From Archaeoglobales archaeon (lineage in GTDB: Archaea; Halobacteriota; Archaeoglobi; Archaeoglobales; Archaeoglobaceae), in the NCBI GenBank assembly GCA_029984855.1, contig JARQZL010000108.1, positions 1 to 36,404 on the forward strand: DNA of 36,404 nt, read 5' to 3'. Both the position numbers and the translations under genes were made by a program. Positions 1-36,404 of this stretch are shown one piece after another; the stretch's first letter is position 1, and each line of letters opens with the position of its first letter. The notes under the pieces were generated by a model. The model did no database searches. It was not told where the DNA came from and saw only the letters and a program-made list of their open reading frames with translations.

Positions 1-555
1 CTAATTGAGCAAAAGAATATCTTGATTCTCTGCTTTAGCGAAGAAAACACTGATTCAACCTTACTTCTCTCTCCGAAAGGTCTGATGCTCAAATTCTAAA
101 TTAAGGCTTTTCAAAGCATCAATAAGCCAGGGAGCCTTATCTATAACGAACTTAGGCTTATTCTCACAGTATTCAAGTACTTCTTTGATAAAGGACTTCG
201 TAGTCAGGTAATTTCTTGTTGTATAAACTCTCATCAGAACTAGCTCATTCCTCTCAACGTCTACGGCTGAATAAACGTAATAACGCTTTTTCCTTGCTTT
301 AACAACCGTTTCATCTATTGCTATTAGATTTCTCTGCTTCCTCTCTGTTGTAATCGGTAGTTTCTCCTCAAATTTCTTTATCCAGTTCCATACTGATGTT
401 TTAGAGACAGGATGAAGCTCATATAGAATTCTGGCAGTCCTTCTTACCGACGACGATTGGATGGAGGTTGCTATACCAAGTATTTTGATTTCACGAGGTA
501 CTTTGTTTCTTTCAAAGACTTTCAACTCCTTAACAATATCCTTTACCTTTAGCAT
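1..555 (-). pseudogene. IS6/IS240-family DDE transposase, frameshifted and partial
   Basis: The first 164 residues form an open frame from ATG at 555 to TAA at 61. They contain a helix-turn-helix-like N-terminus (about 25-62) and two catalytic aspartates, in AIDETVVK (D81) and VIDKAPW (D139), as in the DDE_Tnp_IS240 family. The frame ends FRREK and stops. Dropping one base of the AAA run at 76-78 restores FGERSKVESVFSSLKQRIK, which supplies the third acidic residue (E of KVES) and the conserved C-terminal helix, continuing to the window edge. The DDE triad is therefore split over two frames by a single-base indel. The family call is firm. Whether this is a dead copy, an assembly error or programmed frameshifting cannot be decided here. 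Confidence 0.75.
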
Positions 556-604
556 AATAATGCATGATTTTTAGTATTTATAGTTTTATGCTAATGTGGA
601 CAGG
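1..604 (-). mobile_element. IS6/IS240-like insertion sequence, left part cut by window edge
   Basis: The element consists of a DDE transposase reading frame and, beyond its start, a stretch at 590-604 that reads CTGTCCACATTAGC on the minus strand. This resembles the TGTCCA-type terminal repeats of archaeal IS6-family elements, so it is taken as the putative right end. The opposite terminal repeat would lie left of position 1. No target duplication can be tested because only one end is visible. The transposase is frameshifted, so the copy is probably dead unless the shift is programmed. Confidence 0.6.
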
Positions 605-648
605 TCTGCTGATAAAAGGGAAAGAGCCTACAATCGGCTTTAGCATAT

Positions 649-915
649 TTAATTTTCAAAATACTCCCTTACAGCCTCCCTAACAATCTTTTCTGGTAGC
701 ATCCACATTACAACCTCCCAGATCTCAACCATCAAATCCTCTCCAAATTCAAGCCGTATTTGTTCCAAATCCGCTCTGTACAACGAACCTCTCTTGGATA
801 TGTTGTTTTTAACCGCAATCTTTCTTGCATCCATGCTGATCACGTGATCTCCTTTCTTGCCTGTCTTCAAAACGGCTCTAAATCTGTAATCCTTCAGTTC
901 CTGATGCTGCTTCAT
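649..915 (-). CDS. Small protein of unknown function
   Basis: This is an 88-residue protein I do not recognise. ATG at 915 is preferred over an upstream GTG at 936 because GGTGG lies six bases before it. The protein has a basic N-terminal half (KTGKKGDHVISMDARKIAVKNN) and an acidic, hydrophobic C-terminal half (FGEDLMVEIWEVVMWMLPEKIVREAVREYFEN) that is probably helical. It has no signal peptide, cysteines or known motif. It sits between a broken insertion sequence and an integrase, so it is likely cargo or a relic of the same accessory segment. It could also be a chance open frame, but its composition is protein-like. Confidence 0.45.
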   Translation of the reverse strand: MKQHQELKDYRFRAVLKTGKKGDHVISMDARKIAVKNNISKRGSLYRADLEQIRLEFGEDLMVEIWEVVMWMLPEKIVREAVREYFEN

Positions 916-1091
916 GATTCCACCATACGCCAGCACTCAATAACCTTTGGCAGTACTCCGAAAATGATGAGCTTAATACCGTGTTACTGGCAGAGTTTCT
1001 ATTTTCTAAAAACCTATATTCGTGAAACTTTCAGTGAGGTTTATATTTTACTATCTTTGGGTGATATTTTATAACTAAGCTTCTAGGAACT

Positions 1092-1109
1092 TTGCAGGAG
1101 GTCCTGCAA
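1092..1109. repeat. Perfect 8+8 inverted repeat with 2-base centre
   Basis: The arms TTGCAGGA (1092-1099) and TCCTGCAA (1102-1109) flank GG. It lies in the gene-free stretch between the small unknown gene and the integrase. A looser inverted pair, CAGTGAG (1032-1038) and CTCACTG (1113-1119), surrounds it. It could be a protein-binding site or a recombination site of the accessory element. Confidence 0.6.
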
Positions 1110-1134
1110 GATCTCACTGTGGATGTCCATGATT

Positions 1135-1174
1135 AGTAACACTATTCTAAGTTTTCGGGTTGAATAGTATTACT
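1135..1174 (-). terminator. Hairpin over the integrase stop codon
   Basis: The arms 1135-1147 (AGTAACACTATTC) and 1162-1174 (GAATAGTATTACT) enclose a 14-base loop. In minus-strand RNA, the integrase mRNA sense, all 13 positions pair, with one G-U. In plus-strand RNA the same position is a C-A mismatch. The integrase stop codon (1170-1172) lies inside the 5' arm. It probably stabilises the integrase transcript or ends it. A role in recombination is also possible. Confidence 0.5.
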
Positions 1175-2375
1175 TATTCTTAACATATTTCTCAAAGACT
1201 ATTTTCAGCTCCCTTATCTCCCTCTCCAAGGATGCAACATAAGCCATAAACCCCGGATCTAAAGCAACTTCGTTCATTACCCTCGCTTTCCTCATGTTCC
1301 ATTCCTGCATCTTCATGGCAGCCTCCGACGTCAGAGGATACCCACATCCCGGACAAAAGTTGTCAATGCTGCTAACAAGCTTAAAACATCGTGGACATTT
1401 AACGGCCTTGAGCTTTCTTTCTTGCTCCTCTGGTTCAGCAAGTCCGTGAAGCTCTTTAATTCTCCTCTTTATGTCTCTCCCCACCATGTGAATGTAAATG
1501 CGGGGCATCTTGCTGCCGATCTCCCAGCCCATGTATAAGCACATTTCAACCTCGCTCCAGCCTGCCTTTGCCAGCTCCGTTGCCCTCGTATGCCTGAATA
1601 GATGAGGGTGTACTTTTTTACTAACCCTTGCCCTCTTTGCAACTTTCTTTAAAAGCATCCTAATAGCACCATAATCCATCTGTGAACCATAGTTTTCCCT
1701 GCCCAATGTAACCCACAGCCAGTTATCAGGCTGGGGATCAGGATGAGCTTTAAGCCATTCTGAAAGATAAATCGTAGAGAACGGCAGTAAAAGAGATCTT
1801 TCACCCGTCTTCCCAAACAATTTAACCCACGCCCCCTCATCTGTCAGTTCTACATCCCTCACTCTCATGTTGCCAAGTTCTCCAACTCTACAACCAGACT
1901 CCCACAAAGTAGCAATCAAAGCCCTATCTCTTGGATTCTTACAGGCTTCAAGCATCCTGATTATTTCATCTTCCGTCAAAAGCTCATCTGGAAACTTCCT
2001 TGCTTTAACTTCTCCAATGGTAAACCAATCAACGAGTTCTTTTTTACCAAGCCATTTGAAGAACTTCTTCAATGTCTTCTTATACTCCCTTTTTGTCCAC
2101 GGTGAAAGCCCCTCTTTTCTAACTCTTTCATCAACCCATTCCAAAACAACCTCTACATCTTCCCTATTCCATTCTGTAAGGGGTTTATCCGTCCTTTCCG
2201 CTAAAATTGTGAGATGCTCAATAAGTTTAACAACTCTTGGAACGGAGAGGTCATTAGCAAAACAGTATCGCTTAAACTTAAATATGATTCTCTTATTCTC
2301 TTCAAGAATTATTGTACTATCTTTAATTCGGTTTTCGTACTGTTGCAACTTTTTGTCAAAATCATGAATACCCAT
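1170..2375 (-). CDS. Tyrosine recombinase/integrase with C-terminal zinc ribbon
   Basis: This 401-residue site-specific recombinase has a SAM-like core-binding domain at about 10-120 and a phage-integrase catalytic domain at about 130-310. The catalytic set is visible: R163 (GCRVGEL), H258 and R261 (HLFRHTR), W284 (MGWEIG) and the nucleophile Y294. A zinc ribbon follows, with C327/C330 and C341/C344 (CPRC and CPGC), then a helical tail. The length suits archaeal Xer-like element integrases and nothing appears broken. The ATG at 2375 is about 25 bases downstream of a TATA-like stretch (2397-2407), so the message is probably leaderless. The gene is 60 bases from the 3' end of tRNA-Asp, which suggests an element integrated at that tRNA. 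Confidence 0.9.
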   Translation of the reverse strand: MGIHDFDKKLQQYENRIKDSTIILEENKRIIFKFKRYCFANDLSVPRVVKLIEHLTILAERTDKPLTEWNREDVEVVLEWVDERVRKEGLSPWTKREYKKTLKKFFKWLGKKELVDWFTIGEVKARKFPDELLTEDEIIRMLEACKNPRDRALIATLWESGCRVGELGNMRVRDVELTDEGAWVKLFGKTGERSLLLPFSTIYLSEWLKAHPDPQPDNWLWVTLGRENYGSQMDYGAIRMLLKKVAKRARVSKKVHPHLFRHTRATELAKAGWSEVEMCLYMGWEIGSKMPRIYIHMVGRDIKRRIKELHGLAEPEEQERKLKAVKCPRCFKLVSSIDNFCPGCGYPLTSEAAMKMQEWNMRKARVMNEVALDPGFMAYVASLEREIRELKIVFEKYVKNK

Positions 2376-2435
2376 GGTCTTAATTGCTCAAAAAGGTATA
2401 AAAAAGTAGGGAGGACTCCGAAACTGATTTTAAAG

Positions 2436-2531
2436 CGCCCGGGTCGGGATTTGAACCCGAGTCGCGGGCTTTCTGTGGATGATTTCTTCCACGACAGGCC
2501 CGCATGATAGGCCGGGCTACACTACCCGGGC
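2436..2531 (-). tRNA. tRNA-Asp (GTC) with 21-base intron
   Basis: The 5' acceptor strand GCCCGGG (2531-2525) pairs with CCCGGGC (2443-2437), followed by discriminator G at 2436. CCA is not encoded. The T arm has TCGGG, TTCAAAT and CCCGA. The anticodon stem GCGGGC/GCCCGC (2503-2498 and 2469-2464) carries loop C-T-G-T-C-G-A once the intron is removed, giving anticodon GTC for aspartate. The intron occupies 2491-2471, between positions 37 and 38. It forms a canonical bulge-helix-bulge: bulge CGT, four-base helix CTGT/ACAG, bulge AAA, with an inner GGA/TCC hairpin. The mature length is 75 bases. A TATA-like element lies near 2557-2565. Confidence 0.95.
2471..2491 (-). other. tRNA-Asp intron, bulge-helix-bulge type
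   Basis: The 21 bases at the canonical 37/38 position are bounded by two 3-base bulges separated by a 4-base-pair helix, the substrate of the archaeal splicing endonuclease. Cutting after the second base of each bulge restores a standard 7-base anticodon loop. Confidence 0.9.
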
Positions 2532-2609
2532 TTTTAATTTGCTCCATATTTAGCATCATTTAAACTTTGCGCTCGGCAAACTTATTTACCCTGCCTTGAA
2601 AACGCAGCT

Positions 2610-3791
2610 ATGGATACGTCCATCGCTCTGCTCATTTCAATCCTGCTCACACTCCTTCTGATAAGGGCCAGAGTTAACATCAGCCTCTCAATATTTGCTG
2701 GAGCCGCCGCTCTCGGCCTGCTTTCAGTTGGTCTGAGTACCTTTGAAGTTATCTTTGAGTCCTCGACATCCCTTCATACCCTCCACCTCCTCGCCCTTGT
2801 CACGGCAGCATTCACTCTCGGCTATTCCATGGAATACCTCGGCCTGCTGAAGGATCTTCAGAAGGTCATTGAGAAGATTTTTGGCGAACTCAGTGTAGCA
2901 ATCCTGCCGCTCATAGTCGGTCTCCTCCCAATGCCGGGAGGGGCACTCCTGTCTGCAGTTATGATAAGAGAGCTTGTCGGAAAGTACAAAATAAGTCCTG
3001 AGAATGCCACATTCATCAATTACTGGTTCAGGCACGTCTGGGTTACGATGTGGCCTCTCTATCCAAGCATCATCATAGCCGCAGGGGTCGTGAATGTTGA
3101 CGTCATGAGTCTCGTTCTTGCCACATATCCTGTAGGTATTGCAGCCATGTTTTTCGCCGTTTTATCTGCCAGAAACTTAAACTTCAAGCTCAGAATTGGT
3201 GTAAGGGACTCTGTCCTCTTCATAAGGTCTTCCTATCCTATCTTTATGGTTGCCATGCTTGCAATAGCACTCCGGCTTGACATGCTTATCACAATTCTAC
3301 TATCCATCGCCGTGCTATACATTCACAGAAGGGTAAAGATTGGTGACCTCATACGAATCCTGAAGAGAACGATTGATGTAAAAATAGTCATCCTCATATT
3401 TGCAGTCATGGCGTACAGAGATCTGATACTTTACACAAATGCAGCAGAAGTGTTCTTCAACCATCTCCAGGAGTTGCACTTTCCGTTTTCAATTGCATCG
3501 TTCACTCTCTCATTCATCGTTGGCTTTGCCACAGGTATCGAACTCAGCTATTCTTCGATTGCTCTTCCTCTGCTCGTGGCCTTTACAGGCACAGGTACCA
3601 GTCTCATAGCAGAGAACGTCATGCTGGTAATAGCGGGTGGCTTCCTTGGAGTTATGCTTTCTCCGATGCATTTATGCTTCGCTCTTACATGTGAGTACTT
3701 CAGAGCTGATGCTGAGGGCGTCTACAGACTGTTACTTCCTCCAGTTGTGGGAGTTGCCGTGGTTGTTGCCATTCTCTTCATCTTCCTCTGA
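2610..3791 (+). CDS. DUF401 family membrane protein
   Basis: This 393-residue, very hydrophobic protein has about ten membrane segments and belongs to the DUF401 family of the ion-transporter superfamily (GntP/DctM-like fold). The family signatures are present: LLPMPGGALLSA near residues 104-115, and NYWFRHVWVTMWPLYPS near 137-153. The substrate is unknown; organic anions are plausible by relation to other members of the superfamily. The ATG at 2610 lies 25 bases after a TATA-like CTTATTTACC, so it is probably leaderless. It is divergent from tRNA-Asp. Its last 70 bases are antisense to the end of the convergent RND gene. Confidence 0.85.
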   Translation: MDTSIALLISILLTLLLIRARVNISLSIFAGAAALGLLSVGLSTFEVIFESSTSLHTLHLLALVTAAFTLGYSMEYLGLLKDLQKVIEKIFGELSVAILPLIVGLLPMPGGALLSAVMIRELVGKYKISPENATFINYWFRHVWVTMWPLYPSIIIAAGVVNVDVMSLVLATYPVGIAAMFFAVLSARNLNFKLRIGVRDSVLFIRSSYPIFMVAMLAIALRLDMLITILLSIAVLYIHRRVKIGDLIRILKRTIDVKIVILIFAVMAYRDLILYTNAAEVFFNHLQELHFPFSIASFTLSFIVGFATGIELSYSSIALPLLVAFTGTGTSLIAENVMLVIAGGFLGVMLSPMHLCFALTCEYFRADAEGVYRLLLPPVVGVAVVVAILFIFL

Positions 3792-5938
3792 TCGAGAAAG
3801 ACCAAAAATGCTGGAACGACTGTTAATGCAGCGATGAGACTGAATACAATTGCAAGAACGCTTACAAATCCGAAGTCCCTCATAATTGGAAAAGAGGATA
3901 CCATCATCGCTGCAAAACCTCCGGCCATCGTCAGACCGGACGTTATTATCGCTCTCCCCGTGTTTGCGACAGTTATAGAGACAGCATCAGCTGGAGATGC
4001 GCCTTTCTTCCTCTCTTCAAGGTATCTCTCCATTACATGGATGGAGAAGTCTATTCCAAGTCCTATCGTCAGCGAGTTGAGGCTGGCAGAAACAAGAGAG
4101 CGTGGTATGCCCAGTGCGTACATCACACCGCCTGTAACCGCTATCACTGTTGTTATCGGAAGAAGTGGAACTACAGATTTGCTGAAGCTCCTGTAAACAA
4201 TGAGGAGCAGTATAAAGACGAGTGCGTAACTTGCAATGGTCATTTTGTTCTGCCCGTTTATTATGAGGTCGGAAATGAACATCTTGAGAACAACATCTCC
4301 TGTAAGGTAGTAGCCGTTATCAGAACCATAGAAGTTCAGCTCCTCCTTTACCCTGTCATAGAGTTTTTTGAACTCCAGCCAGTCCATGGGCGCAACTGTG
4401 AAGTACGCTGCAAGTTCGCTGCCGCTGACATACTTTCTCTTCTGCTCCGAGGGTATCGTGTTTAGAAGGTTCTCGAATGAGTAATCATCTTTTGGCATAC
4501 CGTACATTGATAAAAGCGAGGCAAGGTTACTGCAGTCCGTAATCTGGGGTTCAGAAGATACGACGTAGGCACACATCTCGTTGAATTTTTTCACTGTATC
4601 AATATTTACACCATCGGTCTCCATAACAAGAATGATTCTATCCTGACTGCCGACAAGGCTCTTCAACTCGTTCATTTTCCGCATTGCCGGTAAATCCTGA
4701 GGTATGTACTTATAGAAGTCCGTCTGTATGTTTACATGGCTGTAACCGTAGTAGCCTGCCATGACAATCGCTGCGGTAAGAACAAGAACGGCTACATTCC
4801 TTCTCGCAACGATTTCTGCAACCTTTTCCAGAGTTTTTGCTTTTTCCCTCCTCCTTTCCCCAATCTCTTTTCCAGAAAACAGCACAAGAATTGCAGGAAG
4901 GAAGGTCAGACTGAGAAGGTAAGCAATCACGAGGCCAATGGCCGAGAGTATCCCGAACCAGCTAAGAGATGGTACGTCAGAGAAGAACATCGAGAGAAAA
5001 CCTATAACTGTGGTAATCATTGCAAGGCTTAAAGCAGTTCCTACGCTTAAAATCGCATTTTCGGCAGCATCAAAAGCATTTCTGCCATTCCTAAGTTCTT
5101 CCTCAAACCTCGACTGGAGTTGCGCTGCGTACTCTATGCTGAGCCCGATGAGCACAGGAAAGAAAGCATTTGTAACCTCTGTGAGAGGTATGCCGAGAAC
5201 AGGCATTAATCCAAAGGTCATTGTTGCCGTTAGGACAGATATTACAAGTGGAAGCATCAGAAAGCGTTGCTGGCTCACAACACCCCTGAATACAATGACG
5301 AGTATGAAGACCATCAGCAGTACAGCAGTTATACCCATCGATTTCATACTGCCTGAGATTGCTTGGTTAACCTGATATCTGACCATGGGATTTCCGGTAG
5401 CTTCAACAACAACGCCTGCAGGCCTCGGAAGAAGCTGTAACTTTCTTTCAATTTCCTTTGCAAGATCGTTGTACTTGTCCTGAGATGCTGTAACCTCTAT
5501 CTCCATCAGAGCAAGGCTGCTCTTAGGAATGTAGAATCCTGCAAGTTTGTAGGCGTATCTCTTAAGAATGCTCTCATCCTGTGGCAGATATCCCAGTTTC
5601 CTGACCATAATGCTGGCAGGAGATTTTACTTCTCCGACACCGTCTATACTCGACAGGGCTTTGCCGAGCTTTAACATATATTCAAAGATCTCATGGTTTA
5701 CAACTTCGTCCCCCTTGACGAATACATACGCAGAAGCGGTAGAAGTACCGAAATCCTTTGAAAAAAGCTTATACTGTTTGTACTCCTTGTGCTCCTTGCT
5801 GAAGTAAGTCTCAAAACCCTGTGAATACTTAACCTCCTGGGTAAGTTCTCCTGCAATCAGAAAAAGAAGTACAACCAGCGCTATTATCGCAAGAGGTTGC
5901 CTTCTAACAGCTTCTGAGAAAAATGAGAATGGGTTCAT
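3722..5938 (-). CDS. RND superfamily exporter (MMPL/HAE3-like, COG1033)
   Basis: This 738-residue protein has the two-fold RND layout: TM1 at about 11-31, an extracellular loop to about 195, five membrane segments to about 355, then TM7 near 385, a second loop, and five further segments. The TM4-type charged residues that carry protons in MmpL proteins are visible as GLSIEY (E269) in the first half and GLGIDF (D630) in the second. The family exports hydrophobic or lipid-like compounds; the substrate here is unknown. Its ATG overlaps the stop of the preceding surface-protein gene as ATGA (5935-5938), so the two are translated together and probably act together. The 3' end overlaps DUF401 by 70 bases on the other strand. 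Confidence 0.9.
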   Translation of the reverse strand: MNPFSFFSEAVRRQPLAIIALVVLLFLIAGELTQEVKYSQGFETYFSKEHKEYKQYKLFSKDFGTSTASAYVFVKGDEVVNHEIFEYMLKLGKALSSIDGVGEVKSPASIMVRKLGYLPQDESILKRYAYKLAGFYIPKSSLALMEIEVTASQDKYNDLAKEIERKLQLLPRPAGVVVEATGNPMVRYQVNQAISGSMKSMGITAVLLMVFILVIVFRGVVSQQRFLMLPLVISVLTATMTFGLMPVLGIPLTEVTNAFFPVLIGLSIEYAAQLQSRFEEELRNGRNAFDAAENAILSVGTALSLAMITTVIGFLSMFFSDVPSLSWFGILSAIGLVIAYLLSLTFLPAILVLFSGKEIGERRREKAKTLEKVAEIVARRNVAVLVLTAAIVMAGYYGYSHVNIQTDFYKYIPQDLPAMRKMNELKSLVGSQDRIILVMETDGVNIDTVKKFNEMCAYVVSSEPQITDCSNLASLLSMYGMPKDDYSFENLLNTIPSEQKRKYVSGSELAAYFTVAPMDWLEFKKLYDRVKEELNFYGSDNGYYLTGDVVLKMFISDLIINGQNKMTIASYALVFILLLIVYRSFSKSVVPLLPITTVIAVTGGVMYALGIPRSLVSASLNSLTIGLGIDFSIHVMERYLEERKKGASPADAVSITVANTGRAIITSGLTMAGGFAAMMVSSFPIMRDFGFVSVLAIVFSLIAALTVVPAFLVFLDQRKMKRMATTTATPTTGGSNSL

Positions 5939-7752
5939 GCCCTCCTCTTTCTATAGATGTAGCCTGCAGCGGCAATTACCATCACAACCATTGCCCCAAT
6001 AGCTGCATGGGGAGTGCCCCTGGCTTTAACAATTCTGATAGGCATCTTCACAGGTTCACTGATTACCCACTCATCCGATGGATCCTTGTATTTTACCTCC
6101 AGATTTAATGCGTAAAGCTTTGGCGTTGCATCTCTGTCAGCTTTAATCTTGAAGCTGACGTTTTTCGCCTCTCCAGGCTTTAGTTTACCTATATATGCCG
6201 TATCATCTGTTGTCGAGAATGGGTCCACAACGGTTATACGGGCAGTTGCATCGCTCACTTCAAAGCTGCCGAGGTTCTTTATCTTTACACTGACCACAGC
6301 CTCTTCCCCTGCCGGAACAACTCCAGTACCCTCTACTTCAAACCTCATCTTCTCATGAACTGTTACCCCTGTATCCACATCTTTGCTGACTTCTTTGTCT
6401 CCTACCTTATAGATCAGCTTTAGCTTTGCAGGATAAATTGTAGATCCTGCATCTTCTGACGCTTTCAACTTAAATGTAGCATTGCACTCTCCTTTCACAT
6501 CTCCAAGATAGCACTCACCAACTATGGCCGAGAGGGGTGGGTTTACAGATATAGCCAACCTTGCATCCTTCACAGGCATGCTCACATTCAGCTTCACTGT
6601 AAACTCCCCTTTACTTCCAGCATATACTGTTGAATTTGTCTGGATGACTTTAACCTCCGGCCCCTCCTCAAGCCACACTCCAAACGCAACGTTTGCTGTC
6701 TGCTTAACCTCCCCGTATTCATCTAAGTAAACGCCCCTAAGCTGGAAGGGGTAGTAGCCAGGTTCGCTTGTTGAAATGTCGACTGTAAAGGTCACATTTG
6801 CTGTCCTGTTTGGCTGTAAATCTCCAACGAAGTACGTGCCCTTTGAAAGAATGGCCGTAATCTCATCTGGAATCTTGAGCTGGGGGATTTGCTTCATCGG
6901 TATCGGTGAAAGGACATTCAGCAGACCCTTCATTATCTCGGGCGATATTCTCGTATTTGTGAGAGTTGAAAGAGAGGAGAAACCAGAGGGAGTTGAGAGC
7001 AGAACAAAGAGATCTCTTGCCGTTTTTTCTCCCGTATTTTTAATCACGATGTTGAGCTTTCCCTTTCCACTGGCAACAAAGTTATTTGCTTTGACACCAG
7101 TTATCTCAAGCTTTACTTTTTCTTTCTCGACCACCACCGGCAGATTGATTATCTGCTCCTTGGTCTTGTACCGGTATTTTATCCAGTTAAACCATGTTAC
7201 CGGCTGAACGGTTTCATTTACAACTGTGGTCTTGCTCAAATTCTCAGAGGTGGCCGTCCCGTTATACTCATAGTATATCTGTTTTGTCAGGCTCGAGTAT
7301 GGCTGATAGTACCTTGTATCGAGAAACAAATGATCGATGACTTTGTAGCTTATCCTGGCCTTCAGTGTGTACTCTCCAGCCCTGACATTGTCTCTTACCT
7401 TCAACACAAGGGGTATCTGCATGGGCTTCATTGCAGGAACTGCTGCGAAGTACTGCTCTGATGTCTTTACCTCTATCCCATCACAGCCCTCAATGCTCAG
7501 GCTCACGTTGTATGCGGTCGTCAGCATGGATGTGCGCTGGCTTAGAAACGAGTACTCTACATAGTCGTCGTATGTTACCTCTTTCAGAATGGCGTTGTTT
7601 GTAATAACAAGCGTTAGCTGTACGTCTCCCTTCCCTATGTGGTTACTCCCTGCAACGTACAATGTGAAGTACGGTTCATCCTTGTAATCAAGGGCAAGGG
7701 TCTTTCCAGCAAGAAATACAACGATGATCAAAGCGATGGCCAGTTTTCGCAT
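5935..7752 (-). CDS. COG1361-type secreted, membrane-anchored surface protein
   Basis: The protein starts MRKLAIALIIVVFLAG, a clear signal peptide ending near ALA. ATG 7752 is chosen because AGGTGAT stands six bases upstream; a start seven codons earlier would spoil the signal. About 570 residues of beta-rich, Ig-like repeats follow, resembling COG1361/NPCBM-type S-layer-associated domains (repeated IKNTG/IKNLG and LKPGEAKNVSFKI phrases). Near the C-terminus a hydrophobic helix (AAIGAMVVMVIAAAGYIY) precedes a basic RKRRA tail, so it is anchored with the bulk outside. About ten N-x-S/T sequons suggest N-glycosylation. It is the first gene of a coupled pair with the RND exporter and is divergent from a TrmB regulator. 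The role is inferred as an extracellular partner or envelope adaptor of the exporter. Confidence 0.85.
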   Translation of the reverse strand: MRKLAIALIIVVFLAGKTLALDYKDEPYFTLYVAGSNHIGKGDVQLTLVITNNAILKEVTYDDYVEYSFLSQRTSMLTTAYNVSLSIEGCDGIEVKTSEQYFAAVPAMKPMQIPLVLKVRDNVRAGEYTLKARISYKVIDHLFLDTRYYQPYSSLTKQIYYEYNGTATSENLSKTTVVNETVQPVTWFNWIKYRYKTKEQIINLPVVVEKEKVKLEITGVKANNFVASGKGKLNIVIKNTGEKTARDLFVLLSTPSGFSSLSTLTNTRISPEIMKGLLNVLSPIPMKQIPQLKIPDEITAILSKGTYFVGDLQPNRTANVTFTVDISTSEPGYYPFQLRGVYLDEYGEVKQTANVAFGVWLEEGPEVKVIQTNSTVYAGSKGEFTVKLNVSMPVKDARLAISVNPPLSAIVGECYLGDVKGECNATFKLKASEDAGSTIYPAKLKLIYKVGDKEVSKDVDTGVTVHEKMRFEVEGTGVVPAGEEAVVSVKIKNLGSFEVSDATARITVVDPFSTTDDTAYIGKLKPGEAKNVSFKIKADRDATPKLYALNLEVKYKDPSDEWVISEPVKMPIRIVKARGTPHAAIGAMVVMVIAAAGYIYRKRRA

Positions 7753-7770
7753 AACAATCACCTGTCGTAG

Positions 7771-7817
7771 CATGAACTACAACAATGTTATATAATACTT
7801 ACCTTCTACTGTTCATG
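7771..7817. promoter_or_regulatory. Divergent promoter with symmetric TATA and flanking inverted repeat
   Basis: TTATATAA at 7788-7795 is its own reverse complement. It lies about 25 bases from the TrmB GTG (leaderless) and about 40 bases from the surface-protein ATG (short leader with AGGTGAT). CATGAAC at 7771-7777 and GTTCATG at 7811-7817 form an inverted repeat around it. This could be the TrmB operator, able to block or activate transcription both ways. Confidence 0.55.
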
Positions 7818-8479
7818 TGGAGAAGCTCGTGTGTGCACTTCGTTCATTCGGATTGGGAGAGTACGAAGCAAGGATTCTGATTGCGCTGATTGCAGAAGGA
7901 GAACTTACAGCAAAGGAAATAGCAGAACTGAGTGCGGTGCCACGAACTTCAGTTTATGAGGTTGTGAGAGGGTTAATGGCTAAAGGGCTTGTTCAAGGGA
8001 GCGGAAAGCCAATGAAGTTCAAAACACTACCGTCTGATGAACTCATGCGCCTGTTTTCAAGAAAATTGAGAGAAAATATAGAGTTTCTGAAAAGGGAGCT
8101 TCCAAGAGTTGAGAGCTCGAGGAGGGAAGAAGTAGTAAATATATATACCGGTGAAGTTGCACTTAATGCCCTAAAAGAGGCAATAGAGGCAGCAAAGAGA
8201 GAGATAATAGTTGCTACGAGTTATCTTAATACCACCATTAAAGAGTTGCTTGCCAGTGCGGATTGCAGAGTTAAGATTATGGCACCAAACGTTGGCAATC
8301 TTAAATTCGATGTCAGAGGTATTGAAGGTGTTTGCCACGGGATGATCCTGATAGACGACGAAGCTGCAATCTATCTCCAGCAAAGAGAGAACATGTGGCT
8401 GATGATGGGATCTGGCAATTTCGCTCGCTTTTACCGTGAGTTTCTTGAGGCGTTTATAAAACAGAAGTCAGAAGACTAA
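7817..8479 (+). CDS. TrmB family transcriptional regulator
   Basis: This 220-residue protein has an N-terminal winged helix at about 1-75 (GLGEYEARILIALIAEGELT, then VPRTSVYEVVRGL as recognition helix) typical of TrmB. A C-terminal effector region follows (EEVVNIYTGEVALNALKEAIEAAKREIIVATSY). The GTG at 7817 is supported by a TATA box 25 bases upstream. Full-length sugar-binding TrmB proteins are about 340 residues; this is the shorter type, so the ligand is open. It is divergent from the surface protein-RND operon and is the natural candidate for its regulator and its own. The stop overlaps the convergent next gene by four bases. Confidence 0.85.
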   Translation: MEKLVCALRSFGLGEYEARILIALIAEGELTAKEIAELSAVPRTSVYEVVRGLMAKGLVQGSGKPMKFKTLPSDELMRLFSRKLRENIEFLKRELPRVESSRREEVVNIYTGEVALNALKEAIEAAKREIIVATSYLNTTIKELLASADCRVKIMAPNVGNLKFDVRGIEGVCHGMILIDDEAAIYLQQRENMWLMMGSGNFARFYREFLEAFIKQKSED

Positions 8480-8730
8480 GCAACTTCGAGCAACTCAATA
8501 CCATCCTCTGTCAGCCTGAGCTTACCTGAATCCTCCACAACGAATCCCTGACTTATAAGCCACTCCAGATTGAACTTAAGCTGAAAATCGCCAAGTTCAA
8601 GCTCGTTCTTCACTTCATCCCTTGTTTTACCCTGAATGCCTATGCATGCAACGATTTTTCTCCTCAGAGGATTCATCGATGCCTTGAAGAGTCTTTCATG
8701 GTGTTCTCTATCTCTCACCTTTTCTCCCAT
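8476..8730 (-). CDS. Small winged-helix protein
   Basis: This 84-residue protein carries a helix-turn-helix/winged-helix fold (MNPLRRKIVACIGIQGKTRDEVKNEL, then LGDFQLKFNLEWLISQGFVVEDSGKLRLTEDG), as in ArsR-like archaeal regulators. ATG 8730 is preferred because it begins seven bases after the DHH gene's stop and the DREHHERLFKASMNP phrase follows closely. An in-frame ATG at 8790 would require a 53-base overlap and has no ribosome site. It is probably co-transcribed with the RecJ-like nuclease. The target is unknown. Confidence 0.75.
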   Translation of the reverse strand: MGEKVRDREHHERLFKASMNPLRRKIVACIGIQGKTRDEVKNELELGDFQLKFNLEWLISQGFVVEDSGKLRLTEDGIELLEVA

Positions 8731-8737
8731 ACTCTTC

Positions 8738-10141
8738 TTAGTGGTTTGAAGATAGATTAACCTTTTGGCTGTGTCCAAGTTGTTCTCCAATTACTCTGTC
8801 AAGATGTTTTAAGAATTCGGTCTCAGTGCCTACAGGAATTGTGGCTCCTGCTGCAATATTGTGCCCTCCTCCCTTCCCACCGACTTTTTCAGCTACTGCG
8901 TGCAGTGCTTTGGCCAGATGCACACCTTTTTCGACGAGCCTCTGCGTGGCTCTTGCAGAGACTTTTATCCCCTTGCCATTGTTTGCAAATGCTATGATTG
9001 GCTTTTTCAGGTTCGCCTTGGTGAAACACATCCCGGCAACGATGCCGACGATTGTATCCAGTATCCTGTCCTCTGCATGGAAGTACTGTATATTTTCCAG
9101 CTCTTCAATTCCTATCTCGTCTACCAGCTTTATGCCCTCTGAAAGATTCCTGCGGTGGTTCTGGAGGAGAGTTCTCGCTTTTCTGAAGGCAGTACATCTG
9201 TCCCCGAGACAAACCGCAAGTCCGATATCTTCATGGCCATATCTTGCAGTAGCGTTTAAAAGCGTCGAAAATTCCATTGCATCTCTCAATTCTGTTCCTT
9301 CTTCTTCGTTCAGCAGGATGTATGTCTCCCCAACAAGTCTCTTTATTGTGCTGACAGAATAACCAGCCTGGATGCAGAGCCTGACGAGTTCTGAAACGAT
9401 TGCCCGTTTCTCTTCCTGACTCAAATCTATCCAGCGTCTCCAGCTTCCGTTCTTTAAGGGAATACCAAGACCTTCAAGGAATTCGATTGCTCCTCTCTCG
9501 TTTCCACTTATCCCCGGTAGGTAGGGGTCGTAGGTGTACTCGAGCATCTTGAGAACTGGCCGTGTTTGCTTTCCGAAGAGCCTGATGTCCCTCACTGCAT
9601 CGACAAACCCGCCTTTGATGGCCTCTTTCAAAATCTCCCTGTTCACACCGATAAGTTTTCCATGCTTTGAATCCTGCAAATCGCCGACAGCTCCAACCAT
9701 CGCTAAGCTTACCAGATCGTAGTTCAGCCCCATACTTCTTGCAACAAGATACGTAGCTGCTGATCCCGAGAGCTCGTGGCTGCCATCAATTCCGAAGTCA
9801 TGAGGGTTGAGCTGCAGTTTGTAGTGCCCCTGCGGGACATGGTGGTCTGTGATAACGCATTCTATCTTCTTTTCCGCAATCAGATCGAGCTGTCCGCTGC
9901 CCAGATCCGTAAACCATGTGAAAACGTTTTTGTCTGCTATTTCCTCTATTGCCTGAGCATCAAGCTGCTTAAGAAACATGATGTCTGATTCGATTCCCGC
10001 CCTCTGCAAAGCCTGCAGGGCTATGGAGCCTGCGGTGAGACCATCTGCATCTATATGGGTGACAACGAGGACTTCCTCCTGCTTTAAGAGGGTTAATGCA
10101 ACTTCTCGTGCCCTATCCAGCATCTTTTTTATCGCAGACTC
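8738..10141 (-). CDS. DHH family RecJ-like single-strand nuclease/phosphoesterase
   Basis: The protein of about 468 residues has the N-terminal DHH motifs that bind manganese: HIDADGLTA (D32, D34), TDLGSG (D80) and TDHHVPQG (D100-H102). The DHHA1 domain with GGGHNIAAGATIP lies near 427-440. Length and motif order match archaeal RecJ/GAN proteins, which degrade single-stranded DNA or RNA in repair and, in GAN, at the replisome next to GINS. The start is GTG at 10144-10142, with GAG next; the coordinate given here excludes that GTG by three bases and the full gene runs to 10144. It is followed by the winged-helix gene. Confidence 0.88.
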   Translation of the reverse strand, partial: ESAIKKMLDRAREVALTLLKQEEVLVVTHIDADGLTAGSIALQALQRAGIESDIMFLKQLDAQAIEEIADKNVFTWFTDLGSGQLDLIAEKKIECVITDHHVPQGHYKLQLNPHDFGIDGSHELSGSAATYLVARSMGLNYDLVSLAMVGAVGDLQDSKHGKLIGVNREILKEAIKGGFVDAVRDIRLFGKQTRPVLKMLEYTYDPYLPGISGNERGAIEFLEGLGIPLKNGSWRRWIDLSQEEKRAIVSELVRLCIQAGYSVSTIKRLVGETYILLNEEEGTELRDAMEFSTLLNATARYGHEDIGLAVCLGDRCTAFRKARTLLQNHRRNLSEGIKLVDEIGIEELENIQYFHAEDRILDTIVGIVAGMCFTKANLKKPIIAFANNGKGIKVSARATQRLVEKGVHLAKALHAVAEKVGGKGGGHNIAAGATIPVGTETEFLKHLDRVIGEQLGHSQKVNLSSNH

Positions 10142-10160
10142 CACGCCACAAGTCGTCGTG

Positions 10161-10304
10161 ATGAAAAATAAAGCTTACGAGTGGTGCGAAAGTGATGTAG
10201 AGGGTTCAATGGAAACAGTAGTTCCATACCCCCCACCGGAGCTGGATTATCATGAATTATTAAATTCACAATATATCTCCGAACAATTGGCTCAAAGAAA
10301 GTAA
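10161..10304 (+). CDS. Possible 47-residue protein
   Basis: An ATG at 10161 opens 47 codons (MKNKAYEWCESDVEGS, then VVPYPPPELDYHELLNSQYI) ending at TAA 10302-10304. It lies in the divergent gap between the RecJ-like gene and pycB. There is no convincing ribosome site, and I do not recognise the product. The composition is reasonable for a soluble peptide, but chance cannot be excluded. Confidence 0.25.
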   Translation: MKNKAYEWCESDVEGSMETVVPYPPPELDYHELLNSQYISEQLAQRK

Positions 10305-10340
10305 AATAAACCCGTAGGTTTTGCTGCGAGTGGTGGTAGA

Positions 10341-11771
10341 ATGAGGGTAAAAATAGTTGATCTCACACTTCGAGACGGTCACCAGTCTCTCCTTGCAACA
10401 AGAATGAGGACAAGAGATATGCTCCCAATTCTCGAGACATTCGACAATGCAGGAATATACTGCTTAGAGGTATGGGGAGGTGCAACGTTTGATTCCGCTC
10501 ACCGCTTTCTCAACGAGAACCCCTGGGAGAGGTTGAAGAAGATAAGAGAGACAGTGAAGAACACCCAGATTTCCATGCTCTTGCGTGGTCAGAACATTGT
10601 GGGATACAGACACTACTCTGATGACGTTGTTGAAAAGTTTGTGGAGAAAACTGCTGAATATGGTCTGGATATTTTCAGAATATTTGATGCACTGAATGAT
10701 GTCAGAAATCTCCTTACAGCAATAAAAACTGCAAAGCGATGTGGAGCTCATGTTCAGGGGACTATATGCTATACAATCTCTCCAGTTCACACGATAGAAA
10801 GATATGTCGAAATCGCAAGAGAGTTTGCAGAGCTTGAAGTGGATTCAATATGTGTCAAGGATATGGCGGGATTGCTTTCACCAAAAGTTTCTTATGAACT
10901 TGTTAAGGCTTTAAAAAAGGAGATTGGCCTTCCAATAGATGTTCACTCTCACTACACGAGCGGGATGGCTTCAATGGCCCTCCTGAAAGGTGTGGAGGCT
11001 GGAGCAGAGATGGTGGATACATGCATGTCCCCGCTCAGTATGGGGACTTCACATCCACCGACAGAGAGCATAGCTTACGCTCTGAACGAGATGGGATATA
11101 ACACGGGAGTCGATCTTGACATCCTGATTGAAGTCAGAAATTACTTTATGAAGATAAGAGAGAAGTATTCCGGTTACATCAACCCGATTTCAACAATTCC
11201 TGACACAAGTGTCCTGGTTTATCAAATACCCGGAGGGATGTTCTCTAATCTGATTGCTCAGCTTAAAGAACAGAATGCTCTTGACAGACTGTCCGAGGTT
11301 CTCAAAGAGGTGCCAAGAGTCAGAGAGGATCTGGGCTACGTGCCTCTTGTAACGCCTACAAGCCAGATTGTCGGTGTGCAAGCAGTATTAAATGTTCTTA
11401 CTGGTGAGCGCTACAAGGTCGTACCCAAGGAGACAAAGGATTTAGTTAGGGGAATGTACGGCAGAACCCCGGCCCCTATTAGAGAAGAGATAATCAGACT
11501 GATCCTTGGTGATGAGAGGCCCATAGAGTGCAGACCCGCTGATTTGATTGAACCGGAATTTGAGAAGAGAAGGAGAGAACTTGAAGAACTTGGAATTGAT
11601 GCAAACGATGAGAATGTCCTGATATATGCTCTGTTTCCGCAGACTGGTCTCAAGTTCCTCCAGGGGGAGATTCAGGAGGAGGCTTTTCCCAGCAGTGTTG
11701 CAAGTGTGGAGGGGAAATTTGAGGTAGAAGTAGACGGGTCAAAGTACAAGGTAGATGTGAGGCCAATCTGA
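10341..11771 (+). CDS. pycB: Pyruvate carboxylase subunit B / oxaloacetate decarboxylase alpha, lacking biotin domain
   Basis: This is the carboxyltransferase that moves carbon dioxide between carboxybiotin and pyruvate/oxaloacetate. The aldolase-type barrel starts at once with DLTLRDGHQSLLATRMRT (residues 7-24). CVKDMAG near 174-180 holds the lysine that is carbamylated in this family, and HSH near 200-202 binds metal. The conserved PYC_OADA domain ends near LFPQTGLKFLQGE. The protein stops at 476 residues with EVEVDGSKYKVDVRPI, just where the linker to the biotinyl domain usually begins; full-length PycB proteins are near 570 residues with an AMKM biotin site. A separate biotin carrier would then be needed. 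ATG 10341 is preceded by GGTGGT. Confidence 0.88.
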   Translation: MRVKIVDLTLRDGHQSLLATRMRTRDMLPILETFDNAGIYCLEVWGGATFDSAHRFLNENPWERLKKIRETVKNTQISMLLRGQNIVGYRHYSDDVVEKFVEKTAEYGLDIFRIFDALNDVRNLLTAIKTAKRCGAHVQGTICYTISPVHTIERYVEIAREFAELEVDSICVKDMAGLLSPKVSYELVKALKKEIGLPIDVHSHYTSGMASMALLKGVEAGAEMVDTCMSPLSMGTSHPPTESIAYALNEMGYNTGVDLDILIEVRNYFMKIREKYSGYINPISTIPDTSVLVYQIPGGMFSNLIAQLKEQNALDRLSEVLKEVPRVREDLGYVPLVTPTSQIVGVQAVLNVLTGERYKVVPKETKDLVRGMYGRTPAPIREEIIRLILGDERPIECRPADLIEPEFEKRRRELEELGIDANDENVLIYALFPQTGLKFLQGEIQEEAFPSSVASVEGKFEVEVDGSKYKVDVRPI

Positions 11772-11806
11772 GAAACACTTATTTACGGCAATTACCATTT
11801 ACTTCT

Positions 11807-12259
11807 ATGTTTGGCTTCAGAACAAACGTAAAAAAGCTCAAAGAGAGGGGAGACATTAAGGGGCTTGTAAAGGCACTCGGCCATAAGGATGTTTCGATAA
11901 AAATTGACGCTGCAAATGCTCTTGGTGAGATTGGTGATTCATCTGCTGCTGATGCTCTGCTCGATGCCATGAAAGACAAGAACACAGATGTAAGAAAGGC
12001 TGCAGTGAGAGCTCTTGCAAAAATTGCGGATGACAGGTCAATAGCCGCGATAGTTAAGGCTCTCAGAGATGACAGTGTTGATGTCAGGCTTGAGGCAGCA
12101 AAAGCAATTGCCGAAATCGGGCAGAAAAAAGCAAAAAAGATGGCTGGCACGATCTCGGAATCGCTCAACATTCCTGCAAATGTAGCTGAGAAAATGCTAA
12201 AGGAGAATAAACTCCTTGATGCAGCAAAGGTAAAGTTTGTGGGATTTCTAAGAAAATAA
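11807..12259 (+). CDS. HEAT-repeat (PBS lyase-like) protein
   Basis: This 150-residue protein contains about three 31-residue helical HEAT units, each with the pattern LVKALGHKDVSIKIDAANALGEIGD, LLDAMKDKNTDVRKAAVRALAKIAD and IVKALRDDSVDVRLEAAKAIAEIG. The C-terminal tail is basic (NKLLDAAKVKFVGFLRK). Such solenoids usually mediate protein contacts, and no enzyme activity is implied. A TATA-like CTTATTTACG sits 25 bases before ATG 11807, so it has its own promoter and is probably leaderless, despite following pycB by only 35 bases. Confidence 0.85.
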   Translation: MFGFRTNVKKLKERGDIKGLVKALGHKDVSIKIDAANALGEIGDSSAADALLDAMKDKNTDVRKAAVRALAKIADDRSIAAIVKALRDDSVDVRLEAAKAIAEIGQKKAKKMAGTISESLNIPANVAEKMLKENKLLDAAKVKFVGFLRK

Positions 12260-12268
12260 AAAAATAAG

Positions 12269-12470
12269 TTATCTTCTTTTTCTTCTCTTTCTGGGAGGTT
12301 CATTCAGCAGTTCTTCAAACTCCTCATCGGTAACGGGCTTTATATCCTCCATCAACTCGTCGAGCTTCTTAGCCCCCCTCAATCTAATCTCCCTGCACTT
12401 GTTTTTACAACTTTGTTGGAAAAGGGGTATATATCTATTACTCTAACATCATCGTCCCGTATCGCTGAGC
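12269..12470 (-). pseudogene. Possible remnant of a small charged protein in two frames
   Basis: This is most of the 342-base gap between the HEAT and TatD genes. On the minus strand one frame ends GAKKLDELMEDIKPVTDEEF, followed by EELLNEPPRKRRKRR and a stop at 12269. The only ATG in that frame is at 12352, which would give 27 residues. Upstream and in a neighbouring frame an open run reads DDVRVIDIYPFSNKVVKTSA and stops. The two look like parts of one protein separated by a frameshift, but I do not recognise the family. The remaining bases up to 12601 are AT-rich promoter sequence for the next gene (TATA-like near 12573). Confidence 0.35.
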
Positions 12471-12601
12471 ATTATACCAAATTCTCAGGTTAAAAAATTA
12501 AAAAAGACTATCTTCATTATAAACTCCCGAAATTGGGCTTGGACTGAGCTGAACACACAGAGAAATGAAAAGATTAAAAGCAGACCAGGCAAAAACACTT
12601 C

Positions 12602-13348
12602 ATGGAGTGCTTTGATACACATATACATTCAGAAGGTAAAGGAATCCATGAACTCCGTGCTATGGTGAAGAGAGGTGTAAAGAGGGCGGTTAGCTGTGCT
12701 TTCTACCCGCTTGCCCCCTCTGCTCCGGAGACAGTGATCGACATGTTCAGGAAACTGATGTCGTTTGAGGTGAAAAGAGCGAATAAGGCTGGAATGAAGC
12801 TGTACCCAGCTATAGGGGTTCATCCCAGGTGCATCCCTCCCGAATACCGGAAAGTGCTCTCTTTTATGGAGAGATGTTCCCCTACAGCTTTTGGGGAAAT
12901 AGGCCTTGAAAGTGCAGGCAGTCTTGAAATTGAGGTGCTAACAGCACAGCTTGAGCTCGCAAAAAAGATGGATGTTCCGTGCATAATCCACACGCCGAGA
13001 AAAAACAAGGAGGAGATTACGATAAAAATCTTGGAGATCCTTGAAAAAGTTGGTTTTCCGGAAGAACTTGCAGTAGTCGATCATGCAAACGGGAGAGTGG
13101 TTAGTGACATTACAGATGCTGGCTACTGGGCTGGCCTCACAGTTCAGCCCGGAAAACTCTCAAAAAATGAAGTGAAAGAAATAGTAGAGACTTACGGCTT
13201 TGAGAGGTTTTTGCTGAACAGCGATACAGGATTCAGTGATGAGGAGCTGTTTGCAGTCAGTGATACTGTAGACTACCTCTCCAGCCACTTCGGTAAAGAA
13301 GTTGAAAAGCTCGCATACAGAAATGCAGAAAAATTCTTGAGGGTATAG
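12602..13348 (+). CDS. TatD-like metal-dependent hydrolase (COG1099)
   Basis: This 248-residue TIM-barrel hydrolase of the TatD group starts with the metal-binding [12 protein letters not shown] (residues 3-14). Further ligands are visible in GVHPRC (near 79), FGEIGLES (glutamate near 98), CIIHTPR and VVDHANG, and the last aspartate in [10 protein letters not shown] near 207. The family includes TatD nucleases; the archaeal COG1099 branch is uncharacterised, so the substrate is open. ATG 12602 is about 25 bases after an AT-rich TATA-like run and is probably leaderless. The stop is one base from the dCMP deaminase gene, so the two form an operon and may share a link to nucleotide metabolism. 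Confidence 0.85.
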
Positions 13349-13349
13349 T

Positions 13350-13805
13350 ATGGGGAGGCCCACACTTGATGAGTACTTCATGGAGATAGCAAGAGTTGTT
13401 GCTTCTCGCTCAACATGCCTCAGACAGAAGGTTGGGGCCGTGATAGTCAGGGATAAACGCATACTCGCAACTGGCTATAACGGTGCACCCACAGGCATGC
13501 CACACTGCCTCGACATAGGCTGCCTTAGAGAGCAGCTCAAGGTGCCATCAGGGGAGAGACAGGAGCTCTGCAGGGCCGTGCATGCAGAGCAGAACGCAAT
13601 CATACAGGCTGCCGTACACGGAGTCAGTATAGCAAATGCTACGCTCTACACCACACACCAGCCCTGCATAATGTGTGCAAAGATGATAATCAACGCAGGG
13701 ATAAAAAGGGTCGTCTACGGAAAGAAATATGCTGACGAGAGGGGTTTGGAGTTTTTGAAAGAGGCAAAGATAGAGGTTGTATACATGCCAGTTGAGGGAG
13801 AGTGA
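13350..13805 (+). CDS. Deoxycytidylate (dCMP) deaminase
   Basis: This 151-residue zinc enzyme should convert dCMP to dUMP, the precursor for dTMP. The zinc and catalytic motifs are complete: [11 protein letters not shown] (HAE near 77-79) and HQPCIMCAK (PCxxC near 107-110). The N-terminal [19 protein letters not shown] and the [12 protein letters not shown] loop are typical of the dCMP deaminase branch rather than cytidine deaminases. ATG 13350 follows the TatD-like stop by one base, so it depends on that transcript. Confidence 0.92.
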
Positions 13806-13859
13806 TGCAATGAGTTCAATGTAATTTTATACATAGAGTTTGCATCGAGAGGTTAAAAG

Positions 13860-14426
13860 CTATAACTTCCCTCTGTAAAACTTTGTTGCGGGACAGCCAA
13901 GACATCTTTTGTCCCGATATCTCCTGCAATCCCCGCAATAAACTCCGCACGGAGCTGTCTCCCTGTCTTTTTCGGGAATTACATCAATATCAAGAAAAGA
14001 GTCGTACTGAATCTCCTGTATGGGGTATATCTCAAACCTTCTCACGCCTTCCTGGCTTCGTAGCGAGCACTTCTCAAGACTTACACTTTCAAGCGAGTGG
14101 TAGTCTTCGGCAAAAATCAATGCAAAAAGGTTGTAACCGCCCGTAGTTATGAAGAACTTCAGCACTCTCGGACAGTTTTTAAACCTCTCAAGCATCCTCT
14201 CCAGTGCTTCTGCGCTTTCGAGTTCCATCGCCACAATAGCTGTAATTATCCCGAGGTTTTCAGTATTCAACAGAGCTTTGATTTTAACTGCTCCATTTCC
14301 AAGCAGTTTGTCCAATCTCTTTTTTGCGCCCATTGCTGAGAGATCTATCTCCTCCGCTATCATTGAGAGCGTAGCTCTACCGTCTCTCTGCAAAATCGAG
14401 ATGATTTTTCTGTCCTTTTCATCCAT
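13860..14426 (-). CDS. Lrp/AsnC regulator fused to a cysteine-rich domain
   Basis: The 188-residue protein starts MDEKDRKIISILQRDGRATL, the classic Lrp helix-turn-helix, followed by an RAM-like alpha-beta region to about 140. After a linker it ends with APCGVYCGDCRRYRDKRCLGCPATKFYRGKL; the spacing C-x3-C-x2-C-x7-C-x2-C resembles the DUF3795 cysteine cluster, which probably binds a metal or iron-sulfur centre. ATG 14426 is chosen over one at 14447 because a TATA-like TTATTAAA (14454-14447) is 25 bases upstream, giving a leaderless start. The fusion suggests a regulator that senses metal or redox state in addition to, or instead of, amino acids. It is convergent with the dCMP deaminase gene. 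Confidence 0.82.
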   Translation of the reverse strand: MDEKDRKIISILQRDGRATLSMIAEEIDLSAMGAKKRLDKLLGNGAVKIKALLNTENLGIITAIVAMELESAEALERMLERFKNCPRVLKFFITTGGYNLFALIFAEDYHSLESVSLEKCSLRSQEGVRRFEIYPIQEIQYDSFLDIDVIPEKDRETAPCGVYCGDCRRYRDKRCLGCPATKFYRGKL

Positions 14427-14504
14427 GCCAGAACATGCAAGAATCATTTAATAAGGTTTAGGATTCTGACGATTAAAGGGCTAACTCAGTTTAAAAGACG
14501 AAAA

Positions 14505-15383
14505 CTATTGAGTGAGTGTTCTGTCAACCTCTTTTCTCTGCGGAAATGTTCTTGCCCCATAATACTGAATCGTGTACGCAGCAACGAAGTTTCCTGCTTT
14601 AAGGCACTTTTCAAGACTGTAACCTCTTGCATAGCCGTACAGGAACCCGGCTGAGAATGCATCTCCTGCCCCTGTTGTATCAACAACTTTTACCCTGAAT
14701 GCCGGGCAGTAAATCTCATCTCCATCAGTGTACGCCCTGCTCCCCTTTTCCCCCATTGTGATGACCAGAATGTCAATGTAATTGAGGAATTCGTCTGCTT
14801 CAACATCGAGCATTTTCACTTCTGGCTGGGAGATTATCACTATGTTTGTATACTTCAAAAGCTCAGAAAGCCTTTCAAAGCCCATTGAGGAATAAGGATA
14901 TCCGGGATTGAGGATGACTTTCTTTCCTCTCGCCCTCGCCTTCATTGCAATTTTCAGATGTGTTTCAAAGCTGTTTTCTGCAGGAAAAGGATCAAGGTAG
15001 AAGTGTTCAACTTCATCATAATCTCCATTCGGAATTGAGACTCCAGCATTGCCAGCAGCATTAGGATGGACGAAAAAAGTTCTCTCCCCATCACTGTCAA
15101 CGTATATCGCTACTCTTCCTGTTTCAGGGTGCGTTACAGAAAGCCTCACATCAACATTCACTTTTTTCAGACTTGAGATGAAAAAATCGGCATCGCTATC
15201 AGTTCCAATTGTTGAGTAAAAACGGCAGGGCAGGCCAAAAGAGGCAAGACCGTATATTACATTCGCTGCTGCTCCACCCGCCTCCTTTACAGATTTTTTA
15301 ACGATTGCCTGTCCACCCCGTGGAGGGTAGTCTGTAATAGAATAGATGTGGTCTACAAGGGCTGGTCCAACTCCTGCTATCAT
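14505..15383 (-). CDS. PfkB/ribokinase family sugar kinase
   Basis: This 292-residue kinase has the family's N-terminal glycine signature (KEAGGAAANVIYGLASFG, near 33-50) and the C-terminal ATP/anion-hole signature VDTTGAGDAFSAGFLYG (near 238-254), in which D of GAGD is the catalytic base. NPNAAGN-like and YLDPFP segments complete the substrate pocket. The sugar or nucleoside substrate cannot be read from the sequence; it differs from ADP-dependent phosphofructokinases. The ATG overlaps the TFE stop as ATGA (15380-15383), so it is translationally coupled to a general transcription factor, an arrangement with no obvious functional logic. Confidence 0.9.
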   Translation of the reverse strand: MIAGVGPALVDHIYSITDYPPRGGQAIVKKSVKEAGGAAANVIYGLASFGLPCRFYSTIGTDSDADFFISSLKKVNVDVRLSVTHPETGRVAIYVDSDGERTFFVHPNAAGNAGVSIPNGDYDEVEHFYLDPFPAENSFETHLKIAMKARARGKKVILNPGYPYSSMGFERLSELLKYTNIVIISQPEVKMLDVEADEFLNYIDILVITMGEKGSRAYTDGDEIYCPAFRVKVVDTTGAGDAFSAGFLYGYARGYSLEKCLKAGNFVAAYTIQYYGARTFPQRKEVDRTLTQ

Positions 15384-15898
15384 TTCAGGTTCTTCAGCAT
15401 TTCATCAATTCTCGTAACTTCTTCCTTGGCCTTCTCAATTATAACACTGGTGTCAAAGTATTCAAGCATGCTGCCACATCTCGGGCACGTGAAGTTGCAC
15501 TCCATTGCCTCCTCGTAGCTTATTTTCACACATCCATTTACACATATGTAGTAAACGCTCATTTCCTCTTCTTCAAGCTTCTCCTCGAGCTTTTTCTTTG
15601 TCTTGAGAAGTTCTCTCCTCAGAACCTCGTTCTGCTTCTCATAGTTTATCTTCCAGTAGTACTCCATCCAGCCTGTTTCGTCATCTCTTTTTCTCCTGTA
15701 CTCTGCAAGTCCAAGCTCATAAAGGGAAAACAGTGCCCTTCTGATATCGTTTATCTCTGTTCCAAGCTCCAGAGACATCTGCTCATCAGTGAACTCTTTT
15801 TTTGGTCTCAGCGAGTATATTATCAACCCGACATCTCCGGCGACTCTCTCGATTAGCTCCCTGATTAGCTCATCGGATTCCATTACCGCTACGTTCAC
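15380..15898 (-). CDS. tfe: Transcription initiation factor TFE (TFIIE alpha-like)
   Basis: This 172-residue basal transcription factor helps RNA polymerase open promoters. An N-terminal winged helix (about 10-85, FTDEQMSLELGTEINDIRRAL) is followed by a coiled linker rich in E and K, and a zinc ribbon with cysteines in YICVNGCVKI and CNFTCPRCGSML. Length and order match archaeal TFE. The start is GTG at 15898, placed about 25 bases after AGTTAAATAG-type promoter sequence; ATG 15883 is an alternative that removes five residues. The sugar kinase gene follows with a 4-base overlap. Confidence 0.93.
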   Translation of the reverse strand: MNVAVMESDELIRELIERVAGDVGLIIYSLRPKKEFTDEQMSLELGTEINDIRRALFSLYELGLAEYRRKRDDETGWMEYYWKINYEKQNEVLRRELLKTKKKLEEKLEEEEMSVYYICVNGCVKISYEEAMECNFTCPRCGSMLEYFDTSVIIEKAKEEVTRIDEMLKNLK

Positions 15899-16055
15899 AA
15901 CCCAACTGTCTGTATTTTCCCCCTATTTAACTTTACGATTTCATTGATGGGCATCATTACAATCTTGTGAGATTGAGAGCATATTTTTTACAATTTATAA
16001 ATGTTACATCCATCCCGTGGCCAAATATTATAAATCAAACGGTACTACTACTCTT

Positions 16056-16529
16056 GTGGTCATTCACGTGATTGATTCAACTGTCGTTTTCCAGCGGAAG
16101 ATACATGGAAAGGTGGTAACTGTTCCCGAGGTAGTTGACGAAATAAAAGATGAAGATTCCAGGCTCTATCTCTCACTCCACAGCGTTAGAGTGAAGAAGG
16201 CGAGCAGAAAGAATATTGCGAGGGTTCTTGAGATGGCAAAAAAGACCGGAGATATACACCGGCTATCCGAAACAGATGTCCGGCTGATAGCAAGGAGTCT
16301 TGATGAGACTGAAAAAGGAGAGGTCGTTCTCGTAACCGATGACTACTCCATTCAGAATATTGCGAGGCTTTTTGGTATAAAGATAGAGACGATTACCCAG
16401 CCCGGAATTTCCAAAGCTTTTAAATGGATTAAGGTGTGTAGAGGTTGTGGAAGAGAAATGGTTGACGATGTATGCCCGGTATGCGGGAGTGAAGCTGTAT
16501 TGAGGAGGGTCAAATGTGAAAAGACTTGA
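16056..16529 (+). CDS. NOB1 ribosome-biogenesis endonuclease (PIN plus zinc ribbon)
   Basis: NOB1 cuts the 3' end of pre-16S rRNA. The PIN domain starts directly with VIHVIDSTVVF and retains its acidic set: D of VIDST, E of PEVVDEI, D of SETDVRL and DD of VTDDYSIQN. A zinc ribbon closes the protein (CRGCGREM and CPVCGSEA). GTG 16056 is preferred: ATTATAAAT at 16027-16035 lies about 25 bases upstream, giving a leaderless start at the usual NOB1 position. A GTG at 16017 would add 13 atypical residues, and GTG 16068 is also possible. The 3' end overlaps the next gene by 14 bases. Confidence 0.9.
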   Translation: MVIHVIDSTVVFQRKIHGKVVTVPEVVDEIKDEDSRLYLSLHSVRVKKASRKNIARVLEMAKKTGDIHRLSETDVRLIARSLDETEKGEVVLVTDDYSIQNIARLFGIKIETITQPGISKAFKWIKVCRGCGREMVDDVCPVCGSEAVLRRVKCEKT

Positions 16530-17097
16530 AGACCTTGTCCAGAGGGCGAAGAAGCTTAAGGAGAAGGGGCTCACCACAGGAGAGATAGCTGACGAACTCA
16601 ATGTCTCACGTGAGACTGCGCTCTGGCTGCTTACACAGAGTGAGATTCTACCGGAAGATATATACATTGAATGGAGAGCTTTGGCAGATGCGTTCAGGCT
16701 CAGAAGTATCGCAGCGATTATGGCCGACATGATCCATGGAGTTGGCCAGCCAGAGGTGGTTGTCGGTGTTGCCACCAGTGGCCTGCCCATAGCCACGATG
16801 GTGGCTGAAGAACTGGGCTGCGAGTTCGGAATTTACTACCCAAGAAAGCTGAAGTGGGAAGAGGATAAGCCAGTATCCGGAGGGGTCCTCAGCGAAAACT
16901 TTGCAAAAATTGAGGGTAGAAAGTGTGCTGTTGTTGACGACATAATCACCACCGGTTCAACAATCAAAGAGGTTGCCGAGTACGCTGCAAAGAAAGATGC
17001 CGAGCTTCAGTGTGCGTGCGTTATAATTGACAAAAAGGGTTTTGATAAGATTGCCGGCTTTCCTGTTCTCAGCATATTCAGAATACTGAGATTGTAA
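16516..17097 (+). CDS. gfcR: Orotate phosphoribosyltransferase-like regulator (GfcR-type)
   Basis: This 193-residue protein has an N-terminal helix-turn-helix (about 1-45, KEKGLTTGEIADELNVSRET) fused to a type I phosphoribosyltransferase domain with the PRPP loop CAVVDDIITTGSTIKEV (near 137-153). This architecture is that of the archaeal PyrE-like protein GfcR, a regulator of glycolytic genes in haloarchaea; it is not expected to make OMP. GTG 16516 has GGAGGGT just upstream, inside the end of the NOB1 gene. It overlaps NOB1 by 14 bases and the next gene by one. A PfkB kinase and gap lie nearby, but control of either is inference only. Confidence 0.85.
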   Translation: MKRLEDLVQRAKKLKEKGLTTGEIADELNVSRETALWLLTQSEILPEDIYIEWRALADAFRLRSIAAIMADMIHGVGQPEVVVGVATSGLPIATMVAEELGCEFGIYYPRKLKWEEDKPVSGGVLSENFAKIEGRKCAVVDDIITTGSTIKEVAEYAAKKDAELQCACVIIDKKGFDKIAGFPVLSIFRILRL

Positions 17098-18020
17098 TGA
17101 ATGTCTGCATACTGATACCGACGCTCAATGAGGAGGCGAACATAGGTCAGGTAATCGAGGGTTTCATAAGGCAGGGCTTTACCAACATATTTGTTATAGA
17201 CGGGAGAAGTACGGACAGAACAAGAGAAATAGCGGAGCGGATGGGTGCAAAGGTAGTAATACAGACAGGCAGAGGAAAGGGTCAGGCAATAAGAGAGGCT
17301 TTTGGAATGATCGACAGTGATGTCGTTGTTATCGTCGATGGAGACGGAAGCTATATACCCGACGAAGTTGGCAGGCTGCTTGAGCCTATAAAGAGGGGGA
17401 TAGCAGACCACGTTGCCGGGGACAGACTTGCCAGTTTTGAGAACGGGGCGTTCACAAAGCTAAACCTTTTTGGCAACAAGGTTCTCAACTTCTTCTTCCG
17501 CCTTGTTTATGGTGTCGATGTCCACGATATGCTGTCCGGTTACAGAGCTCTGACAAAGAAGGTTTACAAGAGCGTTGAGCTCAGGAAAGCTGGATTTGAA
17601 ATTGAGACCGAGCTTACAGTTGAAACAATAGCAAAGGGCTACAGGATAATGGAGGTGCCAATAACATATAAAAAGAGGGGTGGAAAGGCAAAGCTGCATC
17701 CTCTGAAGGATGGCTTCAAGATTGCCGCAGCAATATATGGATTGCTCAAAAGGTACAGCCCCGGAAGATACTTCTATTTTATCGGGTCTGCACTCATTTT
17801 TGCCGGAATATTAATGGGAGCCTATGTGGTTTATGAGTGGTTTAAAGATGTGAGCCACTTCCTTCTTGCCATACTTACAGCTCTGCTCATAATTTCTGGC
17901 CTACAGGTTATAATATTTGGCATGATGAGTGATTTCCTCTTCAGAAGCAACACCGATCTCAGGAAAGAGATCAGGGAGATCAGGGAGGAGATACGATGGA
18001 GTGGAAGAAAAGAGACATAG
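17097..18020 (+). CDS. aglJ: AglJ-like dolichol-phosphate glycosyltransferase
   Basis: This 307-residue GT2 enzyme starts VCILIPTLNEEANIGQVIEG, has the DxD-type VDGDGSYIPD (near 81-90) and the RYGKGQ-like GRGKGQAIREA loop. The closest family known to me is AglJ, which attaches the first sugar to dolichol phosphate in archaeal protein N-glycosylation. Two membrane helices (about 223-245 and 253-277) anchor the C-terminus, followed by a charged coil LRKEIREIREEIR. It overlaps GfcR by one base, and its last 25 bases encode the start of MqnE in another frame. Its stop is within a 20-base repeat. Confidence 0.82.
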   Translation: MNVCILIPTLNEEANIGQVIEGFIRQGFTNIFVIDGRSTDRTREIAERMGAKVVIQTGRGKGQAIREAFGMIDSDVVVIVDGDGSYIPDEVGRLLEPIKRGIADHVAGDRLASFENGAFTKLNLFGNKVLNFFFRLVYGVDVHDMLSGYRALTKKVYKSVELRKAGFEIETELTVETIAKGYRIMEVPITYKKRGGKAKLHPLKDGFKIAAAIYGLLKRYSPGRYFYFIGSALIFAGILMGAYVVYEWFKDVSHFLLAILTALLIISGLQVIIFGMMSDFLFRSNTDLRKEIREIREEIRWSGRKET

Positions 18021-19045
18021 GGAAAATAAAGTGGAAGAAAAGAGACATAGAGGGGCTCTTCAACCTCAATGTTCATGAGCTCGGTGAAACTGCAAATTCG
18101 CTAAACACCAAACTTGCCACCTTCGTTGTTAACAGGCACATAAACTATACAGATGTCTGTATCTCAAAGTGCCCGCTCTGCGCTTTTCACAACGACAATG
18201 GATACCTCATGAGCGTCAAAGAAGTTGTCAGAAAAGCAAAAGAGGCTGTTAATGCTGGAGCGACTGAACTGCACATAGTCGGCGGGCATAACCCGGAAGT
18301 GAACTTGGAGTACTTTGAAGAGATGTTTTCAGCAATAAAAGCGAAATTTCAGGTTGTTGTAAAAGCTCTTACAGCTACTGAGGTTCATTTTCTCTCAAAA
18401 ATCGAAAAGTGCAGCGTTAAAGAGGTTCTTTCAAGATTAAAAGCCGCTGGGCTTGATGCTATGCCGGGAGGGGGAGCTGAAATTCTTGACGATAGAATAA
18501 GGAGGATAATCTGCCCCAACAAAGCCACAAGCGATGAATGGTTAGCTGTGATGCGCACAGCCCATAAAATGGGTATTAGGAGTAACGCTACAATGCTCTT
18601 CGGACATGTGGAGGATGTTAAGCATAGAGCGAGACACCTTTACAGACTCTGGAAACTCCAGGAGGAGACTGGAGGGTTTTTGGCGTTTATACCTCTTGTC
18701 TTCCATCCTGAGAATACAGAACTGAAGAGGAGGGGTCTTGTTAAAGAGAAAACGAGCCCCGTAGATGTCCTGAAAACAATAGCCGTTTCCCGCATAGTTC
18801 TGCATAACTTTGCGAGTGTGAGGGCCTATTGGGTCATGCTTGGCGAAAAACTCGCTCAGATAGCTTTAAATTACGGGGCAAATGATGTTGACGGGACACT
18901 GATGGAGGAAAGGGTTACACATGCAGCAGGAGCGAAAACTCCTCTCTATATGCCAGAGGATAAGCTTATGTCAATTATAAAGGGTGCGGGCAAAATTCCT
19001 GCTGAGAGAGATACATTCTACAATATCCTGCAAGTTATTCCTTGA
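17996..19045 (+). CDS. mqnE: Aminofutalosine synthase MqnE (radical SAM)
   Basis: This 349-residue radical SAM enzyme should make aminofutalosine in the futalosine route to menaquinone. The cluster motif is CISKCPLC (C55, C59, C62). MqnE-specific stretches are present: ELHIVGGHNPEVNL, DAMPGGGAEILDDRIRR, NATMLFGHVED, FIPLVFHPENTEL, and YWVMLGEKLAQIALNYGAND; these separate it from CofH and MqnC. The start is ATG 17996. The first 18 residues contain a doubled EWKKRDI phrase caused by a 30-base tandem duplication, so the ancestral protein probably began ten residues shorter. A long-chain prenyl synthase gene follows at 19439. Confidence 0.93.
   Translation: MEWKKRDIGKIKWKKRDIEGLFNLNVHELGETANSLNTKLATFVVNRHINYTDVCISKCPLCAFHNDNGYLMSVKEVVRKAKEAVNAGATELHIVGGHNPEVNLEYFEEMFSAIKAKFQVVVKALTATEVHFLSKIEKCSVKEVLSRLKAAGLDAMPGGGAEILDDRIRRIICPNKATSDEWLAVMRTAHKMGIRSNATMLFGHVEDVKHRARHLYRLWKLQEETGGFLAFIPLVFHPENTELKRRGLVKEKTSPVDVLKTIAVSRIVLHNFASVRAYWVMLGEKLAQIALNYGANDVDGTLMEERVTHAAGAKTPLYMPEDKLMSIIKGAGKIPAERDTFYNILQVIP
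18001..18050. repeat. 20-base direct repeat, period 30
   Basis: GTGGAAGAAAAGAGACATAG occurs at 18001-18020 and again, identically, at 18031-18050, separated by GGAAAATAAA. The first copy carries the stop of the AglJ-like gene; both copies are translated in the MqnE frame as (W)KKRDI. Confidence 0.95.
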
Positions 19046-19131
19046 GGGTGAGGGGGCAAGCCATTGTATAATCCCACCCGAACCGCTGATGAACCAAAGA
19101 GGTTACAGAAGGGTTTAATACTTATGAAGCA

Positions 19132-19314
19132 CTACTTCTGAATAAGTCCTCTAACAATACCGAGAATTATTGCTTCTTTCTGAGCTTTCTCACACTCTCC
19201 TGCTTTCTCGAGGGCTTCCATTTTCGCCTCAAGTGCGTTTTTTAGCTCCATCAGCTCATCATCCGCTATTTCCCTTCTTCTCAGTTTCTCAAGGAGCTCC
19301 TCAACTCTTCCCAT
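19132..19314 (-). CDS. Small coiled-coil protein
   Basis: This 60-residue charged helical protein (MGRVEELLEKLRRREIADDE, then LMELKNALEAKMEALEKAGE) has heptad-like leucines and no other motif. I do not recognise it. An AT-rich TATA-like stretch near 19333-19347 lies about 25 bases before ATG 19314, in favour of a real, leaderless gene. It is convergent with mqnE and divergent from the prenyl synthase gene. Its small size leaves doubt. Confidence 0.55.
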   Translation of the reverse strand: MGRVEELLEKLRRREIADDELMELKNALEAKMEALEKAGECEKAQKEAIILGIVRGLIQK

Positions 19315-19438
19315 ACCTGTTTAATGAGCAGAACATCATAAAATTTTTATTGTAAGTCAGGGAGATGCTTAAAAAGCATGTTAAAGAGGGAGCTTAAAAA
19401 GAGTAATCTGTTTAAACTGTTACGGAGAGGTTGCCTAA

Positions 19439-20347
19439 ATGATCGAGAAATGGGAGGAGTACAGGGCTGTCAATGAGGCTCTAAATAAATTTGTCAAAGA
19501 GGTTAACGCAATACCAAAGGTCAAAAAAGCTTTAAAGTACATAATAAGGGCCGGAGGAAAAAGAACTCGCCCGATTATCGTTCTTCTTAGCTCAAAGTTA
19601 TGCGGAGGGGACTGGGATCGGGTGATGAATGTTGCTCTTGCGGTTGAGCTAATACACACTGCAAGCCTTGCCCATGACGACGTTATAGATAAGGGAAGTG
19701 TGAGGAGAAACGTGGAAACTCTTCACATAAAATACGATACCTCTCTTGCAATACTCACCGGTGACTGGCTGATTTCAAAGTCTGTCGAGCTTGTTTCCAT
19801 TTACAGCGAGGAAGTGATACGGGATTTTGCAAGGGTTGGAATGACGATGGCTGAAGGAGAGATAATGGATACAGAAAGCATAAGAGAATCGAGCTTTGGA
19901 GAAAAAGAGTATTTCAAGTGCATCGCTGCAAAAACTGCTTCTCTTTTCGCCTGCAGCGCAAAAAATGCATGCAGAATTGTTTGCGATGATAAAAAGGCTG
20001 CAAAACATCTCTTTGAGTACGGGAGTAACCTCGGAGTTGCATATCAGCTTGTTGATGATTTGCTGGAGTATCTTGAGATTTTTGAAGATAAAAAGTCGGA
20101 GTTCGAGTCCAGAACACTGCCAATGATATACAAAGAGAGGTACGGCTTCGAAGAAGCAGTCAGAAGAACTCTGGAACTTATAAAGGAGCATTCCATGACC
20201 AGCAAGCATTCCTTAGACTATTTTGATGACTGCCAGAGCAAGGACAGGCTTTTAGAGATGGTGGACTTTATGACTTCAGGCTTATTGAAGAACTATGTAA
20301 GTAAAAATAGAGAAGTTTTAAGGCTTCTTGAGAGCTATGGCAGGTAA
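19439..20347 (+). CDS. Polyprenyl diphosphate synthase, probably long-chain
   Basis: This 302-residue trans-prenyltransferase has first aspartate motif DDVID (80-84), second motif DDLLE (206-210, glutamate in place of the last aspartate), GGKRTRP (39-45) and KTASLF. The residues before the first motif are A-S-L-A-H, with a small alanine at the fifth position; in this family a small residue there permits long products, whereas bulky residues stop at C15-C20. A menaquinone side-chain (heptaprenyl-like) role is inferred and fits the adjacent mqnE. ATG 19439 follows GAGAGG. A GGPP synthase for lipids is the alternative. Confidence 0.82.
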   Translation: MIEKWEEYRAVNEALNKFVKEVNAIPKVKKALKYIIRAGGKRTRPIIVLLSSKLCGGDWDRVMNVALAVELIHTASLAHDDVIDKGSVRRNVETLHIKYDTSLAILTGDWLISKSVELVSIYSEEVIRDFARVGMTMAEGEIMDTESIRESSFGEKEYFKCIAAKTASLFACSAKNACRIVCDDKKAAKHLFEYGSNLGVAYQLVDDLLEYLEIFEDKKSEFESRTLPMIYKERYGFEEAVRRTLELIKEHSMTSKHSLDYFDDCQSKDRLLEMVDFMTSGLLKNYVSKNREVLRLLESYGR

Positions 20348-20379
20348 AGTTTTATAATTTTGGTGCTAAAACGCCAGAC

Positions 20380-20769
20380 ATGGACGGTGATAATGAGCTT
20401 CTCCGAAGGCTCTGCATGCACTTTGCCGCATCTTTCGGTTTTGGTTTTGTGATTCTCCTATGGGCATATGGCTTCTACGGTATTGTGAGTACGGGCCACA
20501 TTTATATCCAGCTCCACTTTGTTGCTCTTGCTTTTACAATCTTTTTCATATCCTCCTCCATCCTTCTGGAGAGCAGAGGTGTTGAGATGCCGTATCTGCT
20601 TGCCGGGGGAGCTTTAGTTTCATCAATAGCAACATTCGTTTTAATCTGCGTGATTAATGGATTTATGTGGTTCAAAAACAACAGCATTCCATCTGCAGAT
20701 GTTCTTCTTCTCAACCTGTCGATTTCATCCTTCACTGCATTTATCATCCTGAAGTTAATTCAGAGATGA
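20380..20769 (+). CDS. Small membrane protein, four helices
   Basis: This 129-residue unknown protein has hydrophobic helices near 12-35, 42-62, 69-92 and 104-126, with short polar loops (STGHIY, LLESRGVEM, FKNNSIPSAD). A TATA-like TTTTATAATT lies 25 bases upstream of ATG 20380, so it is probably leaderless. It overlaps the phosphoesterase start as ATGA (20766-20769), so the two are coupled. No family is recognised. Confidence 0.7.
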   Translation: MDGDNELLRRLCMHFAASFGFGFVILLWAYGFYGIVSTGHIYIQLHFVALAFTIFFISSSILLESRGVEMPYLLAGGALVSSIATFVLICVINGFMWFKNNSIPSADVLLLNLSISSFTAFIILKLIQR

Positions 20770-21446
20770 GAGCAATGAGGGCAGGGGTTATATCCGATGT
20801 TCATGCAAATCTGCCCGCTCTGGAGAAAGTTCTGGAGAAGTTGGGCTCCTGTGACAGCATATACTCGGCAGGAGATGTTGTTGGCTACTACCCCTACCCT
20901 AACGAGGTCATAGAGGTGTTTATCAGAGAGAACATACAAAGTGTTGCCGGAAACCATGATATTGCAATCGCACGCAACGATTTTGCAGGAATGAACCTGA
21001 TTGCAATGGAGGCTGGAGTGCATACCCGGCAAATAATTGAAAAGAGGAATTTAGAGTGGCTTTCAGAGCTTCCCATTAGTATCGAGACAGATTTCTTCAG
21101 AATATATCACGGAATGCCTGCAAGTGGAGAGGCTGCCTGTATCGTTTATGTTTTCCCAGAAGACCCCATAATAAACGAGTTTCTGGAGAACACAGACAGG
21201 CATATTGTTGTAGGGCATACCCATATCCAGTTCGCAGTAGAGAGGAATAACAAGATTTTCTTCAATCCAGGAAGTGTCGGTCAGCCAAGAGATGGCGATC
21301 CAAGAGCGGCTTATGCTATTTTCGATACAGAGAGTGAAAAACTGAAGTTGGAGAGGGTAAACTACAACATAGAGGAAGTATGCATGGCTGTTGAGAGAGC
21401 AGGACTTTCTAAATATCTGTGCAGCAGGCTCTACGAAGGATACTGA
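20766..21446 (+). CDS. YfcE/MJ0936-type metallophosphoesterase
   Basis: This 226-residue calcineurin-like phosphoesterase has all metal motifs: GVISDVHANL (near residue 8), SAGDVVGY, VAGNHD, and the pair GHTHIQF and NPGSVGQPRDGD. MJ0936-type enzymes hydrolyse phosphodiesters in vitro; the physiological substrate is unknown. ATG 20766 or 20775 are both possible; 20766 forms an ATGA overlap with the membrane-protein gene. Longer upstream frames are not protein-like. Confidence 0.88.
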   Translation: MRAMRAGVISDVHANLPALEKVLEKLGSCDSIYSAGDVVGYYPYPNEVIEVFIRENIQSVAGNHDIAIARNDFAGMNLIAMEAGVHTRQIIEKRNLEWLSELPISIETDFFRIYHGMPASGEAACIVYVFPEDPIINEFLENTDRHIVVGHTHIQFAVERNNKIFFNPGSVGQPRDGDPRAAYAIFDTESEKLKLERVNYNIEEVCMAVERAGLSKYLCSRLYEGY

Positions 21447-21545
21447 TTGATTTCCGGACAGAAATTTGGCATTTTCTTAAATTATAATTTAATCTAAATT
21501 AGCATTTTAAGAAAAGCTTTTATTTTTTCATTATTGTCATAGTGT

Positions 21546-21791
21546 ATGCGCAAGAAAGAGCTTATACTCGTTCATTCAACTCTCTTTTGCATAAAACGCC
21601 TCTTCGAGCTTGCAGGCACACTGAAATTCGAAGCATACAGGGAGTTTGGCGTCCATCCTTCTCATTTCCACAGAACCGTAGAGGAGCATAGAAAGGCAGT
21701 CATGCTCATATGTGCCGAGCTTCTTGGGCTTTTCTGTCCTCAGAGCGTGAACGATGCTGCGGAAGTTTTTGATGAAATCTTTAACAGATGA
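21546..21791 (+). CDS. UPF0058 family protein
   Basis: This 81-residue helical protein is of a family found across archaea and still without a function. The family pattern is visible: KKELILVHSTLFCIKRLFE, then GVHPSHFHRTVEEHRKAVM with the characteristic histidines. CTTTTATTTT about 25 bases before ATG 21546 indicates a leaderless message. Confidence 0.8.
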   Translation: MRKKELILVHSTLFCIKRLFELAGTLKFEAYREFGVHPSHFHRTVEEHRKAVMLICAELLGLFCPQSVNDAAEVFDEIFNR

Positions 21792-21860
21792 CATCATCAT
21801 GTCCTATTCAACAAAGTTAAATATACTGCTCTTCAGAAGAGAGCTTCCCGAGGTGATCAG

Positions 21861-21995
21861 ATGGATGGCCAGAGCGAAAACCAGAGTGTGTACTGGTGTG
21901 AGATGGAGATGACTTATATCTTCAAGCATTGCTGCAAACAAGCTCTCTGCCCGATGTGGGTCTTTAATGGCGGTTCCTGCTTTGGAGTACATTAA
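21861..21995 (+). CDS. 44-residue cysteine-rich protein
   Basis: A strong ribosome site, GAGGTGATCAG, ends immediately before ATG 21861, and a TATA-like TTAAATATAC lies at about 21815-21825. The product has five cysteines in 44 residues (C13, C24, C25, C30, C40), in WCEMEM, KHCCKQALCPMW and GGSCFG, consistent with a metal-binding or disulfide-rich micro-protein. I know no family for it. Its stop TAA is inside the TATA-like region of the DUF63 gene. Confidence 0.6.
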   Translation: MDGQSENQSVYWCEMEMTYIFKHCCKQALCPMWVFNGGSCFGVH

Positions 21996-22019
21996 ATGTG
22001 AAAAGATTTAAAGCTGCAA

Positions 22020-22844
22020 ATGCAAACGCCGGGCATGCTCTGGGATTTCATCAAAAAGTACTATGTAGACTCTATTGTCTACAAACAGGGATACAACCCG
22101 GTAAACACACTAACGTGGGCGGTTCTGCTTGTAGTGGTGGTTGTTGCCGTATATAGATACTTGAGGAGAAGAATTGTATTCGACGAAAAATTTATCATCG
22201 GCAATATTCCGTTTATTGTTCTCGGTTCTTCAGTCCGGATTGTAGAGGATGCTGGATTTTTGCACCCTCCCTTCTCATACCTTTTCATGACACCATTCAT
22301 TTACATCCTGATCTTCTGTATAGCCTTCCCCTCACTTCTGCTCGCCATAAGGATGAGGGGAGAAAGATACTGGCTCCACTACGGAATGCTTGGAGTGGTC
22401 TTATCATCTGCCGTTCTGCTACTCCTGTTTGACAATCTCAAGGTTGTAAATGGGTGGGTTCTTCCCTCATCCCTTGTTATTGCTGCATTGCTTGCAGGAC
22501 TCTACCGGCTGATCGCAGCAAGGCTTTACAAACCCATGTCAAACAGGCTGAGCTGCATCGTATTCTTCTCCCACATGGTTGATGGCTGGGCAACTTTCTT
22601 CGGGATCCAGTTTCTCGGTTACTGGGAGCTTCATGTGCTGCCGAGGTTTCTGGTTTCATGTTTTGGTCCATGGATAATGATTCCGGCAAAGATTTTGGTG
22701 TTTGTGGCAATACTCTACGTTCTCGATTCGAGCAGAGAGAATAAAGAGGATGAACAGCTTGTAAACTTTGTCAAGTTCGTGCTTGTTGTTCTCGGTTTGG
22801 CTCCCGGGTTAAGAGATTCGCTCCGCATGATGTTTCAGGTTTAG
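22020..22844 (+). CDS. DUF63 family membrane protein
   Basis: This 274-residue protein has about seven membrane helices and belongs to the archaeal DUF63 family: KYYVDSIVYKQGYNPVNTLTWA at the start, SSVRIVEDAG, then SHMVDGWATFFGI and ELHVLPRF with conserved histidine and acidic residues that hint at an intramembrane active site. No function is known. ATTAAATG near 21991 lies about 25 bases before ATG 22020, suggesting a leaderless transcript. Confidence 0.85.
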   Translation: MQTPGMLWDFIKKYYVDSIVYKQGYNPVNTLTWAVLLVVVVVAVYRYLRRRIVFDEKFIIGNIPFIVLGSSVRIVEDAGFLHPPFSYLFMTPFIYILIFCIAFPSLLLAIRMRGERYWLHYGMLGVVLSSAVLLLLFDNLKVVNGWVLPSSLVIAALLAGLYRLIAARLYKPMSNRLSCIVFFSHMVDGWATFFGIQFLGYWELHVLPRFLVSCFGPWIMIPAKILVFVAILYVLDSSRENKEDEQLVNFVKFVLVVLGLAPGLRDSLRMMFQV

Positions 22845-22885
22845 CCAAATCGAGAAGGGTTAAAAATATAACAGGTGGGTTAACC

Positions 22886-23443
22886 ATGAATATGAAGCTT
22901 GGAAAACACATCATCCTTTTGACCCTCGTGTTCATTGCATCGATGGTTGGAGGATTTTATCATGCACATTCGGATGTTAAAGCTGCCAAAGAAAAGGTGA
23001 AAGTTGCATTTCAGGAGTTTGAGTTCATAAAAAAGGCGAGTCCTTTAGTCATATTTGCCTTCATATTTCTGAACAACTCGATAAAAGCAGTTCTTGCTAC
23101 AGCAACAGGCATTTTCTTTGGTATATTCCCACTCAGCTTTATTGCAATAAATGGCTATCTCATTGGCCTGGTTGTTTACGTTAAAGGCATAGAACTTGGA
23201 TATGGCAGAGTCCTGCTCTACCTTCTCCCTCACGGGATTCTTGAGATCCCGGCCATACTCCTCGCCTGCAGCTATGGAATGTGGCTTGGAGAGAGATTTG
23301 TTAAAAAGCTCAGAGGAGCAGAGATAAACCTGAGAAACGATTTCCGTTGCGCCACTTTCAAATGCCTGAAAAACGTTGTACCGGTTCTGCTAATAGCTGC
23401 AGCTGTTGAGACCTTTATAACACCTCTGATAGCCTCAGCTTAG
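22886..23443 (+). CDS. SpoIIM family membrane protein
   Basis: This 185-residue protein has an N-terminal membrane helix (IILLTLVFIASMVGGFYHA), an extracellular stretch, and three or four further helices. LNNSIKAVLATATGIFFG and LLPHGILEIPAILLA are signatures of the stage II sporulation protein M family, common in non-sporulating archaea and of unknown role there. AGGTGGG precedes the ATG at 22886. The stop overlaps the convergent response-regulator gene by four bases. Confidence 0.85.
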   Translation: MNMKLGKHIILLTLVFIASMVGGFYHAHSDVKAAKEKVKVAFQEFEFIKKASPLVIFAFIFLNNSIKAVLATATGIFFGIFPLSFIAINGYLIGLVVYVKGIELGYGRVLLYLLPHGILEIPAILLACSYGMWLGERFVKKLRGAEINLRNDFRCATFKCLKNVVPVLLIAAAVETFITPLIASA

Positions 23444-23826
23444 CTCTTGTTGCAGCACTGCTCTATCAGCCTTATGAGTTCTTTCTCACTGTACGGTTTT
23501 GTTAGGTACCCATCAGCGTAGTCCATTATGTGCTCCCTGTATTTATCCTGCATTGCGGCCGTACATACAACAACTTTCACATCTGGATCGAGCTTTTTAA
23601 TCTCCTCCGTTGCATCCATACCACTTGTTGCAACAACAGATGCTTCACCTTTCTCTGGCATTCTCAAGTCCATTATGATTACGTCCGGTTTCAGCTCCCT
23701 GAATCCCTTGACAACTTCTTCTTTGTTCTTCGCCATTCCAACCACATCGTACCCGTGCTTTTCAAGAATGAGCTTCAAAACCATTCTGACGTACTTATTA
23801 TCATCTGCTACAAGTATCTTTACCAT
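23440..23826 (-). CDS. Single-domain response regulator (CheY-like)
   Basis: This 128-residue receiver domain has acidic pocket VADDN (D8, D9), phosphorylatable aspartate in DVIIMDLRMP (D52), T in CTAAM and lysine in YLTKPYSEKEL. A short insert (EKGEASVVATSG) follows the phosphorylation site loop. There is no output domain, so it acts by protein contact. No kinase gene is adjacent. GGTGGTGAGAG lies directly before ATG 23826. Confidence 0.9.
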   Translation of the reverse strand: MVKILVADDNKYVRMVLKLILEKHGYDVVGMAKNKEEVVKGFRELKPDVIIMDLRMPEKGEASVVATSGMDATEEIKKLDPDVKVVVCTAAMQDKYREHIMDYADGYLTKPYSEKELIRLIEQCCNKS

Positions 23827-24001
23827 CTCTCACCACCTTGCTTTACCTGCCTACTCCTACAACAGTTGCATGTTTTCCCTAAAATTTTTTCGATCCAAAT
23901 ATTATATCTAATTCACTATATCAAGCATAAATCAAAATCTGCTCATGCCGGAGGCGTGCTGGAGTGCAAACATTTTTAATGTATGATGCTGACATACTTT
24001 T

Positions 24002-24172
24002 GTGTGTGAATCAAAGGTTGTCAGAGGCAATGAGGTTCTGATGGAGGACGTTATCAGAATCGAGGTTGAAGATGGAAAGTTGAGGCTTTTTGGAATTTTT
24101 GGCGAGGTTAAGGAGGTTCCGGGGAGAATAGCCCTCGTGGATCTCAGCGGGCATAAGGTGGTGGTTGAATGA
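24002..24172 (+). CDS. CooT family nickel-binding-type small protein
   Basis: This 56-residue protein starts MCESKVVRGNEVLMEDVIRI and ends GHKVVVE, matching the CooT family (PF10133), whose bacterial founder CooT binds nickel via the N-terminal Met-Cys for CO dehydrogenase maturation. The Cys at position 2 is present. GTG 24002 is about 25 bases after a TATA-like TTTTTAATG (leaderless). The stop overlaps the gap ATG as ATGA (24169-24172), so it is the first gene of a two-gene operon. A nickel role here is inference. Confidence 0.8.
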   Translation: MCESKVVRGNEVLMEDVIRIEVEDGKLRLFGIFGEVKEVPGRIALVDLSGHKVVVE

Positions 24173-25191
24173 AGGTAAAGGTGGCTGTATGTGGGTATGG
24201 TACAATCGGGAAACGTGTGGCAGATGCTGTAAGCTGCCAGAAAGATATGGAAGTTGTGGGAGTTGCCAAGACAAAACCGGATTTCGAAGCAAAGATGGCA
24301 GTAAGAAAGGGCTACAAGCTCTATGCTGCAATTCCTGAAAGAGCCGAGCTTTTTGAGAAGGCTGGCCTTCCAGTTGAAGGAACGCTTGAAGATATGATCC
24401 AGAAAGCCGATGTTGTTACTGATTGCAGCCCTGGAAAGGTTGGGGCTCAGAACAAAGCCACTTATTATGAGAAAGCCGGAGTCAAAGCAATATTTCAAGG
24501 CGGAGAGAAAAAAGATGTTGCTGAGGTTTCATTTAATGCCCTTGCAAACTACGATAAGGCAATAGGAAAGAGTTACGTAAGAGTCGTGAGCTGCAACACG
24601 ACAGGCCTGACAAGATTGCTTTACGTAATAAAGCAGAACTTCGGGATTAAAAAGGTGAGAGCCACCCTTATAAGAAGGGTTGTTGATCCCAAGGAGGATA
24701 AAAAGGGGCTCGTTAACGGTATCATGCCGAATCCCATAGCCCTCCCATCGCATCACGGCCCTGATGTGCAGACTGTTCTCGATGTTGATATAACAACGGT
24801 TGCTTTTAAGGTTCCAACAACACTCATGCACGTACATGCGTTGAACGTAGAGCTCGAAAAACAGGCAAAACCAGAGGATGTTGTCGAGGCTTTAAAGTCA
24901 GAACCAAGGATAATGCTTGTCTCAAGTGGTGATGGATTTACATCAACTGCAAAAATTATAGAGTACGCCAGAGAGCTCAGAACTCGCTATGACCTCTTCG
25001 AGAACGTTGTATGGGAGGATAGCATTGCAGTTGTTGACAATGAACTCTACTTAACCCAGGCAATACACCAGGAGGCAATAGTAATACCTGAAAATATAGA
25101 TGTGATCAGAGCAATGTTTGACATGGCAAGCAAAGAAGAAAGCATGAAGATTACAAATGAGAGCCTTGGGATTGGCAAATACCAGCTCTGA
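24169..25191 (+). CDS. gap: Type II (archaeal) glyceraldehyde-3-phosphate dehydrogenase
   Basis: This 340-residue enzyme converts glyceraldehyde-3-phosphate and phosphate to 1,3-bisphosphoglycerate, in glycolysis or gluconeogenesis. It has the Rossmann start VCGYGTIGKR (8-16) and active-site SCNTTGL (C142). RRVVDPKEDKKG and PSHHGPDVQTV are typical of archaeal type II, which uses NADP or NAD. The length is normal for the type II family. It overlaps CooT by four bases. The AT-rich end at 25202-25260 probably terminates the message. Confidence 0.95.
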   Translation: MKVKVAVCGYGTIGKRVADAVSCQKDMEVVGVAKTKPDFEAKMAVRKGYKLYAAIPERAELFEKAGLPVEGTLEDMIQKADVVTDCSPGKVGAQNKATYYEKAGVKAIFQGGEKKDVAEVSFNALANYDKAIGKSYVRVVSCNTTGLTRLLYVIKQNFGIKKVRATLIRRVVDPKEDKKGLVNGIMPNPIALPSHHGPDVQTVLDVDITTVAFKVPTTLMHVHALNVELEKQAKPEDVVEALKSEPRIMLVSSGDGFTSTAKIIEYARELRTRYDLFENVVWEDSIAVVDNELYLTQAIHQEAIVIPENIDVIRAMFDMASKEESMKITNESLGIGKYQL

Positions 25192-25201
25192 TTTTCCGTT
25201 A

Positions 25202-25262
25202 AGAGTTTTGCTTTTTCATTTACAGGCTTTCTGAAATTTTTATTTTACAAAAAATCAAATCG
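25202..25262 (+). terminator. T-rich terminator after gap
   Basis: The 73-base gap between the convergent gap and DUF211 genes holds T-runs (TTTTGCTTTTTC, AAATTTTTATTTT) in the plus sense and A-runs that read as T-runs in the minus sense. This is typical archaeal intrinsic termination, possibly used from both sides. Confidence 0.45.
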
Positions 25263-25264
25263 AA

Positions 25265-25552
25265 CTAATCCTGCTCGGTCTTCACTGATTCAACGAGGAC
25301 TTTTCCTGCAACTATCTCGTCAACGCTGTGAATAACTGCCCCAAGGTCTTCGATGGCCTGTTTTATTGCATTGAAGTCCATGCTGTTGCCAACCACCGTA
25401 ATCTTCAGGGTTTCGGTATTCTGGTCTATTTCTGCAAGACTCACATTGACTCCATCAACATTTTTTACTTCACTGAGCCTGAGAGCAAAATAAACGTTGT
25501 CGGGCTCATGGGGTTTCAGCACATCCAGCACAAGTCTCTTAAGTCCGGCCAC
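25265..25552 (-). CDS. DUF211 family protein
   Basis: This 95-residue archaeal protein has a ferredoxin-like fold family signature: RLVLDVLKPHEPDNVYFALR, VDGVNVSLAEIDQNTETLKI and DLGAVIHSVDEIVAGK. Family members form oligomers and the function is unknown. The start is GTG 25552; an ATG two bases upstream is in the wrong frame. It is divergent from the PHP gene with only 38 bases between, where TTAAAT could serve this gene. Confidence 0.85.
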   Translation of the reverse strand: MAGLKRLVLDVLKPHEPDNVYFALRLSEVKNVDGVNVSLAEIDQNTETLKITVVGNSMDFNAIKQAIEDLGAVIHSVDEIVAGKVLVESVKTEQD

Positions 25553-25590
25553 ATAGAAAGGTTTTTCTCCTGCCTATTTAATTTTGTCGC

Positions 25591-26232
25591 GTGTTCGATT
25601 TACATGTCCACTCAACCCTGAGCGATGGAGAACTCATTCCCTCTGAAATTGCAAGAAGAATGGCAGCAATTGGAAATGAAGGTGTAGCAATTACAGATCA
25701 TGCCGATTTTTCCAACACCTCAATAATAATGGATGGTCTTCGAAGGCTTCAGGACGTCAGGGACGATTACGAGGTTGAGATGATTTTTGGAGTTGAAATA
25801 ACTCATGTTCCGCCAGAGCTGATAGGAAAGGCTGTTGAGCTCGCATGGAGGGAGGGGGCAGAGATAGTCGTTGTTCATGGCGAGACCATCGTGGAGCCGG
25901 TGAAAGAGAGGACAAATGAGGCTGCTGTACAGGAGGAGATAGACATTCTTGCACACCCCGGCCTTATTGATACAAAAACAGCGGAAATTGCTGCATCAAA
26001 CGGAATTTATCTGGAAATATCTGCAAGAAATGGTCACTCTTTGACGAACGGGCATGTAGCAAATATTGCTAAGGATGCGGGCTGTGAACTGGTAATCAAC
26101 ACGGATGCGCACTCTCCCTCGGATTTTATCAATGATGCCCTTGCAAGAAAAATTCTCGAGGGGGCGGGTGTTAAAGATGTTGACAAAGTTTTTGAGAACA
26201 ACAGACGGGTTTTCCGTAGGAGAAGAAAGTAG
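25591..26232 (+). CDS. PHP domain phosphatase (histidinol-phosphatase-like)
   Basis: This 213-residue metal-dependent phosphoesterase has PHP motifs DLHVHSTLSDGE (from residue 3), AITDHADF, GVEITHV, ILAHPGL, EISARNGH and NTDAHSP. These metal ligands are complete. Histidinol phosphatase is a reasonable guess, but related short PHP proteins have other substrates. GTG 25591 places the first motif at the N-terminus as usual. Confidence 0.82.
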   Translation: MFDLHVHSTLSDGELIPSEIARRMAAIGNEGVAITDHADFSNTSIIMDGLRRLQDVRDDYEVEMIFGVEITHVPPELIGKAVELAWREGAEIVVVHGETIVEPVKERTNEAAVQEEIDILAHPGLIDTKTAEIAASNGIYLEISARNGHSLTNGHVANIAKDAGCELVINTDAHSPSDFINDALARKILEGAGVKDVDKVFENNRRVFRRRRK

Positions 26233-26271
26233 CTTATTGGGTTGAGGACATCTGCTGTCAGCGTAATGAAA

Positions 26272-26751
26272 TTATCTTATCAGCCTGACAGGTACGCCTC
26301 CGGCCAGAGCGCCTGGAGGGATATCTGAATTTACCAGCGAGTGAGCTGCTATTACTGCACCGTCTCCTATCTCTACTCCGGGCAAAACTGTGCAATTTGC
26401 TCCTATCGTCACATTCTTTCCTATCTTAACTTCACCAACCCTCAGTTCATCAACAAGGAATTCGTGTGCAAGCAAAACGGTATTGTATCCGATTATAGTG
26501 TTATCTCCGATCTCTATCAGCTCTGGAAAAAATATGTCAATCGTTGATTCGAGGCCAAATGATACATTTTTTCCAACTCTGACACCAATACGCCTGTAAA
26601 GCCAGCATTTAAGTGAAAGTGATGGGAGGATTCTGCAAAGAGCAACAACGATGTAGTTTAACGCAACCCTGAGCGGATGCTTTACTGAGGCCCAGTATCG
26701 AAGAGAGTTTTTACCTCTGCTCTTCAACACTATTCTCGTTTTTCTGGCCAT
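26272..26751 (-). CDS. Hexapeptide-repeat (left-handed beta helix) acyltransferase
   Basis: This 159-residue protein has a hydrophobic N-terminal third (LRVALNYIVVALCRILPS) and then hexapeptide turns: IGVRVGKNVSFG, IEIGDNTIIG, VKIGKNVTIGANCTVLPGVEIGDGAVIAA, closing with PPGALAGGVPVRLIR. This is typical of CoA-dependent O-acetyltransferases of sugars or lipids, trimeric. The expected catalytic histidine is in LLAHEFL. ATG 26751 is chosen because GAAGGTAAGC precedes it and an upstream extension is not family-like. It follows the TrmG10 gene by 34 bases. Confidence 0.82.
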   Translation of the reverse strand: MARKTRIVLKSRGKNSLRYWASVKHPLRVALNYIVVALCRILPSLSLKCWLYRRIGVRVGKNVSFGLESTIDIFFPELIEIGDNTIIGYNTVLLAHEFLVDELRVGEVKIGKNVTIGANCTVLPGVEIGDGAVIAAHSLVNSDIPPGALAGGVPVRLIR

Positions 26752-26785
26752 GTTCAGCTTACCTTCACACTGCTTTTCTTGTTTG

Positions 26786-27739
26786 CTATTTCTTTGAGCA
26801 GACGTAGATTCTTCTGGTAAGGCTGCCATGGATTCTGCACCTGAATATGTCCACAACTTCCAAGCTTTCTTCCACAATATCCATTATCTCTCTGTTTGAG
26901 ACAACTACTGCTCTGCCACCGGAGACCAGAACTCTGGCAAATTCCTGGGTTGCCATGCTGTAAAGCTCATTCAAATTCCCAAAGCTCTTAGATGACTGCA
27001 GGTACGGAAAATCTGTTGATATTCCATTGACAGATGTGCTTTTTATTGGCATCTGCCTCGCATCACCCCTGAGAACGCAGGGAGGCAGGCCATAACACCT
27101 GAGATTTTTTGCACAACCCGATATAATTTCACTGAAAGCATCCATCCCGGCATACTTCAGACCCATGAGACCAGCCTCTATTAAAAATCCACCAGTTCCA
27201 CACATAGGGTCGAAAAAAAAGCCATCTTTCAGAGCGATGTTTACAAGTGCTCTTGAAATTCTGGGAAGCATGACTCCCGGTTTAAAAAATGGTCTTCTTT
27301 TTGGATGCCTCTCTTCGAACTGTTTCGTATCCGTAATGTGTCTGAGTATCCCAACATATGCCTTATCAGCAAGATAGACTCGAACGACTGTTCTGGGGGA
27401 GGAGACACTGATTTTTGCACCTCTCTTCCATAATATCTCTCCAAGTTTACGCTCAAGCTCCTGACTTGATGTGTTTGTTCTTTCAATCTTTTTTACTCTC
27501 ACGCAGAGCGGTTGTTCTGGTACGGGTATCTCGAAAAATATCCTCTCAAGCTCGGAGTGTTCGCATATCTGCAAGAGCTCAGTTACCTCTTTTGTAAGGG
27601 CGAGGCGTGGAAAAAGGGCTTTATCCCCACTCGCAACAGCAATTCTGCCATCAATTATCTCTGGCAGAGAAAAAAGATACTTTATTTCCGCAATGGCTAT
27701 CTCCTCAAGTCCTCCAAGGAGGAGGAAGGCGTGCTTCAT
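26786..27739 (-). CDS. tRNA (guanine(10)-N2) methyltransferase (Trm11/TrmG10-like)
   Basis: This 317-residue protein has an N-terminal THUMP-type RNA-binding part (about 1-145) and a Rossmann methyltransferase domain with FFDPMCGTGGFLIEAGL (motif I, near 175-191). Motif IV reads STDFPYLQSS, with D-F-P-Y where many relatives have DPPY. Trm11-type enzymes methylate G10 in archaeal tRNAs. The ATG overlaps the SRP19 stop (ATGA, 27736-27739), so it is coupled to SRP19. Confidence 0.85.
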   Translation of the reverse strand: MKHAFLLLGGLEEIAIAEIKYLFSLPEIIDGRIAVASGDKALFPRLALTKEVTELLQICEHSELERIFFEIPVPEQPLCVRVKKIERTNTSSQELERKLGEILWKRGAKISVSSPRTVVRVYLADKAYVGILRHITDTKQFEERHPKRRPFFKPGVMLPRISRALVNIALKDGFFFDPMCGTGGFLIEAGLMGLKYAGMDAFSEIISGCAKNLRCYGLPPCVLRGDARQMPIKSTSVNGISTDFPYLQSSKSFGNLNELYSMATQEFARVLVSGGRAVVVSNREIMDIVEESLEVVDIFRCRIHGSLTRRIYVCSKK

Positions 27740-28047
27740 TTACTTCCTTTGCCTTTTCCTCTTAACTCCGCTATTTTTGCCGCTATCCTTCGTAAAAGCT
27801 CTGGCTTACTTTCAATTTTTGGTACAAGTACTCTTCCGCCCTCTTCCCACCAGCATTTTGGATATTTCTTCTCCTCTACCCTGCAGGGAATGCCAAGAGC
27901 TTTACACGCCTGAACGAGCTCTGTAAGCTTTACATTTGGCACGGAAAGCCTTCTGGCTATTTTTCTGCCTTTACTCCTGCTCTTTCGTTTGTCGAGGTAA
28001 AACGTCCATACAATCCATTCCCTATTTTTTTCACCTCTCAGGCCCAT
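27736..28047 (-). CDS. srp19: Signal recognition particle protein SRP19
   Basis: SRP19 binds 7S RNA and helps load SRP54 for membrane targeting. This 103-residue protein has family motifs EWIVWTFYLDKRKSRSKGRK, VPNVKLTELVQACKALG and KKYPKCWWEEGGRVLVP, with a basic tail (RGKGKGSK). Length fits the family. The first gene of a three-gene run with the methyltransferase and acyltransferase; GGAGG lies upstream of ATG 28047. Confidence 0.93.
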   Translation of the reverse strand: MGLRGEKNREWIVWTFYLDKRKSRSKGRKIARRLSVPNVKLTELVQACKALGIPCRVEEKKYPKCWWEEGGRVLVPKIESKPELLRRIAAKIAELRGKGKGSK

Positions 28048-28093
28048 TCCAGACTTCCTCCTGCTCTATATTAAATTATAATTGAGCTTTACC

Positions 28094-28876
28094 TCACCTC
28101 GTGGTGTTTCTAAAGGTTATCTCAACGAGGGGGTGCGGGGTGTCTTCGATCACTTCTATATCTCTGACTGACCTGATGCCCCTTTTCCTGACGAGTTTCT
28201 CTATCCCAAGTTCCACACTTTCGGGAATCTGGAGGATGTAAGCCTCCAAGCTCTTTATGCCCGCCTTTTTGGCAGCAATAACCCTGTGGTGGCCGTCTAT
28301 CAGATAAAATTTATTTCCCTTCTTTATAACAATCAATGGTTCTGCAAGGCCACGACGGAGTTCGTAAATTCTTCCCCTGAGCTCATCGGCATAAACTTTG
28401 GTCTGAGTTGGAATTAGCCTGTCAACTTCAACCTTGCCCCTTCCGACGCTGATACTTATTCCGTGAACTTTCTCTATCGTTCTTCTAAGCTTTTCAACCT
28501 TGCTCGGGTCTGCCCTCTCTATCTGGCTTCTTATAACATCTGCATTTGAAATTATGCCAACAAGTTTCCCGTCATCGTCAACCACGGGCAGTTTTGAGTG
28601 GCCAGTTCTGAACATGACTCTCGCAATATCTCTCAAGTCCATGTAGTCCCTTGCAACATACAGGTGTCTGCTCATTATATCTCTTATTTTCTTCTTGGGC
28701 TCTTTTTTAAGCAAATCCAGAGACGAGATGTAACCGACGACCTTTCCACTGTCATCTACAACAGGAAATCCATCGTGACCTGTTTTATGTATGAGGTTGA
28801 TTGCCTCTTCAATCGTATCTTCAGGTGAGAGAGTGAAAACATTTTTGGTCATATAGTCCGCTACTTTCAGCTTCAT
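28094..28876 (-). CDS. CBS-pair plus ParB-like domain protein
   Basis: This 260-residue protein has two CBS domains (about 5-55 and 65-118; HDGFPVVDDSGKVVGYIS and HSKLPVVDDDGKLVGIIS) that probably bind an adenine nucleotide. The ParB/sulfiredoxin-type domain follows, with GLAEPLIVIKKGNKFYLIDGHHRVIAAKKAG near 178-208. The DGHHR motif is also seen in the ADP-dependent serine kinase SerK of Thermococcus, so a small-molecule kinase rather than chromosome partitioning is likely. No parS or ParA gene is near. ATG 28876 is used; a TTG just before it is less likely. Confidence 0.8.
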   Translation of the reverse strand: MKLKVADYMTKNVFTLSPEDTIEEAINLIHKTGHDGFPVVDDSGKVVGYISSLDLLKKEPKKKIRDIMSRHLYVARDYMDLRDIARVMFRTGHSKLPVVDDDGKLVGIISNADVIRSQIERADPSKVEKLRRTIEKVHGISISVGRGKVEVDRLIPTQTKVYADELRGRIYELRRGLAEPLIVIKKGNKFYLIDGHHRVIAAKKAGIKSLEAYILQIPESVELGIEKLVRKRGIRSVRDIEVIEDTPHPLVEITFRNTTR

Positions 28877-28908
28877 CAAGATAACTTGGCTTCACTGAAT
28901 AAAAACTT

Positions 28909-29247
28909 TCAGCACGTCAGGTGCGCTGCCAGTACAGTCCTTTTCTTTTTAACAAGCTCATTGAATTTCCTCGTAGCCTTTTCTGTAATGGCCGTATATA
29001 CCTCTATTCCCTCGCTCTCAAGTTTATCGATTACGTCACTGCCAACCCTCATCGCCCCATACTTTCCCGTACCGAAAATGACTGCTTCCGGCTTTGCGTC
29101 AAGAATTGATACTACATCCTCCAGATGTACTCTGTGCCCCTCCTTCCTCCACCATTCAGCAACTTTACCGTTCCAGAATACCACAACATCACTTCTGTAT
29201 GTCTTTCCGTTAATTGTTATCCGTCCGAAGTCATAAGCGTCAATCAT
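28909..29247 (-). CDS. Mth938-like domain protein (DUF498)
   Basis: This 112-residue protein has the Mth938 family pattern: YDFGRITINGKTYRSDVVVF, then PEAVIFGTGKYGAMRV with the conserved G-T-G turn, and LESEGIEVYTAITEKATRKFNEL. In eukaryotes relatives (AAMDC, NDUFAF3) include a complex I assembly factor; the archaeal role is unknown. It is 32 bases from the CBS-ParB gene and probably in its operon. Confidence 0.85.
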   Translation of the reverse strand: MIDAYDFGRITINGKTYRSDVVVFWNGKVAEWWRKEGHRVHLEDVVSILDAKPEAVIFGTGKYGAMRVGSDVIDKLESEGIEVYTAITEKATRKFNELVKKKRTVLAAHLTC

Positions 29248-29299
29248 TACACGGTATTCTGTAGGGCTTTAGATATTCTTTTCTGTTTAAAACTTCATG

Positions 29300-29336
29300 C
29301 AGTTCAAATTAAAAAAATAAATTAAAAAAATAAAAA
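29300..29336 (-). terminator. T-rich terminator after DUF5320 genes
   Basis: The plus strand shows AATTAAAAAAATAAATTAAAAA, a near-tandem 13-base repeat, which reads as two T-runs in the minus sense directly after the stop at 29337. It probably ends the DUF5320 transcript and insulates the Mth938-like gene. Confidence 0.55.
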
Positions 29337-29558
29337 CTACTTACCGGAGGTGGTTTTGAGTTGTTCTATTCTTCTGTTTATCTCTTCAAGCTCTGCTTCA
29401 AGTTCCCTTTTTTCTTCTTCAAGAGCCCTCAGTTCATCTTCAGGCGTTGGATAGCTATAAGCCGGAGGGTAGGGGTAGGGCGGATATTGCCATGCAAGCC
29501 ATCGCCATCTCCAGCCTCTGCCCCATCCCCAGCCTAAGCCTGGCCACCACCAAGGCAT
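29337..29558 (-). CDS. DUF5320-like protein, C-terminal part
   Basis: This 73-residue frame begins [20 protein letters not shown], continues with a proline-tyrosine run ([21 protein letters not shown]), and ends with a coiled coil ([23 protein letters not shown]). That is exactly the second half of DUF5320 proteins. It is in the same frame as the preceding 61-residue frame and separated from it by a single TAA codon (29561-29559). A Shine-Dalgarno-like GGAGGTGG stands about eight bases before the ATG, so restart of translation on TAAATG is possible. The alternative is a nonsense mutation. Confidence 0.65.
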
Positions 29559-29744
29559 TTACCACCACCTCCGTCTAAACCTCCTGCTCCAGAATCTGCT
29601 GTATCTGCTGAACCACCTTCCGCCAAACGGAGGCCATACAGAGCGATTTGCGTATCCTGGCCTGTTATAGCCCGAACAGTAGCCTGCCTTTCTCCCGGTT
29701 CTGCTTCCCAGCCCCCACGGGCCTGTTCCATCTCCACCTGGCAT
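29559..29744 (-). CDS. DUF5320-like protein, N-terminal part ending in TAA
   Basis: MPGGDGTGPWGLGSRTGRKA (then GYCSGYNRPGY) is the strongly conserved N-terminus of DUF5320 proteins, small glycine-, arginine- and aromatic-rich archaeal proteins often found near Mrp/NBP35 ATPases and nitrogenase-cofactor-type proteins. The frame runs 61 residues to RRFRRRWW and then stops at TAA; the coiled-coil half continues in the same frame. ATG 29744 has a TATA-like TTTAAGTA about 25 bases upstream and a perfect palindrome next to it. Confidence 0.65.
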   Translation of the reverse strand: MPGGDGTGPWGLGSRTGRKAGYCSGYNRPGYANRSVWPPFGGRWFSRYSRFWSRRFRRRWW

Positions 29745-29747
29745 GTC

Positions 29748-29763
29748 TTGAATATATATTCAA
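29748..29763. promoter_or_regulatory. 16-base perfect palindrome at the DUF5320 start
   Basis: TTGAATATATATTCAA reads the same on both strands and lies three bases before the DUF5320 ATG, between it and the likely TATA region (29767-29775). A repressor bound here would block the start site. Confidence 0.55.
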
Positions 29764-29776
29764 AAATACTTAAATT

Positions 29777-29792
29777 TTTCGGTTGACCGAAA
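29777..29792. promoter_or_regulatory. Inverted repeat TTTCGGT-TG-ACCGAAA
   Basis: Seven-base perfect arms with a two-base centre sit just upstream of the DUF5320 TATA-like region and about 30 bases before that of the RAD55-like gene (29814-29821). The position suits an activator or shared operator. Confidence 0.5.
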
Positions 29793-29858
29793 CAATTCCA
29801 TAGTGGATAAAGCTAATATAGTATGAAAGACAAATAACAATTGTAGGTGATAATAATA

Positions 29859-30587
29859 ATGATGGAATTTCAACAGCAGTATCAGATTCCAAAAATAAGA
29901 AGTAAGCCCACAGGGATAACTCTCCTTGATAAGAGATTAGACGGAGGTTTGCCCGAAGGCAGCCTGGTATGCGTCTATGCAAACCCCATAAGCATGCCTG
30001 AGGCTTTCCTCTACCAATTCGCCTCCGTAAATAACACTTACTACTTCACAACCTCACGCCCTGCACAGTACGTTAAGGAGAACATAGAAGCCATGGGGTT
30101 CCCGGCAGATAATATCGAGTTTATTGATGTATTCTCCCAGTACTATCTCAACGAGTACGGGCAGTTCGTGCTTGAGGATCGTTACAGAGATAAGGAAATA
30201 TTCGACTTCATTGACCACCACATAAACGAGATACTATCAAAGCAGGAAGATTGCACGGTTATATTCGACTCAATATCCTTTTTCCTGAAGCTGGATGTTG
30301 GAAGGGGGTTGAAAGAGTGGCTTATTAACAAGCTGTACATAGCGTCAAAGCAGAGTAAAGATCTGTACTACATCTATATGATGAAGGGTGTCCATCCAGA
30401 TGACATAGTTTACATGGTGGTGGACATCTGCGATGTCGTATTTGACATAGACACAGAGCGTTTGGGAGATCGCATATCCAGCAGGCTGGCAATTCCGAAG
30501 ATAAGGAATAAACCGCCAATGATGGAGACGTTCAAGTTCTACATAAGCGAGGGTGTGCAGATAGATACTTCAAAGGATATCGCTTAG
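29859..30587 (+). CDS. RAD55/KaiC-like RecA-fold protein lacking Walker A
   Basis: This 242-residue protein has the KaiC/RAD55 beginning PTGITLLDKRLDGGLPEGSL, but where the Walker A loop (GxxGxGKT) belongs it reads VYANPISMPEAFLYQF. The Walker B-like strand CTVIFDSISFF is kept. ATP hydrolysis is thus improbable, while the fold and assembly may remain, as in recombinase paralogues that act as structural subunits. ATG 29859 is set by AGGTGAT seven bases upstream; a GTG at 29847 lies in that ribosome site. A TATA-like TAATATAG is at 29814-29821. It is divergent from DUF5320. Confidence 0.8.
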   Translation: MMEFQQQYQIPKIRSKPTGITLLDKRLDGGLPEGSLVCVYANPISMPEAFLYQFASVNNTYYFTTSRPAQYVKENIEAMGFPADNIEFIDVFSQYYLNEYGQFVLEDRYRDKEIFDFIDHHINEILSKQEDCTVIFDSISFFLKLDVGRGLKEWLINKLYIASKQSKDLYYIYMMKGVHPDDIVYMVVDICDVVFDIDTERLGDRISSRLAIPKIRNKPPMMETFKFYISEGVQIDTSKDIA

Positions 30588-30627
30588 TTTTAAGTTAAAA
30601 TGCGTCAGCTCCAATAATGCTAACTTT

Positions 30628-33313
30628 TCAGTTTCTTTTCGGTGCTTTCTGAAGCTTACTTCCGTGATACTTGTAAATCTCACCAGCCACAAGAACAGGG
30701 AGGCCCAGAGCAAACACCAGCACCCAGTCCAAAAACCTCAACGGGACTGTATGCAGTACAGCCTGCATAAAGGGCACGTAAACAGCTACCGCCTGAAGGG
30801 ATACAGTTGCAAGCCATGCCCCGATAAGGTACGGGTTACTTAAAAATCCTATATCTTTGAGGTTGTGTCTGAAGCTTCTGAAGTTGAAGACGTTTACCTT
30901 CTCGAAGACAATAATGCCGGTAAAGGCAATAGTTCTGGCCTCATCCAGACCGGTAGCGAAGCAACCCTTAAAGACGAGGATGGTTGCACATCCAATCCAC
31001 ATACCGATGAGCAGTATTGCTGCGAATGCATGTTTCGACAGAATCGGTTTTTCCGGGTCTCTTGGCCTTCTTTTCATCACATCTTTCTCCTTTGGCTCCA
31101 TTCCCAGGGCTAAAGCTGTCAAACCATCAGTGACAAGGTTCATCCATAGTATCTGAACGGGCAGGAGGATAAGAGGCAGACTTAAAAACATTGCTCCGGC
31201 GATAGCGATGATTTCACCAAAGTTGGATGAAAGAAGGTACCGGGTGAACTTCTGAATGTTGTCGTACTGTCTTCTCCCTTCCTCAATTCCACTAACAATA
31301 CTCGCAAAGTTATCGTCAAGCAGAATCATATCCGAGGCTTCTTTTGCCACATCTGTTCCTTTTATTCCCATCGCAATACCTATACTTGCTTTCTTAAGGG
31401 CCGGAGCGTCATTAACACCATCTCCGGTCATTGCAGTAATGTGACCCTTCTCCTGAAGTAACCTGATGACCCTCAGCTTGTGAGAAGGATTTACCCTCGC
31501 AAACACTCTTGTATCTTCCAGAGCTTCTCTCAACTCTGTATCGTCCATCTCATCAAGCTCTTTTCCTGTAACAACTCTCTTAGAGGGTAAGCCGATCTGC
31601 TCTGCTACCGCCTTTGCTGTAAGTGGTGCATCTCCAGTCATCATTATCACTTCGATTCTTGCTTTCCTGGCAGTGACAAGCGCATCCTTTACTTCAGGTC
31701 TCGGAGGGTCGAGGATTCCAGCGATTCCAAGAAAAACAAGCTCTTTTTCAACCTCATCAGCGTACAAATCCTTTTTATCTGGGAAGTTCCCTGTATGCAA
31801 ACGCAAGAACTATCAGACCTCTCTCCGCCATTTTCTCATAAGCTCTGAGGAACCTCTGCTTTCCCTTCTCTCCAAGTCGCTTTATTCCGTCTTCTGTGCA
31901 GTAGTATGCACTTCTCTCCAGTATGACTTCCGGGGCGCCCTTTGTGTACGCAGTGTTTCTGTCCTCATAGTGATAAATCACCGTCATCCTCTTCCTTATA
32001 GAGCTGAACGAGAACTCGGTTACGAGAGGTGGCATTATGTCTTTTCTGAATATCTCTGCCTTGTTCGCAGCAACGACGAGAGCTCCCTCTGTTGGCTCAC
32101 CCACAATCGTCCATCCCTCATCGCTCTTCTCCAGAACAGCATGATTGCACAGAAGGCCAGCTTCAAGGAGTTCGTAAAGACATTTAAGTTCTTTCGGATT
32201 GATTGTCTTCCCCTCACTTAAAAACTCCCCTCGGGGCTCATATCCCTCTCCCGTCACCTCTACGAGCCAATAAGGAATGAATATCTCAACCACAGCCATC
32301 TCATTCCTTGTCAGAGTTCCTGTTTTATCTGTACATATCACCGACGCTGCTCCAAGAGTTTCTGAAGCCATGAGATGTCTTATAAGGCAGTTTCTCTTAA
32401 CCATGTTCTTTACTCCGAGAGCGAGAGTCATTGTAACAACCGCCAGCAGACCCTCAGGTATGACGGCAACAGCAAGGCTCACACCAACAAGGAACATCTC
32501 AACAATTTCTCTTTGCTGAATGATTCCAAGAATACCTATAGCAACTGCAATGAGGAGTGATATTTCTCCTATTTTCCTGCCAAGAGCGTCCAGACGTCTT
32601 TTCAGCGGGGTTTCCTCTTCTCCTACCTCCTGCGTAAGTTTTGCAATTTTTCCGAGTTCCGTGTGCATTCCTGTAGCAACAACAATGCCCTTACCATAAC
32701 CGTTTGTTATAATGGTGCCCATAAACAACATGTTCTTTCTTTCAGCAAGTGATGCTTTTTCAGGCACAATTCCTGTCATCTTGTTAACGGGTACAGATTC
32801 TCCTGTAAGGGATGCTTCATTCACCTGCAACGCTCCTGCCTCTATCAGGTACACGTCGGCAGGAACCTTCTCTCCCATCTCAAGTACTACCACGTCACCG
32901 GGAACCAGAAGTGCTGAATCAATCTCCTTAATTATTCCATCCCTCATCACTCTGGCTTTAGGAGACAGCATCCTCTTCAATGCTTCTATCGCTCTCTCTG
33001 CCCTGTATTCCTGATAGAATCCAAGAATTGCGTTCAGCACGATGATTGCCAGAATTGTTGCCGCATCTGTAATCTCGCCTATGGCGAACGATACTGCTGT
33101 TGCTCCAATCAAAATCAGAATTAAAACGTTCCTGAATTGATTTATGAAAATTCCTGAAGGAGTCGTTCTCCTTTCCTCTTTTAACCTGTTTTCCCCATAT
33201 CTCTCGAGCCTGAGTGATGCTTCTTTCGACGTAAGCCCCTCTTTTGATGTACTGATTTCCTTCAGGAGATTGTCTAACGTCATGCTGTGCCAGTTCAGAG
33301 AGCATCCCCCCAT
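30628..33313 (-). pseudogene. Type IIA-like cation P-type ATPase, frameshifted
   Basis: Two frames join to a full-length ATPase of about 890 residues. The first (33313-31775) carries TM1-TM4, TGES (170-173), VIPEGLLA in TM4 (E287), and the phosphorylation site CTDKTGT (D329). It ends AYRELPR and stops. Dropping one base at 31780 continues as [16 protein letters not shown] into the second frame (to 30628), which carries [26 protein letters not shown], and TM5-TM10 with [15 protein letters not shown], close to the calcium pump's TM6. The ion is probably Ca2+, less surely Na+. The start ATG 33313 overlaps the antiporter gene by 19 bases. The indel could be a real mutation, an assembly error, or +1 frameshifting at CCC-A. 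Confidence 0.82.
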
Positions 33314-34473
33314 TTCCTTATGATGAGTGTCAGAAGAAGCGGTACCGTGAGGGTTGCAAGTGCAGCTCTTGCTGCCAGTGCTGTATAGAGAAACCGGTCG
33401 ATGAAGTGAGCTGAGAAAAGGATTTGGATGACTATCAGATCTGTTGTAAGTCGGGGGTTGAGGCCAACACCAACTGTTATCGCCTCTTTTCTTGTTAGGG
33501 TGTTTTTAACTGTCAGGAGGTATACTCCAAAAAACTTCCCGATAAATGCTGCCAAGAATAGAAGAATTGTGAGAGCTGGTGCTACCATAATAGATGCTGC
33601 GTCAGCCTGAATGCCCACCCAGAAAAAGAAAATAGGGGCGAAGAAGCCGTACGCCATTGTTCTAATGCTCGACTCAAGAGAGGTTCTTCCTGCAAAGAAT
33701 GGCTGCAAAACCATGCCTGCAATTATGGCTCCAACAACCAGTCCAAGCTCGAATTTTGAAGCAATAAAGGATAAAAGGAAGAGTACTGCAAGCATAAGAA
33801 GGAACCTGTACTGGTCTTTGGCGTGAGGAAAGATTGTAAAAAGATACTTCAGAAGGTATTTTCTCAACAAAAAGGCTGTTAGAGCGAATACGATCATACC
33901 CCATGCAGCAAACTTCACGCCCACTTCAGCGCTTTCCTGCCCTATAAGAATCGACACAAATGCAACAATTAAAACTTCGAGTATGTCATCAAGTGTTCCT
34001 GCGCCGATTATCAGCTGTCCGGCTTTTTTCACAATCATCCCAAACTCATCAAGAATTGGCACAACAACCGCTTCAGCAGTAGGCATGCCTGTAATCCCTA
34101 TCAAAAAAGAGATCATTATGGAGTAGCCAAAGGCAAGCCCTACACCAAAGTTAAACAGGAATGCAAAGAAAGTATTCAGTACCGTAACCAGTACTATCAC
34201 TTTTGAGAGTTTTCTAACTTCAGCGATGTCTATTTTAAGCCCAACAAAAAAGAGCAGAAAGACCACAGCAAGATCTCCTAAAACGGAGAAGTATTCAGGC
34301 ACATTGCCTCTCATTACCGAAGACATGAAAGGGGAGTATTTCAGCAGAAACCCCAGTAGAAGAGGAGCTATCACCCCGGGTATTCTGGCTCTCTCAAGAA
34401 GAGCTCCACTGGCGTAAGAGAGCGAGAAGACTACCGCCAGAGCACATGCCAGTAACGTAAATTCATCCGCCAA
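33295..34473 (-). CDS. CPA2-type cation/proton antiporter (KefB/NapA-like)
   Basis: This 392-residue protein has about twelve membrane helices. IPGVIAPLLLGFLL and FFVGLKIDI are typical of CPA2 members, and the ion-binding pair is seen in GAGTLDDILEV (D162, D163); the DD form suggests electrogenic transport of Na+ or K+ against protons. No TrkA-N regulatory domain is attached. The gene overlaps the P-type ATPase start by 19 bases, so the two ion transporters are expressed together. Confidence 0.88.
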   Translation of the reverse strand: MADEFTLLACALAVVFSLSYASGALLERARIPGVIAPLLLGFLLKYSPFMSSVMRGNVPEYFSVLGDLAVVFLLFFVGLKIDIAEVRKLSKVIVLVTVLNTFFAFLFNFGVGLAFGYSIMISFLIGITGMPTAEAVVVPILDEFGMIVKKAGQLIIGAGTLDDILEVLIVAFVSILIGQESAEVGVKFAAWGMIVFALTAFLLRKYLLKYLFTIFPHAKDQYRFLLMLAVLFLLSFIASKFELGLVVGAIIAGMVLQPFFAGRTSLESSIRTMAYGFFAPIFFFWVGIQADAASIMVAPALTILLFLAAFIGKFFGVYLLTVKNTLTRKEAITVGVGLNPRLTTDLIVIQILFSAHFIDRFLYTALAARAALATLTVPLLLTLIIRKWGDAL

Positions 34474-34851
34474 AGAGACCCCCTCATATTGATTGTTTGC
34501 CTTTATTTATAATTTTCGTGAAGAATTGAATTCTGAGCCATATATGCTATTACCGGACTATAATAACCACTCTGAAAATTATTACGAGATTTCCTTGGTA
34601 CTGGTATCCCAGCCAACGAACCGTCCTGCTCGCTGGATGATTTAAATTTCTCAGAGTTGAGGACATTTGCAGTTCTGTAGGTTTCCAACTTTTAGGTAAT
34701 TTATTACTGGGAGCTATATGGTTGAAATGGTAAACTTTTTTAAAAGCCTTAACCTGTTCAGCATTAGTACGGCTGTCATCACATCATAGCCAATGCGAAA
34801 GAGTTTTAATACTGTTGATTGTAATGATGATAACAAATTGAAGGTGAAAAG
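34474..34851. other. Intergenic stretch with no convincing gene
   Basis: These 378 bases separate the divergent antiporter and response-regulator genes. A 61-codon minus-strand open frame (34503-34688) and a 23-codon plus-strand frame near 34730 are present, but neither resembles a known protein. The right end holds a TATA-like TTTTAAT (34804-34810) and AAGGTGA (34841-34847) for the response regulator; the left end holds AT-rich promoter sequence for the antiporter. Confidence 0.5.
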
Positions 34852-35262
34852 ATGAGCAGAAAAAAGAGGGTTCGAATCCTGATAGTTGACGATGAACCGG
34901 CAATCAGAGAAGTGATGAGACTTATCCTGAAGAACTATGATGTCATTGAGGCTGCCAACGGGATAGAAGCTTTAAAAAAGTATGAGGAGTATATGCCAGA
35001 CCTTATTCTGATGGATATTATGATGCCTCACATGAACGGAATAGAGGCAACAAAGGCCATACTCAAGAGCTTTCCGGACGCCAAGATTGTCGCCGTAACT
35101 GCATATGCAACACACAAGGGCAAGGAGATGCTTGAGGCTGGAGCGATAGACATTCTCGAGAAACCATTTGGAAGAAAGAAACTTGAAAGTCTTGTTGAAG
35201 GGCTTGTTGGCGGAAAAAAAGAAAAAAGAGGTAGAAAAGTGAAAGATGAGGGCAAAAGCTGA
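34852..35262 (+). CDS. Response regulator receiver protein
   Basis: This 136-residue receiver domain has acidic pocket VDDEP (D13, D14), phospho-aspartate in LILMDIMMP (near 55), T in VAVTAYA and lysine in ILEKPFGRKK. A basic tail (GGKKEKRGRKVKDEGKS) may contact nucleic acid or partner. AAGGTGA precedes ATG 34852. It overlaps the histidine kinase start by 17 bases, making a clear two-component pair. Confidence 0.92.
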   Translation: MSRKKRVRILIVDDEPAIREVMRLILKNYDVIEAANGIEALKKYEEYMPDLILMDIMMPHMNGIEATKAILKSFPDAKIVAVTAYATHKGKEMLEAGAIDILEKPFGRKKLESLVEGLVGGKKEKRGRKVKDEGKS

Positions 35263-36404
35263 AGAAGTACTGAAATCCATTCCTCTTGTTGTGATAGTCA
35301 CAGATTCCAAGTTGAGGATTACAGGATGCAGTAAAGAGGCTGAAAAGGTTTTCCAGGTTGAAGAGGGGAGGCTCAAAGGAAGGAGCCTTTCAAGCCTTCT
35401 TCTGTTAGATGAGAAGGCTACGAAGCAACAGATTTTTATTGCAGAGGGGACAAGAGAGGATGGTAAGAGACTTGTCCTTCACTGCAGGTGCGCTCCCATA
35501 GCCGGCGGTTTTGTCTTCGCATGTCGGGATGCGACTGAAGAACTTGCAGAACTTGGAGAACTACGGAGCTACAAGCAGTTTTTCTCCCGCTCAAAGGATG
35601 TGCTCTTCCGCCTTGGAAGGGTAGACATCAGCCCATCTTTCCACAACATCCTCGGATACACCATGAGTGACTTAATAAACTCTGCTCTTCAGCAGCTGAT
35701 AAACCCAGAAGATCTCCAGACAGTTCTCAATGAAGTTTCCAGAGTTTTAAAGGGAGACTCTTCCCGGTTTGAGTTCAGAATGCTTTCAAAAGATGGAGAC
35801 GAACTGTGGTTTGAGGCTGTTGCATGGCCCTGGATTGAAGATTCCGTCCCTGTTGGAGTTGAAGGTATTGTCCGGGATATAACGGAGAGAAAGCTAAAAG
35901 AGAGGGAGATGGAACAAAGGGGACGCAGGCTTGAAGTGCTCAACAGAGTGCTCAGACATGATCTGAGCAATTATCTTACCGCCCTGAAAAATTATGTTGA
36001 GATTGCAAAGGAGGGTGGAGAGAAAGAGTGCTTTGAAAAGATTGAGAGTGTTATCTCCCGTGCAATTGAGCTCATAAACGAGGTTAGAGATGCAGAGGAT
36101 ATTGAAAAGGCAGAAGTCCTCAAGCCCGTGAACCTCTCCGAGATCATTGTAAAGGAGGTGGACGGTGTCAGATCTCCAAACGTCAGCATTACAGCAGTTG
36201 TTCCTGAAAACGTGATGGTTCTTGCAAATGATATGCTCCACGTCGTTTTTAACAACATATTGAGAAATGCTGTCATCCACAACGACAAAGAAGAGAAGAA
36301 GGTCTGGGTTAGTGTGAGCAGAAAGGATGGATGGGTAGAGGTGAGGATAGCAGATAACGGCCCGGGGATACCGGATGAGATCAAGGATGAAATATTCAAA
36401 GAAG
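35246..36404 (+). CDS. PAS-PAS histidine kinase, C-terminus cut by window
   Basis: The open frame from ATG 35246 runs past the window end (386 codons seen). The order is a PAS-like domain (about 1-95), a second PAS domain (about 112-218, SPSFHNILGYTMSDL and DGDELWFEAV, ending VRDITERK), a dimerisation/phosphoacceptor helix with VLRHDLSNYL (H238), and a HATPase_c domain with N-box NNILRNAVIHN and G1 box ADNGPGIPD. No membrane helix is visible, so it is probably a cytoplasmic sensor. PAS pockets may bind a ligand. The cognate regulator lies directly upstream with a 17-base overlap. Confidence 0.9.
   Translation, partial: MRAKAEEVLKSIPLVVIVTDSKLRITGCSKEAEKVFQVEEGRLKGRSLSSLLLLDEKATKQQIFIAEGTREDGKRLVLHCRCAPIAGGFVFACRDATEELAELGELRSYKQFFSRSKDVLFRLGRVDISPSFHNILGYTMSDLINSALQQLINPEDLQTVLNEVSRVLKGDSSRFEFRMLSKDGDELWFEAVAWPWIEDSVPVGVEGIVRDITERKLKEREMEQRGRRLEVLNRVLRHDLSNYLTALKNYVEIAKEGGEKECFEKIESVISRAIELINEVRDAEDIEKAEVLKPVNLSEIIVKEVDGVRSPNVSITAVVPENVMVLANDMLHVVFNNILRNAVIHNDKEEKKVWVSVSRKDGWVEVRIADNGPGIPDEIKDEIFKE

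What the first reader, a model, noticed from the sequence alone, without database searches (positions are those of the whole stretch)
29337..29744. DUF5320 gene split by one in-frame TAA with a built-in restart
The two halves of a DUF5320 protein are in the same frame, separated only by TAA, directly followed by ATG and preceded by GGAGGTGG. Either one nonsense change has been tolerated, or the protein is now made as two subunits by stop-restart (TAAATG) translation.
Basis: partly seen in the sequence, partly recalled or inferred. Interest (0 to 1): 0.55.

Follow-up and report, generated by a model that had tools for sequence, protein, structure and literature searches.

The report
Two touching genes, not one broken
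What looked like one small gene broken by a stop codon is a pair of touching genes that related archaea also keep separate, probably made one after the other from one message and probably controlled by iron.

Summary
The sequence is as described: on the minus strand a 61-aa DUF5320 N-half ends in TAA (29561-29559) and an in-frame 73-aa C-half starts at the next base (ATG 29558-29556), behind GGAGGTGG. A tolerated nonsense change does not explain it. Of 55 family genomes (window's own included) 24 carry the N-half and 18 have the C-half directly behind it. In these 18 pairs the C start is out of frame in 15 and in frame in 3; all three stop codons occur; the junction runs from a 1-nt overlap to +6 nt. 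A same-genus relative has TAATG, out of frame. Both halves show purifying selection. Outside Archaeoglobaceae 60 of 65 named loci hold one fused protein, so the split looks like an old fission kept as a stop-start pair, fitting termination-reinitiation. New here: 24 of 24 N-half promoters carry TTT[AC]GGN4CCGAAA, a site also found before FeoA-DtxR, FTR1, NifX-like and Fe-S genes, and in two genomes the pair lies next to feoA-dtxR-feoB. This places it in a predicted iron regulon. Its biochemical function is untested. New variant of a known kind; moderate interest.

The parts
29559..29744 (-). N-half gene of the DUF5320 pair, 61 aa, stop TAA at 29561-29559
   Evidence: PF17253 positions 1-62, E 1.4e-14; homologues in 24 of 55 family genomes
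29337..29558 (-). C-half gene of the DUF5320 pair, 73 aa, start ATG at 29558-29556, Gly/Trp/Tyr-rich start and coil-like end
   Evidence: PF17253 positions 38-99, E 2.3e-10; directly behind the N-half in 18 of 55 family genomes
29565..29572 (-). GGAGGTGG, Shine-Dalgarno match for the C-half, inside the end of the N-half gene
   Evidence: Sequence; GGAGG within 20 nt of the C start in 15 of 18 pairs; complementary to CTGGATCACCTCCT, present once in the genome (not verified as 16S)
29777..29792 (-). Box 1, palindrome TTTCGGTCAACCGAAA, predicted iron-regulator site overlapping the probable BRE
   Evidence: TTT[AC]GGN4CCGAAA in 24 of 24 N-half promoters; also before FeoA, FTR1, PF02579 and PF04060 genes
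29769..29774 (-). TTTAAG, probable TATA box
   Evidence: Position between box 1 and the start; inferred from sequence
29748..29763 (-). Second palindrome TTGAATATATATTCAA between the TATA box and the N start
   Evidence: TGAATN4ATTCA in 16 of 24 N-half promoters, TTAGGN4CCTAA in 2, neither in 6
29306..29336 (-). T-rich stretch behind the C stop, possible transcription terminator
   Evidence: Sequence; inferred

Best explanation
The two halves are two genuine genes on one message. In the Archaeoglobaceae lineage a single-chain DUF5320 protein (N motif, Gly/Trp linker, coil) was divided in the linker into two short proteins, and the second part has its own start and usually a Shine-Dalgarno site inside the end of the first. 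Ribosomes finish the N-half and, at once or within a few bases, reinitiate on the C-half (termination-reinitiation), so the parts are made together and probably act together. Transcription starts from a promoter with a palindrome shared with FeoA-DtxR, FTR1, NifX-like and Fe-S genes, so the pair is probably made in response to iron and serves iron or Fe-S handling. Shown by sequence: two conserved genes, conserved abutting junction, purifying selection, shared promoter box, neighbourhood with feoA-dtxR-feoB in two genomes. Inferred: fission direction, one message, coupling, a two-protein complex, DtxR as binder, the role in iron. My odds by step: two real genes and no recent nonsense 0.93; coupling by reinitiation 0.75; member of an iron regulon 0.8; physical complex 0.5.
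For: 18 of 55 family genomes have the pair; C start offset +2 in 14, +1 in 1, 0 in 3; stops TGA 9, TAA 5, TAG 4; gap -1 to +6 nt. Window against same-genus G002: differences by codon position 10/8/33 (N, 61 codons) and 10/11/31 (C, 70 codons), dN 0.16 and 0.14. GGAGG before the C start in 15 of 18. 0 of 15 named Archaeoglobaceae loci fused, 60 of 65 others fused. C-halves align with the second part of fused proteins. Box 1 in 24 of 24 N-half promoters; in 32 box loci examined 22 have a DUF5320, FeoA, FTR1, PF02579 or PF04060 gene just downstream. In G040 and G006 the pair lies next to feoA-dtxR-feoB in convergent orientation, and in G006 iron-transfer-type ATPase genes and a boxed NifX-like gene lie upstream on the strand of the pair. 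Experiments on other pairs: reinitiation needs overlap or very short distance (PMC10666635, abstract).
Against: No expression, proteomic or binding data. Three of 18 pairs lack GGAGG before the C start, and 4 of 6 N-only genes have an SD-like run near their stop without any C-half, so the SD alone proves little. In same-genus G001 the C gene is shifted by a small indel, so it may be dispensable or misread there. 25 of 55 family genomes have no PF17253 match at all. The fission direction rests on distribution; no tree was built. 10 of 32 box loci have no evident iron-related target, and the own genome has only 5 box rows against 3 control rows. Box 1 overlaps the BRE, so part of its conservation could be promoter, not operator.
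Confidence: 0.8

Rival explanations
1. A single-chain DUF5320 gene broken by a recent nonsense change (or sequencing error) in this genome, tolerated because the downstream part restarts or is dispensable.
For: The parts are in one frame with only TAA between, and fused forms are the rule outside the family.
Against: 18 pairs with different stops, 15 out of frame; in these 15 read-through would give 0-64 residues of another frame. Same-genus G002 has TAATG out of frame and G001 TGA with a 2-nt gap. Both halves under purifying selection against G002.
Confidence: 0.03
2. Programmed stop read-through: a fused 135-residue protein is made beside the short N-half.
For: The frame is open in the window, G010 and G044 (3 of 18 pairs).
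Against: Out of frame in 15 of 18, with three different stop codons and varying spacing. No conserved stop context was sought beyond this.
Confidence: 0.03
3. Two genes that only share a message: the C-half starts independently at its own Shine-Dalgarno site, without coupling to termination of the N-half.
For: GGAGG in 15 of 18 pairs, matching the probable 16S 3' end.
Against: Gap -1 in 8 of 18 and at most +6 in all 18, the range in which reinitiation works in tested pairs (PMC10666635 and PMC6728339, abstracts); three pairs lack GGAGG.
Confidence: 0.2
4. Box 1 is only a strong core promoter element, or the site of another regulator such as MsvR, so the pair is not part of a DtxR iron regulon.
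For: The right arm CCGAAA runs into the probable BRE; TTCGGTNNACCGAA contains TTCG..CGAA (MsvR motif recalled, from no call). 10 of 32 box loci have no evident iron-related target.
Against: The left arm TTT[AC]GG is kept in 24 of 24; the sites lie before FeoA (8) and FTR1 (2) genes, whose promoters add TTAGGN4CCTAA in 8 of 8 and 2 of 2; 43 rows against 10 control rows in 12 genomes, palindromic sites counted twice; the pair neighbours feoA-dtxR-feoB in G040 and G006.
Confidence: 0.2

Closest known systems
DUF5320 (Pfam PF17253), single-chain form
   Same: N motif MP..D.TGP.G.GP.TGR...C, Gly-rich linker, coil-like end; both halves match the profile above cut-off; C-halves of four of eight pairs aligned carry the ATGLPGW.R-like motif of fused proteins
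   Different: Two genes instead of one; 0 of 15 named Archaeoglobaceae loci fused against 60 of 65 others
Translationally coupled overlapping gene pairs (termination-reinitiation), PMC6728339 and PMC10666635 (abstracts seen)
   Same: Abutting or overlapping stop and start, most often -1 nt (TGATG/TAATG), SD inside the upstream gene
   Different: Here the two genes are the two parts of one family; coupling itself not measured
Frame-transition clusters classed as translational coupling or gene fission (GeneTack, PMC3711429; passages seen)
   Same: Adjacent parts of one family read as a frame break, with stop and start within 10 nt
   Different: In the window there is no frame change, only a stop; whether DUF5320 is among their clusters was not checked
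Archaeal DtxR-family iron regulons (feoAB with a DtxR regulator)
   Same: Palindromic sites before FeoA-DtxR and FTR1 in the same genomes
   Different: DUF5320 as a member was not found in the papers searched; most DUF5320 promoters have TGAATN4ATTCA where FeoA and FTR1 have TTAGGN4CCTAA

Membership tests
DUF5320 (PF17253) | profile match above the curated cut-off | tested here: met
   N-half 55.4 bits, C-half 41.9 bits, cut-off 27
DUF5320 (PF17253) | one chain over the whole profile 1-99 | tested here: not met
   Two ORFs, 1-62 and 38-99
Termination-reinitiation gene pair | overlap or very short distance between stop and start | tested here: met
   0 nt in the window; -1 to +6 nt in 18 of 18 pairs
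Termination-reinitiation gene pair | Shine-Dalgarno match before the downstream start (helpful, not required) | tested here: inconclusive
   GGAGG in 15 of 18, but SD-like runs also in 4 of 6 N-only genes
Termination-reinitiation gene pair | downstream translation depends on upstream translation | not testable with these tools
   needs reporter experiments
Programmed stop read-through | downstream part kept in frame across relatives | tested here: not met
   In frame in 3 of 18
Pseudogene by nonsense mutation | relaxed selection, intact copy in close relatives | tested here: not met
   Codon-position pattern 10/8/33 and 10/11/31; both same-genus relatives have two genes
DtxR-type iron regulon | operator shared with known iron genes | tested here: met
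   Box 1 before FeoA 8, FTR1 2 of 32 loci examined; 24 of 24 N-half promoters
DtxR-type iron regulon | binding by DtxR and response to iron | not testable with these tools
   needs binding and expression experiments

The most novel reading that the evidence does not exclude
DUF5320 is an iron-regulated protein family, made in Archaeoglobaceae as an obligate two-subunit complex whose stoichiometry is fixed by stop-start reinitiation; it works with FeoA/FeoB iron uptake or with the NifX-like and Fe-S ATPase proteins in handling iron or Fe-S clusters, which would give a function to a widespread family of unknown function.
Probability: 0.37. Interest if true: 0.6.

Novelty: new variant of a known kind. 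Interest (0 to 1): 0.43.

Why it matters
It turns an apparent broken gene into a case of a family that is mostly one chain in the bacteria and archaea sampled but two touching genes in one archaeal family, and it gives a lead on what DUF5320 is for: a promoter site and, in two genomes, a neighbourhood shared with iron uptake and its regulator. Both claims can be tested directly in a cultured Archaeoglobus.

Tried and rejected
Rejected: recent nonsense change and read-through. C-half by tblastn against plasmids: no match. TTTAGGN4CCTAAA alone: 0 sites in the own genome, 45 of 55 family genomes with a match, controls lower but not zero; targets not followed up. One own-genome box site (L051) has no evident target gene. 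The SD control in N-only genes was not clean. Papers: DUF5320 gave 2 papers, one mention each; I saw the passage of PMC7565180 only (one of four M. mazei proteins with a possible G4-binding motif). Searches for a DtxR regulon in Archaeoglobus, FetR and MDR1 gave nothing on the point; a search for the phrase 'DtxR family regulons' listed papers that hold it, not opened. No tree, no structure prediction: the halves are short and of low complexity.

On recount I mended the pairs without GGAGG from two to three, added Pfam on more targets and the feoB neighbourhood, and raised the odds of iron-regulon membership (to 0.8) and of the novel case (0.35 to 0.37) for the neighbourhood found.

Full report
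Observation. On the minus strand 29744-29559 encodes 61 aa ending in TAA, and 29558-29337 encodes 73 aa from an ATG that directly follows, in the same frame; GGAGGTGG precedes it at 29572-29565. Both ORFs match Pfam PF17253 (DUF5320), the first at profile 1-62, the second at 38-99. The description is correct.

Is it a broken gene? I searched the 55 genomes of the window's family, its own included, for PF17253. 30 of 55 had a match at E 0.001; by counting the rows, 24 carry an N-half and 18 of these have the C-half right behind it. G047 has a C-half near a contig end without a found N-half and was left out. In the 18 pairs the C start is offset by +2 in 14, +1 in 1 and 0 in 3 (window, G010, G044); the N stop is TGA in 9, TAA in 5, TAG in 4; the gap is -1 in 8, 0 in 2, +1 in 1, +2 in 4, +5 in 2, +6 in 1 (L013 has two ATGs in a row and the second was counted; with the first its gap is +2). 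G044 starts its C-half with TTG. Same-genus G002 has TAATG, one base shorter than the window's TAAATG and so out of frame; same-genus G001 has TGA and a 2-nt gap. In the 15 out-of-frame pairs read-through would give 0-64 residues of another frame. A nonsense change or read-through design is therefore not the general explanation, and the shared frame in the window is incidental.

Are both parts real proteins? Against G002 the differences by codon position are 10/8/33 in the N-half (61 codons, 75% identical) and 10/11/31 in the C-half (70 codons, 80% identical), dN 0.16 and 0.14, dS saturated: purifying selection on both. N-halves without an adjacent C-half match occur in six genomes of one genus and end at 55-72 aa with ...RFW. 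In G001 the C gene changes frame through a small indel, which may be decay or a sequence error.

Direction. Of 15 Archaeoglobaceae loci none is fused; of 65 others 59 are fused by my rule and L127 also by eye, so 60 of 65. The five exceptions: L072, L101 and L110 (a short copy followed by a further DUF5320 copy), L109 (N only) and L121 from a Bathyarchaeota MAG, where a separate coil gene starts 15 nt behind TAA, an apparently independent split. C-halves align with the second part of fused proteins; four of eight C-halves aligned, not the window's, carry an ATGLPGW.R-like motif that two of the three fused proteins aligned also have. I infer one old fission in Archaeoglobaceae; no tree was built.

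Mechanism of expression. The C ATG is preceded by GGAGGTG with 7 nt between, complementary to CTGGATCACCTCCT, which occurs once in the genome (probably the 16S 3' end, not verified). GGAGG lies within 20 nt of the C start in 15 of 18 pairs; L007, L041 and L043 lack it. Work on Haloferax and E. coli pairs showed that reinitiation needs overlaps or very short distances and that such pairs are enriched for subunits of complexes (PMC10666635, abstract), and that 13 of 14 tested overlapping pairs were strictly coupled with a variable SD contribution (PMC6728339, abstract). The junctions here fit; coupling itself is inferred. The SD argument is weakened by SD-like runs in 4 of 6 N-only genes. A T-rich stretch follows the C stop.

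Control. Upstream of the N start lies TTTCGGTCAACCGAAA (29777-29792), then TTTAAG, then TTGAATATATATTCAA (29748-29763). TTT[AC]GGN4CCGAAA ends 32-47 nt before the start in 24 of 24 N-half genes; TGAATN4ATTCA follows in 16, TTAGGN4CCTAA in 2, neither in 6. TGAATN4ATTCA occurs 46 times in all 696,140 bases of loci then held. The own genome has 4 box-1 sites (5 rows, control 3 rows): before the DUF5320 pair; before a PF02579 NifX-like gene (site in opposite orientation) followed by an ATPase with 4Fe-4S domains; before FeoA followed by a DtxR-family regulator (Pfam); and one without evident target. Twelve further genomes gave 43 rows against 10 control rows, palindromic sites counted twice. I examined the 32 loci returned (4, 28; 13 of the 43 rows came without a locus): 22 have just downstream a DUF5320 N-half (7), FeoA (8), PF02579 (2), FTR1 (2) or PF04060 Fe-S (3) gene; 10 have no evident iron-related target. 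Pfam covered 13 of the 15 non-DUF5320 targets; L158 and L160 were assigned by eye. A DtxR-like ORF follows FeoA in 7 of 8, with Pfam on three. FeoA (8 of 8) and FTR1 (2 of 2) promoters carry TTAGGN4CCTAA between TATA and start; the two PF02579 promoters have neither second palindrome, and of three PF04060 promoters two have TGAATN4ATTCA.

Neighbourhood. In G040 and G006 I read the surroundings: the DUF5320 pair lies convergent to feoA-dtxR-feoB (FeoA, DtxR N and C domains and FeoB by Pfam), with box 1 before both units. In G006 an iron-transfer-type P-loop ATPase (PF10609), two ATPases with ferredoxin domains and a boxed PF02579 gene lie upstream on the strand of the pair. In the window itself the neighbours are different: a DUF498 gene downstream and a divergent KaiC-like gene upstream. 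The pair is best read as part of an iron regulon. What the proteins do is inference: one conserved Cys in a Gly/Arg/Trp-rich N-half, a coil-like C-half, and the company of iron-uptake and Fe-S genes.

Literature. A full-text search for DUF5320 in the held library gave two papers with one mention each; the passage in PMC7565180 names it among four M. mazei proteins with a possible G4-binding motif. Most subscription papers are not held, so I do not claim that the regulon is undescribed; I recall a comparative study of archaeal DtxR regulons that I could not read. That G001 is A. veneficus and G040 is A. fulgidus is recalled from their lengths (1,901,943 and 2,178,400 bases), not from a name in any call. 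Archaeoglobaceae as the family rests on contigs of equal length (for example 5,120 and 11,117 bases).

Verdict. Observation confirmed; interpretation partly supported: two proteins by stop-restart is the better of the two readings, but it is an old, conserved two-gene state, not a tolerated break. The more interesting result is the predicted place of DUF5320 in an iron regulon.

Noticed in passing
30628-33313 (-): A cation P-type ATPase is spread over two overlapping ORFs in different frames (31775-33313 with the N-terminal and E1-E2 domains, 30628-31806 with the hydrolase and C-terminal domains), which looks like a frame break near 31775-31806 or a sequence error.
   Followed up: partly
29847-30587 (+): A KaiC-like gene (PF23442/PF06745) is divergent from the DUF5320 pair; the palindromic box 1 lies between them, 54 nt from its start, and G002 has the same neighbour (L010).
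   Followed up: no
L011 (G001), C-half gene: In a same-genus single-contig genome the C-half changes frame in the middle through a small indel, so the coil part is out of frame.
   Followed up: partly
G000:C63:31316-31465 and G000:C130:8987-9127: The window's genome holds two more weak DUF5320 C-type matches without N-half; similar C-only genes in relatives often carry LPPWERPGW and follow a PF04060 Fe-S gene, some under the same box.
   Followed up: partly
L121: A Bathyarchaeota MAG shows an apparently independent split of DUF5320: TAA, then AGGAG, then ATG of a coil gene 15 nt on.
   Followed up: partly
L003 954-1451 (reverse complement): A probable DNA-binding protein (DUF134-like by recall, not tested) carries a DUF5320-like MPGGDGTGP tail and sits just before a fused DUF5320 gene.
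   Followed up: no
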